Virus record (IMG/VR): IMGVR_UViG_3300007754_000342
Coordinates: 1-61,909 of that record
Length of the DNA: 61,909 nucleotides
Source of the DNA: a virus
Strand: one strand, 5' to 3'
Below the pieces are notes generated by a model. The model was not told the DNA's origin. It did no database searches and saw nothing but the letters and a program-made list of their open reading frames with translations. Position 1 is the first letter of the stretch; every line of letters starts with the position of its first letter. Made by a program: the position numbers and the translations under genes. Positions 1 to 61,909 of the stretch are shown here, piece after piece.

Positions 1-303
1 GGTGGAACAAGTGGAAGTAGTGGTTCAAGTGGTTCGAGTGGAAGTTCAGGTTCAAGTGGTTCAAGTGGAAGTAGTGGTTCTTGTGGAACAAGTGGTTCTT
101 CAGGTTCAACTGGTGCCAAAGGAGACCAAGGAGACCAAGGACATCAAGGAGACCAAGGACATCAAGGAGACCAAGGTGACCAAGGAGACCAAGGATACCA
201 AGGTAACCAAGGTAACCAAGGTGATGTTGGTGCTCAAGGAGACCAAGGTAACACAGGTTCAACTGGTGCAGGTGGAACAAGTGGAAGTAGTGGTTCAAGT
301 GGT
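1..303 (+). repeat. Collagen-like Gly-X-Y coding repeats with exact direct repeats
   Basis: The shaft-coding segment is built from 9-base Gly-X-Y units. An exact 33-base direct repeat occurs at 1-33 and 271-303, and a 16-base repeat (CAGGTTCAACTGGTGC) at 101-116 and 254-269. All copies are in the same frame, so recombination between them would shorten or lengthen the fibre by about 50-90 residues without breaking it. Another frame stays open across the segment only because of the repeat composition. Confidence 0.9.
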
Positions 304-1071
304 GTAATATCATTAGCTACAGATGCTAATAATAGAGTTATAACTTCGGATGGAGATGGAACTGGTACAGCTGAAGCTACATTTACTTATGACACTTCGG
401 CTGGACTTAGAATTGGTGATTTTGCAAGAAGTGGTAATAGTACATACATTAGTATGTCTGATACAGTTGGTAATATAGAATTATCTACAGTTGGTGTTGG
501 TAGTATCGGTGATGCAAAGGGATTCTCACTTGGTACTTATTTATCTGTTGATGATGTTAACGAGGTCGCAAGATTACAATCTGAGGGAACTATATTCATT
601 GGTGATGACGATTGGGTAGGATATGGTAATGGTACACATATAGAAGTAAATGATACTAATCAACAAATTAGTATGAGTGCTACACTTGGTGTATATGTTA
701 GTACATTATCTACTGGTGCTGCTATTGATGTTGGTGCGGATAAAAATGGTAAATTACAATTACATTCTTCTGATGAAAGACTAAAGAAAGATATTTTCGA
801 AATATCACAATCACTTGATACTATTAAAGGATTACGTGGTGTTACATATAAATGGAAAACACCAGATGAAGGTAATGCAAGAAATAATGCACTTGATACT
901 AAAACATACTATGGATTTATCGCTCAAGAAGTTACTTCTTCAGATGCTCATGGTATAACTTTTACTGATAGAGAAGGTTTCTTAGGTCTTAATTTATCAC
1001 AAGTTATACCGATATTAGTTAACGCTGTTAAAGAATTAGAAGAAAGAGTAACAGAATTAGAAAATAAATAA
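1..1071 (+). CDS. Tail fibre with collagen-like shaft and C-terminal S74 chaperone (5' partial)
   Basis: The reading frame is open from the first base, so the N-terminus lies outside the window. The first 100 or so residues are Gly-X-Y repeats, first G-[ST]-S type and then GDQ/GHQ/GNQ type, as in collagen-like trimeric shafts. A beta-rich region follows. The last 100 residues carry the intramolecular chaperone (Peptidase_S74) signature: SDERLKKDI, then YKWK, YGFIAQEV and a terminal coiled coil. In this family the chaperone trimerises the fibre and usually cleaves itself off at the Ser-Asp of SDxRLK. It sits upstream of the sheath gene, so it is probably a host-binding fibre. Family is sure; the exact attachment point on the virion is inferred. 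Confidence 0.88.
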   Translation, partial: GGTSGSSGSSGSSGSSGSSGSSGSSGSCGTSGSSGSTGAKGDQGDQGHQGDQGHQGDQGDQGDQGYQGNQGNQGDVGAQGDQGNTGSTGAGGTSGSSGSSGVISLATDANNRVITSDGDGTGTAEATFTYDTSAGLRIGDFARSGNSTYISMSDTVGNIELSTVGVGSIGDAKGFSLGTYLSVDDVNEVARLQSEGTIFIGDDDWVGYGNGTHIEVNDTNQQISMSATLGVYVSTLSTGAAIDVGADKNGKLQLHSSDERLKKDIFEISQSLDTIKGLRGVTYKWKTPDEGNARNNALDTKTYYGFIAQEVTSSDAHGITFTDREGFLGLNLSQVIPILVNAVKELEERVTELENK

Positions 1072-1091
1072 CTCGTTTAGGAGTTATATAA

Positions 1092-1102
1092 GATATTTAT
1101 AT
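1092..1102 (+). promoter_or_regulatory. GATATTTATAT element (candidate late promoter)
   Basis: The element lies 33 bases upstream of the next start codon, in the short gap after the fibre gene. It is one of seven or eight copies of TATTTAT in gaps between tail genes. T4 late promoters are TATAAATA, so this is an analogous but differently ordered AT element; its function is inferred from position only. Confidence 0.4.
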
Positions 1103-1134
1103 TTAGTTATCTAAATGTTATAAGGAGAATATAA

Positions 1135-1437
1135 ATGGCAGACACGATACAATTTTCTGCAGAGGAAATGAAACAATTACAAGAGTTACAACAAGCATAT
1201 CAAAATAAGACTATTGAGTTTGGACAATTAAAAGTTCAAAAGATTCTATTAGAACAACAATTGAAAACTTTAGATGATAGACAAACTCAAATGGAAGTTG
1301 ATTATGTTAATATTCAAGCAACTGAAAAAAATCTTGTTGACCAACTTAATAAAAAGTATGGGCCTGGTTCATTAGACCCAACTACTGGTAAATTTACACC
1401 CGTAGAACAAGATAAACCAACCGAACCAATTAAGTAA
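1135..1437 (+). CDS. Small coiled-coil protein, probably tail-associated
   Basis: This 100-residue protein is almost entirely Glu/Gln/Lys/Leu-rich helix (about residues 8-75, heptad-like LQELQQ...LLEQQLKTL), followed by a GPGSLDPTTGK turn and a Pro/Glu-rich tail. The start is backed by a TAAGGAG Shine-Dalgarno 8 bases upstream. It lies between the fibre and sheath genes with its own TATTTAT element, so a structural or assembly role is likely. I recognise no family. Confidence 0.7.
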   Translation: MADTIQFSAEEMKQLQELQQAYQNKTIEFGQLKVQKILLEQQLKTLDDRQTQMEVDYVNIQATEKNLVDQLNKKYGPGSLDPTTGKFTPVEQDKPTEPIK

Positions 1438-1463
1438 CTAACAATCGTTTCAGATTTAAGCAG

Positions 1464-1475
1464 ACTATTTATATA
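1464..1475 (+). promoter_or_regulatory. ACTATTTATATA element (candidate late promoter)
   Basis: This TATTTAT copy lies about 60 bases upstream of the sheath start in a 96-base non-coding gap. It has the same core as the copies at 1094, 3974, 4028, 5695 and 15969. Promoter function is inferred. Confidence 0.4.
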
Positions 1476-1533
1476 GGAATATGTTATATATTCGCATGCG
1501 TAAAATTAAAACTAATTAATTAGGAGAAATATA

Positions 1534-3915
1534 ATGGCAGAGAGAATCGTCAGTCCTGGTGTATTTACTCGTGAAAAAGACCTTTCATTTCTTCCACAAG
1601 CTATTGGTGAAATAGGAGCGGCAATTATTGGGCCAACCGTTAAGGGGCCTGCTTTTGTTCCGACTATTGTTCGAAATTTCAATGAGTTTGTGGATATTTT
1701 TGGTGATGTCACGAAAGATTTTTATACACCTTATACCGTAGAACAATATCTACGGAGTGCTGGTACGGTTACTATCGTTAGAGTTCTCGGAGAAGACGGA
1801 TATTCAAATGATGTAATACATTTATATGCCGTATCTGGTGCTGACGCCGCTACTGGTGTCTCACATTCACTTGCTTATCTCGCACCATCCGCTGGTGGTG
1901 TTAGTGGTACAGGTGATTTATCAGGTACAACAATAACTGGTGGAGATATAAATACAACTGATTCAGCACTATCAATTTCTGGTAGTGATGTTTCTGCGTA
2001 TTCTGTAAATGTATCGTTTAATACAAGTAGTGCTAATTACATAGAGAATTTATTTAGCTATGATGCACAAACTTCTACGGGTGCTGGTGGTACTTCCGTT
2101 CCAGTTTACTTATATAAAAACTTTAAAAATGCACAATCAACTGTTGCATGGGCAGGTACAGAACACATTTCTGCGTCTGTAGCTACTTTAGATTTTTCAA
2201 GTACAAACTATAGTAATGCTTCGACACCTACTGTTCAATCACAGATGATTAATAGTGCTAGATTTAATCTATTTAAAGTTAATACTCGTTCACATGGTTC
2301 TAATGTAAATGATGACAATTATGTTGTTATTTCTAATGTGAAAGCGGCTGGTAGTATTGCTGGTTCAGATTATGGTTCATTTTCACTTGCAGTACATAAA
2401 GTAGATGATGGTTCATTACTTGAATCATGGCATAACTTGAATTTTGATAAGTCAAGTACTAACTACCTACCAAGAGTAATTGGTGATAGATATGTAACAA
2501 TAGACACAAATGGTAAACTTACCTACAATGGTGATTGGCCAAATATGTCTAACCATATCTACATTAGTGATTATTCAGACCTTGAGTTTGCACCTAAGAC
2601 TGTTGTTCCAATGGGCCACTCAGCGTTATCAAATACAGTACCTGGTACTACTATTGTTGACGCGGCTAAATTGGTAACATCACAAACAAGTGAAACTGAA
2701 GAATTTGATACAACTATTCCTTATGGATTTGACTTTAACTATTATTACACATATAACAATAATGTTAAAGCTCACGATAACGTTTCTTACTTAGCACCAG
2801 TACCAACAGGTGCTGGAACTGGTAATAACGCTACGATGTCCTTGGAGAATATGAGTGGTCATAATTCTGCTTCACTTGCTAATGGATATGCTACTGGTTC
2901 TGCTAAAATTACATTGACTGGTTCACATATTAGTCAACGTAAATTTGCACTACCTTTTCAAGGCGGATTTGATGGAATGAATCCAGCTACATTGAAAAAG
3001 ACTGGAGCTAATATTACTTCAGCTAATGTTATGGGATTCGATTGTTCTTCAGCTACATCAATGGGAACTACAGTTTACAAGAAAGCTGTTAATGCTGTAA
3101 GTAACCCAGATGAGTTCGATATTAACTTACTTGTAACACCAGGTCTTGTACATGGTCTACATAGTAAAGTTACTTCAAGAGCTATGAATATGTGTGAAGA
3201 ACGTGGTGATGCTTTTTATGTAATGGATGCTTCCATACATGGTGAGAGTATCTCTACTATAACAAATCGTATATCTGCATTAGATACTAACTATGCAGCT
3301 GTATATTATCCTTGGGTTAAGATTGTAGATTCTGGTACTTCGTTACCAGTATGGGTTCCGCCTTCGGTTGTTCTACCTGGTGTTATTGCATATACCGACC
3401 AAGTAGCTCACGAATGGTTCGCACCTGCTGGTTTGAATAGAGGTGGATTAACTTCCGTTCTCGAAGCTGAAACCAGACTAACTCATGCAGAACGTGACGA
3501 CCTTTATGAAGATAGGGTTAATCCTATTGCTTCATTCCCAGGTCAAGGTGTTTGTGTATGGGGTCAGAAAACACTACAAGCTAAACCATCCGCATTGGAT
3601 AGAGTCAATGTACGTAGATTGTTAATTAGATTGAAGAAATTTATTGCTTCATCTTCAAGATACCTATTGTTCGAACAGAATACTGCTGGAACAAGGAATC
3701 GTTTCTTGAATATTGTCAATCCGTTCTTAGATTCAGTACAAGCTAATAGTGGTTTGAGTGCATTTAGAGTTGTCATGGACGAAACTAACAACACATCAGA
3801 TGTCGTTGATAGAAATCGTCTTGTTGGACAAATCTATATTCAACCTACGAGGACTGCAGAATTTATTGTTCTGGATTTCGTTGTACTCCCAACAGGAGCT
3901 ACATTTCCAGAGTAA
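1534..3915 (+). CDS. Contractile tail sheath protein (gp18-like)
   Basis: This 793-residue protein is a T4 gp18-type sheath subunit. The N-terminus (MAERIVSPGVFTREKD, then IGEIGAAIIGPTVKGPAF) is typical, and the C-terminus (TLQAKPSALDRVNVRRLLI, RNRLVGQIYIQPTRTAEFI) is the conserved sheath core that packs on the tube. The variable middle, about residues 100-480, is Ser/Thr/Gly-rich and would face outward. It is longer than T4 gp18 (about 659 residues), the excess lying in that outer region. A GGAG ribosome site precedes the ATG. It is followed by a terminator and then the tube gene, the usual order. Confidence 0.95.
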   Translation: MAERIVSPGVFTREKDLSFLPQAIGEIGAAIIGPTVKGPAFVPTIVRNFNEFVDIFGDVTKDFYTPYTVEQYLRSAGTVTIVRVLGEDGYSNDVIHLYAVSGADAATGVSHSLAYLAPSAGGVSGTGDLSGTTITGGDINTTDSALSISGSDVSAYSVNVSFNTSSANYIENLFSYDAQTSTGAGGTSVPVYLYKNFKNAQSTVAWAGTEHISASVATLDFSSTNYSNASTPTVQSQMINSARFNLFKVNTRSHGSNVNDDNYVVISNVKAAGSIAGSDYGSFSLAVHKVDDGSLLESWHNLNFDKSSTNYLPRVIGDRYVTIDTNGKLTYNGDWPNMSNHIYISDYSDLEFAPKTVVPMGHSALSNTVPGTTIVDAAKLVTSQTSETEEFDTTIPYGFDFNYYYTYNNNVKAHDNVSYLAPVPTGAGTGNNATMSLENMSGHNSASLANGYATGSAKITLTGSHISQRKFALPFQGGFDGMNPATLKKTGANITSANVMGFDCSSATSMGTTVYKKAVNAVSNPDEFDINLLVTPGLVHGLHSKVTSRAMNMCEERGDAFYVMDASIHGESISTITNRISALDTNYAAVYYPWVKIVDSGTSLPVWVPPSVVLPGVIAYTDQVAHEWFAPAGLNRGGLTSVLEAETRLTHAERDDLYEDRVNPIASFPGQGVCVWGQKTLQAKPSALDRVNVRRLLIRLKKFIASSSRYLLFEQNTAGTRNRFLNIVNPFLDSVQANSGLSAFRVVMDETNNTSDVVDRNRLVGQIYIQPTRTAEFIVLDFVVLPTGATFPE

Positions 3916-3937
3916 TTAAACGTGTCAGTTTAAACTT

Positions 3938-3965
3938 AAAACCCACCTATCGGTGGGTTTTTTGT
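3938..3965 (+). terminator. Rho-independent terminator after sheath gene
   Basis: The stem CCCACC (3942-3947) pairs with GGTGGG (3952-3957) around a TATC loop. It is flanked by A-run and T-run, with about six T after the stem. It lies 23 bases after the sheath stop codon. Confidence 0.85.
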
Positions 3966-3971
3966 TTGTGT

Positions 3972-3983
3972 GATATTTATTAT
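3972..3983 (+). promoter_or_regulatory. GATATTTATTAT element, copy 1 upstream of tube gene
   Basis: This is the first of two TATTTAT copies between the sheath terminator and the tube gene; its core is at 3974-3980. Because it lies just after a terminator, it is well placed to restart transcription. Function is inferred. Confidence 0.35.
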
Positions 3984-4025
3984 TGATATTATAGAGATAT
4001 AGGTTAATCACTTTTATGAATTAGT

Positions 4026-4037
4026 GATATTTATATA
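4026..4037 (+). promoter_or_regulatory. GATATTTATATA element, copy 2 upstream of tube gene
   Basis: The core at 4028-4034 lies 41 bases upstream of the tube ATG, close to the spacing seen at 1094. Candidate late promoter. Confidence 0.4.
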
Positions 4038-4074
4038 TAAGTAAAAAATTAATTAATAATTTGGAGATAAGAAA

Positions 4075-4563
4075 ATGGCTGAATTACTCGACCCTTCAGA
4101 AATAATGTTCACTCCGTTTGAACCGAAAACGAAGAACCGTTATATATTATATGTTGAAGGTATACCATCTTATTTGATTAAAACTGCAAACAGACCAAGT
4201 ATAACGTTTGAAGAAGTTGAACTTAATCATATAAATGTAAAAAGATATGTTAAAGGTAAAGGTTCGTGGGAGCCAATTGAAATTACCTTATATGACCCTG
4301 TAGTACCAAGTGGTGCTCAAGCTGTAATGGAATGGGTAAGACTACACAAAGAGTCTGTAACTGGACGTGATGGATATTCTGATTTCTATAAAAAGGATAT
4401 CACAATCAATATGTTAGGGCCAGTTGGTGATAAAATAGAAGAATGGACTCTTAAAGGTGCATTCATTGTTTCAGCGGCTTTCAATGATTTGGATTGGTCT
4501 GCGAGTGACCCAGCCGAAATTACATTGAGTCTACGTTACGATTACGCTATACTACAATTCTAA
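4075..4563 (+). CDS. Tail tube protein (gp19-like)
   Basis: This 162-residue protein matches T4 gp19 (163 residues) in length and pattern: FEPKTKNRYILYVEGIPSYL near the start, then RPSITFEEVELNHINVKRYV, W-P-I-TLYDPVVPSG and a C-terminal SLRYDYAIL. It polymerises into the inner tube through which DNA passes, inside the sheath encoded just upstream. It has a separate promoter-like element and its own terminator, as expected for a very abundant protein. Confidence 0.95.
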   Translation: MAELLDPSEIMFTPFEPKTKNRYILYVEGIPSYLIKTANRPSITFEEVELNHINVKRYVKGKGSWEPIEITLYDPVVPSGAQAVMEWVRLHKESVTGRDGYSDFYKKDITINMLGPVGDKIEEWTLKGAFIVSAAFNDLDWSASDPAEITLSLRYDYAILQF

Positions 4564-4583
4564 AATAGTTTATTGGTGGATAG

Positions 4584-4613
4584 GGGGAAGTTTGTGGTGG
4601 ACTTCCCCTTTTT
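4584..4613 (+). terminator. Rho-independent terminator after tube gene
   Basis: GGGGAAGT (4584-4591) pairs with ACTTCCCC (4601-4608) across a 9-base loop, followed by five T. It begins 20 bases after the tube stop codon. A TATTTAT string (4613-4619) overlaps the T-tail. Confidence 0.9.
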
Positions 4614-4709
4614 ATTTATTGATGGTTTTTACTTGTAAGTAGATACTTATTAAAAAGAAGTTTTATAATAGTTTTATATGAATCAAAATATATAGATTAA
4701 GGAGAAATT

Positions 4710-5480
4710 ATGGCAAAGAAAGAAAAGCCTAAATTTCCAAGTGAAATTGTACCTTTGCCTTCAAAAGGACATTTTTATCCAGAAGGACATCCCTTGACAA
4801 AAGGTGAAGTTGAAGTTAAGTATATGACAGCAAGAGAAGAAGACATCTTAACTTCACAGAATCTTATTAAACAAGGTAAAGTTATTGATGTTTTATTAGA
4901 ATCATTAGTAGTTGGTGACTTTGATATGGATGATATGTTCATTGGAGATAAAAATGCAGTTATGATAGCCGCTCGTATTCTTGGATATGGTAAAGAGTAT
5001 CAATTTGAATTGGATGACCCTGCTACTGGTGAAAAAGAAAAACACATACTTGATTTGACTACACTTGAACATAAAGAAATTGATTTATCAGAAATAGAGA
5101 AAGGTACTAATGAATTTGATTATGAATTACCATTCTCTAAAAAGAAACTCACTTTCAAAATGTTGACACAAGGTGATGAAAAACAAATCGCCGAGGAATT
5201 AAAAGCCTTGAGAAAGGTAACTAAAAAAAGTGGTATCGAATCAGAAGTTACTACACGATTAAAAAAAGTAATTACATCAATAGATGGAGATAGTACTGTC
5301 GGAACTATCAACAACTTTGTTAACAATGAATTTTTATCAAGAGACTCACGAGCATTTCGTGAACATCTCATGTCTGTAACACCTGATGTAGACTTGGATA
5401 TCATTGTTGATTTCACTTCAGGTGAGGAGGTCGAAATCACCGTTCCGATGACGGTGGAGTTTTTTTGGCCTAAGTCCTGA
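4710..5480 (+). CDS. gp26-like baseplate hub / tail assembly chaperone, frame-0 product
   Basis: This 256-residue protein resembles the T4 gp26 baseplate family. The N-terminus is typical (FPSEIVPLPSKGHFYPEGHP, then EVKYMTAREEDILTS), and the rest is helical and acidic. The frame ends VEFFWPKS at a run of seven T (5460-5466). The gene sits between tube and tape measure, where tail assembly chaperones with a frameshifted second product are encoded in many tailed phages. An open frame with a matching extension continues past the T-run (see 5452-5685). The family is fairly sure; the chaperone role is inferred. Confidence 0.82.
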   Translation: MAKKEKPKFPSEIVPLPSKGHFYPEGHPLTKGEVEVKYMTAREEDILTSQNLIKQGKVIDVLLESLVVGDFDMDDMFIGDKNAVMIAARILGYGKEYQFELDDPATGEKEKHILDLTTLEHKEIDLSEIEKGTNEFDYELPFSKKKLTFKMLTQGDEKQIAEELKALRKVTKKSGIESEVTTRLKKVITSIDGDSTVGTINNFVNNEFLSRDSRAFREHLMSVTPDVDLDIIVDFTSGEEVEITVPMTVEFFWPKS

Positions 5481-5685
5481 ACATAAACCCCAGATACACG
5501 AACAAATATTCCAAATAGTATTTCATGGGAAAGGTGGCTTCACTCACGATTCCGTCTATTCCATGCCCACCTATCTTCGTAAATTTTATTTCTTAAAAAT
5601 GCAAGATTTTTATAAGAAAGAAAAAGAACAATACGATAAAGCCAATAAGAAGAGTACAGCTCGACCACCATCATATAAAAAATAA
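5452..5685 (+). CDS. Frameshifted C-terminal extension of the gp26-like protein (no start codon)
   Basis: In the +1 (equivalently -2) frame relative to the upstream gene, an open frame runs from 5452 to a stop at 5683-5685. It encodes about 70 residues after the T-run: GLSPEHKPQIHEQIF, then HGKGGFTHDSVYSMPTYLRK and a Lys/Glu helix. It has no ATG before 5563 and no ribosome site, but its start abuts the seven-T run in codons TTT TTT TGG. A +1 slip of Phe-tRNA from TTT to TTT before the Trp codon, or a -2 slip, would fuse it. The Met-Pro...Leu-Arg-...-Phe-Tyr pattern resembles extensions of tail chaperones. A sequencing indel in the T-run would give the same picture. Confidence 0.6.
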   Translation, partial: RWSFFGLSPEHKPQIHEQIFQIVFHGKGGFTHDSVYSMPTYLRKFYFLKMQDFYKKEKEQYDKANKKSTARPPSYKK

Positions 5686-5692
5686 GTTTTCT

Positions 5693-5705
5693 GATATTTA
5701 TTATA
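5693..5705 (+). promoter_or_regulatory. GATATTTATTATA element (candidate late promoter)
   Basis: The core at 5695-5701 lies 49 bases upstream of the 5750 start, right after the extension frame ends. Its flanks (TGA before, TATA after) match the copy at 3972. Confidence 0.4.
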
Positions 5706-5749
5706 GATAATTCCCACTAAACTGTAATGTTATACATAAGGAGTAAAAC

Positions 5750-6238
5750 ATGGAAAAGCTGAATGATATTAAGAAGATAGCTAGAAAATTTATTAACAAT
5801 GCAAAAGTCTATCAGCTCAAAAAGAAGATTCAAATAGTTGCAACAAGTGGTGCATTTATGGAACTATACCACGAAGATTCTGGTAAAAATTATGAAATAT
5901 TTGACCCTAATGATAACCTTGTTGCTGGTGGTGATTATGATTCTGTATTAGAACCTTTTGCAGAATTTAAAGATATGTTACGTTCTCTTAAATTAGAAAA
6001 TATTAAACAATTAAAACCAAGTAGAGTATCAGAACAAAGAGTATTCTATGAAGGTATTATTGATACATTATTTCAAAGAGTTATAGCTGGTGCCAAACCA
6101 AAACAAGTAGTTAAACAAGCTGTTAAAAATCATCCAGAGTTAAGTAAAATGGAAAAAGAAATTGAAAAAGATTTAGAACGATTGAGAAAAGACAGAGATG
6201 ATTTTAGAAAAAAACTTAAAAAAACAGCAATGTGGTAA
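5750..6238 (+). CDS. Hypothetical helical protein between chaperone and tape measure
   Basis: This 162-residue protein has a positively charged N-terminal helix, a short beta segment (KNYEIFDPNDNLVAGGDYDSV) and a long charged C-terminal helix (residues 130-160, EKEIEKDLERLRKDR) that should form a coiled coil. It ends KKTAMW. A TAAGGAG site precedes the ATG. Its place directly before the tape measure suggests an assembly function, but I recognise no family. Confidence 0.72.
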   Translation: MEKLNDIKKIARKFINNAKVYQLKKKIQIVATSGAFMELYHEDSGKNYEIFDPNDNLVAGGDYDSVLEPFAEFKDMLRSLKLENIKQLKPSRVSEQRVFYEGIIDTLFQRVIAGAKPKQVVKQAVKNHPELSKMEKEIEKDLERLRKDRDDFRKKLKKTAMW

Positions 6239-6263
6239 ACCACAAAATTATAAGGACTAAATA

Positions 6264-8885
6264 GTGGCCAGACCAAAATCAGCAACAGCGGAATTAAAAG
6301 GACTTCAACAAAAGAAGAAATTGTTAGCGGATATTAATAAATCTGAAAAGCTGACTACTGCCCAAAAAAGAGAACAAAAAAAATTAACAAAAGAAATAGG
6401 TGATATAGAAAAGAAGTATGGTAAAGAAGTTGTTACGGCATTTGAAAGACGCGAAAAGATTGTTAAAAACTTAGTTAAAGATAAAAAAGAATCAGTAAAT
6501 CTTGAAAAACAATTAGTAGAATTTGGTAAAACTGCTGTTATTGGTGCTAAAGATTTAGCCTCAATAAGGGGAGTGATAGCGGATACTGCTAAACAAGAGT
6601 TCGACCAGGTTACAGACATTTCTGGTATAATGTTAGAGAATTTAGATACCGCTCGAGATTTAAATACCGCACAATTAGCCATTGGTACTAATATGTATGA
6701 CCAATTGGATATTGGGAGTCAACTGGGTGCTACCGAGAAAAAAATAGCCGAAGAAAGATTAAAATTGATGTCTGGTCAACATGATTTATCAGAAGACCAA
6801 GTTGATTTGGCTCTTGAAGCACTTGATATAGCCGAACAAGACTTAGAAACTCAGAAAAAAATACATAAATGGCAAACCGCACAAAATGACGCTCAAAAGA
6901 ACCTTGGGAAAGGTATGAACGATATAAAAGACCAAGCTCAAGCGTTTGGTGCTCAAATAATGGCTATAGCGACAAACCCAATGGTTGCTATTGGAGCGGC
7001 CGCTGTAATGGTTGGAAAAGCATTATACGACACATTCCAAGGAGCAATGGCCCTTAAAACCGAGTTAGGTATTAGTGACGAAGCGGCTATGGGTCTTCAA
7101 ATGAATATCGCAGAAACTGCTAGAGCGTTTAAGATGGCTGGAGTCGAGTCTGCGGATGTAAAAGATGCGGCCATGGGATTAATGAATAATTTCGGTGGAA
7201 TTAATGCAGTAACACCAGAATTGTTAGGTGGTATGGCTCAAATGAAAGCGGAATTAGGAGTTAGTGGTACTGCTGCCGCGAACTTAATGGTAGCGATGAA
7301 AGCAACAGGGGCCGCGTCACAAGAAGCCGCATTTGAAATGGCTAAGAGTGTCGGTCACTTAGCTCAAGCGGAAGGTGTTGCACCAGGTCAAGTAATGCAA
7401 GATTTAGCTAACAATACTGAAGCTTTCGCTTCATTCGCTAAAGATGGTGGTATGAATGTTGCTAAAGCGGCTATTCAAGCAAAGAAACTTGGTATTAATT
7501 TTGATACATCGGTTAAGATAGCAGATAATCTATTAAATTTCGAATCAAGTATACAACAACAAATGGAAGCAGAGATTCTACTTGGTAAACAATTGAATCT
7601 CGATAAAGCTCGTCAATTAGCTCTTGCTGGTGATATAGAAGGTTTACAAAAAGAAGTATTAAAAAATGTAGGTTCTGAAGCAGAGTTTAATAATATGAAC
7701 GTTCTTCAAAGAAGGGCGTTAGCTCAATCTATTGGGGTTAGTGTTACTGAATTATCTAAGATGGTTGCTAATCAAGCTAATATTAATTCACAGACAAAGA
7801 CACAAGAGAAGTTTACTAATCTTATGGCTGCCGCAATGAAAGAAATAAGAAATCTCGGTGAAGATTTGTTAAAGATATGGCAATTAATAAAACCAATTAT
7901 TATGGTTGCATTAATACCAATTGGTGCGGCTGTTTGGGCGGTAATTAAACTTGTTGCTTTATTAGCCGAAGGTCTTAGTATACTCAATGAATGGACAGAT
8001 GGTGGAGTTACAGCGTTTTTAGGTGGTTTAGGTGCTATATTTCTGTTGACTAAGTTGATTGGTAAGACGAGTATTAAGAATGCTATAACGGAACGAATTG
8101 AGAAAATGAAAACTTGGGCCATGGAGAAGAAAAATTTAATATTTAAACAAGCTATGGACAAGGGTGGTTCTTCACCAACCACCGATACAGGTACAAAAGG
8201 TGACCCACTCGGATTTGTAAAGAAAATTAAACCAAAGAAGATATTAGCGGGGGCGGCCGCGATGTTGATTGTATCCGCCGCACTATTTGTTACAGCTAAA
8301 GCTCTACAAGAGTTTGGAAGTGTAGAGTGGAGTTCATTAGCTAAGGCTGGTGTTGCTTTACTCGGATTAGTAATAGTATTAGCCGCGATTGGAGCTATAA
8401 TGATGAGTGGTGTTGGTGCTGTCGCTATTCTTGCAGGAGCCGCGGCCATGTTGGTTATTGCGGCATCATTACTTGTATTAGGACATGCTATACAAGCCAT
8501 AGGAACTGGTTTCGGAATCTTAGCAGAAGGTATAAGTTCATTTACACCATTACTAACTACATTAGTTCCGTTAGCAGGTGGTATATTTATTTTAGCTGGA
8601 GCGTTTGGAGCGTTAGGAATTGGAATGGGTGCGTTAGCCATTGGAGCTCTTGCATTACTACCAGCTTTACCTGTATTGATGGCATTATCGGGAATTGGAA
8701 TGTTAGGTATGGCGTTAGCAGGTGGGGGAGAAGAAACAGGTCCAGAACCACCACCAATTACTGATATGGGAGTTACAAATGATAAGTTGGATGGTGTTAT
8801 ATCCGCTATAGGACAATTACAAGCAGATAATAGAGTATTAATGGAACAATTAAATAATAAAGTTAAGAATTTAGGTACTGAATAA
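6264..8885 (+). CDS. Tail tape measure protein (gp29-like position)
   Basis: The 873-residue product has the composition of a tape measure. Its first 120 residues are Lys/Glu coiled coil, followed by long Ala/Gly/Met-rich helices. Hydrophobic segments lie around residues 235-255, 545-600 and 655-810, as in proteins that enter the host membrane during DNA injection. The start is a GTG with AAGGA 7 bases upstream; no ATG is nearby. It follows the chaperone-like genes and precedes baseplate genes. T4 gp29 is about 590 residues, so the tail may be longer. Function is assigned by composition and gene order, not motif. Confidence 0.8.
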   Translation: MARPKSATAELKGLQQKKKLLADINKSEKLTTAQKREQKKLTKEIGDIEKKYGKEVVTAFERREKIVKNLVKDKKESVNLEKQLVEFGKTAVIGAKDLASIRGVIADTAKQEFDQVTDISGIMLENLDTARDLNTAQLAIGTNMYDQLDIGSQLGATEKKIAEERLKLMSGQHDLSEDQVDLALEALDIAEQDLETQKKIHKWQTAQNDAQKNLGKGMNDIKDQAQAFGAQIMAIATNPMVAIGAAAVMVGKALYDTFQGAMALKTELGISDEAAMGLQMNIAETARAFKMAGVESADVKDAAMGLMNNFGGINAVTPELLGGMAQMKAELGVSGTAAANLMVAMKATGAASQEAAFEMAKSVGHLAQAEGVAPGQVMQDLANNTEAFASFAKDGGMNVAKAAIQAKKLGINFDTSVKIADNLLNFESSIQQQMEAEILLGKQLNLDKARQLALAGDIEGLQKEVLKNVGSEAEFNNMNVLQRRALAQSIGVSVTELSKMVANQANINSQTKTQEKFTNLMAAAMKEIRNLGEDLLKIWQLIKPIIMVALIPIGAAVWAVIKLVALLAEGLSILNEWTDGGVTAFLGGLGAIFLLTKLIGKTSIKNAITERIEKMKTWAMEKKNLIFKQAMDKGGSSPTTDTGTKGDPLGFVKKIKPKKILAGAAAMLIVSAALFVTAKALQEFGSVEWSSLAKAGVALLGLVIVLAAIGAIMMSGVGAVAILAGAAAMLVIAASLLVLGHAIQAIGTGFGILAEGISSFTPLLTTLVPLAGGIFILAGAFGALGIGMGALAIGALALLPALPVLMALSGIGMLGMALAGGGEETGPEPPPITDMGVTNDKLDGVISAIGQLQADNRVLMEQLNNKVKNLGTE

Positions 8886-8886
8886 T

Positions 8887-11706
8887 ATGGCATTAGTAGA
8901 TTTAGTAAGTGATTTATCACAAGGAGCAGGACAACCAATTGGTTCACCATCTGGTAATAATATGGGGTCTGCTACTGCACCACAACCAGTAGATTTCTTT
9001 CCAAATATACATGCAACTGGATTCACAATGAATTTTGGAGGCCCACCAACATTATTTACTTTAAATGGTATACCAGAAGTGGTTGATACTAATCCAATAG
9101 GAAGACATACCGCTGGACAAGACGTTGGTTTATATGAACCAGTTACAATGTCTAATATATCAAGACCAGACATCATTCCTTTTAACTTATCAGATATAAG
9201 TACACACGAAAGACCAGAATTGATTGATTGGTTTAATATTACCACAGAAAATAGCCCAAATGCAGAAAGAAGTCCGAGACAACCATTTAACTTTCCAAGT
9301 TTAGAAACACCAAGTGCTTTTAATTCATATAATAGTAGTGGAACAATAGATACAGAATTATCAACCGAAGGACAATATGATAAGTTACCTTATAGAGATA
9401 ATAATGTAATAGGATTTGACCAACCTTTTATTATAAAGGATATTGGTAGTAAAGCAGGACTTGATGCTGTTAGTGGTATACCAGGAATTGGTATGGCTAG
9501 TGTTATGGTTGGTAGAACAATTGATGATGTTAAAAGGATAGGAAAATTTATATTTACACCACAAGGTATTACATTTGGAGTTAAACAATTTATATTTTAT
9601 AAATTAAATCCATTCCAACATACAAGAACTTGGAATCCATTGGGATTAGTATCAATTGTACCAATGGTACACGCAAGAAGTCATGGAACATTCAGTACTA
9701 CGTTGATAGAAGCTATGGATGGTGCTAAAGATTTAATTGGTGATTTGAAAAAGGTAGGTTCGGACGCTGGAAAGGGTGTTGGACAGGCCGCAGGAGCCGC
9801 TTTAGATTTTTTACAAGGAGCGGCTAAGAGTACTATTCATTTTGCAGGTGATGCTGCCCAATTTGGAAAAGAAGCGTTTACTGCTGGGTCGAAAACAATT
9901 GCACCAATACTTGAAAGATTTCGTACATACTTTCCACACAATGAACAAAGAGCTAAACTTGAAGCACCAAAAGAAACTTTACAAAATGAATCTAATGGAT
10001 TTAAAATTGATTGGACTAAGATTAAAACTACTACTAAGAATATATGGAGTAAAGGTAAAGATATAACAGTTACAATTGGTAAGGGTGCAATGAGTGTTGG
10101 TAAAAAAGCTTACGCTGGAGTTGGATGGGTAGGTGGTCATTTAAATGAGATGGATTGGGCTAGAGATGCACATCGTGGGCCACATACAAGATATCAAGAT
10201 TCATTATCTATTATTATGAGTGGTAAAGCTCAAGGGCCAGGTCTTGTATGGAAAAGTGTTGGTGATTTGGGTGAAGAACTAAATCAATCTGCACTTGGAA
10301 ATGAAGATTCTCAATTATTATTTTGGAGTAACCTATGGGGAACTGATATACAAACAGATGATTGGGAAAGTGGTGTTGGTACTAATATTGGTAAGTATCA
10401 TCATATGTCAATGTGGCCAGATAATAGAGAAGATGGTAATGGTATGTCTGTATTAATTGCTCGTGGTATGATATGGAAACACCATCCAAGTAGTGTTAGT
10501 GGTCAATCAAATCCCGTAGAAAGATTTCCTTCATTAGAAGTTAATCAAGCAAGGTATTTAAGTGTAGTTGATTCTAAACCTAATAGTATATCAGAATTTA
10601 ATATACCAAGTAGTGTTATAAAACCAGTAATTGATGAGGATGACCCACAAAGATTATTAATACCACAACCACCAAGTATTGTAAATGATAGAGACCCAAT
10701 TAGAAATTATGCTATGTCTTCGTATGGACAATTACCAGGCGAAACTAATCCAAGGGATGAGGTTATTTATGAAAAGACATTAAAGACACCAAGAGAAAAG
10801 AATGATGAGTCTTTTACAACACCAGATGGTGATACAGTTAAAATGGAAAATGAGTTACAAAAGAGAACAGATGCTAAAGCTATAATGTATACTCTTGGTG
10901 AACCTGGTAAACCAGGTATGAAACCAGTATGGGATGATACTCTTGGATTGATAAAGAAAGGTCATACAAATAAATATGCAAATGAGTTGACCGATAATGT
11001 TAATATGACACCATACGGACAAGATTCAGAGTCAGATTTTATTCCATTTAAATTTAAAGATTTAGTTAATAATAAATGGATTGTATTTAGAGCAACTCTT
11101 GAAGGTATAAGTGATGCTGTTACACCAAATTGGAATGAAACTCAATATATAGGTAGACCAGATAAAGTTTATACATATGGTGGTGCTGATAGAGCAATAG
11201 GATTCTCTTTTAAAGTATTTCCAAACACAAAACAAGAGATGATTCCATTGTGGGAAAAATTAAATTATTTAATGGGTCTTGGTTATCCGGCGTGGAAGAC
11301 TGTAGGAGACCAAGGTGGTAGATTAATGACACCACCATTTGTTGAATTGACAATAGGTAATCTTTATAAGAATACACCAGGTTTAATAGATAATATTAGT
11401 TTTACTATAGAAGATAGTGGTGGTTGGGATATAGATTTACTTGCAAGTCAAATAGAAAAAGTACAATTACCAAAATTTGTAACAGTACAAATCGGATTTA
11501 AGTTTATTGGTAATTATGCGTTATCAATGACAGGTAAACATTTTGATTTAGATTGGTTGGATGGTACTAAACCATATGAAACATTTTTAAACGACCCATC
11601 TACTAATGAAGAAGGCAACGAAGTTGTTAGAATAGGTGGTGTTGAGACCGTAGTTAATGATTTAGTAGCTGTACAAGGCCCAACAGATATTAGAAGGTCA
11701 TCATAA
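8887..11706 (+). CDS. Large baseplate/tail structural protein
   Basis: This 939-residue protein starts one base after the tape measure stop. The N-terminal 200 residues are Pro/Gly/Asn-rich and extended. A middle Ala/Gly/Lys region (about 270-420) looks helical and amphipathic. The C-terminal 220 residues form a compact beta-rich domain (FRATLEGISDAVTPNWNETQ, GRPDKVYTYGGADR, LWEKLNYLMGLGYP, PPFVELTIGNLYKNTPG). That domain recalls tube-fold baseplate proteins of the gp48/gp54 kind, but the match is by pattern only. It overlaps the next gene by one base. Confidence 0.65.
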   Translation: MALVDLVSDLSQGAGQPIGSPSGNNMGSATAPQPVDFFPNIHATGFTMNFGGPPTLFTLNGIPEVVDTNPIGRHTAGQDVGLYEPVTMSNISRPDIIPFNLSDISTHERPELIDWFNITTENSPNAERSPRQPFNFPSLETPSAFNSYNSSGTIDTELSTEGQYDKLPYRDNNVIGFDQPFIIKDIGSKAGLDAVSGIPGIGMASVMVGRTIDDVKRIGKFIFTPQGITFGVKQFIFYKLNPFQHTRTWNPLGLVSIVPMVHARSHGTFSTTLIEAMDGAKDLIGDLKKVGSDAGKGVGQAAGAALDFLQGAAKSTIHFAGDAAQFGKEAFTAGSKTIAPILERFRTYFPHNEQRAKLEAPKETLQNESNGFKIDWTKIKTTTKNIWSKGKDITVTIGKGAMSVGKKAYAGVGWVGGHLNEMDWARDAHRGPHTRYQDSLSIIMSGKAQGPGLVWKSVGDLGEELNQSALGNEDSQLLFWSNLWGTDIQTDDWESGVGTNIGKYHHMSMWPDNREDGNGMSVLIARGMIWKHHPSSVSGQSNPVERFPSLEVNQARYLSVVDSKPNSISEFNIPSSVIKPVIDEDDPQRLLIPQPPSIVNDRDPIRNYAMSSYGQLPGETNPRDEVIYEKTLKTPREKNDESFTTPDGDTVKMENELQKRTDAKAIMYTLGEPGKPGMKPVWDDTLGLIKKGHTNKYANELTDNVNMTPYGQDSESDFIPFKFKDLVNNKWIVFRATLEGISDAVTPNWNETQYIGRPDKVYTYGGADRAIGFSFKVFPNTKQEMIPLWEKLNYLMGLGYPAWKTVGDQGGRLMTPPFVELTIGNLYKNTPGLIDNISFTIEDSGGWDIDLLASQIEKVQLPKFVTVQIGFKFIGNYALSMTGKHFDLDWLDGTKPYETFLNDPSTNEEGNEVVRIGGVETVVNDLVAVQGPTDIRRSS

Positions 11707-11999
11707 TGAATAGATACGAATTTACAAAAATTAAAAAAGATAAAAATGGTAGACGTAGTTACAAAATAACAAGGTATCCAGAAATTAGAATACAAGATAC
11801 TGATACTTTTCATTTCGCTAGAGACTTCGAGAGATTTGATTGGTTAGCTTATAAATACTATAAAGATTCATCTTTATGGTGGGTAATTGCTAAAGCTAAT
11901 GGTTATTCCCACGAATCAAGGCCAAAGATTGGTGAAAAGATTCGTATACCAAGAAATATAGCTAGTATATTAGACGATTTTAGAAAAATCAATAAATAA
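11706..11999 (+). CDS. gp53-like baseplate wedge protein with LysM-type core
   Basis: This 97-residue protein has the short-domain pattern of T4 gp53 and phage tail X/LysM proteins: ...FERFDWLAYKYYKDSSLWW, then IAKANG and GEKIRIPRN. In these the Trp-Trp helix and the G-x-x-I-R-I-P strand form the LysM-like fold. T4 gp53 is twice as long, so this is the core domain only. It is translationally coupled (ATGA overlap) to the preceding baseplate gene. Confidence 0.72.
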   Translation: MNRYEFTKIKKDKNGRRSYKITRYPEIRIQDTDTFHFARDFERFDWLAYKYYKDSSLWWVIAKANGYSHESRPKIGEKIRIPRNIASILDDFRKINK

Positions 12000-12007
12000 G
12001 GGTAAGT

Positions 12008-15000
12008 ATGTTAAACCTTTCGGAAATACATCCAGACGTTAGGAAAACACTACATAAAACAGAAAACGCTCTTGTAAGAGATGTTTCTGCGAATGTAGCA
12101 CAAGGTAGTGTTGGTACTGCTATAAAGGATACTTATGCTAAAGCACCTTGGGTGAGGATGTTTTCACCTATAAACTCTACACAACAATATGCTTATTATA
12201 CTAAAAAAGACGCACCACCAGAAAATGCAGAACGACATGGAAAATTATTACAAGTAGGTGATATTAAACTTGGTACAGATGGTAAAGGATATATGTTGGA
12301 AGACAATCCGCGTGGTGGTATGGATGGTGTTTGTATAGTAGGTGGTGAGTTGGTAAAAGACACTATTGATTCACCAGAAGATGCTTTAAAACTTAGAACA
12401 TTAAATGGGTTTTCAGAAATGTACGATAGAGTATTGTGGGATAAACAAGCATCTAACGAGTTAACATATGATACTGGTGGTAAAGTTAGAATAAATGAAG
12501 ATAGATTTAGACCATTACCAGGCATAACATCTGTTAGTGTTGAATTTGCTGGTGGTACAAAAGCTATACGAAATGCAACAATAAATTGGGTTTGTCATTC
12601 TTATTCTGATGTAGCAAGATTACAACCACATTTCTTAGGTCATGGTAAACCAATTATGTTGGAGTGGGGTTGGAGTTCTATAGAAGATTTTAATGCTATA
12701 CAATTTTTTAGTAAAGATGAAATTCAAAGTGGTGAAGCTTATAATACAATTCAATCAAGAATATGGGCTAATAAAGGTAAATATGATGCCATGGCAGGTC
12801 TTGTCAAAAACTTTGAATGGAAAACTCGTGATGATGGTGGTTTTGATTGTACAACAGAAGTAACTTCCTTGGGTGTAAATACTTTAGGACAACAAACAAA
12901 AAGTGAAGTAGCTCCATCCACAGACCCAGAAGAAAAAACTACTGAAGAAAAAGAAAAAGAGGGTGGAAGTACAATTGGTGGATATACACCAACATTAGAA
13001 GAATTTGTAGAACAATTAGATGATGAGATTGTTGGGTTATGTATGGAACCTGGTGTAATTTTTGGTAATGCTTGGAAAAGTGTAAGACCAATTACAGACC
13101 AACCACCTGGAATAATGAAAACCATATTAACCGATGGAATCAATAGAACAGTGGGGCCTTATGTATCTTGGGGTTGGATGGAAGATAATATTATAAGTAA
13201 ATTTTTAGGTAAGGTAAATACTGATGGTAGGTTATTTTCTACATTTAGAAGTGTTATACCAGTAATGGAAAATGGTAAACCAAAAGAAATTGGTGATGAA
13301 GGTGGAGAAGAGTCTTGGAGATGGGAATCGGTGAGAATTTGTAATCATGAAGGTTTACTTACTTCTAATCCAGATAGATTTATATTTAAAGGACAATGGG
13401 TTACAGCAAATAATATTGATATAAGTAAAGATTATGATACAGAAAAAATAACTCAAATGGTTAAGGATTTTGAAGATGCAGGTGATGGTAAAAGTTTTGA
13501 TAATTTTGCTTGTCCAGATAATCCAGAAGAAGGATTTTTAAGAAATGTTATAATACACTGGGAAGAAATAAAAGAATCCTTTATAGGTGTAACTTCTATA
13601 GAAAGTGGTATGCAAAATTTATTTAATAGAATGAATGAAGATTATGGTATTTGGAAACTAAAAGTTACTGATGCAACATTACCATCAACAAAACATGGTG
13701 CTGGTAGAGTTATGGTGATTGATGAAAACCATAGTGAAAATACGGTAGAAAATTTATTAGAGACTACAACGGGCGTGAGTAAATTAGTTGATGGAAAAGT
13801 AGAAGGTAAGTTGTTTGTATTCAATGTAATGAATGAAAAGAGTATTGTAAAGGGCCATTCATTAACAGCTAAACTACCAAGTTCAATGCAAACTGCGGCT
13901 ATGTTTGGAGCGAATAATAAAGGAAATGCTCCAGCTGTTGCTGGTAATCCATCGTCTATTAGGTATGGTAAAGCTGTAGGTAAACATCCAGACCAATCTA
14001 TTGGTGATATGAAGATGGCGTGGCAATATGGTTCATTTGGTTATAATGGAGACCGAGATAGTATTGACAATATCATATCTGATGCAAATTCACCACTAAG
14101 TGTTAATGGTGGGCCACCATTATTAATAACAGCTAAAGCTAATGCAGAAAGTACGGATGTTACTACTGATGATAATGCTAATAAAGCTAGAGATGAGGCA
14201 TTAGAAGAAGAAAAAAACAAACTTGCACAAGAGAAAGAATTTCAAACCAATATTGATAAAATTAAAAATAATGAAACAATATCAACCTCCAAACATGATG
14301 ATAAAAAAATGTATAATGATAAAGGATACTTAAAAGACGAAGGCGAATATAAGTGGAAAAGTATAATGAGAAAGATGATAACAACTGGTCCAACTGGTGT
14401 TTATAATGTTAGACCATTACTTATTCCATTGGAGATAGAAATACAAGTTACTGGAATAGGTGGTATAGTTCCTGGTAATGCGTTTACTACAAGTTATTTA
14501 CCACCAGAATATGATGGTTGGGTTGCATTTCAAGCTACAGATATATCACATTCCATAGGAACTGATGGTTGGACTACAACTATTAGAGGACTTATGAGAA
14601 TGGCAGAACATGGGCCTACGGTGATAAAAGGTGATGAGATTACTATTGTAAAAAAAGAAGGACATGCTAAAATTGCACAAAATGTTAATCTTGATGAAAC
14701 TGGTACAGTTGACCCACCAACAACTGATGAAGTTACTGAAGCGGAACATAGAGAACTTGAAACAGAAGAAGCTGCAGAATCTTTTGATAACAATAATCAA
14801 GTACCACGACCTAAGATTCCAATACCATCAGAAGAAGAAGATATATTAGATGATTTACCAATAGATGAAGATTGGATGGATGAAGAATTAAAAGTTGATG
14901 AAAGATTAGCACGTGGTGATATAAAACCAACAGAACCACCACCAGTAAGACCTAAAATTGAAATACCAAGTGCAGATGAAGATATAGAGGGGGATGTTGA

Positions 15001-15334
15001 TGAGGGTGATACCAGCTTTGATGAGTTTGAAGATTTTTCAGATTTACCAGAACCACCACCACCAGCTGTTGAAGACCCATCTATACCACCAACTTATGAT
15101 AGTTGGAGAATCGATGCGGTAAAAGAGGGTGAATATACTACGGAGATGTGGACAGTAACATATGAAGCCGTTCAATATAAAACATTTACGGATGGGAGTG
15201 TTAGAGAAACAAATAGAGGTCAAGCGTCAATCAAAAAGAAAGACCGAGAATCTGCTGACCGAACTGCAGACCAAGCCGCTCTTGGAACTGTAGGACATTG
15301 GCGTTGGACTACAACAGGTAAATCTAAGATATAA
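12008..15334 (+). CDS. Large baseplate structural protein, possible hub component
   Basis: This 1108-residue protein has a beta-rich N-terminal half (GITSVSVEFAGGTKAIRNAT, then HGKPIMLEWGWSS). A second conserved-looking block lies near residues 800-870 (RPLLIPLEIEIQVTGIGGI, then WTTTIRGLMRMAEHG). The last 230 residues are acidic, repetitive and low complexity (PRPKIPIPSEEED, VRPKIEIPSADED), ending in a small basic domain. The paired beta blocks and the place after a gp53-like gene suggest a baseplate hub, but I cannot name a T4 homologue. The start has only a weak GGGTAAGT site. Confidence 0.6.
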   Translation: MLNLSEIHPDVRKTLHKTENALVRDVSANVAQGSVGTAIKDTYAKAPWVRMFSPINSTQQYAYYTKKDAPPENAERHGKLLQVGDIKLGTDGKGYMLEDNPRGGMDGVCIVGGELVKDTIDSPEDALKLRTLNGFSEMYDRVLWDKQASNELTYDTGGKVRINEDRFRPLPGITSVSVEFAGGTKAIRNATINWVCHSYSDVARLQPHFLGHGKPIMLEWGWSSIEDFNAIQFFSKDEIQSGEAYNTIQSRIWANKGKYDAMAGLVKNFEWKTRDDGGFDCTTEVTSLGVNTLGQQTKSEVAPSTDPEEKTTEEKEKEGGSTIGGYTPTLEEFVEQLDDEIVGLCMEPGVIFGNAWKSVRPITDQPPGIMKTILTDGINRTVGPYVSWGWMEDNIISKFLGKVNTDGRLFSTFRSVIPVMENGKPKEIGDEGGEESWRWESVRICNHEGLLTSNPDRFIFKGQWVTANNIDISKDYDTEKITQMVKDFEDAGDGKSFDNFACPDNPEEGFLRNVIIHWEEIKESFIGVTSIESGMQNLFNRMNEDYGIWKLKVTDATLPSTKHGAGRVMVIDENHSENTVENLLETTTGVSKLVDGKVEGKLFVFNVMNEKSIVKGHSLTAKLPSSMQTAAMFGANNKGNAPAVAGNPSSIRYGKAVGKHPDQSIGDMKMAWQYGSFGYNGDRDSIDNIISDANSPLSVNGGPPLLITAKANAESTDVTTDDNANKARDEALEEEKNKLAQEKEFQTNIDKIKNNETISTSKHDDKKMYNDKGYLKDEGEYKWKSIMRKMITTGPTGVYNVRPLLIPLEIEIQVTGIGGIVPGNAFTTSYLPPEYDGWVAFQATDISHSIGTDGWTTTIRGLMRMAEHGPTVIKGDEITIVKKEGHAKIAQNVNLDETGTVDPPTTDEVTEAEHRELETEEAAESFDNNNQVPRPKIPIPSEEEDILDDLPIDEDWMDEELKVDERLARGDIKPTEPPPVRPKIEIPSADEDIEGDVDEGDTSFDEFEDFSDLPEPPPPAVEDPSIPPTYDSWRIDAVKEGEYTTEMWTVTYEAVQYKTFTDGSVRETNRGQASIKKKDRESADRTADQAALGTVGHWRWTTTGKSKI

Positions 15335-15339
15335 TAATT

Positions 15340-15966
15340 ATGCCTAAATCAACTGGATTATTAAAAAAATTAAATAGAACTGCTAATAGAATAGAAACTA
15401 TGGCAGGTAAGACTGGTGTAAATGCATTTAAATATATTGATAAAGCGTGGGTTAGTCCAAATATACCATATCACATATATTATATGCCTGATGGAAGAGA
15501 GATTTATGCAACTGAAATGGAATTTAATGAATTTAAATCTGAAGTGATTGTGAGACACAAAGGTGAAACAGACTACAAAAGATATCAGAAAACTTTACAA
15601 AAGAGTGATAGATATGTTCCAGTTAGTCATAAACCAAGTGCTAAAAAATCTGATATTAAGAAAGGTTTTATGGAACGTTGTTTTGTAAAACCAGCTTCTA
15701 CTGAAAATGCGTTAGTTACTGAAGTTGACCCTGTAGGATTTAAGGGTATACCAGACACATATAAGAAAATTAAAATTAGATGGCAAATAAAAGGTAAACG
15801 TGATGATGTTTCTTCTAAAAATATAAATCAAATACAAAAAGCTGATAGAATAGTACCAGGTGTTTCTGAGTTACCTATATCAGCGTTGGATGAATATAGA
15901 ATTTCAACAAAAGAAGAAAAAAAGTATCTTTTAGAAAAAAAGCTTGAACGTATGAACAAATACTAA
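15340..15966 (+). CDS. Hypothetical protein, last gene of the tail operon
   Basis: This 208-residue basic protein has no recognised motif. It opens with a helical stretch (STGLLKKLNRTANRIETMAG), then beta-like segments (YHIYYMPDGREIYATEMEF) and a Lys-rich end. It starts 5 bases after the large baseplate gene and is followed by a TATTTAT element, so it is probably co-transcribed with the tail genes and structural. Confidence 0.65.
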   Translation: MPKSTGLLKKLNRTANRIETMAGKTGVNAFKYIDKAWVSPNIPYHIYYMPDGREIYATEMEFNEFKSEVIVRHKGETDYKRYQKTLQKSDRYVPVSHKPSAKKSDIKKGFMERCFVKPASTENALVTEVDPVGFKGIPDTYKKIKIRWQIKGKRDDVSSKNINQIQKADRIVPGVSELPISALDEYRISTKEEKKYLLEKKLERMNKY

Positions 15967-15977
15967 ACTATTTATTT
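15967..15977 (+). promoter_or_regulatory. ACTATTTATTT element before thyX
   Basis: The core at 15969-15975 lies 20 bases upstream of the thyX ATG, closer than in the tail genes. TATTTA can also pair with TAAATA at 15979-15984, so a small leader hairpin is an alternative reading. Confidence 0.3.
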
Positions 15978-15995
15978 CTAAATAAAGGTTATATT

Positions 15996-16697
15996 ATGTT
16001 AAAGTCAAAAGTCTTAGATAAAGGTTTTATTGAGGTTGTAGATTCACTTGGCACAGACTTAACAGTAGTTAATTCTGCTCGTGTATCATTCGGTAAGAGA
16101 AAAGAGAAATTCGATAAGTCAGATGAACGATTGGTTCGTTATCTTGCTAAACACAAACACTACTCACCATTTAGACATTTACAAGTTCAGTTCCATATAA
16201 AGGCACCTGAGTTTGTAATGAGACAAGCATATAAGCATGTAGTTGGTATTGAAACTACATCTAATAGTTCAACAAAAGACCACGCTTGGAATGAGATTAG
16301 TGGTAGATATGTTCCAGTTGAAGATTTTTATATGCCTGAAGTATGGAGAAAACAATCTCAAGATAACAAACAAGCATCAGAAGGGGAATTGGACTATGAC
16401 GGACAAGAAACTGCAAGTTCATTATATAGAACAGGTATAAATGAAACAAAAAGAATTTACGAAGAACTTGTTAATCTTGGAGTTGCTAAAGAACAAGCAA
16501 GAATCATATTACCATTGAACCAATACACAGAAGTTTATTGGACAGCGTCATTTCAAGCTGTTATGAATTTTATTGAACTAAGAAATGAAAAAACTGCACA
16601 GATAGAAATACAAGAGTACGCTAAGGTATTGTTAAATCAGATGAAAGAAGTATTTCCAAAAACAACTAAATTGTGGTGTGAGGCACATAATTGGTAA
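15996..16697 (+). CDS. thyX: Flavin-dependent thymidylate synthase
   Basis: This 233-residue protein is a ThyX: it makes dTMP from dUMP using FAD, NADPH and methylene-tetrahydrofolate. Visible signatures are the N-terminal DLTVVNSARVSFGK, the YSPFRHLQVQFHIKAPEFVMRQ block, the NEISGRYVP motif (about residues 98-106) and QARIILPLNQYTEVYWTAS near the C-terminus. The usual RHRxxxxNExSxRY motif is modified to RQAYKHVVG followed by a spacer and NEISGRY, a variation common in phage enzymes. With NrdJ and glutaredoxin further on, it feeds DNA synthesis. Confidence 0.94.
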   Translation: MLKSKVLDKGFIEVVDSLGTDLTVVNSARVSFGKRKEKFDKSDERLVRYLAKHKHYSPFRHLQVQFHIKAPEFVMRQAYKHVVGIETTSNSSTKDHAWNEISGRYVPVEDFYMPEVWRKQSQDNKQASEGELDYDGQETASSLYRTGINETKRIYEELVNLGVAKEQARIILPLNQYTEVYWTASFQAVMNFIELRNEKTAQIEIQEYAKVLLNQMKEVFPKTTKLWCEAHNW

Positions 16698-17989
16698 TAG
16701 TAGAATCCACAAGGGAGTGGGAAAAATTTATAACAAAGTTTAAGATGGAAGATTCGGTTGTATTACCGATACAATGTGATGATAAACTACACCCATCTGA
16801 ATCAAAATTATGTTTGTTATATATTAGGTTATTAAATGATAATACAGATGAATATGTATTACCATTTAGACATTCTGATGCTCTAAATTTAAATTTGAAG
16901 TATATAAAGAAGACTAATACTTCAAAAAATATTTATACCTACGATAAGAAAAAATTATTACATCTTGTTGAGTGGGAAAATGTATTTGATTTACAAATGA
17001 TGCATTATTTACGTAAAAATGAACCACTTTTAATTGAGGATGTAACCACCAATTCACACAATCATTTCAATACATACTATCGTAACTTTGATAATGTTAA
17101 TTCTATTATACCAATACTAAAACACGTTGAGTGGTGTAGAGAAGTTATTGATAGAATAAAAGTATCTGCTCTTGGTAAACAACCATCTTGTTATGAGACT
17201 TATAATTTTGATGTATTAGAAAGTTTACAATATATAGAACAACATGGTTTAATGACTAAAGAGGGATTAGTTTATTCAGAGTATAATCCATATACAACAA
17301 CTGGAAGACCATCTAATAGATTTGGTGGTACTAATTTTGCAGCGTTAAATAAAACTGATGGTAGTAGAGAAAAATATATTAGTAGATTTGATGATGGTAT
17401 GTTGGTTGAGATGGATTATGACGCATATCATTTAAGGTTGATTGGTGATGTAGTTGATTATAAATTTCCTAATGGTTCAGTACATAAACACATGGCAAAG
17501 TTTTATGGGTGTGATTATGAAGAAAGTAAAAAACTATCATTTCAATATTTGTATGGTCATATTCCAATAGAAGTTGTTCAGATTAATCCATTTTTTGGTA
17601 AAGTTCATGATTATATAGAAAAGACTTGGAAGACCTATAAAGATGAAGCTTTTATAACAAGTGATATTTATAATAAGAGAATATATAGAGATAATCTATC
17701 CGAAATGAATAAGAATAAAGTATTTAATTACCTTATTCAGTTGATGGAGACAGAGAACAATATGAAAGTTCTTGCGGAACTGATTCCAAAGATTGAAGAT
17801 TATGAAAGCAAGTTAGTTCTTTATAGTTATGATTCATTTCTATTTGACTTTAAAATTAGTGACGGGTTGGGGTTTATTGGTATGGTAAAGGACATTTTAG
17901 AACAAGGTGGTATGTACCCAGTGAAAATCGCAAAGGGGCAAAACTATCATAAAATGGAAAATATAACGGACAAATTTAATGAAAATTAA
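16691..17989 (+). CDS. Divergent family A DNA polymerase-like protein
   Basis: This 432-residue protein carries the order of family A polymerase motifs. There is a T-x-T-G-R-x-S block (residues 202-208, TTTGRPSNRFGGTNFAALN), motif A (240-252, EMDYDAYHLRLIG, with Asp242), an O-helix-like motif B (280-290, KKLSFQYLYG) and a motif C region (376-383, LYSYDSFLF, Asp381 where family A has HDE). The first 150 residues may be a reduced 3'-5' exonuclease fold. It is much smaller than Pol I and coexists with a family B replicative polymerase at 34146-36653. The start is TTG with GAGG upstream, overlapping thyX; an internal ATG at residue 19 is the alternative. Confidence 0.78.
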   Translation: MVIVESTREWEKFITKFKMEDSVVLPIQCDDKLHPSESKLCLLYIRLLNDNTDEYVLPFRHSDALNLNLKYIKKTNTSKNIYTYDKKKLLHLVEWENVFDLQMMHYLRKNEPLLIEDVTTNSHNHFNTYYRNFDNVNSIIPILKHVEWCREVIDRIKVSALGKQPSCYETYNFDVLESLQYIEQHGLMTKEGLVYSEYNPYTTTGRPSNRFGGTNFAALNKTDGSREKYISRFDDGMLVEMDYDAYHLRLIGDVVDYKFPNGSVHKHMAKFYGCDYEESKKLSFQYLYGHIPIEVVQINPFFGKVHDYIEKTWKTYKDEAFITSDIYNKRIYRDNLSEMNKNKVFNYLIQLMETENNMKVLAELIPKIEDYESKLVLYSYDSFLFDFKISDGLGFIGMVKDILEQGGMYPVKIAKGQNYHKMENITDKFNEN

Positions 17990-19805
17990 TTACGACAAAT
18001 TAGTAAAAGAGTGGTCGAATAGGATGAGTGGTAGGGCACCAATCTATACTAACAGATATCATAGAACAGTTTTACGTGAAGTAATGAAAGATTTTGGTTA
18101 TTCGTTAGAATTAATAGATGGGGTTCAACCAATTTTTATACCAAATGTTATATTAAATGAGGGTAGTAATCAAGATGCGTCATTAAATACGGCTATGATG
18201 GAAACTGCGGCTTTAATAGGAACAACTGGTGTATCACAACAACCATTTATTGATTTATTAGAATCACCAAAAGTATTTAATAAAATTAAAATCACAAAGA
18301 AAGACGATATAAATGATTTTAAAAAACAATGTAAATCTATAATAGATTTATGTGATAAAGCTAAAAAAGAGTTATTAAAAGGATTAGGAAAAGCTGGTGA
18401 TTGGAATTCGGCCGGAGTAGGTTTGATAAAAGGTTTTACATTACCTGAATTAAAAATGGAAGATGGTGTTCCTAATTTTTATGAAAATAATTTACAAGAT
18501 ATTGCTGTAGCTGGTGGTTTAGCGTGGGGAATGTTAGTATTTGTAGCCGAGAAGGTTAGTTTTAAACCTAATTTTATTCATGATAAGATTATGGATTTTT
18601 ATAAAGCAGAAGTAAATAGAGGTATTACAAGAAAAGGTGCTAAAACTGCTACACCAGACGCTATATTATCAAATGTAGATGCTAGTACATTATTAAAAGC
18701 ATTAAAAGATGATACAAATGAAATTGTAGGAAATGAATCAGATGGAACGGTAAAATTGGGAGATAAAATAATTTATATGCAAGCATCTCTTAAAAAAGGT
18801 GTTGGAAGTTCCCAAATTGGTAAATTTTCTAAAAAGTTGAGGGGTACATATAGTCTTGGAATGAGTAACAAAGAAGCTTCAAATTATTTATTATCACACT
18901 ATGAACCTAATGAAATTGAGCAAATGATTTATGAGGGTTTATGGGATAAGGTAAAAAGTTTTACTTCTTCTATTTTTACTAAAGCAAAGAATTTGGTCAA
19001 TAGTGGATTATCAAAACTTAAAGGTTTCTTTTCTAAATCATTTAATGATGGAGCAACAATAAAAGCAAAAACTATTAATAAATTAACAAGTGGTTACACA
19101 ATTAAAGAGTGGACAGAAGACGATGTTAATTTGTTAATGGAAGGTGATATGAATGCTCCTACGAGAGCTACTGTAAAAGCTATATATAATAGTCCAGCAA
19201 AAGCGTATTCTAATTTGGCTAAAGAAGTTGGTGTTGTAAAAAAGAAACTAAATAATATTGGTGATTTGGGTTATGGTGTAATAAAAGAATTGGGGAAATT
19301 AAAGAAGATACCTGCGGTTAAAGGTGATAAAGAACCAGGTACTAAAGTTGTTTTTAATTTAATAGCTAATATGGCCACATTAGAAATGGTTGGAGATTTA
19401 ACAAGTAAAAGTTCTAAATTAAAAAAGATAATTGCAGATTTAATTACTGAAATGTTGTTTGGAGCTACTAATCAACCACTTTGGAAAGTATATGGTAAGA
19501 TGGAAACTGGTGATAAAGCATATTCTTATTTAGGTACAGCGGAAACGGTAGAGAAAAGATTTGATGGAGATGATATTAATATTGAGTTAATTGGTATTGA
19601 TATACATCCACAAAGTGAGCAGAATCCTAAGAACGTTTATTATGTAATTACTTGTTATTTATTACAAGAAATAGCCGAAGCTGGTAAATTTTATGTTAAG
19701 GTAAGAACTGGTACTAATTCATCAAGTCGTATAACTCAAAATTATGAAGGTCAGGCTATTATAGGGGCTTTTGATATTGATAAAAAATTAAAAGATATTA
19801 TCTAA
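17979..19805 (+). CDS. Large hypothetical protein
   Basis: This 608-residue protein is of unknown function. The first 60 residues (INYDKLVKEWSNRMSGRAP, then LREVMKDFGYSLELID) are a helical module of a type I associate with other T4-like phage proteins. Residues 170-195 are hydrophobic (AVAGGLAWGMLVFVAEKV), and 300-350 contain an amphipathic helix rich in Lys and Phe. No catalytic motif is seen. It overlaps the polymerase-like gene by 11 bases and the next gene by one, so all are co-translated. Confidence 0.65.
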   Translation: MKINYDKLVKEWSNRMSGRAPIYTNRYHRTVLREVMKDFGYSLELIDGVQPIFIPNVILNEGSNQDASLNTAMMETAALIGTTGVSQQPFIDLLESPKVFNKIKITKKDDINDFKKQCKSIIDLCDKAKKELLKGLGKAGDWNSAGVGLIKGFTLPELKMEDGVPNFYENNLQDIAVAGGLAWGMLVFVAEKVSFKPNFIHDKIMDFYKAEVNRGITRKGAKTATPDAILSNVDASTLLKALKDDTNEIVGNESDGTVKLGDKIIYMQASLKKGVGSSQIGKFSKKLRGTYSLGMSNKEASNYLLSHYEPNEIEQMIYEGLWDKVKSFTSSIFTKAKNLVNSGLSKLKGFFSKSFNDGATIKAKTINKLTSGYTIKEWTEDDVNLLMEGDMNAPTRATVKAIYNSPAKAYSNLAKEVGVVKKKLNNIGDLGYGVIKELGKLKKIPAVKGDKEPGTKVVFNLIANMATLEMVGDLTSKSSKLKKIIADLITEMLFGATNQPLWKVYGKMETGDKAYSYLGTAETVEKRFDGDDINIELIGIDIHPQSEQNPKNVYYVITCYLLQEIAEAGKFYVKVRTGTNSSSRITQNYEGQAIIGAFDIDKKLKDII

Positions 19806-20227
19806 TGAAGTCTCAATTGTTATGTACATTCTCTAAAAGAAATAAACTTTATGATACCATAGACCTTATTATTGCATGCCATGACATATTGTTTAATAAA
19901 ATTTATGTGTTTCAAAATGAGAATGACCACCACGAATTAATAATAACATATAATATAACTGGTGATTATGATTTTGGTGGAGCTGATGCTAGAGATACTA
20001 TTTCATTACATAGAAAGAAACAAACTAATACATTATATACAATTAATGCAATAAATACCATTATTAGACAAAAGAATAATGGTGTACTTGATAAAACATT
20101 CCCTATTACTTGGGATGAGTATCGAAATTCATTATTATTAACAAATGAAAATGAATTAAATGTTATACCAACAAGAATATATTCAATTGTTGATATAGAA
20201 ACTTGGGAAAAAGATAGAAAAATATAG
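19805..20227 (+). CDS. Hypothetical protein
   Basis: This 140-residue protein is coupled to the previous gene (TAATG overlap). The N-terminal half appears alpha/beta (LIIACHDILFNKIYVFQNEN, then HELIITYNIT), and the rest is basic. No family recognised. The small size and coupling suggest it works with the 608-residue protein. Confidence 0.6.
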   Translation: MKSQLLCTFSKRNKLYDTIDLIIACHDILFNKIYVFQNENDHHELIITYNITGDYDFGGADARDTISLHRKKQTNTLYTINAINTIIRQKNNGVLDKTFPITWDEYRNSLLLTNENELNVIPTRIYSIVDIETWEKDRKI

Positions 20228-20235
20228 GTTATTAA

Positions 20236-20754
20236 ATGAACAATAAGGTTACAATAATAGATAATTTTTATGACGAACCTTACGAAGTTAGAAGACATGC
20301 TTTACAACGTGACTATAAGAGTGGTAATTTTGTTGGTATGAGAACATCAGACGGGGTTTCCGAGGAAGTAGTCAATAAATTATCAGATTTAAATGTTATC
20401 AATGGTCATTTTGAATGGTCACCATCCGATAGTATAAAAATAGTTGATATTGATTATTCAATTAAATTATTTGGTATTATATTTTTATCACCACACGCTC
20501 CAATTAATTCTGGTATATCTTTTCATAGATATAAAGAACTTGAAATGGATAAATATAAATACGATGAACCTGCACACGAGTTGGTTAATGAATATGGTAC
20601 GGATTTTACAAAGTGGGATGAAGTTGACAGAGTAGGTAATGTTTTTAATAGATTGGTTATATATGAAACAAAGTATTATCATTCAACTACAAATTATTTT
20701 GGAAAAGATGTTTTAGATTCTCGATTAATACAACGTTTATATTTAAAAAAATGA
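20236..20754 (+). CDS. DUF6445-like protein
   Basis: The 172-residue sequence follows a pattern I associate with the DUF6445 family, which has a cupin-like or 2OG-oxygenase-like fold. It has an opening IIDNFYDEPYEVRRHAL, a central YLxP-like strand (GIIFLSPHAPINSGISFHRY) and a closing VGNVFNRLVIYETKYYH...YFG. The usual His-x-Asp of the family appears absent (IVDIDYS instead), so catalytic activity is doubtful. It sits beside a glycosyltransferase gene that it overlaps by 4 bases. Confidence 0.55.
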   Translation: MNNKVTIIDNFYDEPYEVRRHALQRDYKSGNFVGMRTSDGVSEEVVNKLSDLNVINGHFEWSPSDSIKIVDIDYSIKLFGIIFLSPHAPINSGISFHRYKELEMDKYKYDEPAHELVNEYGTDFTKWDEVDRVGNVFNRLVIYETKYYHSTTNYFGKDVLDSRLIQRLYLKK

Positions 20755-22139
20755 AACCATTTAGTAATAGAATAGAGGGAATAGTTACAATAGGTTTATC
20801 GGATTGGGAACGTAAAGAATGTAGTTATATAAATATGGAACCAGAACCAGATATTTATTATTATGGTATGAAGTATTTTGCAGATTGGTATCATTTTGAT
20901 GATGATAGAAATATCGAATCTATTTTAAAAACACATGAACCAGATTTAATATTAACTATAGGTGGTGAGAAAGATAGATTTTTACATCTAAATAACTTGA
21001 CAGATAATATAAAAAGAAAATGGTTACATTTATCAGATAGAGATTGGTGGTCGTGGGTAACTGATATTGATAAAAGTTTACCACATACATTAAATGATAA
21101 GTGGTGGAAAGAAATGTTAGAACCAGATGATTCTTTGGTTTCTGTAATGACAACAGCGTACAAAATAGGTGATAAAATACATAGAACATACGATTCTATT
21201 AAGGAACAAAGTTATAAGAATTGGCAATGGGTTATTAATGACGATTCACCAGATAGAGATACTTGGAAAGAGTTAGAAAAGATAGCTTCAAATGATAGTA
21301 GAGTAAAAATTATAAGAAATGAGGGCAGAAGTCCTGTTTCTCGTATTGGTAGAAATAACTTTTTAGCCGCTACACAATGTGATGGAAAATATTTAGTTGA
21401 ATTAGACCACGATGATTCTTTAACAATTAATTGTATAGAAGATTTAATATATCCATTTAAAGAATTTGATGATGTTGGTATGACGTGGGGTGATTGTTGT
21501 GGTTATAATGTTGTTGATAATACTTGTAATGATTGGGGGCCTTGGTATGCCGGGAGATATGGACATAGATATTGGACAACATATCCAAGAGGTTATGGTA
21601 AAAAGTGGAAGGTTATGAGGTCTGCTAATATCAATCCCTTTACTATAAGAAGGTTGTGGTCAACGTTAAATGTACCTAAATGTTGGAATAAGGACGTTTA
21701 TTTTAAGATAGGTGGTCATAATACCAACGTAAATGTTACAGATGATTATGATTTGATTATAAGAATGTTTTTAGGTACAAGGATTGCTAGAGTACAAAAA
21801 CTATGTATTTTTCAAAACGATGATGGTACTAAAGATAGTATAGGTGGTCATATCAGACACAAATCTATACAACGTGCTATGAGACATCAACAACGATACT
21901 ATGAACGTAGAATCCATGAAAGATTTGAAGAGTTGGGCATAGATGATTGGTGTTGGGATAAAGAAAAAGATGAATCACAATATGAAATGTGGTTGTCAAA
22001 AAATGGTAATGAACGACCAGAAGAAACACCAGATATGGTTGCTAATTATATATCAGAACTAAAAGAGCCATTTGAAGAAATGATTGATTGGGAAACACCA
22101 GCCGAGGATGTAGGCCCAATTGAATGTGAAAAAAATTAA
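20751..22139 (+). CDS. Glycosyltransferase, GT2-type domain with extra N-terminal domain
   Basis: The 462-residue protein has a GT-A domain from about residue 130: LVSVMTTAYKIGDKIHRTYDSI, then WVINDDSPD and the nucleotide-metal motif LVELDHDDSLT. The first 120 residues form a separate alpha/beta domain (DLILTIGGEKDRFLHLN), possibly the remains of a second transferase. It is isolated from the main glycan cluster, at the end of the thyX operon, so it may modify a virion component. Confidence 0.8.
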   Translation: MKPFSNRIEGIVTIGLSDWERKECSYINMEPEPDIYYYGMKYFADWYHFDDDRNIESILKTHEPDLILTIGGEKDRFLHLNNLTDNIKRKWLHLSDRDWWSWVTDIDKSLPHTLNDKWWKEMLEPDDSLVSVMTTAYKIGDKIHRTYDSIKEQSYKNWQWVINDDSPDRDTWKELEKIASNDSRVKIIRNEGRSPVSRIGRNNFLAATQCDGKYLVELDHDDSLTINCIEDLIYPFKEFDDVGMTWGDCCGYNVVDNTCNDWGPWYAGRYGHRYWTTYPRGYGKKWKVMRSANINPFTIRRLWSTLNVPKCWNKDVYFKIGGHNTNVNVTDDYDLIIRMFLGTRIARVQKLCIFQNDDGTKDSIGGHIRHKSIQRAMRHQQRYYERRIHERFEELGIDDWCWDKEKDESQYEMWLSKNGNERPEETPDMVANYISELKEPFEEMIDWETPAEDVGPIECEKN

Positions 22140-22148
22140 AAAAAGCTC

Positions 22149-22177
22149 TTGACCCGTGTCCTTTTTCTTTGTATATT
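22149..22177 (+). promoter_or_regulatory. Sigma70-like promoter P1
   Basis: TTGACC (22149-22154), a 17-base spacer and TATATT (22172-22177), preceded by AAAAAAAGCTC. It drives the 22201 gene. The AAAAAAGCTCTTGAC upstream block recurs at 22711 and 23011. Confidence 0.8.
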
Positions 22178-22200
22178 TAAGTGTAAAGAAAGGGAACTAT

Positions 22201-22575
22201 ATGAAAAAGTTAAAATCAAATTATGATAAATCAATTGATAATCTTTTAGATGGTATTAAAAAAGATTATGCTGGTTGGGGTAATGACCCTAAAGATTTAA
22301 GTGGTTCACAAAAAGATATTAGACTCAAGATGATTGATGAGTTCAACAAAGGAGTTCATGTTAAGGCAGGTAAGAAGTACGATAAGATTATCACTGGGAC
22401 TTCCGTTTGGGGTTTTGTTGCTAAAAGTGATGGAATACATAAAGGAATACCACATAAAACTGGTGATGTTTTTAAAGCGGCTGGATGGAGAGCTCCTGCT
22501 AAATGGGCAAGGGGTTCGATATTCGATTCTAATCAAAGTTGGTTTCATTGGACTGGTCCAAACTATATAATATAG
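22201..22575 (+). CDS. Small hypothetical protein with Trp-rich C-terminus
   Basis: This 124-residue protein starts at the ATG at 22201, because the P1 -10 box ends at 22177 and AAAGGGA lies just upstream; a start at 22156 would lie inside the promoter. The N-terminal helix (MKKLKSNYDKSIDNLLDGI) precedes a beta-rich part with a Trp-containing end (AAGWRAPAKWARG, then WFHWTGPNYI). No family recognised. As an early gene in the accessory island it may act on the host. Confidence 0.7.
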   Translation: MKKLKSNYDKSIDNLLDGIKKDYAGWGNDPKDLSGSQKDIRLKMIDEFNKGVHVKAGKKYDKIITGTSVWGFVAKSDGIHKGIPHKTGDVFKAAGWRAPAKWARGSIFDSNQSWFHWTGPNYII

Positions 22576-22583
22576 GAGTTAAA

Positions 22584-22688
22584 ATGAGTGATAATATAAA
22601 AGAAATACTTGGTAGTATAGTATTATTTATACTAATGTACATTTGGATGGTTATAATGTTTACTTTGGATGGTGCTCCATTCCATTAA
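22584..22688 (+). CDS. 34-residue single-pass membrane peptide
   Basis: An ATG at 22584 with a TAGGAG site opens a 34-codon frame: a short charged start (MSDNIKEI), then about 20 hydrophobic residues (LGSIVLFILMYIWMVIMFTL) and DGAPFH. It lies 8 bases after the previous gene and is probably in the same transcript. The clean transmembrane segment and good ribosome site support a real gene. Confidence 0.65.
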   Translation: MSDNIKEILGSIVLFILMYIWMVIMFTLDGAPFH

Positions 22689-22716
22689 AAAAGCTTAAAA
22701 AAGTTTAAAAAAGCTC

Positions 22717-22745
22717 TTGACTTTTACAATTTTTATTCGTAAGTT
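22717..22745 (+). promoter_or_regulatory. Sigma70-like promoter P2, upstream of RNA candidate 1
   Basis: TTGACT (22717-22722), 17 bases, TAAGTT (22740-22745), preceded by the AAAAAAGCTC block. The -10 box is weaker than at P1 and P3. No gene follows for 330 bases, so it probably makes an RNA. Confidence 0.6.
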
Positions 22746-22750
22746 AAGGT

Positions 22751-23005
22751 GTTGATTGAGATGAGTACTTTTAAAAACGGATAATCAACAAACTGATGAA
22801 GGACGTTGAGGAAGATTAATCACCTTCTGAGTCTAATGGTGTTCCGAGATTGAAACAGTTGATTACTTGAGTAGGTCGTTTGAGGAGCTGTGGAGTTCGA
22901 GTCTCCACCATCGGTCAATTAAAATTCGTGGTTTTTGTCTTTTTCTACGATAATTTGAAAAAGATGGTGGGTTGTGAGTGACTACCAATTTGGAACTCTC
23001 AAATT
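22751..23005 (+). ncRNA. Structured RNA candidate 1 (about 255 nt, contains a T-loop hairpin)
   Basis: No plausible gene occupies this gap. GTTGATT (22751-22757) pairs with AATCAAC (22783-22789), with a second GTTGATT at 22858-22864. A tRNA T-arm-like hairpin is perfect: GTGGAG, loop TTCGAGT (22896-22902), CTCCAC. CTTTTTC (22939-22945) pairs with GAAAAAG (22957-22963), and AATTTGA (22952-22958) with TCAAATT (22999-23005). CCACCATC (22905-22912) can instead pair with GATGGTGG (22963-22970), which would break the T-arm. The element is preceded by P2. It shares the 13-mer GATAATTTGAAAA with the RNA at 24799. It is not a complete tRNA: no cloverleaf or anticodon arm is found. Confidence 0.6.
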
Positions 23006-23020
23006 TTATTAAAAAAGCTC

Positions 23021-23049
23021 TTGACTCTTATTTGCATTTTTGGTATATT
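23021..23049 (+). promoter_or_regulatory. Sigma70-like promoter P3 for the restriction-modification pair
   Basis: TTGACT (23021-23026), 17 bases, TATATT (23044-23049), preceded by AAAAAAGCTC. The transcript would start near 23056, 20 bases before the nuclease ATG. Confidence 0.8.
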
Positions 23050-23075
23050 CTCTTATGTTAAATAAGGAAAATACA

Positions 23076-23684
23076 ATGAATATAAACATAATAGAATCTT
23101 TAAACGAATTTGAAAAGGATTATAACCCATACGAAAATACTCCCTTTGAAAAACTTTTGACATTAATAAGTGATGACAGAGGTAAGTGGGGTGAAAAATT
23201 CTTACATAGTAACATAAAATTATCTGGATTAGAATCTAAATGGGATGGTGATTCAAACACAGATAATGAGGATGGTAGTGTATATGACATTTTAGTCAAT
23301 TTAAATCGTAGAACAGAAGTAAAAACTGCTACTAATGGATTGGATAAGAAAAAGAAAAAACTTACTAATACTTGGCAACATGAAAATATATATAAAGAAA
23401 ATATTTGGGATGATTTATTATTATTAGATGTTAATCCAAATGGTTTTTATTTAACACATATACCACATAGTGAAATGTGTTTCGGAAAGGAAAGACATAT
23501 TATCTTAGAAAAAAAATCTACAAAACACTTATCAGGTTGGAAATTTGATAGTTCAAGAGCTTCTTTAACCAAAGGTTTAAAGGCTGGAATCACTATTTAC
23601 ATTGATGTAGATAACGATGGTAACATATCTGATGATGACAATATAAAACTAAGGAGATTTATTGTTGAAAAATTCACTAATTAA
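23076..23684 (+). CDS. PD-(D/E)XK endonuclease, probable restriction enzyme
   Basis: The ATG at 23076 is chosen because the promoter -10 box ends at 23049 and TAAGGAAA precedes the ATG. The 202-residue protein has a PD-(D/E)XK-type active site: Asp71 in VYDILV and the E-x-K of TEVKTA (Glu81, Lys83). Further on is WDDLLLLDVNPNGFYL, a typical fourth strand of such nucleases. It overlaps the downstream adenine methyltransferase gene, the arrangement of a type II restriction-modification system. Recognition sequence unknown. The nuclease fold is visible; its role as the partner of the methyltransferase is inferred. Confidence 0.72.
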   Translation: MNINIIESLNEFEKDYNPYENTPFEKLLTLISDDRGKWGEKFLHSNIKLSGLESKWDGDSNTDNEDGSVYDILVNLNRRTEVKTATNGLDKKKKKLTNTWQHENIYKENIWDDLLLLDVNPNGFYLTHIPHSEMCFGKERHIILEKKSTKHLSGWKFDSSRASLTKGLKAGITIYIDVDNDGNISDDDNIKLRRFIVEKFTN

Positions 23685-24732
23685 TTTATATTTAAAGGCT
23701 GAATCAAAATTTGGAATTAAAACTCTAGCAAAAAGATTATCTGTAAAAACTGGTACCATAGAAAGATGGAAATTATTGAATAATGTTCCCGAACATTATA
23801 TGTTTGATTTGTATGAAATTTTAGGAATGAATCTTGATTATGAAAAATTTGACTATAAACAAAAAGACCAATTCTTTACATCAGATAAAACTGCCAATTT
23901 CTGTTTTACAATATTTAAAAATAAATTAAAAGAACTTGGAGTAGATGATAATAATTATACATATCTTGAACCATCTGCTGGTGATGGTAGTTTTTATAAT
24001 TTGATGCCAAAGGATAGAAGAGTTGGTATTGATATTGAACCACGAATTGATAATATAATAGAACACAATTACTTATCATGGTTACCTGAAGGTGATACTA
24101 AATTTTTGGTAGTTGGTAATCCGCCATTTGGGTTGAGAGGAAATAAAGCATTAAGATTTTTAAACCATTCTTCTATGAATATTGGTGCAGAATTTGTTGG
24201 ATTTATATTACCACAAATATTTAATAGTCAAGGTAGGGGTTCATGTATGAAACGAGTACAAGACTTAAATCTAATTCACACAGTAGAAGTTCCAAATGAA
24301 TTTTATTATCCAGATAATACTAAAGTAAATGTGAATTGTATTTTCCAAGTTTGGTCTAAAAACTTTAAAATTGAATCAGTAGATGAAAGTTGTTCGGACT
24401 ACATCAAGTTGTATTCATTATCTGATGGTAATAGCTCTGGTAGTAAACGAAATGTAAATATGTTATATGAATGTGATTTATATTTACCCATCACTTGTTT
24501 TGGTAAGGATAATATGAAGGTGGTAAATAATTTTGATGATTTACCATTAAGGCGTGGTTATGGAATTAAAATTTTAAAAGATAATAAACGAGTCGTAGAC
24601 AAATTCAATGAAATAGATTGGTCTAAAGAATCTTTTTCATCTACAAATAGTGCATTAAATCTTAGATTTGACATTATAGAAAATGCATTAATAAAGAAAG
24701 GAATAAAAAATAAAAAGAACAAATTTTTTTAA
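23665..24732 (+). CDS. N6-adenine DNA methyltransferase with N-terminal HTH
   Basis: The start is a TTG (23662 or 23665) with AAGGAG at 23651-23656; 23665 gives better spacing. The product is about 355 residues. Residues 17-55 form a helix-turn-helix (FGIKTLAKRLSVKTGTIERW). Next come motif X (DQFFTSDKTA), motif I (YLEPSAGDGSF, S-adenosylmethionine binding) and motif IV NPPFG, the gamma-class N6-adenine order; the C-terminal 180 residues would hold target recognition. The HTH suggests it may repress the shared promoter, as some type II methyltransferases do. It overlaps the nuclease gene by 20 bases. Confidence 0.85.
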   Translation: MKNSLINLYLKAESKFGIKTLAKRLSVKTGTIERWKLLNNVPEHYMFDLYEILGMNLDYEKFDYKQKDQFFTSDKTANFCFTIFKNKLKELGVDDNNYTYLEPSAGDGSFYNLMPKDRRVGIDIEPRIDNIIEHNYLSWLPEGDTKFLVVGNPPFGLRGNKALRFLNHSSMNIGAEFVGFILPQIFNSQGRGSCMKRVQDLNLIHTVEVPNEFYYPDNTKVNVNCIFQVWSKNFKIESVDESCSDYIKLYSLSDGNSSGSKRNVNMLYECDLYLPITCFGKDNMKVVNNFDDLPLRRGYGIKILKDNKRVVDKFNEIDWSKESFSSTNSALNLRFDIIENALIKKGIKNKKNKFF

Positions 24733-24738
24733 AAAAGC

Positions 24739-24767
24739 TTGAACGTTTTGGCTATTTGTAATATATA
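24739..24767 (+). promoter_or_regulatory. Sigma70-like promoter P4, upstream of RNA candidate 2
   Basis: TTGAAC (24739-24744), 17 bases, TATATA (24762-24767), preceded by AAAAAAGC directly after the methyltransferase stop. The transcript would start near 24774. Confidence 0.7.
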
Positions 24768-24798
24768 TATATTTATATCGTTAGATATTAAGATTTTT

Positions 24799-25215
24799 GA
24801 TAATTTGAAAACGGAAAGTAGAGAGAGTAATTAACTCTCTATGGGATTGCCTGAATAATGAGTATACTTTGAAGCTCATAAGGGAATCTACCAATGGATG
24901 TGGTGTCCGACTACCTGCTAGAATGGTAGGTTGCAAATGTCTCGTAGACATACGAATTGGAATGTACTTTCAGAACATATAAAGAACACGATTCTTTGAC
25001 CTTGTTGTGAGTAAGGGTAAAACCGAAATCTCACTTTATGACCGAATAATCTAATCTTGGAGAGATAAGGTAATGGTACAGAGGTTGTACTCAATCGATG
25101 ATAGTTAACCACTATTGAGAGAATCATCGTAACTGATGGGTATTAGGTACAAGGTAAAAAAATCCAAGCTGATAGTTGTAGGTAATCGTTAATCCTACAT
25201 CCCCAAATTTTCAAA
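24799..25215 (+). ncRNA. Large structured RNA candidate 2 (about 420 nt)
   Basis: A 540-base gap without a plausible gene contains many perfect hairpins. A closing helix pairs TTTGAAAA (24804-24811) with TTTTCAAA (25208-25215). Inside are AGAGAGT/ACTCTCT (24822-24840), CTACC/GGTAG (24911-24929), ATGTC/GACAT (24937-24951), GTGAG/CTCAC (25007-25034), GTACA/TGTAC (25076-25090), CGATGAT/ATCATCG (25096-25129) enclosing ATAGT/ACTAT, and TGTAGG/CCTACA (25177-25199). It has its own promoter and a terminator-like hairpin after it. It does not read as tmRNA, RNase P or 6S. Size and setting recall the large ornate phage RNAs such as GOLLD or ROOL, but I cannot show homology. Confidence 0.72.
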
Positions 25216-25221
25216 AATTAT

Positions 25222-25291
25222 AAAAAAGGGTTCAACCGATTTTTAGTTTCCACTATATACAAACTTAAAAAACTACAGAACCCTTTTTTTT
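25222..25291 (+). terminator. Long-loop terminator after RNA candidate 2
   Basis: AAAAAAGGGTTC (25222-25233) pairs with GAACCC plus the following T-run (25278-25291), a 12-bp stem with a 44-base loop and eight T. The loop contains TTCAAC, 17 bases, TATATA, which may be a further promoter for the 25309 gene. Confidence 0.6.
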
Positions 25292-25308
25292 ATTTAAATA
25301 AAGGTTAT

Positions 25309-25923
25309 ATGTTAGACGTATCGTCACATAAAAATGTAGAAAATGTTATAAGATTCTTTTTGATGTATTTACCGCCACGAGGAGCAGAATCAATACTCGA
25401 TGTCGGTGGTGGTAGTACAGCTCCATATAAAGGCGTTCTACAAACTCGTACAAAAAAATATAAAAATTTAGATATAAGACCAGGTGATAGAGTTGATTAT
25501 TGCCAAGATATTATAGAAGGTACAAATTTTAAAGATAAACAATGGGATTGGGTTTGGTGTTCAGAAACACTTGAACATATACCACAACAATATATGAAAA
25601 CTTTTGTTGATGAAATTTGTAGGATAAGTAAAAATATTGTTTGGACATTTCCACTACCACACTCACCAGCGTTCCACGATGACCCAGGCCATAGTGAAGT
25701 TATAGTTGATATGAAATCATATGATACGGATTTCAATGTTATTGATAAAACTACAAAAACTGGAAAAGGAATCTGGATATTTGCAAGAAAAGATAAAGAA
25801 ATTCAAGTATCTAAAAGAGGAATAATCCAAGAAGGATATTCAGAAGATACTCTACCATTCGTAGTAATAAATTATAAGTGTTATGATAGAAATAATACTA
25901 AAAAAGCTTGGACGTTTACATAA
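25309..25923 (+). CDS. Class I SAM-dependent methyltransferase
   Basis: This 204-residue protein has the Rossmann glycine motif ILDVGGGSTAPYK (motif I), LDIRPGDRVDYCQDI (motif II/III region) and WVWCSETLEHIPQQY, typical of small class I methyltransferases. No target-recognition domain is present, so the substrate is more likely a sugar, lipid or protein than DNA. The ATG follows AAAGGTTAT. It sits between the RNA/restriction island and gene 32. Confidence 0.8.
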   Translation: MLDVSSHKNVENVIRFFLMYLPPRGAESILDVGGGSTAPYKGVLQTRTKKYKNLDIRPGDRVDYCQDIIEGTNFKDKQWDWVWCSETLEHIPQQYMKTFVDEICRISKNIVWTFPLPHSPAFHDDPGHSEVIVDMKSYDTDFNVIDKTTKTGKGIWIFARKDKEIQVSKRGIIQEGYSEDTLPFVVINYKCYDRNNTKKAWTFT

Positions 25924-25941
25924 CATCTTAGATATATATTA

Positions 25942-25994
25942 TTAATCAAGGTTTTACTTTGATTAACAATTAACAATTAAAACATTAACAATTA
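25942..25994 (+). promoter_or_regulatory. gp32 leader: hairpin plus repeated AACAATTA (candidate translational operator)
   Basis: TTAATCAA (25942-25949) pairs perfectly with TTGATTAA (25959-25966). Three copies of AACAATTA follow (25965, 25972, 25987), ending at the AGGAG ribosome site. T4 gp32 represses its own translation by binding a folded 5' element and then an unstructured A/U-rich stretch over the ribosome site. This leader has both parts. Function is inferred from the layout. Confidence 0.6.
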
Positions 25995-26006
25995 GGAGAT
26001 TATAAA

Positions 26007-26777
26007 ATGGATATTGATGCAATACGGAAACGTTTAAATCAGTTACAAACCACAAACACTCGTACTTCAAATTTATGGAAACCGCAACCAGGAAAGCAAG
26101 TTGTTAGAATTGTACCTAATAAGTACAATAAAACTTCACCTTTCATTGAGTTGTATTTTCATTATGATTTGGGCGGACGAACCTACCTATCACCAATTTC
26201 TTTTGGAAGACCAGACCCTGTTGAAGAGTTTGCTGACAAATTGAAATCAAGTGGTAATCGTGATGACTGGAGACTTGGTAAGAAACTTGAAGCTAAGATG
26301 AGAACTTTTGCACCTGTACTTGTACGTGGAGCAGAAAATGATGGTATTAAGTTTTGGGGATTTGGTAAAACAGTCTACCAAGAATTACTCTCGGTTATTG
26401 CTGACCCAGATTATGGTGATATTACAGATGCAGAAAATGGTCGTGATGTCGTAGTTGAGTTTAAGACTGCAGAAGAAACAGGAAAATCATTTCCTACTAC
26501 TGCTATTCGTGTTAAACCAAATCAGACACCAATTTCAGATGATAAACAAACAATGGAAGGAGCATTAGAAAACCAAGTTGATTTAAATACGGTTTATAAT
26601 GAACGTTCTTATGATGAACTTACAGAAGTTCTGAATGAGTGGTTGAATCCATCTGAAGATTCTGACGCGAATGGTACAGCTACTGAAACGGTAGATAAAC
26701 CTACAAAGGAAGCTTTGAAGGAAACTACTACAGTAGATGATGCCTCATCCGCGTTTGACGAATTATTCAATCGGTAA
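26007..26777 (+). CDS. Single-stranded DNA-binding protein (gp32-like)
   Basis: This 256-residue protein is a gp32-type ssDNA-binding protein, coating single strands in replication and recombination. It shows the basic N-terminal cooperativity region, the OB-fold core (LWKPQPGKQVVRIVPNKYN, FHYDLGGRTYLSP, KFWGFGKTVYQELLSVI) and the acidic C-terminal tail (DDASSAFDELFNR) that recruits partners. T4 gp32 is 301 residues; the zinc-binding insertion appears missing. It is directly upstream of uvsX. Confidence 0.92.
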   Translation: MDIDAIRKRLNQLQTTNTRTSNLWKPQPGKQVVRIVPNKYNKTSPFIELYFHYDLGGRTYLSPISFGRPDPVEEFADKLKSSGNRDDWRLGKKLEAKMRTFAPVLVRGAENDGIKFWGFGKTVYQELLSVIADPDYGDITDAENGRDVVVEFKTAEETGKSFPTTAIRVKPNQTPISDDKQTMEGALENQVDLNTVYNERSYDELTEVLNEWLNPSEDSDANGTATETVDKPTKEALKETTTVDDASSAFDELFNR

Positions 26778-26789
26778 TTAAATAATATT

Positions 26790-26853
26790 GGGTGGCTAGG
26801 GTTAAGAGCCACTGTTAAGAATAGAGGAACACTCCGTCTTTCTGGAACCACCC
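26790..26853 (+). promoter_or_regulatory. Structured intergenic RNA between gp32 and uvsX with two exclusive folds
   Basis: GGGTGG (26790-26795) can pair with CCACCC (26848-26853) to enclose the whole element. Alternatively GTGGCT (26792-26797) pairs with AGCCAC (26807-26812). The two folds share bases and cannot coexist. No T-run follows, so it is not a simple terminator. It ends 10 bases before the uvsX ribosome site, so it may regulate uvsX translation or mark an RNA processing site. Confidence 0.5.
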
Positions 26854-26873
26854 ATATTTACATAGGAGATTTT

Positions 26874-27995
26874 ATGTCCGCAAGAGACGAATTGGCTTCG
26901 GTTTTATCCACAAGCCTTAATAAACAATTTAAAAAGGATTATCCGAAAGTAGCATATTTTCTTGATGGTTCTGATGAAACGCCAACCGATGTAACCGATT
27001 TTATTTCTACTGGTTCATCTATGTTGGATTTAGCAATTTCTAATAAGCCAAATGGTGGTATAGCTATTGGTCGAATTACAGAAATAAATGGACTTGAATC
27101 AAGTGGTAAATCCTTGGTTGGAGCCCATTTATTAGCTTCTACACAAAAGAAGGGTGGAGTAGCCGTATACATAGATACTGAGACTGCAGTTAGTAGAGAA
27201 TTTCTTGAAGTTATAGGTGTTGATATAGACAATATGTTATATGTTCACTTAGAAACTGTAGAAGAAATATTTGAAGCTATAGAAAAGATAGTTACCAAGG
27301 TTAGAGAAGAAGATACAGGTAGATTGGTTACAATATTGGTTGATAGTTTAGCTGGAGCTTCTACTAAAGTTGAGATGGAAGCCGATTTTGAGAAAGATGG
27401 TTGGGCTACAAGTAAAGCTATCATCATTTCTAAAGCGATGAGAAAGATTACTCAGATGATTGGAAGACGTAAAGTCGCTCTTGTGTTTACTAATCAATTA
27501 AGACAAAAGTTGGGTGTAATGTTTGGAGACCCTTGGACAACAAGTGGTGGAAAAGCGTTACCATTTCATGCTTCTACTCGTATTCGATTAAAAAATAAAG
27601 GTCAGATAAAAGACACTAAAAAGAATACGATTGGAATGAATATACAAGCTCAAGTTATTAAAAATAGATTAGGGCCTCCATTAAGACATTGTGAGTTTCC
27701 ACTTTATTTTGAAAGTGGTATTGATGATGATGGTAGTTGGCTAACCGTAATGAAAGAACATGGTATTTGTAAAGTTGCAGGAGCTTGGTATACACTTCCA
27801 ATTATTGATATGGATACAGGTGAAGTTACAGATGAAAAGAAATTTCAATCAAAAGATTGGTCAAAACTTTTGGAAGACAAGGAATTTAAAGATTATGTAT
27901 ATAGTATGATTTGTGATAAAGTTATTTTAAAATATACAAAAGAAGATTTAGGTATTGATGATGTGGAGATGACCGAAGAGGTATTAGGTGACTAA
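26874..27995 (+). CDS. uvsX: UvsX RecA-like recombinase
   Basis: This 373-residue protein is a UvsX-type strand-exchange protein. The Walker A motif is GLESSGKS, Walker B lies in VTILVDSLAG, and an L1/L2 region follows (IGRRKVALVFTNQLRQKLG, then WTTSGGKALPFH). The acidic C-terminus resembles T4 UvsX. It works with the neighbouring gp32 in recombination-dependent replication. Its last 8 bases overlap the exonuclease gene. Confidence 0.95.
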   Translation: MSARDELASVLSTSLNKQFKKDYPKVAYFLDGSDETPTDVTDFISTGSSMLDLAISNKPNGGIAIGRITEINGLESSGKSLVGAHLLASTQKKGGVAVYIDTETAVSREFLEVIGVDIDNMLYVHLETVEEIFEAIEKIVTKVREEDTGRLVTILVDSLAGASTKVEMEADFEKDGWATSKAIIISKAMRKITQMIGRRKVALVFTNQLRQKLGVMFGDPWTTSGGKALPFHASTRIRLKNKGQIKDTKKNTIGMNIQAQVIKNRLGPPLRHCEFPLYFESGIDDDGSWLTVMKEHGICKVAGAWYTLPIIDMDTGEVTDEKKFQSKDWSKLLEDKEFKDYVYSMICDKVILKYTKEDLGIDDVEMTEEVLGD

Positions 27996-29049
27996 TGCTA
28001 AATATCTTTCGATACTTGAACAAATAAAAAACGACGGCGGTCGGATTGAACATAATAACCCTGACGATAAAGTATTGATAATAGATGGCCTGAATACTTT
28101 TATAAGAGTTTTCAGCGTCGTACCAGTTACCAATGATGACGGAGCTCACGTTGGTGGAATAATTGGTTTTCTAAAGTCAATTGGTTTCGCTATAAAAATG
28201 CACAATCCCACGAGATGCATAATAGTATTTGATGGAGAAGGAGGCTCAGACCGCCGTCGTAAGTTATACCCAGATTATAAAGCTAAACGTAGAACAAAAA
28301 TACGTTTGAATAGAGCGTATGATTGGAACACACCAGAAGATGAACATCAATCTATGTTGTTCCAAATGAGTCGGTTAGTAGAGTATTTACAATTACTACC
28401 ACTAACTATTATATCTGCTAATCATTTGGAAGCTGATGATGCTATTGGTTATATATCCAAACAAATTTTAACAGATTCTAAGATAACAATAATGTCTACT
28501 GATAAAGATTTTCTTCAGTTGGTAGATGATAGAATTTCTGTTTGGAGCCCTACCAAGAAAAAAAAGTATACACCAGTTGAAGTTCAAGAAGAATTTGGTA
28601 TACCATCTCATAACTTTTTGATGTATAAAATAATTGATGGTGACAAGTCAGATAACATTCCTGGCATAAAAGGAGTTGCATTAAAAACAATTAAAAAATG
28701 CTTACCACTTTTACAAAATAACCAGATAGTTAGTATAGAGGAAGTTTTAAAATATATCGAAAATAATGAAGTTACAAAAAATGTCAAGTCTATGTTGACA
28801 GAAGATAATCGAAAACAATTACAATTAAATAATGATTTAATGCAATTGAATGATGTTAATATTAGTGGTAACGCTAAATTAAAGATTAAAGATATTGTTG
28901 ATGAACCAATTCAACAATTATCTAAATTTAATTTTACGAAAATGTTTTTAAAAGATAAATTATTTCAATCGTTACCTAATGTTGATAGTTGGTTATTAAC
29001 TACATTTGCTACTTTAAATAAATATGCAGGAATAAGTAATGACAGATAA
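27988..29049 (+). CDS. 5'-3' exonuclease / RNase H (T4 Rnh-like)
   Basis: This 353-residue protein has the FLAP/5'-3' exonuclease arrangement. The first metal Asp is in VLIIDGLNTFIRVF, with Arg/Lys helices in YPDYKAKRRTKIRLN, Asp clusters in ANHLEADDAIGYI and STDKDFLQLV, and the helix-hairpin-helix DNA-binding part GDKSDNIPGIKGV. In T4 the equivalent removes RNA primers and flaps. The start is GTG at 27988, inside the end of uvsX; no better start is near. Confidence 0.9.
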   Translation: MTNAKYLSILEQIKNDGGRIEHNNPDDKVLIIDGLNTFIRVFSVVPVTNDDGAHVGGIIGFLKSIGFAIKMHNPTRCIIVFDGEGGSDRRRKLYPDYKAKRRTKIRLNRAYDWNTPEDEHQSMLFQMSRLVEYLQLLPLTIISANHLEADDAIGYISKQILTDSKITIMSTDKDFLQLVDDRISVWSPTKKKKYTPVEVQEEFGIPSHNFLMYKIIDGDKSDNIPGIKGVALKTIKKCLPLLQNNQIVSIEEVLKYIENNEVTKNVKSMLTEDNRKQLQLNNDLMQLNDVNISGNAKLKIKDIVDEPIQQLSKFNFTKMFLKDKLFQSLPNVDSWLLTTFATLNKYAGISNDR

Positions 29050-30415
29050 GTTAACTGGGTTTGGAACACCATTCCAAATAAAAGTAATAGCGTCTCTCTT
29101 AACAGATTTAAAGTTTCTACAAACATCTTCGGATATTATAAATGGTGATATATTTGATTCTAATGCAAATGGTTGGATAGTTGAGGAAGTAACAAAGTAT
29201 TTTTTGAAACATAAGCAAGTACCAACACTCGATGTTTTAAAAATAGAAATAAATGCTATAGAAGATGAACCATTACAAGTAGCTGTTATAGATAATTTAA
29301 GAGAAATTTGGAAAAATATAGAAGCTACAGATTTAGATTGGGTAAAAGATAAATGTTTGGAGTTTTGTAAGAATCAAGTTTTAAAGAATGCTATATTGGA
29401 GTCGGTAAATCTTTTAGAGAATCAAGATTACGATGGTATTAAATCGTTAATTGATAAGTCTATGTCTGTTGGTATTGAACGAGACTTGGGTCATGAATAT
29501 TTAACAAGTTTAGAGGAGAGATTAACAGAGTCGGTTAGAAACACCACACCTACTGGTTGGGATATTATAGATGAAGTGATGGATGGTGGTCTTGGTGCAG
29601 GTGAACTTGGTGTTATAGTGGCACCAGCTGGTATTGGTAAGACTTGGATGTTACAAGTTGTTGGAGCTAATGCCATTAAAAAAGGAAAAACTGTAGTTCA
29701 TTATAGTTTGGAATTAAATCAGACTTATGTTGGGTTGAGATATGATACAGTATTTAGTGGTGTAACTACATCAAATATCAAATTTTATAAAGAGGACGTA
29801 CAGAAGAAGATAGATGCACTTAAAGGTAATTTATATATAAAATATTATCCTACTCGTTCTGCTACAGTTCAAACGATAAATTCACATTTACAACAATTAT
29901 TAATTCAAGGTATAAAACCAGATTTAGTTGTTGTTGATTATGCCGATATTGTAAAACCACTTGGTACATTCAGAGAAAAGAGACATTCTATTGGGGATAA
30001 TTACGAAAGACTTAGAGAGTTAGCTGGTGAGTTTGAAATTCCTGTATGGACAGCTTCACAAGCTAATAGAAGTGCTCTTGAAGAGGAAGTAATTGATGCT
30101 ACAAAGGTGTCGGAAGATTATTCAAAAGTTATGACATCTGATTTTGTAATGTCAATAAGTCGTAAGGTAGAAGATAAAATATCTAATACTGCTCGTTGTC
30201 ACGTTATTAAAAATAGATTTGGAGTTGATGGTATGACATATCCAATGATGATGAATACTAATATTGGTAATATAGAAATTCATGAGTCTAATACTGTGGG
30301 TGGAAAACAACAACAAAAGAAAATGGATAGTTCGGAAGACTATCTTAGAAAATTAGCTAAAAATAAATATGATGATTTTAAAACTGATGGTAGCAAAATG
30401 GAAGGGTTTGAATAA
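29039..30415 (+). CDS. Replicative DNA helicase (gp41-like, DnaB family)
   Basis: This 458-residue protein has a DnaB-type RecA core: Walker A APAGIGKTWML near residue 195, VVHYSLELN (H1a), Walker B DLVVVDYADIV and the ASQANRSALEEE glutamine region. The N-terminal 160 residues are the helical hexamer domain. T4 gp41 (475 residues) unwinds the fork and works with a primase, which is not in this window. Overlaps the exonuclease gene by 11 bases. Confidence 0.92.
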   Translation: MTDKLTGFGTPFQIKVIASLLTDLKFLQTSSDIINGDIFDSNANGWIVEEVTKYFLKHKQVPTLDVLKIEINAIEDEPLQVAVIDNLREIWKNIEATDLDWVKDKCLEFCKNQVLKNAILESVNLLENQDYDGIKSLIDKSMSVGIERDLGHEYLTSLEERLTESVRNTTPTGWDIIDEVMDGGLGAGELGVIVAPAGIGKTWMLQVVGANAIKKGKTVVHYSLELNQTYVGLRYDTVFSGVTTSNIKFYKEDVQKKIDALKGNLYIKYYPTRSATVQTINSHLQQLLIQGIKPDLVVVDYADIVKPLGTFREKRHSIGDNYERLRELAGEFEIPVWTASQANRSALEEEVIDATKVSEDYSKVMTSDFVMSISRKVEDKISNTARCHVIKNRFGVDGMTYPMMMNTNIGNIEIHESNTVGGKQQQKKMDSSEDYLRKLAKNKYDDFKTDGSKMEGFE

Positions 30416-30470
30416 TTATAGTAGGTATAGGTATACACGAAATGAGAAAGTTTACGAGAGAAGGTAAAAA

Positions 30471-32477
30471 ATGAAATTTAAGTTGTCGGAAAATTTTATA
30501 AATAAGTATAAGAGGCGAAAAGCCCCATTTGGTTTTAATGGTTTAGGTGAGTTAGTTTATATGAGAACCTATTCAAGAATTAAAGAAGATGGTAAAAACG
30601 AAAGATGGTGGGAAACTGTTCAACGAGTAGTAGAAGGAACTTATTCAATGCAAATGAATTGGATTGAATCACATCAATTAGGGTGGAATCCCTGGCAAGC
30701 TCAAAAGTCGGCACAAGAAATGTATGACCGAATTTTTAATATGAAGTTCTTGCCGCCTGGTCGTGGTCTGTGGGCAATGGGAACGCCCATTACAGAAGAC
30801 AAGGGTTTATATGCCGCCCTAAACAATTGTGCTTTCGTATCTACGAAGACACTAAGAGAAGATTATGCTAAACCTTTTTGTTTCCTTATGGATGCAAGTA
30901 TGTTGGGTGTTGGTGTAGGTTTCGATACAAAAGGTGCTGGAGAAATAGTAATCAAAGGTATTCAGAAAGATAGAGATGAACAAGTTTATCAGATACCAGA
31001 TACTCGTGAGGGATGGGTAGAATCAGTTCGTCTATTATTGGAAAGTTATTTTCATGGTCAAGCACCAGTGAAATTTGACTATACAAAGATACGAGGTGCA
31101 GGTGAACCAATTACTGGATTTGGTGGTGTCGCAAGTGGTTATGAACCATTAGAAGAAGTACACGACGCAATCAGAAAAGTTCTTGATAATAACGCAGGAG
31201 AACCAATTACAATCACTACAATTGTTGATATTATGAATCTTATAGGTAAATGTGTTGTAGCAGGTAATGTTAGAAGAACTGCTGAGATTGTATTTGGAGA
31301 CCCACATTCAGATGAATATTTAGATTTAAAAAATTATAAAGTTAATAAACATAGAGAACAATATGGTTGGACATCAAACAATTCTATATTTGCAAAACTT
31401 GGTATGGATTATACCGAAGTATCAAAAAGAATTGTAGACAATGGTGAACCAGGTTTAGCTTGGTTGAAAAATATGAGAAAATATTCTCGTATGAAAAATG
31501 GTGGAGATAATAAAGACCATAGAGTTGCAGGTGGAAATCCTTGTTTAGAACAATCATTAGAGAGTTATGAGTTATGTTGTTTAGTAGAAACTTTTCCAAG
31601 TAATCACGATAGTTATGACGATTATGCTAGAACATTAAAATATGCTTATCTATATGCTAAAACTGTAACACTTGGTAAGACTCATTGGTCAGATACAAAT
31701 CGTGTGATGTTAAGAAATAGAAGAATCGGTTGTTCTGTTAGTGGTGTCGCACAATTTATTACTAATCGTGGATTAAATGAATTAAAGAATTGGTTAAATA
31801 ATGGTTATGATGTAATACAAGATTGGGATAAAATGTATTCAGATTGGTTTGCAGTACCAAGAAGTATAAAAACTACTTCAGTAAAGCCATCAGGTACAGT
31901 TTCACTATTAGCAGGAGCGACTCCAGGATTACATTACCCTGAGAGTCGTTTTTACATTAGGAGAATAAGGGTTTCAAAACATTCAGAATTATTAGAACCA
32001 TTGAAAAAAGCAAAGTATAAAGTAGAACCAGCGGTTGGTTCAGAAGATACGACAATGGTCGTAGAAGTTCCTGTTGATGTTGGTGAAGGAATAAGAACAG
32101 CGGCGGAATTATCCATATGGGAACAATTCCATTTAGCCGCATTTCTTCAAAGACATTGGGCAGACAATCAAGTAAGTTGTACTGTAACATTTGACCCAGA
32201 GTCAGAGGGTTCAGTTATTCCACAAGTACTAAATTATTTTCAATATCACTTGAAAGGAATTTCATTACTACCAAGACATGATTATGGTGCCTACCCACAA
32301 ATGCCATATGAGTCTATTGATGAAAAAGAATACAATAAACAAGTTAAGAGACTTGGTAAGTTATCATTTGGAGTTATCAAACACGAAGAGGCTGATATTG
32401 ATAAATTTTGCAATAATGATGTATGTGCAGTAATTCCGATGACTGGTGATAATGACAACCAAGAATATGCTAATTAA
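30471..32477 (+). CDS. nrdJ: Class II (B12-dependent) ribonucleotide reductase
   Basis: The 668-residue protein matches monomeric adenosylcobalamin-dependent ribonucleoside-triphosphate reductase. It has the first redox Cys (LNNCAFVSTKTL), the radical loop GNPCLEQSLESYELCC with the thiyl Cys in NPCLE, and the SVKPSGTVSLLAGATPGLHY phosphate-binding block. A C-terminal Cys pair (FCNNDVCAV, C-x4-C) is reduced by thioredoxin or glutaredoxin. It makes dNTPs without oxygen or a metal subunit but needs host cobalamin. No B12 riboswitch is visible. Confidence 0.93.
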   Translation: MKFKLSENFINKYKRRKAPFGFNGLGELVYMRTYSRIKEDGKNERWWETVQRVVEGTYSMQMNWIESHQLGWNPWQAQKSAQEMYDRIFNMKFLPPGRGLWAMGTPITEDKGLYAALNNCAFVSTKTLREDYAKPFCFLMDASMLGVGVGFDTKGAGEIVIKGIQKDRDEQVYQIPDTREGWVESVRLLLESYFHGQAPVKFDYTKIRGAGEPITGFGGVASGYEPLEEVHDAIRKVLDNNAGEPITITTIVDIMNLIGKCVVAGNVRRTAEIVFGDPHSDEYLDLKNYKVNKHREQYGWTSNNSIFAKLGMDYTEVSKRIVDNGEPGLAWLKNMRKYSRMKNGGDNKDHRVAGGNPCLEQSLESYELCCLVETFPSNHDSYDDYARTLKYAYLYAKTVTLGKTHWSDTNRVMLRNRRIGCSVSGVAQFITNRGLNELKNWLNNGYDVIQDWDKMYSDWFAVPRSIKTTSVKPSGTVSLLAGATPGLHYPESRFYIRRIRVSKHSELLEPLKKAKYKVEPAVGSEDTTMVVEVPVDVGEGIRTAAELSIWEQFHLAAFLQRHWADNQVSCTVTFDPESEGSVIPQVLNYFQYHLKGISLLPRHDYGAYPQMPYESIDEKEYNKQVKRLGKLSFGVIKHEEADIDKFCNNDVCAVIPMTGDNDNQEYAN

Positions 32478-32569
32478 TTTCACGTACATCAAACCCGCGG
32501 ACAGGCAGACAACGCACCTGTAGAAAAATGCGTATTTTCGTTAACGAATATAACAAAGGAGAACGATAA

Positions 32570-32653
32570 ATGAAAAATCGTAATCTAATATCGTTGGCTG
32601 TGTTTGTACGCCTAACTTTCCCATTTTTTCCAAAAAAATATCCACCCTTTTGA
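32570..32653 (+). CDS. Possible 27-residue peptide
   Basis: The frame starts with ATG preceded by AAAGGAG at optimal spacing. It encodes a basic, Phe/Pro-rich peptide (MKNRNLISLAVFVRLTFPFF, then PKKYPPF). The very good ribosome site is the main support; length and lack of relatives argue caution. It could be a leader peptide for the downstream glycosyltransferase. Confidence 0.4.
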   Translation: MKNRNLISLAVFVRLTFPFFPKKYPPF

Positions 32654-32663
32654 ATTTGGGTTC

Positions 32664-32674
32664 ACTATTTATTT
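32664..32674 (+). promoter_or_regulatory. ACTATTTATTT element before glycosyltransferase gene
   Basis: The core at 32666-32672 lies 22 bases before the ATG, with the same context (ACTATTTATTT, then an AAAGG-TTAT ribosome region) as before thyX. Candidate late promoter or leader element. Confidence 0.3.
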
Positions 32675-32694
32675 TTATAAAAAAAGGTTATTAA

Positions 32695-34146
32695 ATGATA
32701 AATCACAAGTTATATGGTAGAAGAATCTTACACGTAATGTCACCTGTAAGATGGCGTTCAACCAAATTTATGCATCAAATGGATTCCAATTATAAAGTAA
32801 TGGTTAAGACTATAAAATGGTTACCAATGTGTCATCATTATGTTTTAGTTCCACCAAACAATACAATTCCGCATCTTGGAGATAATGTTACTAAAATACC
32901 ATTTCCATATGCTGGTAGTGTGTTGTTTAATCGTGGTTTTTTTGAAAGTAAAGCTCTATTGAAGAAGATGGATTTTCAAAAACTCGATATTGATTTTATT
33001 TTTAATCATCAACCAGAACTATTGTATAATGTTTATAATGCTATCTTGACCGATAGATATGGTATGACTGTAGATAGTTATAATTTTTTCCATTGGGTTG
33101 ATTGTGAAAAGAGTAGACCTACTGGTGGCTATCCAGTTGGATTTTTTAGACAAATGGAAGCTATTGATTTATCAACAAAATCTTATTTTCATTGTCCAGT
33201 TAGTTTAGATTATATGAAATCTAATTGGGATAAAATGCCACACACTTCACAAGGTGTTGATGAAAATGTAATGAAAGAGAAGATTAATTATTTCCCACTT
33301 GGTGTTGGTGATTTACCTGACCCAGAACCATTTCCATTACCAGATAAAAAGATATTAGTTTTTAATCATAGGTGGAATCAATCATGTGGTATAAAAAAAC
33401 TTATACAATTTACAGAAGGACTTGATAGAGATGAGTGGTTGGTATGGGTTACCGATGATGATGCTAAACATCCAAAGGCAGGTAAACCTGCACCAGATTG
33501 GATGAAGGTTCAGAACTTACCAAGTGGCGGTCAATATAGATATCTTATAGATAATTGTTATGCTACTATTTGTCTTGTACACGATTATATGACTTGGAAT
33601 TTATCTGCACAAGATGCTATAAAAGCTGAAAGACCAAGTTTAGTTTATGAACATCCAACACACGATTATGTTTTGGGTGAAGACTATCCGTTTTTCTTTA
33701 ATGATAAAAAATCATTTCTTGAGTTGTTAGATAATACACCAAGACATTATGGTTGGGATTTACCAAAACACGATGAGACATTTAAAGAAAATTTAATTGG
33801 TGATTTAATTGATGCGTGTGATAGTAAAAAGAAACGTACTGTCAGAACACCAAGTGCTGGAATAGAATGGTTATATCATATATTACAAGGTAATGGTTTT
33901 AAGAAAAATTTATTACACAATAGTCATCCAAATTTATATCTTAGTAATACTTGGGAGAAGATAAGACTTTGGTGTATGTCCAAAGGAGTTAAGGATGACC
34001 CAAACTATGAATTTACTAAATTATTTATCCCAGATGATAAGAGAGATGAAATACAAAAACTCGTTGATGATTCTGGAGAAACGTTTGGTGAATCAAAGTT
34101 AGACCCAAAATTTACTATAATCAATAAAGATGATAGTTGGTTTTAA
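32695..34146 (+). CDS. GT-B-like glycosyltransferase in the replication block, copy A
   Basis: This 483-residue protein is a paralogue of 41592-42989: shared HVMSPVRW/HYGSPVRF starts, NFFHWVDC/FLFFHWVDC, KKILVFNHRWNQ/KKIVVFNHRWGQ, GGQYRYLI/RGQYRYLL, DYMTWNLSAQD/GYMTWNLSVQD, and an identical end -SWF. The two-Rossmann layout with a C-terminal donor site suggests a GT-B enzyme. It lies directly before, and overlaps, the DNA polymerase gene, which itself ends -AWF. DNA-base glycosylation is an inference; a surface glycan is the alternative. Confidence 0.72.
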   Translation: MINHKLYGRRILHVMSPVRWRSTKFMHQMDSNYKVMVKTIKWLPMCHHYVLVPPNNTIPHLGDNVTKIPFPYAGSVLFNRGFFESKALLKKMDFQKLDIDFIFNHQPELLYNVYNAILTDRYGMTVDSYNFFHWVDCEKSRPTGGYPVGFFRQMEAIDLSTKSYFHCPVSLDYMKSNWDKMPHTSQGVDENVMKEKINYFPLGVGDLPDPEPFPLPDKKILVFNHRWNQSCGIKKLIQFTEGLDRDEWLVWVTDDDAKHPKAGKPAPDWMKVQNLPSGGQYRYLIDNCYATICLVHDYMTWNLSAQDAIKAERPSLVYEHPTHDYVLGEDYPFFFNDKKSFLELLDNTPRHYGWDLPKHDETFKENLIGDLIDACDSKKKRTVRTPSAGIEWLYHILQGNGFKKNLLHNSHPNLYLSNTWEKIRLWCMSKGVKDDPNYEFTKLFIPDDKRDEIQKLVDDSGETFGESKLDPKFTIINKDDSWF

Positions 34147-36653
34147 TGTATCAGAATATATTTTATGATAACTTCAAAAATAAGATACATATTTGGGATG
34201 ACGAAAAAGGTTATCTTGTCCTACCATATAAAAAATACGCATATGTAAAAGATAATTATGGAACTTATGTATCTCTATATGGAGATAAACTAAAAAAAGT
34301 ATATAAGTTCGATAAGAAGACTAAAAACCTTTGGGAATCTGATGTAAATCCAGAGACAAGAACACTTGTTGATATGTATACAGATTCAGATGACCTATCC
34401 ACTAATATTAGAATTGGTGTAATTGATATCGAGGTAGAAGTTACACAAGGATTTCCAGATGTTGAAAAAGCAGAGAACAAAATAACTTCAATAGCTTACT
34501 ATGATAGTGAGGTAGATAAATATTTTTGTCTTGTACTTGACCCAGAGAATAGACTAACTCTTGAAACAAAAGATGATGTTGAGATAGAAGCTTTCCAAGA
34601 AGAAGGTGAGTTGTTAAATAGATTTTATGCATTATTTCTGAAGTTGAGACCTACAATACTAACTGGTTGGAATAGTCTAAGGTTTGATATACCATACCTT
34701 TACAATAGAGCTACACAAGTACTTGGTTCTGAAATAGCAGATTGTCTATCACCAATTAGAAGAGTTAATTGGAGTGACTATCAAAATAGATATAAAATAG
34801 CTGGATTATCACAATTAGATTATTTATCATTATATAAGAAATTTACATTTACACAAAAAACATCGTATAGATTAGACGCTATAGCAGAAGATGAACTTGG
34901 TGAGAAAAAAGTTGAGTATGAAGGAACATTAAATGACTTGTATGACAATGACTTAGATAAGTTTGTAGAATATAACGTACATGACGTTAGACTTGTTAAG
35001 ATGTTAAATGACAAGTTGGATTTTATTGATGTATGTCGTGGTATTGCTCACGTTGGTCATGTTCCATATGAAGAAGTTGAATGGTCTTCGAGATACCTTG
35101 AAGGAGCCGTATTAGTTTACTTAAAGAAACTTGGTATTGTTGCACCAAACAAAAAGAAGGGTGGTAGAAAAGATTTATTTGAAGAAAATAAATTCTCTGG
35201 TGCATATGTTCAAGACCCGCAGAAAGGTAGACACGAATGGATTTATGATTTAGATATTACTTCAATGTATCCATCAATTATTATGTCGTTGAATATATCA
35301 CCAGAAACAAAGATAGGTGAAATTGTAGGATGGGATTCAGAAGAGTACGTTAAAAAAGTACCAAAGACTTATTCAGTTAAAATGAATGGTAAGGAACAAG
35401 GTAAGTTAACACATCAAGAATTGGAAATGTATTTTAGAGATAACCAAGTTTCTATTTCTTCTAATGGTATAATTTATAAAACAGATAAAAAGGGTTTGAT
35501 TCCAGCCTTGTTAGAACAATGGTTTGATACAAGAGTAGAGTTTAGAAAATTAGCTAAGAAGTTTGCCGATGAAGGTGATGAAGAAAAGTATCAATATTTT
35601 AATAGGAAACAATACATTCAAAAAGTTGTTTTAAATTCATTGTATGGTGTATTGGGTTTATCAGTTTTTCGATTCTATGATTTGGATAACGCTGAAGCAA
35701 CAACATTGACTGGTCAATCATTGATTAAATTTACAAAGAAGATTGGTAATCATTTCTATAATAAAGAACTTGAAGATGATAAAGATTATTGTATCTACAT
35801 TGATACTGATTCGGTATTTTATTCAGCCGTACCACTTCTTGATAAGAGATTTCCAGATGAAAAACTTTCTGATGTTATGAAGACACAAAAGATTTCAGAG
35901 ATAGCTACAGAAGTTCAAGGTTATATGAATACTTCATATGATTATTTTGCTAAAAAGTTTTGTAATATAGATAAACATAGATTTGAAATTAAACAAGAGA
36001 TTATAGCAAGAGCTGGTTTCTTTGTTGTTAAGAAACGATATGGAATGAGAATTATTAATGATAATGGTGTAAAGGTAAATAAGGTTCACGTAAAAGGTTT
36101 AGATACAGTTAGAAGCACATTCCCACCTGCAATGAAAGTTTTATTAAAAAGTGTTCTTGATGATATATTAAATTATGTTCCAAAGGATAAAGTTGATAAA
36201 CGGATATTGGATTTTAAAAGTAATATAAGAAATTTAAGTGTAGATGATATAGCAAATCCAGTTGGTGTTAAAAATTTAGAAAAGTATACACCAAAGAAAG
36301 ATAATAAATTCGCTAATAGAAGTGCTACTACTGATATTATGACTGGTACACCTGTTCACGTTAAGTCTTCATTGTATTATAATGATTTGTTAAAATATTT
36401 TAAAAAGAAAAGTTACGAACCAATTGTTAGTGATTCTAAAATCAGATGGGTATATTTGAAAGATAATCCATTGAAATTGGATGTTGTTGCTTATAAGGGA
36501 TATGAAGACCCAAAAGAAATAATGGATTTTATAAAAGAATATATTGATTATGATAAAATGTATGAACAAGCTCTAACTAAAAAACTAAATATGTTTTATG
36601 GTGCGTTAGATTGGGATGAACCAAAAATACAAAATGAGAACGCATGGTTTTAG
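34146..36653 (+). CDS. Family B replicative DNA polymerase (gp43-like)
   Basis: The ATG at 34146 overlaps the previous stop (TAATG). The 835-residue protein has the 3'-5' exonuclease motifs (GVIDIEVEV; LTGWNSLRFDIPYLYN; YNVHDVRLV), motif A DLDITSMYPSIIMS, motif B KVVLNSLYGVLG and motif C IYIDTDSVFY of the T4 gp43 group. The C-terminus ends NENAWF. In T4-type polymerases the extreme C-terminus binds the gp45 clamp, encoded just downstream. Confidence 0.95.
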   Translation: MYQNIFYDNFKNKIHIWDDEKGYLVLPYKKYAYVKDNYGTYVSLYGDKLKKVYKFDKKTKNLWESDVNPETRTLVDMYTDSDDLSTNIRIGVIDIEVEVTQGFPDVEKAENKITSIAYYDSEVDKYFCLVLDPENRLTLETKDDVEIEAFQEEGELLNRFYALFLKLRPTILTGWNSLRFDIPYLYNRATQVLGSEIADCLSPIRRVNWSDYQNRYKIAGLSQLDYLSLYKKFTFTQKTSYRLDAIAEDELGEKKVEYEGTLNDLYDNDLDKFVEYNVHDVRLVKMLNDKLDFIDVCRGIAHVGHVPYEEVEWSSRYLEGAVLVYLKKLGIVAPNKKKGGRKDLFEENKFSGAYVQDPQKGRHEWIYDLDITSMYPSIIMSLNISPETKIGEIVGWDSEEYVKKVPKTYSVKMNGKEQGKLTHQELEMYFRDNQVSISSNGIIYKTDKKGLIPALLEQWFDTRVEFRKLAKKFADEGDEEKYQYFNRKQYIQKVVLNSLYGVLGLSVFRFYDLDNAEATTLTGQSLIKFTKKIGNHFYNKELEDDKDYCIYIDTDSVFYSAVPLLDKRFPDEKLSDVMKTQKISEIATEVQGYMNTSYDYFAKKFCNIDKHRFEIKQEIIARAGFFVVKKRYGMRIINDNGVKVNKVHVKGLDTVRSTFPPAMKVLLKSVLDDILNYVPKDKVDKRILDFKSNIRNLSVDDIANPVGVKNLEKYTPKKDNKFANRSATTDIMTGTPVHVKSSLYYNDLLKYFKKKSYEPIVSDSKIRWVYLKDNPLKLDVVAYKGYEDPKEIMDFIKEYIDYDKMYEQALTKKLNMFYGALDWDEPKIQNENAWF

Positions 36654-36898
36654 TATTATACACATCATCTAATATACCAGATTGTCCTTATTGTGATGAA
36701 GCACGCACGTGGTTGAATGATAACAAAGTTAATTTTGTTGAGGTAGATGTAGCTAACAATCAGAAACTAAAAGATAAAATATATGAAAAGACAAAATCTA
36801 AGAGTGTACCAGTTGTTAATATTGATGGTTCATATTTTAGAGGTTGGTTTACAAAAAAAGAATTGGAAGAATTATTAAAATTATTGAAAAAAAATTAA
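36644..36898 (+). CDS. Glutaredoxin
   Basis: This 84-residue protein has a thioredoxin fold with the dithiol CPYC (Cys14, Cys17) after strand VLVLYTS, a cis-Pro in KSVPVVNIDG and YFRGWFTKKEL. Phage glutaredoxins, such as T4 NrdC, reduce ribonucleotide reductase, so it may serve the NrdJ upstream. The start overlaps the polymerase end: the ATG lies in the codons for the final Ala-Trp. Confidence 0.9.
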   Translation: MVLVLYTSSNIPDCPYCDEARTWLNDNKVNFVEVDVANNQKLKDKIYEKTKSKSVPVVNIDGSYFRGWFTKKELEELLKLLKKN

Positions 36899-36911
36899 TC
36901 GTTTTGAACTT

Positions 36912-36933
36912 GTCATATATATGTATATATGAC
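36912..36933 (+). promoter_or_regulatory. Perfect palindrome upstream of the clamp gene
   Basis: GTCATATATA (36912-36921), TG, TATATATGAC (36924-36933): perfect 10-base arms, 25 bases before the gp45 ATG. TTGAAC lies just before it (36904). Its centre TATATGTATATA recurs as the reverse complement at 44691-44702, before an RHH regulator gene. Candidate operator. Confidence 0.5.
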
Positions 36934-36957
36934 TCAAATAATAAGGAGAAATAGGTT

Positions 36958-37710
36958 ATGGAAAAAGCGAAATTAACTCGCTATCTTGATAAAGTTCGTA
37001 TTGGTAATCATATCGAACAAGCTCAAATATCAACTAAAGATGGAGTATCACATACTTGGGTTGCAAGTAAAGATAAAGATGCTTTGGTTGTTTTAAAAAT
37101 GACTAAATCAGAAATACCAGATTCTGTTTTAGGTATAGGTGACTTACAGAAGTTTAATGGATTACTTGGTGCACTTGGTAATGATATTTCTATGGATGTT
37201 GTAAAGATTGATAGAGATGGAGAAGAAAAGTCAGTAGAAGTAAATTCATCAGATTCTTATGGTAACTCTACAAAGTATATGTTACACGATACAAGTGTTG
37301 TTCCAACAACACAAGGAAACGTTGTAAAGGGTTTATTGGAACAAGATTATAATTTAAAATTTACTTTGGATACCAATTTTGTTTCTAAATTTATAACTGG
37401 TAAATCAGCTCTTGGTGACGAAGTAGAAACGTTTACTATTGTTGCTGATAATAACAATGTTAATGTTGTTATTGGTTGGAGAAACACACACTCTAACAGA
37501 CTATCAATTCCAGTCACAACACAAACTTATGAAGAAGTTGATAAGGTTTCTTTTAGTTCACAAGTTATGGCTGACATTCTGAGTGCTAATAAAGAATGTG
37601 AAACTGGAACTCTTGAAATGAAAGGTGGAGATAGACCATTAATCAAAATGACATTTAATGTTGATGATTATAATGCGATTTATTTTTTACAACCAAGAGT
37701 TACGGTTTAA
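36958..37710 (+). CDS. Sliding clamp (gp45-like)
   Basis: The 250-residue protein resembles the T4 gp45 processivity clamp: KLTRYLDKVRIGNHIEQAQI, then DSVLGIGDLQKFNGLLGAL and a terminal NAIYFLQPRVTV. The trimer encircles DNA, tethers gp43 and, in T4, also activates late transcription. It is followed at once by the clamp loader gp44. An AAGGAG site precedes the ATG. Confidence 0.92.
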   Translation: MEKAKLTRYLDKVRIGNHIEQAQISTKDGVSHTWVASKDKDALVVLKMTKSEIPDSVLGIGDLQKFNGLLGALGNDISMDVVKIDRDGEEKSVEVNSSDSYGNSTKYMLHDTSVVPTTQGNVVKGLLEQDYNLKFTLDTNFVSKFITGKSALGDEVETFTIVADNNNVNVVIGWRNTHSNRLSIPVTTQTYEEVDKVSFSSQVMADILSANKECETGTLEMKGGDRPLIKMTFNVDDYNAIYFLQPRVTV

Positions 37711-37714
37711 ATGA

Positions 37715-38644
37715 ATGAAAATTACTAATGAAAATAATACTCTATGGGTAGAAAAGTATCGGCCTCAGACACTTGACTCTTATATTGGGAACACCCAATT
37801 AAAAGAAAAAGTTCAAGTGTGCTTAGAGAGTGGAGACTTACCACATCTTTTACTATATGGGAAGGCTGGTACAGGTAAGACCACTCTCGCTAAATTACTC
37901 GTTAATAATATAGATTGTGAATATCTATATATTAATGCGTCAGACGAGAGAAATCTTGATATGGTTCGAGATAAGGTAAAAACTTTTGCAGGAACACTTG
38001 GGTTTTCTGATTTAAAAGTTATTATTTTAGATGAGTGTGATTATATAACACCCACCGCTCAAGCTGCATTAAGAAATTTGATGGAGACATATTCCAATCA
38101 TTGTAGATTTATTTTGACTTGTAATTTTGTCGAGAGAATTATTGACCCAATTCAAAGTAGGTGTCAATCTTATAATTTAACACCACCATCAAAAAAGGAA
38201 GTAGCTATACATCTTGGTCAAATACTTGATACAGAGAATGTAAAGTATGAAACTAAAGATGTAGTTTTCATTATTAATAGTTGTTACCCAGATATTCGTA
38301 GGGTTATAAATTCCGCACAAAAACAATCAATCAAGGGAAAGTTGGAGTTAGATAAAACAAGTATAGTTCAAAATGATTATAAGATGAAGGTTCTTGAAAT
38401 TTTAACACAACAAGATAAGAGAAGTGCGTTTAAGAATGTTAGAAAGTTACTTTTGGATAGTGAAGTTAAGGATTATACAGAATTATTTAGATTGTTATAC
38501 GATGAAGTTGATGATTGGGGTAAAGGTCACGTAGCCGAATGTATTTTAATTTTAGCGGAATATCAAATGTCAGATAGTCAAGTTGTTGATAAAGAAATTA
38601 ATGCTATGGCTATGTTAACTAAATTATTGGGAACTATAAAATGA
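37715..38644 (+). CDS. Clamp loader large subunit (gp44-like)
   Basis: This 309-residue AAA+ ATPase has WVEKYRPQTLDSYIGN, Walker A GKAGTGKTTLAK, Walker B IILDECDYI, sensor-1 FILTCNF and the arginine-finger SRC motif (IQSRCQS). It loads the gp45 clamp together with gp62 (39670-40143). It starts 5 bases after the clamp gene. Confidence 0.95.
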   Translation: MKITNENNTLWVEKYRPQTLDSYIGNTQLKEKVQVCLESGDLPHLLLYGKAGTGKTTLAKLLVNNIDCEYLYINASDERNLDMVRDKVKTFAGTLGFSDLKVIILDECDYITPTAQAALRNLMETYSNHCRFILTCNFVERIIDPIQSRCQSYNLTPPSKKEVAIHLGQILDTENVKYETKDVVFIINSCYPDIRRVINSAQKQSIKGKLELDKTSIVQNDYKMKVLEILTQQDKRSAFKNVRKLLLDSEVKDYTELFRLLYDEVDDWGKGHVAECILILAEYQMSDSQVVDKEINAMAMLTKLLGTIK

Positions 38645-39426
38645 GAGTATTAGTAGTTGGTGAAAATTGTCAAGACCAATTTATTTATGGTGACATAGAT
38701 AGATTAAGTCCAGAAGCACCTGTTCCAGTATTTGTACCAGAATATACACAAGTAAATGATGGAATGGCTAGAAATGTTGCTAACAACGTTGAGTCATTAG
38801 GTATGTGTATTAATACAATTACAAATAATGAACCTGGTAATGATATTATTAAAAAACGTTATGTTGATAAACGTAGTGGTCAGATGGTTTTACGAGTTGA
38901 TGAACATGATTATTGTGAACCAATTGATAATGTATTATTATCTACAATTCAAGATAATGAATGTTACATACAGTTGAGTGGTATAGTTAAAGTTGATGCT
39001 ATAATTATATCAGATTATTGTAAAGGTTTTTTGAATGAAGAAGATATAAAATTTATTTGTGATAATAATAAAAATGTATTTGTAGATACTAAAAAACACC
39101 TTGGTAGTTGGATTGAAAATGCAGATTTTATTAAAATAAATGAATTTGAGTATAAGAAGAATCATGAGTTTTTAAAGGGTAATGAACGTAAACTTATTGT
39201 TACTATGGGTAGTAAAGGTTGTATGTGGAATAATACAGTTTTTCCTGCAGGAAAAGTAAAGATAGCCGAAGTAAGTGGAGCAGGAGATACATTTATGGCA
39301 GGTTTGGTTTGTGGTTATTTAAATACAAATGATATTAGAAAAGCAATAGAGTATGCACAGAAGTGTACTGAAATAGTTGTACAAGAACGTGGGGTAACCA
39401 TAGTTGATAGGGAGAATATAAAATGA
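38641..39426 (+). CDS. PfkB-family sugar kinase, HldE kinase-domain-like
   Basis: This 261-residue protein has the layout of the heptose-7-phosphate kinase half of HldE/RfaE: VVGENCQDQFIYGDIDRLSPEAPVPVF at the start (sugar site), GMARNVANNVESLG, IISDYCKGFL, and the SGAGDTFMAGL anion hole with catalytic Asp. The adenylyltransferase half is a separate gene at 59785-60171. In bacteria the two steps lead to ADP-heptose. It lies in the middle of clamp-loader genes, an odd place for a sugar enzyme. Confidence 0.85.
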   Translation: MRVLVVGENCQDQFIYGDIDRLSPEAPVPVFVPEYTQVNDGMARNVANNVESLGMCINTITNNEPGNDIIKKRYVDKRSGQMVLRVDEHDYCEPIDNVLLSTIQDNECYIQLSGIVKVDAIIISDYCKGFLNEEDIKFICDNNKNVFVDTKKHLGSWIENADFIKINEFEYKKNHEFLKGNERKLIVTMGSKGCMWNNTVFPAGKVKIAEVSGAGDTFMAGLVCGYLNTNDIRKAIEYAQKCTEIVVQERGVTIVDRENIK

Positions 39427-39692
39427 GTACAAAACCAATGAAACCTTTTCCAGGTGCACCAAAAAATGAAGTAAAAGTTAATTTAGCAGAACAAGATACG
39501 ATGAACTGCGAAAAGTGTGGAAATTATTTATGGATAACGGCGTTTGTTATCAAGAAAATTTCAGCTATAGTTTCACCAACAGGTCAAGCTGGATTGGTAC
39601 CTGTTCAAGTTTATAGTTGTGGTAATTGTGGTGAAGTACCTAAAGAATTATTAGAAGGTAGTGGATTAGATGTCCAAGAAACCAATAGTTAA
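39423..39692 (+). CDS. Zinc-ribbon protein
   Basis: This 89-residue protein has two CxxC pairs (CEKCGNYLW and CGNCGEVPKELL, about 38 residues apart) forming a zinc ribbon. The N-terminus is Pro/Lys-rich. It overlaps both neighbours (ATGA with the kinase, 23 bases with gp62), so it belongs to the replication operon. Function unknown. Confidence 0.75.
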   Translation: MSTKPMKPFPGAPKNEVKVNLAEQDTMNCEKCGNYLWITAFVIKKISAIVSPTGQAGLVPVQVYSCGNCGEVPKELLEGSGLDVQETNS

Positions 39693-40143
39693 GAAAAAAG
39701 GGTTATTTGACCATATAAATGCAATAACAACAGTTCAGAATCAAAACTATTGGGAAGAACTATCAGAAGAAAATAAAAAAACCTATTCTACTTATATGGT
39801 TAATAGGTTTTTATCAATGAAAATCGAGTGGATAGATTTTGTTAATGATGTTCAAAAATATTGGAATGAATTAACACCAAGAGAACATTATAAAGTCTAT
39901 GCAGATATTTTACCGAAAGGTAAACAATTTTTAAAATACATAAAAAAGGATAAGGATATGAACTTACCAAAGTGGTTTATGGAAATATTCTGTAAACATT
40001 ATGAATGTTCTACAGGACAAGTTAAGGGTTACATAGAAACATTGTTATTGACAGAACAAGGTACTCTTGAAATACGGGAAGTTTTAACAAAATATGGTGT
40101 CGAGCCAAAAAAATGGCAAGAACTACCATTCGAAATACGATAG
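39670..40143 (+). CDS. Clamp loader small subunit (gp62-like)
   Basis: The 157-residue helical protein matches the short gp62 form in T4-like phages: YMVNRFLSMKIEWIDFVNDV, REHYKVYADILPKGKQFLKY and IFCKHYECSTGQVKGYIETL. gp62 holds four gp44 ATPases in the clamp loader. T4 gp62 is 187 residues. It is separated from gp44 by two small genes. Confidence 0.8.
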   Translation: MSKKPIVKKKGLFDHINAITTVQNQNYWEELSEENKKTYSTYMVNRFLSMKIEWIDFVNDVQKYWNELTPREHYKVYADILPKGKQFLKYIKKDKDMNLPKWFMEIFCKHYECSTGQVKGYIETLLLTEQGTLEIREVLTKYGVEPKKWQELPFEIR

Positions 40144-40151
40144 GAGGTTAC

Positions 40152-40724
40152 ATGACCAATCTTGAAGAAAGAAACATAGGACATACTATGCTCATGAAAG
40201 AACTTGAGTGGGGTGTGAATACTGAAACTAATACAGTTTATATGGCATATGATTTTGATATGGATAATTTGTATACTATAGTTACAAAGACGGACAATAT
40301 ACTTAGACATCAAAAAGATGTTAGAAAACCTTTAAATATGATTATCAGTTCTTATGGTGGTGATGTTTATGCTATGTTGGGTTTGATAGACCATATAAGA
40401 AGTTTACCAGTAAAAGTTAATACTCATTGTCTTGGTGCTTGTATGTCTGCCGCAGCAGTTCTACTTGCGTGTGGAACTGGTAATAGAACAATGAGTAAAC
40501 ACTCGACAGTAATGATTCACGAAGGTTCTGCATTTGAAGCTGGAAAAACATCCGATGTACTAAAAGGAGCAGACCATTTAAAACTTTTACAAAAGAGTAT
40601 ATGTGATATACTTGGAGATGTAACAAAGAAAACTTCTGATTTTTGGGAAGGAGTTTCTAAACAAGATACCTATCTAACGGCTAAGGATTGTTTGAAGTAT
40701 GGTGTCGTAGACGAGGTAGTTTAA
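40152..40724 (+). CDS. ClpP-like serine protease
   Basis: The start at 40152 has a strong TAGGAGG site, preferred over an upstream in-frame ATG at 40113. The 190-residue product shows the ClpP fold: ISSYGGDVYAMLGL, catalytic Ser99 in GACMSAAAVLL, His123 in TVMIHEG and Asp172 in KQDTYLTAKD, ending YGVVDEV. No Clp ATPase is present, so it may use the host ATPase or process phage proteins. Confidence 0.9.
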   Translation: MTNLEERNIGHTMLMKELEWGVNTETNTVYMAYDFDMDNLYTIVTKTDNILRHQKDVRKPLNMIISSYGGDVYAMLGLIDHIRSLPVKVNTHCLGACMSAAAVLLACGTGNRTMSKHSTVMIHEGSAFEAGKTSDVLKGADHLKLLQKSICDILGDVTKKTSDFWEGVSKQDTYLTAKDCLKYGVVDEVV

Positions 40725-40990
40725 TGAAAAAATGGAATAAAGTTAAAGGTAGAAAACATCCAGAAGATGAAATTTTATTATATTATGATAAACCAGTTTC
40801 ATTTGAGGACGTAGCCGTTATGTGTAAATTTTTTATGATTAATGAAGATAAAATATATCCACCACCAAGATTTAAAGGTGCGGAAATGTTTAAAGAATAT
40901 ATAAAAGAAGTTTTGGATACAAGAAAAATACCAAATAAAAATAAATTTCAATTAAACAAAAATTTAACTATTTTAGAGGAGTGTAAATGA
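40724..40990 (+). CDS. Small hypothetical protein
   Basis: The start at 40724 overlaps the protease stop (TAATG). The 88-residue protein is basic with an alpha/beta look (EDEILLYYDKPVSFEDVAVM, then IYPPPRFKGAEMFKEYIKEV). No family recognised. It overlaps the next gene by 4 bases. Confidence 0.65.
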   Translation: MKKWNKVKGRKHPEDEILLYYDKPVSFEDVAVMCKFFMINEDKIYPPPRFKGAEMFKEYIKEVLDTRKIPNKNKFQLNKNLTILEECK

Positions 40991-41364
40991 AAACTATAAA
41001 AGATACACCAACAGGTATTGATTCACCTGGAACAATTGTGGAACAAATGGAAAAAGAATGGCCAGAGATGACACAAGAGTTCAAGAAGATTCAACGAGAA
41101 CAATACGAATTGTTTCTACACAAACAACATGATTACGGCCCAGGTAATATTTCAGTTGGTACTCAATTACAAACACCTGATGAAATTAAATTATCACTTA
41201 CAGGGTTATGGTTCAGAATTAATGACAAGTGCCAGAGATTGAAAACTTTATTGATGGGTGGTAAACAATCAGCTGTAGATGAACCACTTGAAGATGCATA
41301 TTTAGATATATCTAATTATGGTATAATGGCAACAATAGTCAAGAATGGTAAATGGGGTAAGTGA
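40987..41364 (+). CDS. DUF1599 / nucleotide-modification-associated domain 1 (Nmad1)-like protein
   Basis: The 125-residue protein has the DUF1599/Nmad1 pattern: KKIQREQYELFLHKQHDYGPGN, GLWFRINDKCQRLKTLL, and DAYLDISNYGIMA near the end. The family is all-helical, MazG-like in part, and was named for its presence in DNA-modification gene neighbourhoods of phages. Here it lies 230 bases before one of two replication-linked glycosyltransferases. Confidence 0.8.
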   Translation: MKTIKDTPTGIDSPGTIVEQMEKEWPEMTQEFKKIQREQYELFLHKQHDYGPGNISVGTQLQTPDEIKLSLTGLWFRINDKCQRLKTLLMGGKQSAVDEPLEDAYLDISNYGIMATIVKNGKWGK

Positions 41365-41492
41365 TGAAACAACCTATAAAAATTATAGAAGAGTTAGTTG
41401 ATAAATTTCCAAATGATATGGAGCTAGGTGGAAAGGTTAGAGCTTATATACATTGGTTACGAGGACTACTAAAGGATAAACCAGATGTATAA
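41364..41492 (+). CDS. 42-residue hypothetical protein
   Basis: The ATG overlaps the previous stop (TGATG). The peptide is helical and charged (MKQPIKIIEELVDKFPNDME, then VRAYIHWLRGLLKDKPDV). Support comes from coupling on both sides; the next frame starts inside its last codons. Confidence 0.6.
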   Translation: MKQPIKIIEELVDKFPNDMELGGKVRAYIHWLRGLLKDKPDV

Positions 41493-41604
41493 GTATGAAT
41501 GTAAGGCTGGAGTATATGAGTCTGATACTTTAGTTGGTTTACTATGGGAAAGATTCAAACACAGATTATGGCACTTGAAGGAGCATGGTAAATGGATGGA
41601 TTGA
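41485..41604 (+). CDS. 39-residue hypothetical protein
   Basis: The frame starts at ATG 41485, overlapping the previous gene by 8 bases and the glycosyltransferase by 13. The peptide MYKYECKAGVYESDTLVGLL, then ERFKHRLWHLKEHG is basic and aromatic. It fills what would otherwise be a gap in a tightly packed operon. Confidence 0.55.
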   Translation: MYKYECKAGVYESDTLVGLLWERFKHRLWHLKEHGKWMD

Positions 41605-42989
41605 GAATATTACATTATGGTAGTCCAGTAAGATTTGATAGTAGTGGAATATTTCAACACGAATTTGATTCTAACTATAAAGTATTAGAAAAGACAATAT
41701 CATTCTTACCAGAATGTCACCACTATGTTTTAGTACCAGAAAAACATAAGATGCCTGATGATAGAGCAAATGTCACTCTTATCAAGTATCCTTTCTATAG
41801 AAACGCTTTATCTAATCGTTCAGCGTTTCATGATTCTGTTTTTAGAAATATAATAAATTTTAAGACACAAGATATAGATTTTGTTTTTTGCCATCAACCA
41901 GAGATGTTATATAATATCTTTGTAGCTATGAGTGATAAAAGATATGGACAAGTTGTAAGTAGATTCTTATTTTTTCATTGGGTTGATTGTCCAGGTAGTA
42001 GAGTATCTTCCGCGACACCACCACCATTTATGAGACAAATAGAATCAATAGGTATGGCTGATAACGCATTCTTTCATACTGATATATCGAATGATTGGTT
42101 AGCTAGAAACTTTCATAAAGGTCAACCAGTATCTATTGATATGAATTACATTAAAGATAAAACAAAAACTATGCCACTAGCTTCAGACCCGTTACCACCA
42201 GCAGAACCTATAGATTTACCAACAGATAAAAAGATTGTTGTGTTTAATCATAGATGGGGCCAGACTACTGGTGTAAATAGGTTGTTAGAATATTTTGAGG
42301 GATTGGAAGATGAATATATGTTGTGGAGTACTGATTGGCAAGCTCCACCAGAATATGTAGCGTCCAAATTGAATAGAGGTCAATATAGATACTTATTGGA
42401 AAACTCACATTGTAGTGTAAGTTTTGTTGATGGTTATATGACTTGGAATTTATCGGTACAAGATGGTATACAAGTTGATAAACCAGTTTTAGTATATGAC
42501 AATCCGCAAATGAGTAAAGTTGTTGGTGACAATTATCCATATACATTTAAAACAAAAGAAGAGTTTCAGAATATGATAAGAAAAATACCTGAAAAAAGCT
42601 CTTGGAAATTAGATAATTTTGAGTTAATTTTTAGGGAGAACTTGAGGAATACCATGCAAGAAATTATAGCTCGTGCTAGACCCAAGTTACCACAAGATGC
42701 TATGAATTGGTTATATTGTATACTAAATGGAGTGACCCAAAAAAGTCAAATAACAGAACAAGTACAACCACATTTAGCAGCCAATTCAACATGGCAATAT
42801 ATTCGTAGGTGGTTACTAAGTAAGGGTGTAAGAGATAATCCCAAGTTTCCATATACAAATTATGATTTATCAAAAAGTAATATTGACCAAGCTCTAATTG
42901 ATGAGTGTTTGAGTACGGTCAAATTGGAATTGAAAGAGAATAAGAGAAAAGAATTAACTTCAGTAGATAAAGAGGAATCTTGGTTTTGA
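41592..42989 (+). CDS. GT-B-like glycosyltransferase in the replication block, copy B
   Basis: This 465-residue paralogue of 32695-34146 shares the same motifs (HYGSPVRF, LFFHWVDCPGS, VFNHRWGQTTG, NRGQYRYLLENSH, DGYMTWNLSVQD) and the end KEESWF. The AAGGAG site lies inside the preceding small gene. It neighbours a DUF1599/Nmad1-like gene and a Cas4-like nuclease gene, not the surface-glycan cluster. A DNA-modifying role is suggested by context only. Confidence 0.72.
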   Translation: MDGLRILHYGSPVRFDSSGIFQHEFDSNYKVLEKTISFLPECHHYVLVPEKHKMPDDRANVTLIKYPFYRNALSNRSAFHDSVFRNIINFKTQDIDFVFCHQPEMLYNIFVAMSDKRYGQVVSRFLFFHWVDCPGSRVSSATPPPFMRQIESIGMADNAFFHTDISNDWLARNFHKGQPVSIDMNYIKDKTKTMPLASDPLPPAEPIDLPTDKKIVVFNHRWGQTTGVNRLLEYFEGLEDEYMLWSTDWQAPPEYVASKLNRGQYRYLLENSHCSVSFVDGYMTWNLSVQDGIQVDKPVLVYDNPQMSKVVGDNYPYTFKTKEEFQNMIRKIPEKSSWKLDNFELIFRENLRNTMQEIIARARPKLPQDAMNWLYCILNGVTQKSQITEQVQPHLAANSTWQYIRRWLLSKGVRDNPKFPYTNYDLSKSNIDQALIDECLSTVKLELKENKRKELTSVDKEESWF

Positions 42990-43852
42990 AATCAGTATCG
43001 TATAGTCAATATAATTTATGGTCACAATGTCCATTTAGATGGAAACTATTATATGTAGATGGTCTTCGTGAATTTACAGATAGTATTCACACAATGTTTG
43101 GTACTTCAATGCATGAAGTATTACAATTTTATTTACACATAATGTATAATCAGACAGCTAAAGAAGCAGATTCCATTGATTTGGAAGACTTATTGAGACA
43201 AAGAATGCAATATCATTATGAAAGAATAATGGAAGCTAATGGTGGTGTAGTTTTTTGTACTGAAAACGATATGGTAGAGTTTTATAATGATGGGTGTGTT
43301 ATTTTAGACTGGTTAAAGAAAAGAAGAGCTCAATATTTCAGTAAGAAGGGTTACGAACTTGTTGGTATTGAAACAGAACTAAATTATAAAATGAAGGGCA
43401 ACGTGGTGTTTAAGGGGTATATTGACCTCGTAATCCACGATACAGTTAGAGACAAGTATATCATCTACGATATTAAGACTTCAACAAAAGGTTGGAATAA
43501 GTACCAGAAAAAAGACAAAAATAAGACAGACCAATTGTTACTTTATAAACAATTCTATTCTGCTCAAATGGATGTTCCGATTGAAAAGATAGATGTTGAG
43601 TTTTTTATTGTAAAACGTAAGTTATGGGAGAATGTGGACTTTCCACAAAAGAGAGTTCAGAAAGTAATACCTGCTTCTGGAAAACCAAGTATTAATCGAG
43701 TATTATTGAACTTAAATAAATTTTTAGAAGAATGTTTCGATGACAATGGAGAATACTTAAAAAATACTATTTATAGAAAAGAGCCTTCTCAAAAAAATTG
43801 TAGATATTGTGAGTTTAAAAACAAAAAAGAATTATGTGATAGGAAAAACTGA
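42980..43852 (+). CDS. Cas4/RecB-like PD-(D/E)XK nuclease with Fe-S-type cysteines
   Basis: The 290-residue protein starts with YSQYNLWSQCPFRWKLLYVD (first Cys), has a helical HEVLQFYLH (motif with His), the catalytic FKGYIDLVIHD...YIIYDIKTSTKGW (Asp, D-x-K), QLLLYKQFYS, and a terminal Cys cluster NCRYCEFKNKKELC. This is the Cas4/AddB-type layout with four Cys for an iron-sulfur cluster. Start is TTG at 42980 or 42986, overlapping the glycosyltransferase end. A recombination or DNA-processing role is likely. Confidence 0.85.
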   Translation: MVLKSVSYSQYNLWSQCPFRWKLLYVDGLREFTDSIHTMFGTSMHEVLQFYLHIMYNQTAKEADSIDLEDLLRQRMQYHYERIMEANGGVVFCTENDMVEFYNDGCVILDWLKKRRAQYFSKKGYELVGIETELNYKMKGNVVFKGYIDLVIHDTVRDKYIIYDIKTSTKGWNKYQKKDKNKTDQLLLYKQFYSAQMDVPIEKIDVEFFIVKRKLWENVDFPQKRVQKVIPASGKPSINRVLLNLNKFLEECFDDNGEYLKNTIYRKEPSQKNCRYCEFKNKKELCDRKN

Positions 43853-44289
43853 TGCAGTTAGGTAAAGTTAGTTTAAGAATGAGATTAGAACATTTCTTAG
43901 ATAAAGATGATAAAAGTGAAATTCTAAAAGCTTTAGAAAATTTGAATCTGAGTGGTACACATATGATTCAATTAATACTTTGGTTCGATGAGGAAAATAC
44001 TGAAATTAATTTGAAAGATGCTATAGCTTCTATTGAAGATGGACACCATTGGAAAACTAAGATTGTATCTAAAAAGTCAATGAATCCAAATGATTTTGTT
44101 TGGTTTGATATGAGATGTCACAATGATAAAGATGTAATCCCATCCAATTGTAGATTTCAATATAATTATGGAGATACAAATCAGATAGTTAGTGGTATAA
44201 GTAAATTTTCTGATGCTATTACCTTTTTTAATAATCAACCACCTAAAGAAAAAAAGGTTGAAAGAAAACAGAAGAGGAATGATTTATGA
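43852..44289 (+). CDS. Hypothetical protein
   Basis: This 145-residue protein begins at the ATG overlapping the nuclease stop by one base. The N-terminal half is helical, the middle beta-rich (MIQLILWFDEENTEINLKDA, then WFDMRCHNDKDV), and the end basic (KEKKVERKQKRND). No family recognised. Confidence 0.65.
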   Translation: MQLGKVSLRMRLEHFLDKDDKSEILKALENLNLSGTHMIQLILWFDEENTEINLKDAIASIEDGHHWKTKIVSKKSMNPNDFVWFDMRCHNDKDVIPSNCRFQYNYGDTNQIVSGISKFSDAITFFNNQPPKEKKVERKQKRNDL

Positions 44290-44687
44290 GAATAGGAATT
44301 GTTGGTTCAAGAGATTATTCGAATAAAAGAAGAGTACAAGAGTTTATTTTCGGATTGAAACAAAAATTTGGTGATAACGTAGAAATAGTAAGTGGTGGAC
44401 AAAAACAAGGAGCTGATGGATATGCTAAGAAATATGCATTAGAGTTTGATATGAAATATTCAGAATTTCCACCATCACATTATGCATATAATCAACATTG
44501 TGTACGACCACAATTTGAATATGGAAAACAATATGCAACATGGCACTACCACAAAAGAAACAAACAGATAGCTGAATATTCAGATAAAGTCGTAGCCTTT
44601 ATACCAAAAGGTAAGATGTCAAGTGGAACTATGAGTACTATTAAAGAAGCTAAAAAAATTGGGAAGAAAGTAGTTATAGTTAACTAA
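44286..44687 (+). CDS. YspA/SLOG-family (DUF2493-like) protein
   Basis: The 133-residue protein has the SLOG Rossmann pattern: MRIGIVGSRDYSNKRRVQEF, then VEIVSGGQKQGADGYAKKYA and DKVVAFIPKGKMSSGTMSTI. The GSRxY and SGGxxGAD loops are the nucleotide-binding sites of YspA-like proteins. Members are linked to nucleotide or NAD-derivative binding. Coupled to the previous gene by ATGA. Confidence 0.85.
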   Translation: MRIGIVGSRDYSNKRRVQEFIFGLKQKFGDNVEIVSGGQKQGADGYAKKYALEFDMKYSEFPPSHYAYNQHCVRPQFEYGKQYATWHYHKRNKQIAEYSDKVVAFIPKGKMSSGTMSTIKEAKKIGKKVVIVN

Positions 44688-44690
44688 TTA

Positions 44691-44702
44691 TATATACATA
44701 TA
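44691..44702 (+). promoter_or_regulatory. TATATACATATA element upstream of RHH gene
   Basis: This 12-mer is the exact reverse complement of the centre of the palindrome before the clamp gene (36918-36929). It lies in the 31-base gap before an RHH regulator and may be its operator. The AT-rich composition makes chance matches possible. Confidence 0.35.
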
Positions 44703-44718
44703 TATTATGGAGATTAAA

Positions 44719-44916
44719 ATGGAAGACAAAGTTAAATTAACTTCTGTAAAACTATTAAATGACTTGTATAAATCATTTAAACAAGAAAGTTTAATGACAG
44801 AATTTACGTTACAAAAGTTAATTAATAGATGCTTACATAGATATGTTAATGATGAGGATTTTCGTAAAAGAATACACGAACATGAAAACCTACAAATATC
44901 TGGGAGTCAATTCTAA
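44719..44916 (+). CDS. Ribbon-helix-helix (Arc/CopG-like) protein
   Basis: The ATG at 44719 has GGAG 6 bases upstream, so it is chosen over the ATG at 44707. The 65-residue product has a short strand (VKLTSVKLL), helix A (NDLYKSFKQES), a turn and helix B (TLQKLINRCLHRYV), as in Arc/CopG repressors. The AT palindrome upstream could be its own operator. Confidence 0.65.
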   Translation: MEDKVKLTSVKLLNDLYKSFKQESLMTEFTLQKLINRCLHRYVNDEDFRKRIHEHENLQISGSQF

Positions 44917-45170
44917 TGATGCAGTTAAGAGAAGAAATTATTAGTGCACTTGTTCAGAAACTCGAAGGACAGATTGCATCACATAAAGTTAACATAGAAA
45001 TTATGTTAGAAAACACAGTTGGTGTTGGTGAACATCCCAATATCATAGAAACTATTGAGAAAGAATTAGATAATTTGTCTCAATGTGAAGACAAGTTATC
45101 GGTTTTACAAAAAAACTTTGTAGATAAAAAAGATAATCCGATAATTAAAAGGGAATTATTGAACGATTAA
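44916..45170 (+). CDS. Small coiled-coil protein
   Basis: The 84-residue protein is mostly helix (LREEIISALVQKLEGQIASH, then ETIEKELDNLSQCEDKLSVL), with a short GVGEHPN turn, so a helical hairpin or dimer is expected. The start overlaps the previous stop (TAATG). Function unknown. Confidence 0.65.
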   Translation: MMQLREEIISALVQKLEGQIASHKVNIEIMLENTVGVGEHPNIIETIEKELDNLSQCEDKLSVLQKNFVDKKDNPIIKRELLND

Positions 45171-45189
45171 ATTTACTTAAAGAGGTTAT

Positions 45190-46581
45190 ATGTCAAAGAA
45201 GAAAATATTGTTATTATCAGATGATTTGAGAATGTCATCTGGGGTCGGAACGATGTCTCGTGAATTTGTAAGAGGTACATTGCATCATTATGATTGGGTT
45301 CAAGTTGGTGGAGCAATAAAACATCCAGAAGAAGGTAAAGTTGCCGACATATCAGAAGAGTATGGTAAAGATATGGGTGTTGATGACGCTTATTGTAAAG
45401 TGTATTCAGTAAGTGGTTATGGTAACCCTGATATAGTTAGACATTTGATGTCTACTGAAAAACCAGATGCAATCCTACACTATACAGACCCAAGATTTTG
45501 GAATTGGTTATATCAAATGGAACACGAGATACGACAAGAGATACCAATATTCTATTATAATATTTGGGATGATTTACCATATCCAAGATGGAATGAGAAT
45601 TTTTATGAGTCTTGTGATTTGATTATGAATATATCTAAACAGACACATAATATTGTAGAAAACGTTTGTCAGAATAAACCAAGAACAGATACGGATAATA
45701 CTTACATACCACATGGAATAAGTGAAGTAGAGTTCTTTCCAATGACAGATGAACAAAAAAATTCTGAAAAATACGTAACATTCAAAAATCAGTTGACGAG
45801 GGGTAAAGAGAAGGATTTTATTTTATTTTATAACGCTCGTAATATAAAACGTAAGATGGTTGGTGATATTATTTTAGCGTATAATAAATTTTGTGGTATG
45901 TTACCAGAAGAACAAGCTAATAAATGTTTATTATTAATGCACACAACACCTGTTGACCAACATGGTACATCTATACCTGCGGTAGTAAAGGAATTATGTA
46001 CATATGGTGACGTAGCCTTTTCAGACCAAAAGATATCACCAGAAGCTATGAACTTTTTATATAATATGGCAGATTGTACTATATTGATTTCATCAAATGA
46101 GGGTTTTGGATTGTCTGGTGCAGAATCTATTATGTGTGGTACTCCAGTTATTTTAAATGTTACTGGTGGAATGCAAGACCAGTGTGGATTTAAGTTAGAT
46201 GGTAAGTATCTTACATACAAAGATTATTCAGAAGTACATTCACTTCATGATTATCGTAAGTGGGAAAATAATGATAGATTAACTCATGGAGAGTGGGTAA
46301 AACCAGTTTGGCCAAGAACACGTTCTTTGATGGGTTCACCACCAACACCATATATTTTTGATGATAGATGTGATTGGTATGATGTTGCAGATAGAATTAA
46401 GGAATGGTATGATGTTGGTGCTGAAGAAAGAAAGAGATGTGGTAAGATTGGACACGAATGGGCGTGTAGTGATGATTCAATGATGAGTTCACGTGCTATG
46501 TCTCAAAATTTTATAGACCACATGGATACAATTATGAAATCGTGGACACCAAGAAAACGTTATAGTATTTATAAAGTATAG
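45190..46581 (+). CDS. GT4-family glycosyltransferase
   Basis: The 463-residue protein has a GT-B layout. The N-terminal Rossmann domain has a glycine loop (ILLLSDDLRMSSGVGTMSRE), and the donor domain has ILFYNARNIKRKM and the E-x7-E motif of GT4 (SSNEGFGLSGAESIMCGTPVI). It opens the glycan cluster that runs to the window end. An AGAGG site precedes the ATG. Confidence 0.88.
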   Translation: MSKKKILLLSDDLRMSSGVGTMSREFVRGTLHHYDWVQVGGAIKHPEEGKVADISEEYGKDMGVDDAYCKVYSVSGYGNPDIVRHLMSTEKPDAILHYTDPRFWNWLYQMEHEIRQEIPIFYYNIWDDLPYPRWNENFYESCDLIMNISKQTHNIVENVCQNKPRTDTDNTYIPHGISEVEFFPMTDEQKNSEKYVTFKNQLTRGKEKDFILFYNARNIKRKMVGDIILAYNKFCGMLPEEQANKCLLLMHTTPVDQHGTSIPAVVKELCTYGDVAFSDQKISPEAMNFLYNMADCTILISSNEGFGLSGAESIMCGTPVILNVTGGMQDQCGFKLDGKYLTYKDYSEVHSLHDYRKWENNDRLTHGEWVKPVWPRTRSLMGSPPTPYIFDDRCDWYDVADRIKEWYDVGAEERKRCGKIGHEWACSDDSMMSSRAMSQNFIDHMDTIMKSWTPRKRYSIYKV

Positions 46582-46589
46582 GAGTTATA

Positions 46590-47915
46590 ATGAAACCATT
46601 AGTATTAGTTACAGCCCCAGTCGGAACAAGAAGTGGATATGGTGCACATAGTAGAGATATTGTACATTCTTTATTAGACTTAAATAAATTTGATGTAAAA
46701 ATTATGCCAGTAAGGTGGGGTAATACTTCAATGAATGCATTGAATATGGAAGACCCACGAGATAAAAGAATTATTGATTGTATGATGGATGGTACACAAT
46801 TACCAAAACAACCAGATATTCATATTCATATAGTTGTACCAAACGAGTTTAATCCAATTGGTAAACTTAATATAGGTATTACTGCTGGAATAGAAACTAC
46901 TGGATGTGTTCCAGAGTGGATTCAAGGTTTAAATAAAATGGATATGGTTATCGTACCATCAGAGTTTTCAAAAGATATTTTTATGAGAACTATATTTGAA
47001 TCTCAAAATGATAAAACTGGACAAAGGGGGCCTGACTTGAAGGTTGAAAAACCAATTGAAGTTTTATTCGAAGGAGCTGACTTAAATATCTATAAATCTA
47101 CCGATTCTTTTAGTAAAAGTTTAGTAGAAGAATTTGATAAAGTAGAAGAGAAATTTAATTTTCTATATACTGGACATTGGTTACAAGGAAATCTTGGAGA
47201 AGATAGAAAAGATACTGGTATGTTGGTTAAGACATTTTTAGAAACATTTAAGAATGTAAAAAATCCACCAGGTCTTATAATGAAGACGAGTGGTGCTACA
47301 TTTTCAATAATAGACAGAGAAGAAATTATTTCAAAAATTAAAGATATAAAATCTACTGTACAAGGTGAATTACCAAATGTTTATTTATTTCATGGTGATT
47401 TTAGTGATGAGGAAATGAATGGTTTATATAACCACCCTAAAGTTAAAGCTCACGTTTCATTAACACATGGTGAAGGATTTGGTAGACCATTGTTAGAAGC
47501 ATCTCTTTCAGAAAAACCAGTTATTGCTCCAAATTGGAGTGGTCATGTTGATTTTCTACACAAAGATTTATCAATATTATTACCTGGTAGTTTGAGTGCT
47601 GTACCACAAGGTTCGTTTCCAAAAGAAATTCATCTAAAGGGTTGTCAATGGTTTACTACAAATTATCCTTACGCTAGTAGAGTTATGATGGATGTATTCA
47701 AGAATTACCCAAAGTATTTAATCAATGCTAAAAAACAATCAATTTTTAGTCAAGATTTTAGTCTTGATAATATGACAAAAAAACTTGGTGAAATTGTAGA
47801 CAAGTATTATCAAGATATACCACAACAAGTTGATTTAAAATTACCAAAATTAAAGAAAGTTGCTGGTAACATAGAAACACCAAAAATTAATTTACCAAAA
47901 TTAAAGAAGGCTTAA
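46590..47915 (+). CDS. GT4-family glycosyltransferase
   Basis: The 441-residue protein is a second GT-B enzyme: LVTAPVGTRSGYGAHSRDIV near the start, NFLYTGHWLQGN, and the donor motif VSLTHGEGFGRPLLEASLSE. The C-terminus carries a duplicated tail (VDLKLPKLKKV, then INLPKLKKA). It follows the previous transferase by 8 bases. Confidence 0.87.
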   Translation: MKPLVLVTAPVGTRSGYGAHSRDIVHSLLDLNKFDVKIMPVRWGNTSMNALNMEDPRDKRIIDCMMDGTQLPKQPDIHIHIVVPNEFNPIGKLNIGITAGIETTGCVPEWIQGLNKMDMVIVPSEFSKDIFMRTIFESQNDKTGQRGPDLKVEKPIEVLFEGADLNIYKSTDSFSKSLVEEFDKVEEKFNFLYTGHWLQGNLGEDRKDTGMLVKTFLETFKNVKNPPGLIMKTSGATFSIIDREEIISKIKDIKSTVQGELPNVYLFHGDFSDEEMNGLYNHPKVKAHVSLTHGEGFGRPLLEASLSEKPVIAPNWSGHVDFLHKDLSILLPGSLSAVPQGSFPKEIHLKGCQWFTTNYPYASRVMMDVFKNYPKYLINAKKQSIFSQDFSLDNMTKKLGEIVDKYYQDIPQQVDLKLPKLKKVAGNIETPKINLPKLKKA

Positions 47916-47917
47916 TT

Positions 47918-48403
47918 ATGGCAGAAATACAAATAAAATGTCCACATTGTTATTCTGAAGAAAAATGTTTTGAAGAAACAGTTGAGAGAAAAGATGAAGA
48001 TGACTTTAAAAGTTATCTATGTTTTAATTGTGGTTATACATCAAACTCACTTTATTCAGAAGAATCGAAAGTAAAGAATCAACATTTAGAATCTACTGCA
48101 CAAATAATAAGAGATTTGGAATTTTTTGATGAAGAACGAAAGATATATTGGTATCCATCAGTTATTAACATGGGGTCTAAAGGTATTATTTATCCTGAAG
48201 GAGATGTCGAAAATTGGTATTGGAGATACGCTGAAGTGATATTTATACCAGAGGAAGAAAGGAAAAATTATCCAGTTCCAGGTAAAGATGGTGAGTTCTA
48301 TGAATCACGATTGGATACCGAAGGAGCTAAAAGATTTGGACAATTTGAATTTCTTGACGCTTGTAGAGCAATGGGAATAGTTAAAACTAACTTGGAGAAG
48401 TAA
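47918..48403 (+). CDS. Zinc-ribbon hypothetical protein
   Basis: The 161-residue protein has an N-terminal zinc ribbon (IKCPHCYSEE...CFNCGYTSN) and an alpha/beta remainder with aromatic strands (KIYWYPSVINM, NWYWRYAEVIFIP). Not a glycan enzyme by its motifs, so the cluster contains interspersed general phage genes. Function unknown. Confidence 0.72.
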   Translation: MAEIQIKCPHCYSEEKCFEETVERKDEDDFKSYLCFNCGYTSNSLYSEESKVKNQHLESTAQIIRDLEFFDEERKIYWYPSVINMGSKGIIYPEGDVENWYWRYAEVIFIPEEERKNYPVPGKDGEFYESRLDTEGAKRFGQFEFLDACRAMGIVKTNLEK

Positions 48404-48404
48404 A

Positions 48405-49139
48405 TTGGGATTAGCCGCGGCATATCGTACTAAGTTTCTAAAACAAGAATTGGTTAAGAAAAATCAAATTCGTAGAGGTATGATTTTATTGGGTAAATAC
48501 AAATCTGCTAAAAGTGGTGAAGTTACAAATAAAGTTTCTTTAGTATTAGATTGGACGCCTTTTAGAGGAAATATAGCTCAAAGAAAATTGTATGTATTTG
48601 ATTTGGATAACTTACAACCAAGTCTTTTAAAAAGATTAATAAAAAAGGTTGGTGGACTTGAATTTACAAGTTATGATGATTTTACTTATCATAGAGTTAA
48701 ATTTGGTGAAGGTATAAGAGATGGTTCAATTACGTTCAATAAATACATTAGAGATTTTTTAACAGAAGTTGAAGGTGCGTGGAAAACATATACATTACGT
48801 AATTACAAACAAGTTAAAATATGTGATTATGATTATAGTGGAATGTTTACTGGAAAATCTTTACCACCAAGAATTACTATTGCAGATAGATTAGTTCAAT
48901 TAGAAGATTTATTAGAAGTTAACTTTAATAAAGTTGGTAAGGCTGTAAGTTCTAATTTTAAAGGTCAAGAGAAAGTTACCTATGATGAAATAATACAAGC
49001 GTATGGAGAAATAGAACAAACACCCGCTACTATATCTGAACAAAAGTATTGGGAAAGAATGAGAGCTCAAGCTATGGTGGAATATAATAAGAAAAGAGAA
49101 CAATTGTTAATGAGAAGAGCTAAAGGACAAGTAGTTTGA
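48405..49139 (+). CDS. Hypothetical protein, TTG start
   Basis: The 244-residue protein probably starts at TTG 48405 (GGAGAAG upstream, right after the previous stop). It is basic and beta-rich in the first half (IRRGMILLGKYKSAKSGEV, LVLDWTPFRGN, LYVFDLDNLQPSLLKRL), then helical (KYWERMRAQAMVEYNKKREQ). A virion or DNA-associated role is possible, but no family is recognised. Confidence 0.65.
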   Translation: MGLAAAYRTKFLKQELVKKNQIRRGMILLGKYKSAKSGEVTNKVSLVLDWTPFRGNIAQRKLYVFDLDNLQPSLLKRLIKKVGGLEFTSYDDFTYHRVKFGEGIRDGSITFNKYIRDFLTEVEGAWKTYTLRNYKQVKICDYDYSGMFTGKSLPPRITIADRLVQLEDLLEVNFNKVGKAVSSNFKGQEKVTYDEIIQAYGEIEQTPATISEQKYWERMRAQAMVEYNKKREQLLMRRAKGQVV

Positions 49140-49666
49140 AAATTAGTTATGGTATCACAACTCATAATGAAGCTGATGAGTTAAATAGGTTATTAGAAAT
49201 TCTTATTCATAAAACACAACCCGAAGATGAGATAGTTATTTGTGTTGATGGAGAAGATGATGGAGTTAGGTTTGTATTAGATAGTTGGACTGCACAATAT
49301 GGACACGATGGTATGAAAGTTATTAAAGTTTATCAGAGAAAACTTGAAGGTGATTTTGCAGCCCAAAAGAATTCGGTAATAGAGAATTGTAGTGGAGATT
49401 ATATTTTTCATATTGATTGTGATGAGTACCCGAATGAAATATTATTAGAGCAACTTAAACCGATATTAGAAATGAATGATGCTGATTTAATATATGTGCC
49501 AAGAGTGAATACAGTTGATGGAATAACAGAACAACACATAAAACAATGGGGTTGGAAAGTAACTGCACCATTTGAACTTTATAATGAAAAAGTTATGGAT
49601 ACTGAAAGTGAAGAATATAAACTTTTGAAAAAAATGGACTTAATTGTTGAAGAAGAAATATTGTAA
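49136..49666 (+). pseudogene. 5' part of a split GT2 glycosyltransferase
   Basis: The frame starts at TTG within TTGA, overlapping the previous gene. The 176 residues are the catalytic N-terminal part of a GT-A enzyme: ISYGITTHNEADELNRLLEI, VICVDGEDDG, and the metal site FHIDCDEYPN. The frame stops after EYKLLKKMDLIVEEEIL, 4 bases before a tRNA. The expected continuation (VKYKVPIINSPDYQARVFRN, then VHEYIGG) is found in the same frame from 49790. The enzyme is therefore interrupted. The truncated product may or may not be made. Confidence 0.75.
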
Positions 49667-49670
49667 ATAT

Positions 49671-49750
49671 GAGTGTGTAGCCCGATTTGGTAAGGGGGCG
49701 GACTGTAAATCCGTTTAACCATCAAGTAGGTTCGAATCCTACCACACTCA
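49671..49750 (+). tRNA. tRNA-Tyr (GUA)
   Basis: Acceptor GAGTGTG (49671-49677) pairs with CACACTC (49743-49749). The D-arm is GCCC...GGGC, the anticodon arm GCGGA-CTGTAAA-TCCGT has anticodon GTA, the variable region is 11 bases, and the T-arm is GTAGG-TTCGAAT-CCTAC. The CCA end is not encoded. It is the only tRNA seen in the window, inside a split glycosyltransferase gene. Confidence 0.95.
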
Positions 49751-49770
49751 CTTAATAAAGGAATAAATAA

Positions 49771-49836
49771 ATGCAAACATTTTTACCACATGAATCATTT
49801 GAAAAAACAGCTTATGAAAGTCAAAGTAAAATATAA
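49771..49836 (+). pseudogene. N-terminal fragment of an MQTFLP-type (MSMEG_6728-like) gene
   Basis: An ATG with AAAGGA upstream opens a 21-codon frame MQTFLPHESFEKTAYESQSK. The first 14-15 residues look like the start of a family whose proteins begin M-[QN]-TF-x-P-x-x-x-F-E-x-[ST]-A, related to pyrimidine-dimer glycosylases. The match then ends abruptly where glycosyltransferase sequence resumes in another frame. It is probably carried in with the tRNA. Confidence 0.5.
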
Positions 49837-50053
49837 AGTTCCAATAATTAACTCACCCGACTATCAAGCGAGAGTTTTTCGTAATGATGAAAAGATAAGA
49901 TGGGTAAGACCAGTTCATGAGTATATTGGTGGTTGTAAAACATATACACATTTACCACCAATGGAAGAATTAAGTTTATATCATCCAAAGACTATAAAGA
50001 AACAAGAAGAACAAAATAGCTTTTATAGTGAATTACAACACACTTTTAGATAA
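49790..50053 (+). pseudogene. 3' part of the split GT2 glycosyltransferase
   Basis: The same frame as 49136-49666. From about 49814 it reads VKVKYKVPIINSPDYQARVF, RNDEKIRWVRPVHEYIGG and LPPMEELSLYHPKTIKKQEE, the C-terminal acceptor-side part of phage GT2 enzymes. The ATG at 49790 lies inside the MQTFLP fragment and has no good ribosome site of its own. It ends 26 bases inside the next gene. Confidence 0.7.
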
Positions 50054-50603
50054 ATTAAAAAAATTTAGTAAAATAATTGTAACTGGTCCACAAAGGTCTG
50101 GTACTACATATATGAGTTATATATTGAGTAAAGATTTACATTACGAACATATAGATGAAGTCGAATATAGAAGTGGTACTAAACCATCAACACAACTTTT
50201 TATGGAAAGATTGAATAAAAAAAATATGGTTATACAAGCTCCAACACAAACACATATTTTACATAAATTAGAAAATGATTCGGATATGATTATTTTATGG
50301 ATGAATAGAAGTGACGAAGATATTATTAAATCGGAAGACAGAATTGGTTGGCATAAAAAGTGTTTTAAAACGGAAGAGTTACCAAAATATTTAAAATTAT
50401 GTGAATCTGATTTTAATGAATATTACGAAAAGTTTTTAAGTTTTAAACGAAATTCCCATTTAAAGAAATTTGTTTGGAATAATTTACAAAAACAAATTAT
50501 GAAAAATACTTTTGTAGAAGTTGAATATGATATTTTAGAACAAACTAAAGAATTTATTCCCAAATCAAAAAGAATAAATTTTGGGTCAAAGCAAATTAAA
50601 TGA
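50028..50603 (+). CDS. Sulfotransferase-like P-loop protein
   Basis: The 191-residue protein has the PAPS-binding-type P-loop VTGPQRSGTTYMSYIL near residue 18 and ends with VEVEYDIL...FGSKQIK, resembling small phage sulfotransferases. It may sulfate a sugar made by the cluster. Start is GTG at 50028, overlapping the glycosyltransferase fragment. Confidence 0.75.
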   Translation: MNYNTLLDKLKKFSKIIVTGPQRSGTTYMSYILSKDLHYEHIDEVEYRSGTKPSTQLFMERLNKKNMVIQAPTQTHILHKLENDSDMIILWMNRSDEDIIKSEDRIGWHKKCFKTEELPKYLKLCESDFNEYYEKFLSFKRNSHLKKFVWNNLQKQIMKNTFVEVEYDILEQTKEFIPKSKRINFGSKQIK

Positions 50604-51298
50604 AAATAAGAATTATAATACCAACACTTTTTCATGACAAACCATCCGTTTATGAAGAAAAATTTGGTGCGTTGAAAGAACAATTATCTAACTATGATTA
50701 TGATATAGTAATGATTTGTAATTACAAAAAAAATGAAAAAAAATTTTGGGATTGGGATTTTAATGGAGTAATAAAAAAGTATTCTGAAGATGAATTTAAT
50801 ATTGGTAAAGCTGTAAATATTGGTTTAGATTTGAGAAGTAAAGCCGATTACTATTGTTTTTTTTCCGATGATATAGTGATTAAAGAAGATAATTGGGTAA
50901 AAAAGTTTATTGATTTATATAATATGAAAGATTTAAATGTTGGTTTAATTGGAATAAAAGGTCATACCAAATCTATTATTAAAAAAATGGGTGACATTGA
51001 ACAACATGGCCATGTGGATGGTTTGATGTTTTTTAGTAAAGAAAGACTTAAAGAAGTAGGTAGGTATAGTGAAGAGTATCATTATGATTGTGAATGTCAA
51101 GATTATTGTTTAACTATGATGTTGCATGGTTATAATAATTATTTAGTTAAGTTAAATTACGAACATTTTAAAAGTTCTCCAATAATTAAAAAACCAGAAC
51201 AAAGTAGAAGTATATCAAGAAAAAAATTAGAAAAAAAATGGAAGAACCTTCAAAAAAAACACGAAGATAAAAATTTAGTAGTACATGGTAGTAGTTAA
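50600..51298 (+). CDS. GT2-like glycosyltransferase
   Basis: The 232-residue protein starts IRIIIPTLFHDKPSVYEEKF, has NIGKAVNIGLDLRSKADYYC, and the metal motif CFFSDDIVIKEDNW, then GLMFFSKERLKEVGRYSEEY, all typical of GT-A enzymes. The C-terminus is Lys-rich. Overlaps its neighbours by 4 and 1 bases. Confidence 0.8.
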   Translation: MKIRIIIPTLFHDKPSVYEEKFGALKEQLSNYDYDIVMICNYKKNEKKFWDWDFNGVIKKYSEDEFNIGKAVNIGLDLRSKADYYCFFSDDIVIKEDNWVKKFIDLYNMKDLNVGLIGIKGHTKSIIKKMGDIEQHGHVDGLMFFSKERLKEVGRYSEEYHYDCECQDYCLTMMLHGYNNYLVKLNYEHFKSSPIIKKPEQSRSISRKKLEKKWKNLQKKHEDKNLVVHGSS

Positions 51299-52047
51299 TG
51301 AGAAATTTAATTTATATAGTTACAATAGACCATTCAAGTTCTAAATACAAAAATAGTGATTATAGTCAATATTGTTTGAACACTTGGAAGTATTGGTGTG
51401 ATATGAATGATGTAGATTTACAAGTTATTACTAAACACGATGAGAGATTTGGTAAACCTATTTGGAATAAAGAATTAATCTATGAGAGAGCTGAAGGTTA
51501 TGATAAAATAGGAGTTGTAGATTCAGACACAATGGTGAAGTGGGATTCACCTAATCCATTTGATTTATTTGATGAAGAGTTTTGTGGTGTTAACGATATA
51601 GCTAATATGAAGTGGATGGACGATAGTATTAAAGCGTATGGGAAGTTCTTTCCAGATTTAGAAATTGATTATTATCAGTACATTAACGCAGGTGTCCTAT
51701 TTTTTCATAAAAAACATTTACACATATTCAAAGAGATATTGGATTTCTATTTTGACAATCAAGAAGAACTTGACAATTGGAATAAGGGTGGTGGTAAAGA
51801 ACAAACTATTCTTAATTATCATTTGGTAAAGAATAATATAAAACCTAAGTTGATACCACCATCTTGGAATTTATTTGCAATACATAAAAAAGAAATGTTC
51901 CAAGGTAATTGGCAAATACAAGAAGACCCAACACCATTTTTTATAAAGTATGGTAACATATGGCACTTTACTGGTATAAGTTTACAAGATAGGATAGATT
52001 TGATGAGAATAACTTGGGAAAGATTTAGGGGTAAATATGTCTACTAA
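51298..52047 (+). CDS. GT8-like glycosyltransferase, tandem copy 1
   Basis: The 249-residue protein has the DxD of family 8-type enzymes (IGVVDSDTMVKWD) and the YINAGVLFFHKKH loop, then GKEQTILNYHLVKN and WHFTG. It is paralogous to the next gene. The start overlaps the previous stop (TAATG). Confidence 0.78.
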   Translation: MRNLIYIVTIDHSSSKYKNSDYSQYCLNTWKYWCDMNDVDLQVITKHDERFGKPIWNKELIYERAEGYDKIGVVDSDTMVKWDSPNPFDLFDEEFCGVNDIANMKWMDDSIKAYGKFFPDLEIDYYQYINAGVLFFHKKHLHIFKEILDFYFDNQEELDNWNKGGGKEQTILNYHLVKNNIKPKLIPPSWNLFAIHKKEMFQGNWQIQEDPTPFFIKYGNIWHFTGISLQDRIDLMRITWERFRGKYVY

Positions 52048-52789
52048 TATTGTATTTACAGTTAATATAAAGAATCCAGATAAACCAAATAGGTCAACAC
52101 CATATGATTTGTCAGTTAAGAGTTGGAAAGATTGGGCATCAAAAAATGATTGTGAAGTTTTTGTATTAGACCAATGGATTTATGAAGAGATGAATCCAAA
52201 TTGGCACAAGTTACTTGTTTTTGATTTGTTAGAGAGTAGTGATATTGAGTATGACCAAATTTTAATAGTTGATTCTGATACCCTAATACATCCAGATGCA
52301 CCAAATGTATTTGAGACAACAGATAACAAATTTTGTGCCGTACATAATGATGGTAGTTACGATTGGGTATGTAGAAGTATGGAAACATATTCTAAATATG
52401 TATTTAAAGATTATATGTTCGATGTGTGGGAATATTTTAATTCTGGGTTTATGATTGTTAATGGTAAACACAAAGATTTATTTAGAGATATACGAAACTT
52501 TTATCTAACAAATTCAAATTTATTAAAACAAATACAAGAAAATTTTGGTGTTGGTACAGACCAACCAATTATTAATTTCTTTGTACAAAAAAATAATGTG
52601 GATTTAAAATTATTGCCATACAAATGGAATATGCAGGATATGTTTAGGAAAGAGATACTTACACCAGATTTTTTATTTACTAAACTTGGGTGGGTGTATC
52701 ATTATAACGCTATACCTGAAAATCAAGATTCAAGTAAGACATTATACTGGATGAACAAAACTTATGAGTGGTTACAACAAAATGATTAA
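52037..52789 (+). CDS. GT8-like glycosyltransferase, tandem copy 2
   Basis: The 250-residue protein has the same order as its neighbour: NIVFTVNIKNPD, KSWKDWASKNDCEVFVL, LIVDSDTLIHPDAPN (DxD), YFNSGFMIVNGKH, GTDQPIINFFVQKN and WVYHYN. Tandem duplication with divergence is likely; the acceptors may differ. Overlaps copy 1 by 11 bases. Confidence 0.78.
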   Translation: MSTNIVFTVNIKNPDKPNRSTPYDLSVKSWKDWASKNDCEVFVLDQWIYEEMNPNWHKLLVFDLLESSDIEYDQILIVDSDTLIHPDAPNVFETTDNKFCAVHNDGSYDWVCRSMETYSKYVFKDYMFDVWEYFNSGFMIVNGKHKDLFRDIRNFYLTNSNLLKQIQENFGVGTDQPIINFFVQKNNVDLKLLPYKWNMQDMFRKEILTPDFLFTKLGWVYHYNAIPENQDSSKTLYWMNKTYEWLQQND

Positions 52790-53507
52790 TATACAATTTA
52801 TAGTAGTTGGGTGGCATTATAGTTATCCAGAATGGATAGCGGGATTAATAGAATTAAACAAATCTAATGAAAATTTAGATGTATTTTGGTCTTGTCACAG
52901 AGAACCACCTGAGGTTGTAAAACAAAATTTTAATTGGAAGTTATTTGAGAACGTAGGACTCGAAGAAGGAGCTTATACACAAGCTTTAGAATACTTGGAT
53001 GTAGATGATGATACTATTTTATTCTTGGTTCACGATGATTTAATAATTAAAGATTGGAATTTTATTAATGTATCTATAGAGGCGTTAAATACTCATGGTT
53101 TGAAAGTTCTTGGTAATGGAGTTAACTACCCAACTGTGTTTGACCCAGAAAAAATCGAACGGGATAAGAAAAATATTGAGTGGGTTTCTGCAGATTGGAG
53201 ATACTTATTTACAGAACCTATTATGTGTAAAACTATTAGGTCAAGTTATTTGGTTATTAAATGGAAAGATTTAAAAAGTGTGGGTGGTTTTAATCCAATA
53301 TGGTTGAGTCCAGATTTAGATGAAGATGGTAATGCAATAAATTATGGTGGTATTGGAAATTTAGGGCAAACTATTGTTGGTTATAAATTCACAAAAATAT
53401 TTGGAGAAAATAAAATAGGTTATTTAAGTAAGGATTATCTCAATTCACCATATATCTATGAATGTGCACGAGGAGAGATAACAAAGGAGTTTACAGGTTA
53501 TGAATAA
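52782..53507 (+). CDS. GT-A-like glycosyltransferase
   Basis: The ATG at 52782 is preferred; 52764 is an in-frame alternative. The protein (about 241 residues) has FIVVGWHYSYPEWIAGLIEL, AYTQALEYLDVDDDTILFLV and HDDLIIKDW as the metal site, then VGGFNPIWLSPDL. This fits a GT-A fold of unknown acceptor. Confidence 0.7.
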   Translation: MINIQFIVVGWHYSYPEWIAGLIELNKSNENLDVFWSCHREPPEVVKQNFNWKLFENVGLEEGAYTQALEYLDVDDDTILFLVHDDLIIKDWNFINVSIEALNTHGLKVLGNGVNYPTVFDPEKIERDKKNIEWVSADWRYLFTEPIMCKTIRSSYLVIKWKDLKSVGGFNPIWLSPDLDEDGNAINYGGIGNLGQTIVGYKFTKIFGENKIGYLSKDYLNSPYIYECARGEITKEFTGYE

Positions 53508-54699
53508 ACCAAAAGAAATGATTCCATTATTCAAAGTAAGTATGGCAGAAACCATACCAGACAAGGTGTCTAAAATATTGATGTCTGGTTATATTGGACA
53601 AGGACCAGTTGTTGATGAATTTGAGGAATTATTAAAATTATATTTTGGACAAGATTGGTTGGTAACAACTAACGCGGCCACATCTGCTGAACATTTAGCT
53701 CTACATATGTTGAAAAAACCAACAAAGGTAATGGAGATGAATCATACTGGAGATGGAGCAGTATCACACGATTGGGATGGTATCAAAGATGGTGAAGAAG
53801 TTTTATGTACACCACTAACTTGTACCGCTACAAATTGGCCAGTATTAGCTAACAATTTGAATATTAAGTGGGTTGATGTAGACCCAAAAACATTGAACAT
53901 GGACTTGGATGATTTAGCAAGAAAGATAACTAAAAATACTAAAATAATTTATCTTGTACATTGGGGTGGTTATCCTATTGATTTGGATAAGGTAAAGGAA
54001 ATTCAAGATAGAACAAAACAGATGTTTGGATTTAGACCTATGGTTATAGAAGATTGTGCACACTCAATAGGTTCTTTTTGGAAAGGTCAACCACTTGGGA
54101 ATCATGGAAATATATGTACATTCAGTTTACAAGCTATAAAACACGTTACAGCTGTAGATGGTGGTATTCTAACATTACCTAATCAAGATTTATATCATAG
54201 AGCTAAATTACTTAGATGGTATGGTATTGACAGAGATACTAACAAGAAAGATTTTAGATGTGAAGCTGATGTATCCGAGTGGGGATTTAAATTTCATATG
54301 AATGATGTTAATGCTTGTGTTGGTATGGAAAATTTTAAAAACCTTGGTAATATAATTGATAGACACGTTGGGAATGCAGAATATTATAATAAAGAATTAA
54401 ATAAGGTAGCTGGTGTGACATTAACACAACAAGATATGAGATATAGAAAAAGTTCTTATTGGATTTATTCTATGTTGGTTGACAATAAACAACAATTCAT
54501 GGATAAGATGAAAGAGTGTAACATTATGGTTAGTCAAGTACACGAGAGAAATGATATACATAGTTGTGTTTCAGAGTATAAAGCACATCTTCCAAATTTA
54601 GATAAAATTCAAAAACAATTAATTTGTATTCCAAATGGATGGTGGGTTACAGATGAACAAAGAGAATACATAGTTGATTGTATTAAAGAGGGTTGGTAA
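53500..54699 (+). CDS. DegT/DnrJ/EryC1/StrS sugar aminotransferase
   Basis: The 399-residue PLP enzyme starts with IPLFKVSMAETIPDKVSKIL, SGYIGQGPVVDEFEE, has TNAATSAEHLALHML, the Asp of VIEDCAHSIGS and the PLP lysine in FSLQAIKHVTAVDGG. These enzymes aminate a keto-sugar nucleotide. An insertion (residues 80-105) and a C-terminal acceptor helix are as in phage homologues. It implies an amino sugar in the glycan. Confidence 0.93.
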   Translation: MNKPKEMIPLFKVSMAETIPDKVSKILMSGYIGQGPVVDEFEELLKLYFGQDWLVTTNAATSAEHLALHMLKKPTKVMEMNHTGDGAVSHDWDGIKDGEEVLCTPLTCTATNWPVLANNLNIKWVDVDPKTLNMDLDDLARKITKNTKIIYLVHWGGYPIDLDKVKEIQDRTKQMFGFRPMVIEDCAHSIGSFWKGQPLGNHGNICTFSLQAIKHVTAVDGGILTLPNQDLYHRAKLLRWYGIDRDTNKKDFRCEADVSEWGFKFHMNDVNACVGMENFKNLGNIIDRHVGNAEYYNKELNKVAGVTLTQQDMRYRKSSYWIYSMLVDNKQQFMDKMKECNIMVSQVHERNDIHSCVSEYKAHLPNLDKIQKQLICIPNGWWVTDEQREYIVDCIKEGW

Positions 54700-54914
54700 T
54701 GGTAGACTTAGAGTCATCAGTTAAAGAACAAGGTCAATGGGTTACTCAAATAATTCATTTTGTTGATGGTGTAAAAAGAACTATAGAAGGTGTAAATACA
54801 CATACAATTAGACAAGGTGAGTTTACTAAATTTTTATTGAGAGATGGTAGTTATGTAATGGTTAATGATAGAAATGTTTTAATGATTGAAATTTTTAAGG
54901 AACAAGATGTATAA
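54699..54914 (+). CDS. Small hypothetical protein
   Basis: The ATG at 54699 overlaps the aminotransferase stop (TAATG). The 71-residue protein is beta-rich (WVTQIIHFVDGVKRTIEGVN, then FLLRDGSYVMVNDRNVLMIE). No family recognised; it is probably a general phage protein rather than a glycan enzyme. Confidence 0.65.
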   Translation: MVDLESSVKEQGQWVTQIIHFVDGVKRTIEGVNTHTIRQGEFTKFLLRDGSYVMVNDRNVLMIEIFKEQDV

Positions 54915-55464
54915 AGAACCAAAAGTTTATTCATCATATAGTGAAAACAATATAGGTCAGACTCTATATGATATTGTTATGAAGTTGAAACCAAAGAAGA
55001 TTATTGAAATTGGTGTATTGGAAGGTTATTCAACTATTTGTATGGCTCAAGCTCTAAAGGATTTGGGTGAAGGTGGTAAAATTCATGCACACGATTTATT
55101 CGATGAGTATGAATACAGAAATTGTACGATGTCAGAAGTTTGGGATAATGTTAACAAGTATGATGTACAAGATTATGTACACTTAAAACAGAAGAGTTTT
55201 GATAGATGGTTAAATAATATGGAAGACTTTGATTTGATGCATATAGACATTTCAAATAATGGTGATGTTATAAAAAAGTTATATGATAGACTCACACAAA
55301 ATAAATCTATTAAAACTGGTCCGATTTTTTTTGAAGGTGGTACACAAGAACGTGATAAAGTAGATTGGATGATTGAGTATAATAAGAATGGAATGTATCC
55401 ACTTAAAGATGAATTGTCTTATGATATAGTTGATTCGAGATTCCCAGGGTTATCAGTATTATGA
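54907..55464 (+). CDS. Class I SAM methyltransferase
   Basis: The ATG at 54907 has AAGGA upstream. The protein (about 185 residues) has motif I KKIIEIGVLEGYSTICMAQA, HAHDLFDEYEY, and DLMHIDISNNGD in the catalytic half, fitting Methyltransf_24-type enzymes. Sugar or lipid O-methylation is likely from context. Confidence 0.8.
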   Translation: MYKEPKVYSSYSENNIGQTLYDIVMKLKPKKIIEIGVLEGYSTICMAQALKDLGEGGKIHAHDLFDEYEYRNCTMSEVWDNVNKYDVQDYVHLKQKSFDRWLNNMEDFDLMHIDISNNGDVIKKLYDRLTQNKSIKTGPIFFEGGTQERDKVDWMIEYNKNGMYPLKDELSYDIVDSRFPGLSVL

Positions 55465-56420
55465 TTTTAAAATATTCGTATGCAATAGGTTGTTTAGTTC
55501 AATGGTATGAGGTAGACATTTTAGAAGAGTATGTCGAAAGTGTAAATAATGCTTTAGGACAATTAGAAAACCCAGAGAATGTTATTGTTGACTTTAATGT
55601 CAATATGAATCAAGACTTAGAAAAATGTGAAGACGATACAAAATTGAAAGAGATAGAAAATAAATTAAAAAAGCTCTTGGATAATAGGTTTTTTAATGTT
55701 AAATTTACATATGAAAAAATATATACTATAGCAGATTATCGTAGGGATTTCAACAATAATTATTGTGATGTTGTTGACGTTCTAATGTGGGGTGAAACTG
55801 ATTCATTAATCCCAAGACAAACTTTTATGGTGTTGGATGGTATACATCACCAAGCTAAAGAAAAGACACCAAAGTATGTTCTTACATTTGGTATTTGTAA
55901 AATGTGGGATGATTCTTGGAAAGTAATAGAACACAATGAGTTTACAGATAAACCATTTATAGAGAATGATTATGATAATTGGTGGAGTCTAAAATATACA
56001 ATGAACATAGATGAAATGAATAAATTTAACGACAAGGTAACAGAGTTGGATGTTCAAGTTTTTGATAGATTTAAATTCAATGGTTGTGGTCTTGTATTTT
56101 CATCTGAAGTGGTTAGGTCTGGAGCTAATATTCCAAAGTCTGTTTTCTTTGTACACGAAGACACTTCTTTTATGTTGTCAATGCAAAAAATGTTTGGGAA
56201 TACCATTCCACAATTTATAGTAAAAAATATTTTGATTGTACATAATAGAAATCATCCAAAGAAAAGAATGTATGTAAAAGGTGAATCTGGACAAACGATG
56301 AATTTAAAAAGAAGAAGTAATGATTGGTATGTTAAAGCTAATAAATACTCAGAACATAATTGTTACAATTGGGATAAACAAGTAAAGTCTTATAAGTGGA
56401 GAGATGTTTTTAATGATTAG
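55461..56420 (+). CDS. Possible glycosyltransferase-like protein
   Basis: The 319-residue protein begins YAIGCLVQWYEVDILEEYVE, has a helical spacer and then DVLMWGETDSLIPRQTF and VFFVHEDTSFMLSMQKMFG. The GETD and HEDTSF blocks resemble metal and acceptor sites of GT-A enzymes, but no family is recognised. Overlaps both neighbours. Confidence 0.55.
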   Translation: MILKYSYAIGCLVQWYEVDILEEYVESVNNALGQLENPENVIVDFNVNMNQDLEKCEDDTKLKEIENKLKKLLDNRFFNVKFTYEKIYTIADYRRDFNNNYCDVVDVLMWGETDSLIPRQTFMVLDGIHHQAKEKTPKYVLTFGICKMWDDSWKVIEHNEFTDKPFIENDYDNWWSLKYTMNIDEMNKFNDKVTELDVQVFDRFKFNGCGLVFSSEVVRSGANIPKSVFFVHEDTSFMLSMQKMFGNTIPQFIVKNILIVHNRNHPKKRMYVKGESGQTMNLKRRSNDWYVKANKYSEHNCYNWDKQVKSYKWRDVFND

Positions 56421-57012
56421 AGAATTTGATAATGAAGTATTGTTAGCTGGTATACCAGATAAGGCAGATTGGAGAACTACTACTTCACATAAATTTAAGA
56501 TAGATTTAATTGAGTTTTTTTCTGATGAAAAATATGGTGACGAAACGGCGTTAGAGATTGGTACACATATGGGTCATACAACTTATGTTCTAAGTCATTT
56601 ATTTGATAATGTTATTACCATTAATAAAAATCCAATAGACGAGAATTATTTCTGTGTTGGTGTAGATAATATACAATATCTTGTAATGGACTCTTATAGA
56701 CCACAAGGATGGCCACATTGGGATTGGAGAAAAGTATCTGTTGTTCTAATTGATGCAGGTCACGTTTATGATGCTGTAAAAATGGACATACAAAATGCAT
56801 TAAAGTTACCAAAGAAAAATAAATTTTTAATTTTTGATGATTTTGGTAAAGAAAATAATGGGGTTAATCAAGCTGTTGAAGAAATGGTATGGTTGGGTCA
56901 CATGGATATTGTAGCTTATATAGGTCATGAAAAAGGTGATGTTCTAAAAACAGAAGGTCAACAAGATTTAGTATTTACAGATTATGAAGGAGTAATATGT
57001 CAGACAAAATAA
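56413..57012 (+). CDS. Class I SAM methyltransferase
   Basis: The ATG at 56413 is preferred because GGAGAG lies upstream; 56404 is an alternative. The protein (about 199 residues) has DETALEIGTHMGHTTYVLSH as motif I, INKNPIDENYFCV, VSVVLIDAGHVYDAVKMDI and FLIFDDFGKENNGVNQAVEE. It is related in design to 54907-55464, so the cluster has two methylation steps. Confidence 0.78.
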   Translation: MIREFDNEVLLAGIPDKADWRTTTSHKFKIDLIEFFSDEKYGDETALEIGTHMGHTTYVLSHLFDNVITINKNPIDENYFCVGVDNIQYLVMDSYRPQGWPHWDWRKVSVVLIDAGHVYDAVKMDIQNALKLPKKNKFLIFDDFGKENNGVNQAVEEMVWLGHMDIVAYIGHEKGDVLKTEGQQDLVFTDYEGVICQTK

Positions 57013-57578
57013 TAATTGGTGTTGATGTAGATGGGGTTTTAAGAGATTTCTCTAATGATTTAATGCACGTAGTTATGAGAGATTATCCACAATATTTAAT
57101 ACCTGGACAAGATGTGATAGATGATTGGAGACTTGAAAAATGTTTTAATTGTAGTAAAGAGAAATTACAATCTATCTATTGGGATACCAATGTTGATGAA
57201 ATTATGGGTAATGGTAGTAAGATACCTGGTTCAGAATTACAGATAACAGAATTATTGGATTTTGCTAATCAACACGAAGATTTGGTTGAATTTTGGGTAG
57301 TGACTTCTCAAAAGAAACACGCTTTTCACTACACTTTAAAGTGGTTAGGACAACAAGGTTACAATTTTAAACGAGTTGTATTTGAACGTGGTAGAGAAAA
57401 ATGGAAAGTTGGTGTTGATTGGTTGATAGATGACTCACCATCAAATTGGGAAGCTTGGAAAGAAGGTCGTGGTGACGATAAGAATTATATCTTAATGGAC
57501 GCCGAACATAATCAACATATAAAACCAACATTCAGAATAAAAGAACTATTAGAAATTTACGATATAGTGAGAATATAA
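56997..57578 (+). CDS. HAD phosphatase, 5'-nucleotidase-like (NT5C type)
   Basis: The 193-residue protein has HAD motif I IIGVDVDGVLRDFSNDL (Asp-x-Asp), the motif II Thr in EFWVVTSQKKHAFHY, Lys in EKWKVGVDW, and motif IV DWLIDDSPSNWEAW. NT5C-type enzymes act on nucleotides; in this cluster it might instead dephosphorylate a sugar phosphate (a GmhB-like step), which is only an inference. Confidence 0.8.
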   Translation: MSDKIIIGVDVDGVLRDFSNDLMHVVMRDYPQYLIPGQDVIDDWRLEKCFNCSKEKLQSIYWDTNVDEIMGNGSKIPGSELQITELLDFANQHEDLVEFWVVTSQKKHAFHYTLKWLGQQGYNFKRVVFERGREKWKVGVDWLIDDSPSNWEAWKEGRGDDKNYILMDAEHNQHIKPTFRIKELLEIYDIVRI

Positions 57579-58486
57579 TGATTAATATATTAATAACAGA
57601 TGCTGGTGGGGCCGCTGCAGTTGGTGTTTTAAAGTCTTTAAAAAATAGAGATGATGTTAAAGTTATAGCTTGTGATGCTAATCCGTTATCAACTGGACTA
57701 TATTTAGCAGATAGGAATTATACAATACCTACGATATATGATATTAACTTTGTAGAGGTAGTGTTTAATATTTTAAAGAAAGAAAAAATAGATGTTGTCT
57801 TCCCAACTGGTGGCCACGATTTACTTTGGTGGTCTGAAAATAGAGATACGTTTAAAGATATGGGTGTAACATTAATGATGTCGGATTATAAATCTATTCA
57901 GAAGTGTGTTGATAAATTATTGTTCTATGAAACTTGTAAAGATAATTTTCCATTACCAAAAACTTATGATACATATCCAAATAGCAGTCGTATATTATTT
58001 ATGAAACCAGTTCATGGTAAGGGTAGTGTTGGAGCTAAACTGGTACAAGGGTACAAGGATGTTCCTGATGACCAACCATATCTATTTCAAGAAAATCTAC
58101 CAGGTACTGAATGGACTATAGATGCGTTATGTGATATGGATGGAAATCCATTATCAGTTATACCGAGGAAACGTTTAGAAATAAAAGCTGGAATATCAAC
58201 CAAGGGTGTAATAGAATTGAACAAACAAATTATAGCAGAGTGTGAGGATATGTGTAGATTTTTAAATCTCAAAGGCCCTATCTGTCTTCAGATGAAAGAG
58301 GATAAAACTGGTAATCCAAAGTTTATAGAGATTAATCCAAGATTTGGCGGGTCTACAATATTCGCTACACACGCTGGTGTTAACTTCCCAAGTCTACTAT
58401 TAGATATGTACTTAGGTAAAGATATTTCAATAGATACTCCAAAGGAATACACTATATTAAGGTATTACGAAGAGATGGTGATATGA
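57578..58486 (+). CDS. ATP-grasp ligase (CarB/PylC-like)
   Basis: The 302-residue protein starts with a Rossmann-like pre-ATP-grasp domain (ILITDAGGAAAVGVLKSLKN). It then has the ATP-grasp parts: FMKPVHGKGSVGAKLVQGY, LFQENLPGTEWTIDALCD, and FIEINPRFGGSTIFATHAGV, with the metal-binding Glu-x-Asn. Such proteins join a carboxylate to an amine. It may attach an amino acid to the sugar aminated by the upstream aminotransferase. Confidence 0.87.
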   Translation: MINILITDAGGAAAVGVLKSLKNRDDVKVIACDANPLSTGLYLADRNYTIPTIYDINFVEVVFNILKKEKIDVVFPTGGHDLLWWSENRDTFKDMGVTLMMSDYKSIQKCVDKLLFYETCKDNFPLPKTYDTYPNSSRILFMKPVHGKGSVGAKLVQGYKDVPDDQPYLFQENLPGTEWTIDALCDMDGNPLSVIPRKRLEIKAGISTKGVIELNKQIIAECEDMCRFLNLKGPICLQMKEDKTGNPKFIEINPRFGGSTIFATHAGVNFPSLLLDMYLGKDISIDTPKEYTILRYYEEMVI

Positions 58487-59145
58487 TGTGGGATATGAAA
58501 TTTGGATTAAACTCATATAAATTTTTAAATTGTGATAGAGTACTATGTTTATCTGCACACCCAGATGATGCCGAATATGGTATGTTGGGTTCGTGGATAA
58601 AACATGGTGATACATTTTTTGATGTAGTTGTTTTATCAAATGGTGGTGATTTCGATGATTCTTCTGGAAATAGTAGACTTAAAGAGTGTGAAAATATTTG
58701 GGATAAGTTCAGTAATGTTAAAGGTCAGTTTGCAGATTGTGGTTATTTGAAAGATAAACCAGAAGACTATTGGGTAAATTATATTGAGACAAATTTTAAT
58801 GTCGTACACTATGATGCTATATTATCGTTACCAAAGAGAGACTCACACTTTGAACATAGAATGGTTAACAACATATCTTATGCTTTATTGAGAGGAGTTA
58901 ACGCTGGACTTGTAACTTATAGAACACCATCAACATTAGAAGAGTGGATTCCTAATTTTTATGTAGAAGTTGATGAGTTGTTATTGGATGAAAAAATAAG
59001 AGTATTGAAAGAAAACTTTGAGTCTCAAAAAGATAAGTTGTATTTTCAAGAGAAAAGTATCAAGGATTTTCACACAAATTATTTATGTTCAAAAGTTGGT
59101 GTTGATTATGTAGAACAATTTAAGGTTGAAAGACTTTATGGTTAA
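58483..59145 (+). CDS. LmbE/PIG-L-type deacetylase
   Basis: The 220-residue protein has the zinc motif LCLSAHPDDAEYGMLGSW (HPDD) and the second His in RDSHFEHRMVNN. These enzymes remove N-acetyl groups from sugars. With the aminotransferase and ATP-grasp genes it could make a free amine for later acylation. The start overlaps the previous stop (ATGATGTGG). Confidence 0.88.
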   Translation: MMWDMKFGLNSYKFLNCDRVLCLSAHPDDAEYGMLGSWIKHGDTFFDVVVLSNGGDFDDSSGNSRLKECENIWDKFSNVKGQFADCGYLKDKPEDYWVNYIETNFNVVHYDAILSLPKRDSHFEHRMVNNISYALLRGVNAGLVTYRTPSTLEEWIPNFYVEVDELLLDEKIRVLKENFESQKDKLYFQEKSIKDFHTNYLCSKVGVDYVEQFKVERLYG

Positions 59146-59791
59146 GTTAGAATATTTTAAAGATACTATTGGAGTTTATGAAAATTCTTTACCAAAACGT
59201 ATGTGTAATGAAATCATCGAAGAGTTTGAGAAAAAAAAGGATTTACATTATAGGGGATTTAGTTTAGGTAAACCAGATGGTAAACAAGATAGAGAATTTT
59301 TTGATGATGTTAAAAATACAAATGAAATGAGAATTAGTAATCAACAAATAGAAAAATTTGATGATTGGTGTGAAACTTTCGAAGATGTATCGTTAGATAA
59401 TGTATTAGATTTACTTGGAAAATTTGGTTATCATGATAGGTTTGAACCAAATAGTGTATTGAGTTATGGTGAAGTATTTTGGCCATTATGGAAATTAAAT
59501 TCGTATGAAAAGAATAAAGGACACTATAATGCTTTTCATACCGAACAACCATATTCAAAAGGTAGTTGTGATAGATTGTTTGTCACTATATTTTATTTGA
59601 ATGATGTCGAAGAAGGTGGTGAGACTTGTTTCCCATATTCAGATATTGAAATTAAACCTAAAGCTGGAACATCAGTTGTGTGGCCTGCTGGGTGGCCTTG
59701 GGTTCATAGAGCTAATAAACCAGTATCCAATAAAAAATATATAATAACAAGTTGGATGTGTGCTAATTGGGGTAAGGAATTGCCATGGTAA
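59138..59791 (+). CDS. 2OG-Fe(II) oxygenase, prolyl-hydroxylase-like
   Basis: The ATG at 59138 is used rather than a TTG at 59126. The protein (about 217 residues) ends with the double-stranded beta-helix of P4H-type enzymes: NAFHTEQPYSKGSCDRLFVT, IFYLNDVEEGGETCFP, IKPKAGTSVVWPAGWPW, VHRA and KKYIITSWM. The iron triad would be His-x-Glu (HTE) instead of the usual His-x-Asp, plus the His of VHRA. Substrate unknown; fibre proline, sugar or host protein. Confidence 0.8.
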   Translation: MVKLEYFKDTIGVYENSLPKRMCNEIIEEFEKKKDLHYRGFSLGKPDGKQDREFFDDVKNTNEMRISNQQIEKFDDWCETFEDVSLDNVLDLLGKFGYHDRFEPNSVLSYGEVFWPLWKLNSYEKNKGHYNAFHTEQPYSKGSCDRLFVTIFYLNDVEEGGETCFPYSDIEIKPKAGTSVVWPAGWPWVHRANKPVSNKKYIITSWMCANWGKELPW

Positions 59792-60171
59792 AGGTTTGGA
59801 CTAATGGGTGTTTTGATTTATTACACCGAGGTCATGTAGAATTATTTAACTATGCTAAATCAGTTGGACATTGGTTAAGAGTTGGTTTGGATAGTGATGA
59901 AATGGTTAGAAAAGCTAAAGGTGTTGGTAGACCATTAAACACTTTAGAAGATAGAAAGTTTTTAGTAAACTCAATAGAAGTTGTTGACGAGGTATGTGGG
60001 TTTAATTCACATAGTGAACTGATAGAATTGTTAAAAGACTACAAACCAGATATTATGATTGTAGGTGGTGATTGGGAAGGTAAATCAATAGTTGGTGGAG
60101 TTTACACAAAAGAAATAAAATATTTTAAAAGGATTGAAGAATATTCAACTTCAAAATTAATAGATGCGTAA
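59785..60171 (+). CDS. Adenylyltransferase, HldE C-terminal-domain-like
   Basis: The 128-residue cytidylyltransferase-fold protein has TNGCFDLLHRGHVELFNYAK (HxGH), LRVGLDSDEMVRKAKGVGRP, LEDRKFLVNSIEVVDEV and the IVGGDWEGKSIVGG pocket, as in the ADP-heptose synthase domain of HldE. The kinase half is encoded 20 kb upstream (38641-39426). In bacteria this enzyme makes ADP-glycero-manno-heptose from heptose-1-phosphate and ATP. Confidence 0.9.
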   Translation: MVKVWTNGCFDLLHRGHVELFNYAKSVGHWLRVGLDSDEMVRKAKGVGRPLNTLEDRKFLVNSIEVVDEVCGFNSHSELIELLKDYKPDIMIVGGDWEGKSIVGGVYTKEIKYFKRIEEYSTSKLIDA

Positions 60172-60535
60172 ACCACAAGTAACAAATGGATGTTGTGTTC
60201 CTAAAGGTTGGGGAGAAGAAATTATCATAGAGAATAATGAAATGTATTGTGGTAAGGTTCTTATTTTTAATCAAGGTTGTAAGTTCTCAATGCATTATCA
60301 TATGATTAAAGATGAAACTTGGTATGTAGAGTATGGAGAATTTTTATATAGATGGATAGATACAGAAACGGCTGATATAAACGAAGAAAAATTAGTAGAG
60401 GGTGATGTAGTAAGACAAAGACCAGGACAACCACACCAATTAGAAGCATTATCTAATGGTAGAATATTTGAAGTATCAACTCATCACGAAGATTCAGATT
60501 CGTATAGAGTTGCAAAAGGAGATAGTCAGAAATGA
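60164..60535 (+). CDS. Cupin-domain protein
   Basis: The 123-residue protein has a cupin core: GCKFSMHYHMIKDETWYVEYGEF (first motif, H-x-H-x5-E) and RQRPGQPHQLEALSNG (second motif His). It resembles the phosphomannose-isomerase-type cupins found beside sugar-nucleotide enzymes. Isomerase or epimerase activity is possible but not shown. Confidence 0.8.
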   Translation: MRKPQVTNGCCVPKGWGEEIIIENNEMYCGKVLIFNQGCKFSMHYHMIKDETWYVEYGEFLYRWIDTETADINEEKLVEGDVVRQRPGQPHQLEALSNGRIFEVSTHHEDSDSYRVAKGDSQK

Positions 60536-61485
60536 AAATAGGATTTTTTACAGAAGCTGGTTACCAAGGTGGTGTACCAAGAAATCATCCAAATATGAGA
60601 ACGGATGTAGCGTGGGTTTGTGCTTTAGGGGCTCAACATCATCCATTGGAGACAATACAAACTGTACCAAAAGATAGTTACGATGTTGGTGTTGTTATAA
60701 TACCAAAGAACAAAAATCACTTGGTTAAATTTCCAATTGTTGAAGAAATAAAACGAGTTTGTAAAAAAGTATGTGTGATGCAAGAAAGTACTTATTGGTA
60801 TTGGCAAGATGACCAAATAGGTGAACAAATTTGGTACTATAATAATTTAATGGAGTCGGATTTAATATTGTGTCATAATGATGATGATTTGAATTATTAT
60901 CGTGGGATGACTAACAAAAGATGTGAATTACTACCAAGTTTAATGATTACTGATAATTTGGGTGGTAATGATTCAATACTACCCTGTGGTGGTGGAAATA
61001 AAGAAGGTGTAATTATTGGTGGTAACTTTGTTAGTATTTATAGAGGATTTGATTCTTATGTTGTAGCGGAACAATTTGGACTACCAGTTTATGCTCCAAC
61101 TACTGGTCGAATGAAACCAGAAGAGAGGGGATTAAACATTAATCATTTGGAATGGATGCAGTGGTATCAATGGATACACGTGATAAGTAAATTTTACGCC
61201 GGAGTTCAATTGGGAACGGCGGCCGCAGGAACATTTAACTTGAATTTATCGTTTCATGGAATACCCTGTATAGGTTATGAAAGTTTAAATACACAAGCTG
61301 TATTGCATCCAGAGACTACTGTTAAAGATGGACACGTAGATAAAGCTCGTGAATTAGCTGATAGACTTGCTGATGATATAGCATTTTATGAAAAATGTTC
61401 TCGTGATACAAGAAGACTATATGAACAACATTATTCAGAAGAAGTTTTTGTTAAAAAGATGATGGGGGTATTTGAATCATTATGA
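60532..61485 (+). CDS. GT-B-like glycosyltransferase
   Basis: The 317-residue protein starts MKIGFFTEAGYQGGVP, lists KKVCVMQESTYWYW and SDLILCHNDDDLNYYRG in the first Rossmann domain, and has GVIIGGNFVSIYRGFDSYVV, FYAGVQLGTAAAGTFNLNLS and GIPCIGYESLNTQ in the donor domain. It fits a short GT-B enzyme. Coupled to the cupin gene by a 4-base overlap. Confidence 0.65.
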   Translation: MKIGFFTEAGYQGGVPRNHPNMRTDVAWVCALGAQHHPLETIQTVPKDSYDVGVVIIPKNKNHLVKFPIVEEIKRVCKKVCVMQESTYWYWQDDQIGEQIWYYNNLMESDLILCHNDDDLNYYRGMTNKRCELLPSLMITDNLGGNDSILPCGGGNKEGVIIGGNFVSIYRGFDSYVVAEQFGLPVYAPTTGRMKPEERGLNINHLEWMQWYQWIHVISKFYAGVQLGTAAAGTFNLNLSFHGIPCIGYESLNTQAVLHPETTVKDGHVDKARELADRLADDIAFYEKCSRDTRRLYEQHYSEEVFVKKMMGVFESL

Positions 61486-61909
61486 AACCAATAACATTTG
61501 TTATACCAAGTAGGAATAATCTTGACCTACTAAAATTATGTTACAAGTCTATTAAAGATTTGGGTAATGACCATCACATACTTGTACTAAATGATGCAAG
61601 TGTAGATGGTACATATGAGTGGTTAGAAACATTGGATGATGAAAATCTTCACGTCTATACAAATTCTGGACCAGATAGAGTTGGTATCGTTGGGATGTTT
61701 GATAAGGGGATTGAAATGGCATCAACAGACATTATATTCGCGTTTCATGCTGATATGTACGCTTGTCCTAATATGGATGTAGAAGTTCTAAAACATTTAG
61801 AACGAGGTAAAGTTGTATCTGCTACTCGTATTGAACCACCACTACATCCTGATGGGCCAGAAAAGATATTAATGGATTTCGGTATAGAACCTGAAGAGTT
61901 TGATGAACA
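61482..61909 (+). CDS. GT2 glycosyltransferase (3' partial)
   Basis: The ATG at 61482 overlaps the previous stop, and the frame is open to the last base of the window (142 codons). It has FVIPSRNNLDLLKLCYKSIK, LVLNDASVDGTYEWLETL and DIIFAFHADMYACPNMD as the metal region, the GT2 pattern. The glycan cluster therefore continues beyond the window. Confidence 0.85.
   Translation, partial: MKPITFVIPSRNNLDLLKLCYKSIKDLGNDHHILVLNDASVDGTYEWLETLDDENLHVYTNSGPDRVGIVGMFDKGIEMASTDIIFAFHADMYACPNMDVEVLKHLERGKVVSATRIEPPLHPDGPEKILMDFGIEPEEFDE

Follow-up and report, generated by a model that had tools for sequence, protein, structure and literature searches.

A probable programmed +1 frameshift in the gp26-like tail assembly chaperone gene of a virus with a T4-type contractile tail

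The analysed stretch of DNA, referred to here as the window, is the 61,909-nucleotide IMG/VR virus record IMGVR_UViG_3300007754_000342. It contains a group of tail genes in which a candidate tail assembly chaperone gene sits between a tube gene (4075-4563) and a probable tape measure gene (6264-8885). The features of this region are as follows:

4075..4563, plus strand: tail tube gene (gp19-like), immediately upstream of the gp26-like gene; PF06841 at E=1.4e-7, phrog_4542 at E=1.5e-30
4710..5480, plus strand: gp26-like gene, candidate short tail assembly chaperone (TAC-N), 256 aa; ATG start with an AAGGAG ribosome site upstream
5452..5685, plus strand: extension frame, 77 codons, in phase +1 relative to gp26 (equivalently -2)
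5460..5471, plus strand: putative slip site TTT TTT TGG CCT, the T7 run being 5460-5466
5478..5480, plus strand: TGA that ends the short product in the 0 frame, five codons after the P-site codon
5750..6238, plus strand: 162-aa gene separating the extension from the tape measure gene; Pfam and PHROG gave no family with a meaningful score
6264..8885, plus strand: probable tape measure gene, 873 aa, GTG start

Sheath genes (PF04984/PF17482 matches) are also located upstream of the gp26-like gene. The tape measure candidate matched no Pfam or PHROG family and was assigned from its position, its length and the hydrophobic stretches in its translation; in Flavobacterium phage immuto, the gene in the corresponding position carries a tail tape measure annotation. 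An earlier note on this DNA had placed the extension just before the tape measure region. The tape measure does lie downstream, but one gene (5750-6238) intervenes. The contig edge (1-1071) encodes a tail fibre end: collagen-like repeats (GSSGSSG.., GDQGDQG..) come first, and after position 454 there is a protein carrying a Peptidase_S74 endosialidase chaperone domain. The 101-aa open reading frame at 2-307 is no more than a shifted reading of the collagen-like repeats.

The 3' end of the gp26-like gene reads GTG GAG TTT TTT TGG CCT AAG TCC TGA, which bears out the claim of the earlier note that this frame ends at a run of seven T. The second frame, described there as open from 5452 to 5685 with neither a start codon nor a ribosome site, was likewise confirmed: its earliest ATG, GTG or TTG is the ATG at 5563, 83 nt beyond the gp26 stop, and inspection of the window sequence revealed no recognisable ribosome site ahead of it. 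The part of this frame that lies past the slip site (5467-5682) encodes 72 residues and is followed by a TAA at 5683-5685. We propose that it forms the C-terminal domain of a predicted long chaperone (TAC-NC).

The gp26-like gene matched phrog_150 (baseplate hub) at E=2.8e-9, while its match to PF12322 was borderline (E=2.5e-5; 24.5 bits against a curated cut-off of 24.5). PF12322 covers both T4 gp26 (8.8e-64) and residues 1-201 of T4 gp51 (3.9e-52). A profile of the cyanophage extensions matched the C-terminus of T4 gp51 with an i-E of 2.3e-6, the best of 222 T4 frames. The extension profile from the window's own group fell below significance against the same C-terminus, and a wider extension profile found the cyanophage extensions. 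Single-sequence hhalign comparisons of T4 gp51 or gp26 with the window family profile gave no significant score, so the link to the T4 proteins is drawn from the Pfam and extension HMMs and not from direct hhalign. As T4 gp51 appears to consist of the PF12322 domain followed by the extension, it looks like the long form carried as a separate gene, which would make the window gene a short/long tail assembly chaperone pair.

The gp26-like part and the extension were also modelled with AF2, folded separately and unfused. The gp26-like model reached a pLDDT of 89.5, and the extension, which forms three helices, reached 81.6. In a Foldseek search of the PDB, the HK97 tail assembly chaperone 2ob9 ranked top of 350,542 chains for the gp26-like model, at a level that is not significant (E about 1, TM 0.23/0.45). 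In BFVD, the same model matched T4-like entries named 'baseplate hub assembly protein', as well as the SP-15 baseplate hub subunit at 2.3e-19. The Foldseek search with the extension model returned no significant match. Against Pfam, 12 of 50 extension members showed a weak similarity to DUF6760 (PF20546; best 8e-6). Among 392 bacterial genomes from a single phylum, DUF6760 matched once (L326:1501-1653, with a TAG inside), beside sheath- and tube-like genes; contractile injection systems may therefore carry the same domain.

Both parts were searched for with tblastn in a set of 35 IMG/VR loci. The extension was present in every locus that reached it (46-100% identical), in phase +1 throughout and with TTT TTT TGG CCT ahead each time. 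Profile searches for a wider set gave 228 loci with a complete gp26-like gene. The extension was recognisable in 225 of these, and two of the three loci that lack it end directly after gp26. Its phase was +1 in 207 loci and -1 in the other 18, so that homologues largely keep the relative frame, a check that the earlier note had proposed; an in-frame fusion to the gp26-like gene was found in none of the 225. The isolates with a +1-phase extension are Flavobacterium phage immuto (TTT CTT TGG CCT), Microcystis phage Mel-JY01 (TTT TTT TGG CCT), Bacillus phage SP-15 (TTT TTT CAC), Listeria phage LIS04 (TTT TTT AGT) and Streptococcus phage GXN1 (TTC TTT CGT). Mel-JY01 is a complete isolate genome with the arrangement of the window, and immuto and SP-15 are complete, with variant sites.

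The slippery site, TTT TTT TGG CCT or a near variant, was conserved in nearly all loci, L223 and L224 being without a convincing one. The exact TTT TTT TGG CCT occurred in 62 of 86 non-redundant loci, and TTT CTT TGG CCT in 10 of the 86. In +1-phase loci, the Phe codons of the slip site were TTT in 150 of 151 cases, compared with 77.7% elsewhere in the same genes, a count that ignores relatedness. In 94 T-type loci, the 0 frame reaches its stop 4-8 codons after the P-site codon, and in 46 of them a +1-frame stop lies at most four codons 5' of that codon. The +1-frame residues in these loci are unconserved upstream, and from the T-run on, F, F, G and L are nearly invariant; part of this invariance arises because two coding frames overlap there. 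An SP-15-like subgroup (L231, L233, L237) has lost the T-run and kept AAT CCC AGT, a possible CCC-A +1 site.

The surroundings of the slip site were also examined for stimulatory elements. A downstream RNA structure was not supported, with a mean z of -0.85 against mononucleotide shuffles and a median percentile of 0.49 against segments of the same genes. Shine-Dalgarno-like stimulators were not enriched, occurring in 13 of 118 loci compared with 8 of 118 at random positions. The sequence GGTGGAG, located 5' of the window's T-run, was rejected as such a stimulator, as motifs of this kind are not conserved.

Whether the slip is +1 or -2 had been left open earlier. The direction was tested with an explicit re-pairing rule for the P-site tRNA in 120 non-redundant +1-phase loci; +1 re-pairing was possible in all 120 and -2 re-pairing in 109. 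The 11 loci that disallow -2 have TTC TTT-T, TTC TTT-C, TTT TTA or CCC-A, and include the isolate GXN1. Since +1 fits every locus whereas these 11 exclude -2, +1 is favoured, and a +1 slip at UUU-U, CUU-U, UUU-C or CCC-A is the most likely reading of the sequences. A shift of -2, in which tRNA-Phe would go back two bases on the T7 and leave a junction of FFF instead of FF, is permitted by the window sequence, and a -2 frameshift is known for the tail chaperones of phage Mu, which counts in its favour; given the 11 loci, we consider it unlikely. According to the summary in PMC10885494, UUU, CUU and CCC, the P-site codons of the favoured +1 sites, have been reported to shift most readily at the +1 site of prfB.

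The same variant sites bear on transcription. Transcriptional slippage on the T7 run would produce an mRNA with one U fewer, from which the fusion would be read in frame, and most loci do carry a seven-T homopolymer. However, the same phase is found in loci with no T run longer than four (TTT CTT TGG, TTC TTT CGT) or with CCC-A. Polymerase slippage would not explain these loci, which leaves it very unlikely.

It is also highly improbable that the extension is a separate small gene, expressed from the internal ATG at 5563 or by ribosomes re-initiating beyond the gp26 stop. A short gene has indeed been annotated there in cyanophages and in immuto, and LR756511 and Cygsa01 have a TAATG start at the gp26 stop. 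Together with possibly Atu_ph07, these two are the only homologues (L041, L128, L124) in which the extension may have its own start, through a stop-start overlap, the counter-case named in the earlier note, and all are distant. Against a separate gene, ATG, GTG and TTG are all absent in 44 of the 120 non-redundant loci between the stop that bounds the extension frame upstream and a point 36 nt beyond the stop of gp26. If translation began at ATG 5563, the ~32 conserved residues that directly follow the slip would not be made, and nothing would account for the conservation of the slip site.

Beyond the gp26 stop, the extension had a dN/dS of 0.04-0.43 across 16 pairs, comparable to that of gp26 itself (0.02-0.28), which indicates a coding region under purifying selection. 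Nothing beyond the homopolymer itself speaks for faulty sequencing or assembly, or for a broken gene. This rival is refuted by the selection on the extension and by the recurrence of the arrangement in many independent assemblies and complete isolate genomes, and its probability is negligible; the T-run can be taken as real.

The phase of the extension is not the same in the entire family. In L087, L092, L129-L134 and L136, the T-run is replaced by TTC TTC and the extension is in -1 phase (for example, L087:3220-3445 and L092:3220-3480); just upstream stands A AAT TTC, a heptamer that obeys the X XXY YYZ rule. A tree built from 118 gp26-like proteins places these loci in a single clade with full support, inside the +1 clade. 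All 80 cyanophage-type loci (L126:1971-2869, L244-L323) have T TTT TTC at the gp26 end and the extension in -1, and the same is seen in S-RIM8 and Vibrio phage Bakedbeans. The exception is Synechococcus phage S-SCSM1 (L125:2660-2870), where T TTT TTC is present but the -1 frame stops at once; its gp51-like extension is in the other phase, through an own start, an assembly error or as a real exception.

Public cyanophage annotations start 'gp51' (baseplate hub assembly catalyst) at an internal codon and thereby miss the fusion. Sullivan et al. 2010 (PMC3037559) reported that cyanophage gp51 lacks some 200 aa present at the N-terminus of T4 gp51. It seems truncated because this short protein is just the extension studied here; it differs from the extension of the window in lying in -1 behind T TTT TTC instead of in +1. 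For the family as a whole, we lean towards the view that a T4-type branch makes the gp26-family pair by a previously undescribed +1 shift at UUU-U, CUU-U, UUU-C or CCC-A, and that the recoding changed at least once from +1 to -1 (A AAT TTC) in a well-supported clade, besides the -1 shift of cyanophages (T TTT TTC), a possible stop-start overlap in a few members and the T4 duplication (gp26 + gp51).

In the window, most ribosomes would read TTT TTT TGG CCT AAG TCC TGA and terminate, giving the short form of 256 aa. In a minority, the tRNA-Phe in the P site at 5463-5465 would slip +1 and re-pair at 5464-5466; at UUU-U, its pairing one base downstream would be perfect. The next codon would be GGC at 5467, then CTA AGT CCT GAA.., and the resulting long form of ~324 aa would have the junction ..VEFFGLSPEH... 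We infer the occurrence of the shift, its efficiency and the roles of both products, the last from the model of gpG and gpGT in lambda, on which the short form would cover the tape measure and the long form would deliver tube subunits to it. Comparison of the sequences makes it very probable that ribosomes advance by one base at the T-run, both in this uncultured virus and in over a hundred different relatives. A programmed frameshift at the T-run giving a chaperone pair of the gpG/gpGT type, as the earlier note had suggested, is supported as the best explanation by the conserved frame without a start, the conserved slip site and the position between tube and tape measure. That the shift is +1 and yields the short/long chaperone pair of a T4-type contractile tail is, in our assessment, highly probable. 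Points against this reading are the lack of a conserved RNA structure downstream and of enriched Shine-Dalgarno-like stimulators, the possible own starts in three distant relatives, the phase of the extension in S-SCSM1, the slip sites of L223 and L224, and the hhalign results.

Forward shifts of this kind have precedents. A +1 frameshift is used in the tail chaperones of Listeria phage PSA and Bacillus phage SPP1, and in influenza PA-X at UUU CGU, the core that recurs as the TTT CGT of SP-15-like relatives. At the prfB site (CUU UGA), whose CUU U resembles TTT CTT TGG, the P-site codons are the same and the slip is likewise forward; here, however, there is neither an in-frame stop in the A site nor a conserved Shine-Dalgarno-like spur. 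A +1 frameshift is also probable in the tail chaperone of haloarchaeal HSTV-2 (PMC5009743). Lambda gpG/gpGT and relatives are -1 frameshift tail chaperones (Xu et al. 2004; reviewed in PMC5009743), whereas the window gene belongs to another protein family by sequence and its shift is +1. The same review describes G-T frameshifting as conserved in long-tailed phages 'except T4' (PMC5009743).

According to PMC10885494 and PMC12846349, the T4-like tail assembly chaperones gp26/gp51 were identified by Vladimirov, Gautam and Davidson (Virology 2022, 566:9-15); PMC12846349 also credits that work with -1 slippery sequences of the polyT kind in the TAC-N genes of T4-like phages. The T4 proteins share with the window gene the PF12322 family and the same short/long pair, but in T4 they are encoded by two separate genes on opposite strands, whereas here there is one gene with a +1-phase shift. 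A gpG/gpGT arrangement had been called unexpected in a T4-type tail; part of this surprise falls away, as T4-like tail assembly chaperones had already been identified. As far as the papers citing Vladimirov et al. (2022) convey that work, no description of a +1 class or of a direction switch in T4-type tails was found in the literature examined.

On this reading, the T4-type lineage would have the short/long chaperone made by frameshifting that, according to a major review, T4 lacks. In the gp26-like chaperone family, annotation pipelines drop or split the predicted long form. Naturally occurring putative +1 slip sites of several kinds (UUU-U, CUU-U, UUU-C, CCC-A), without an evident stimulator, are also available in this family, together with a natural switch of direction, which makes the rules for forward slipping and for the conversion between frameshift and gene duplication testable.
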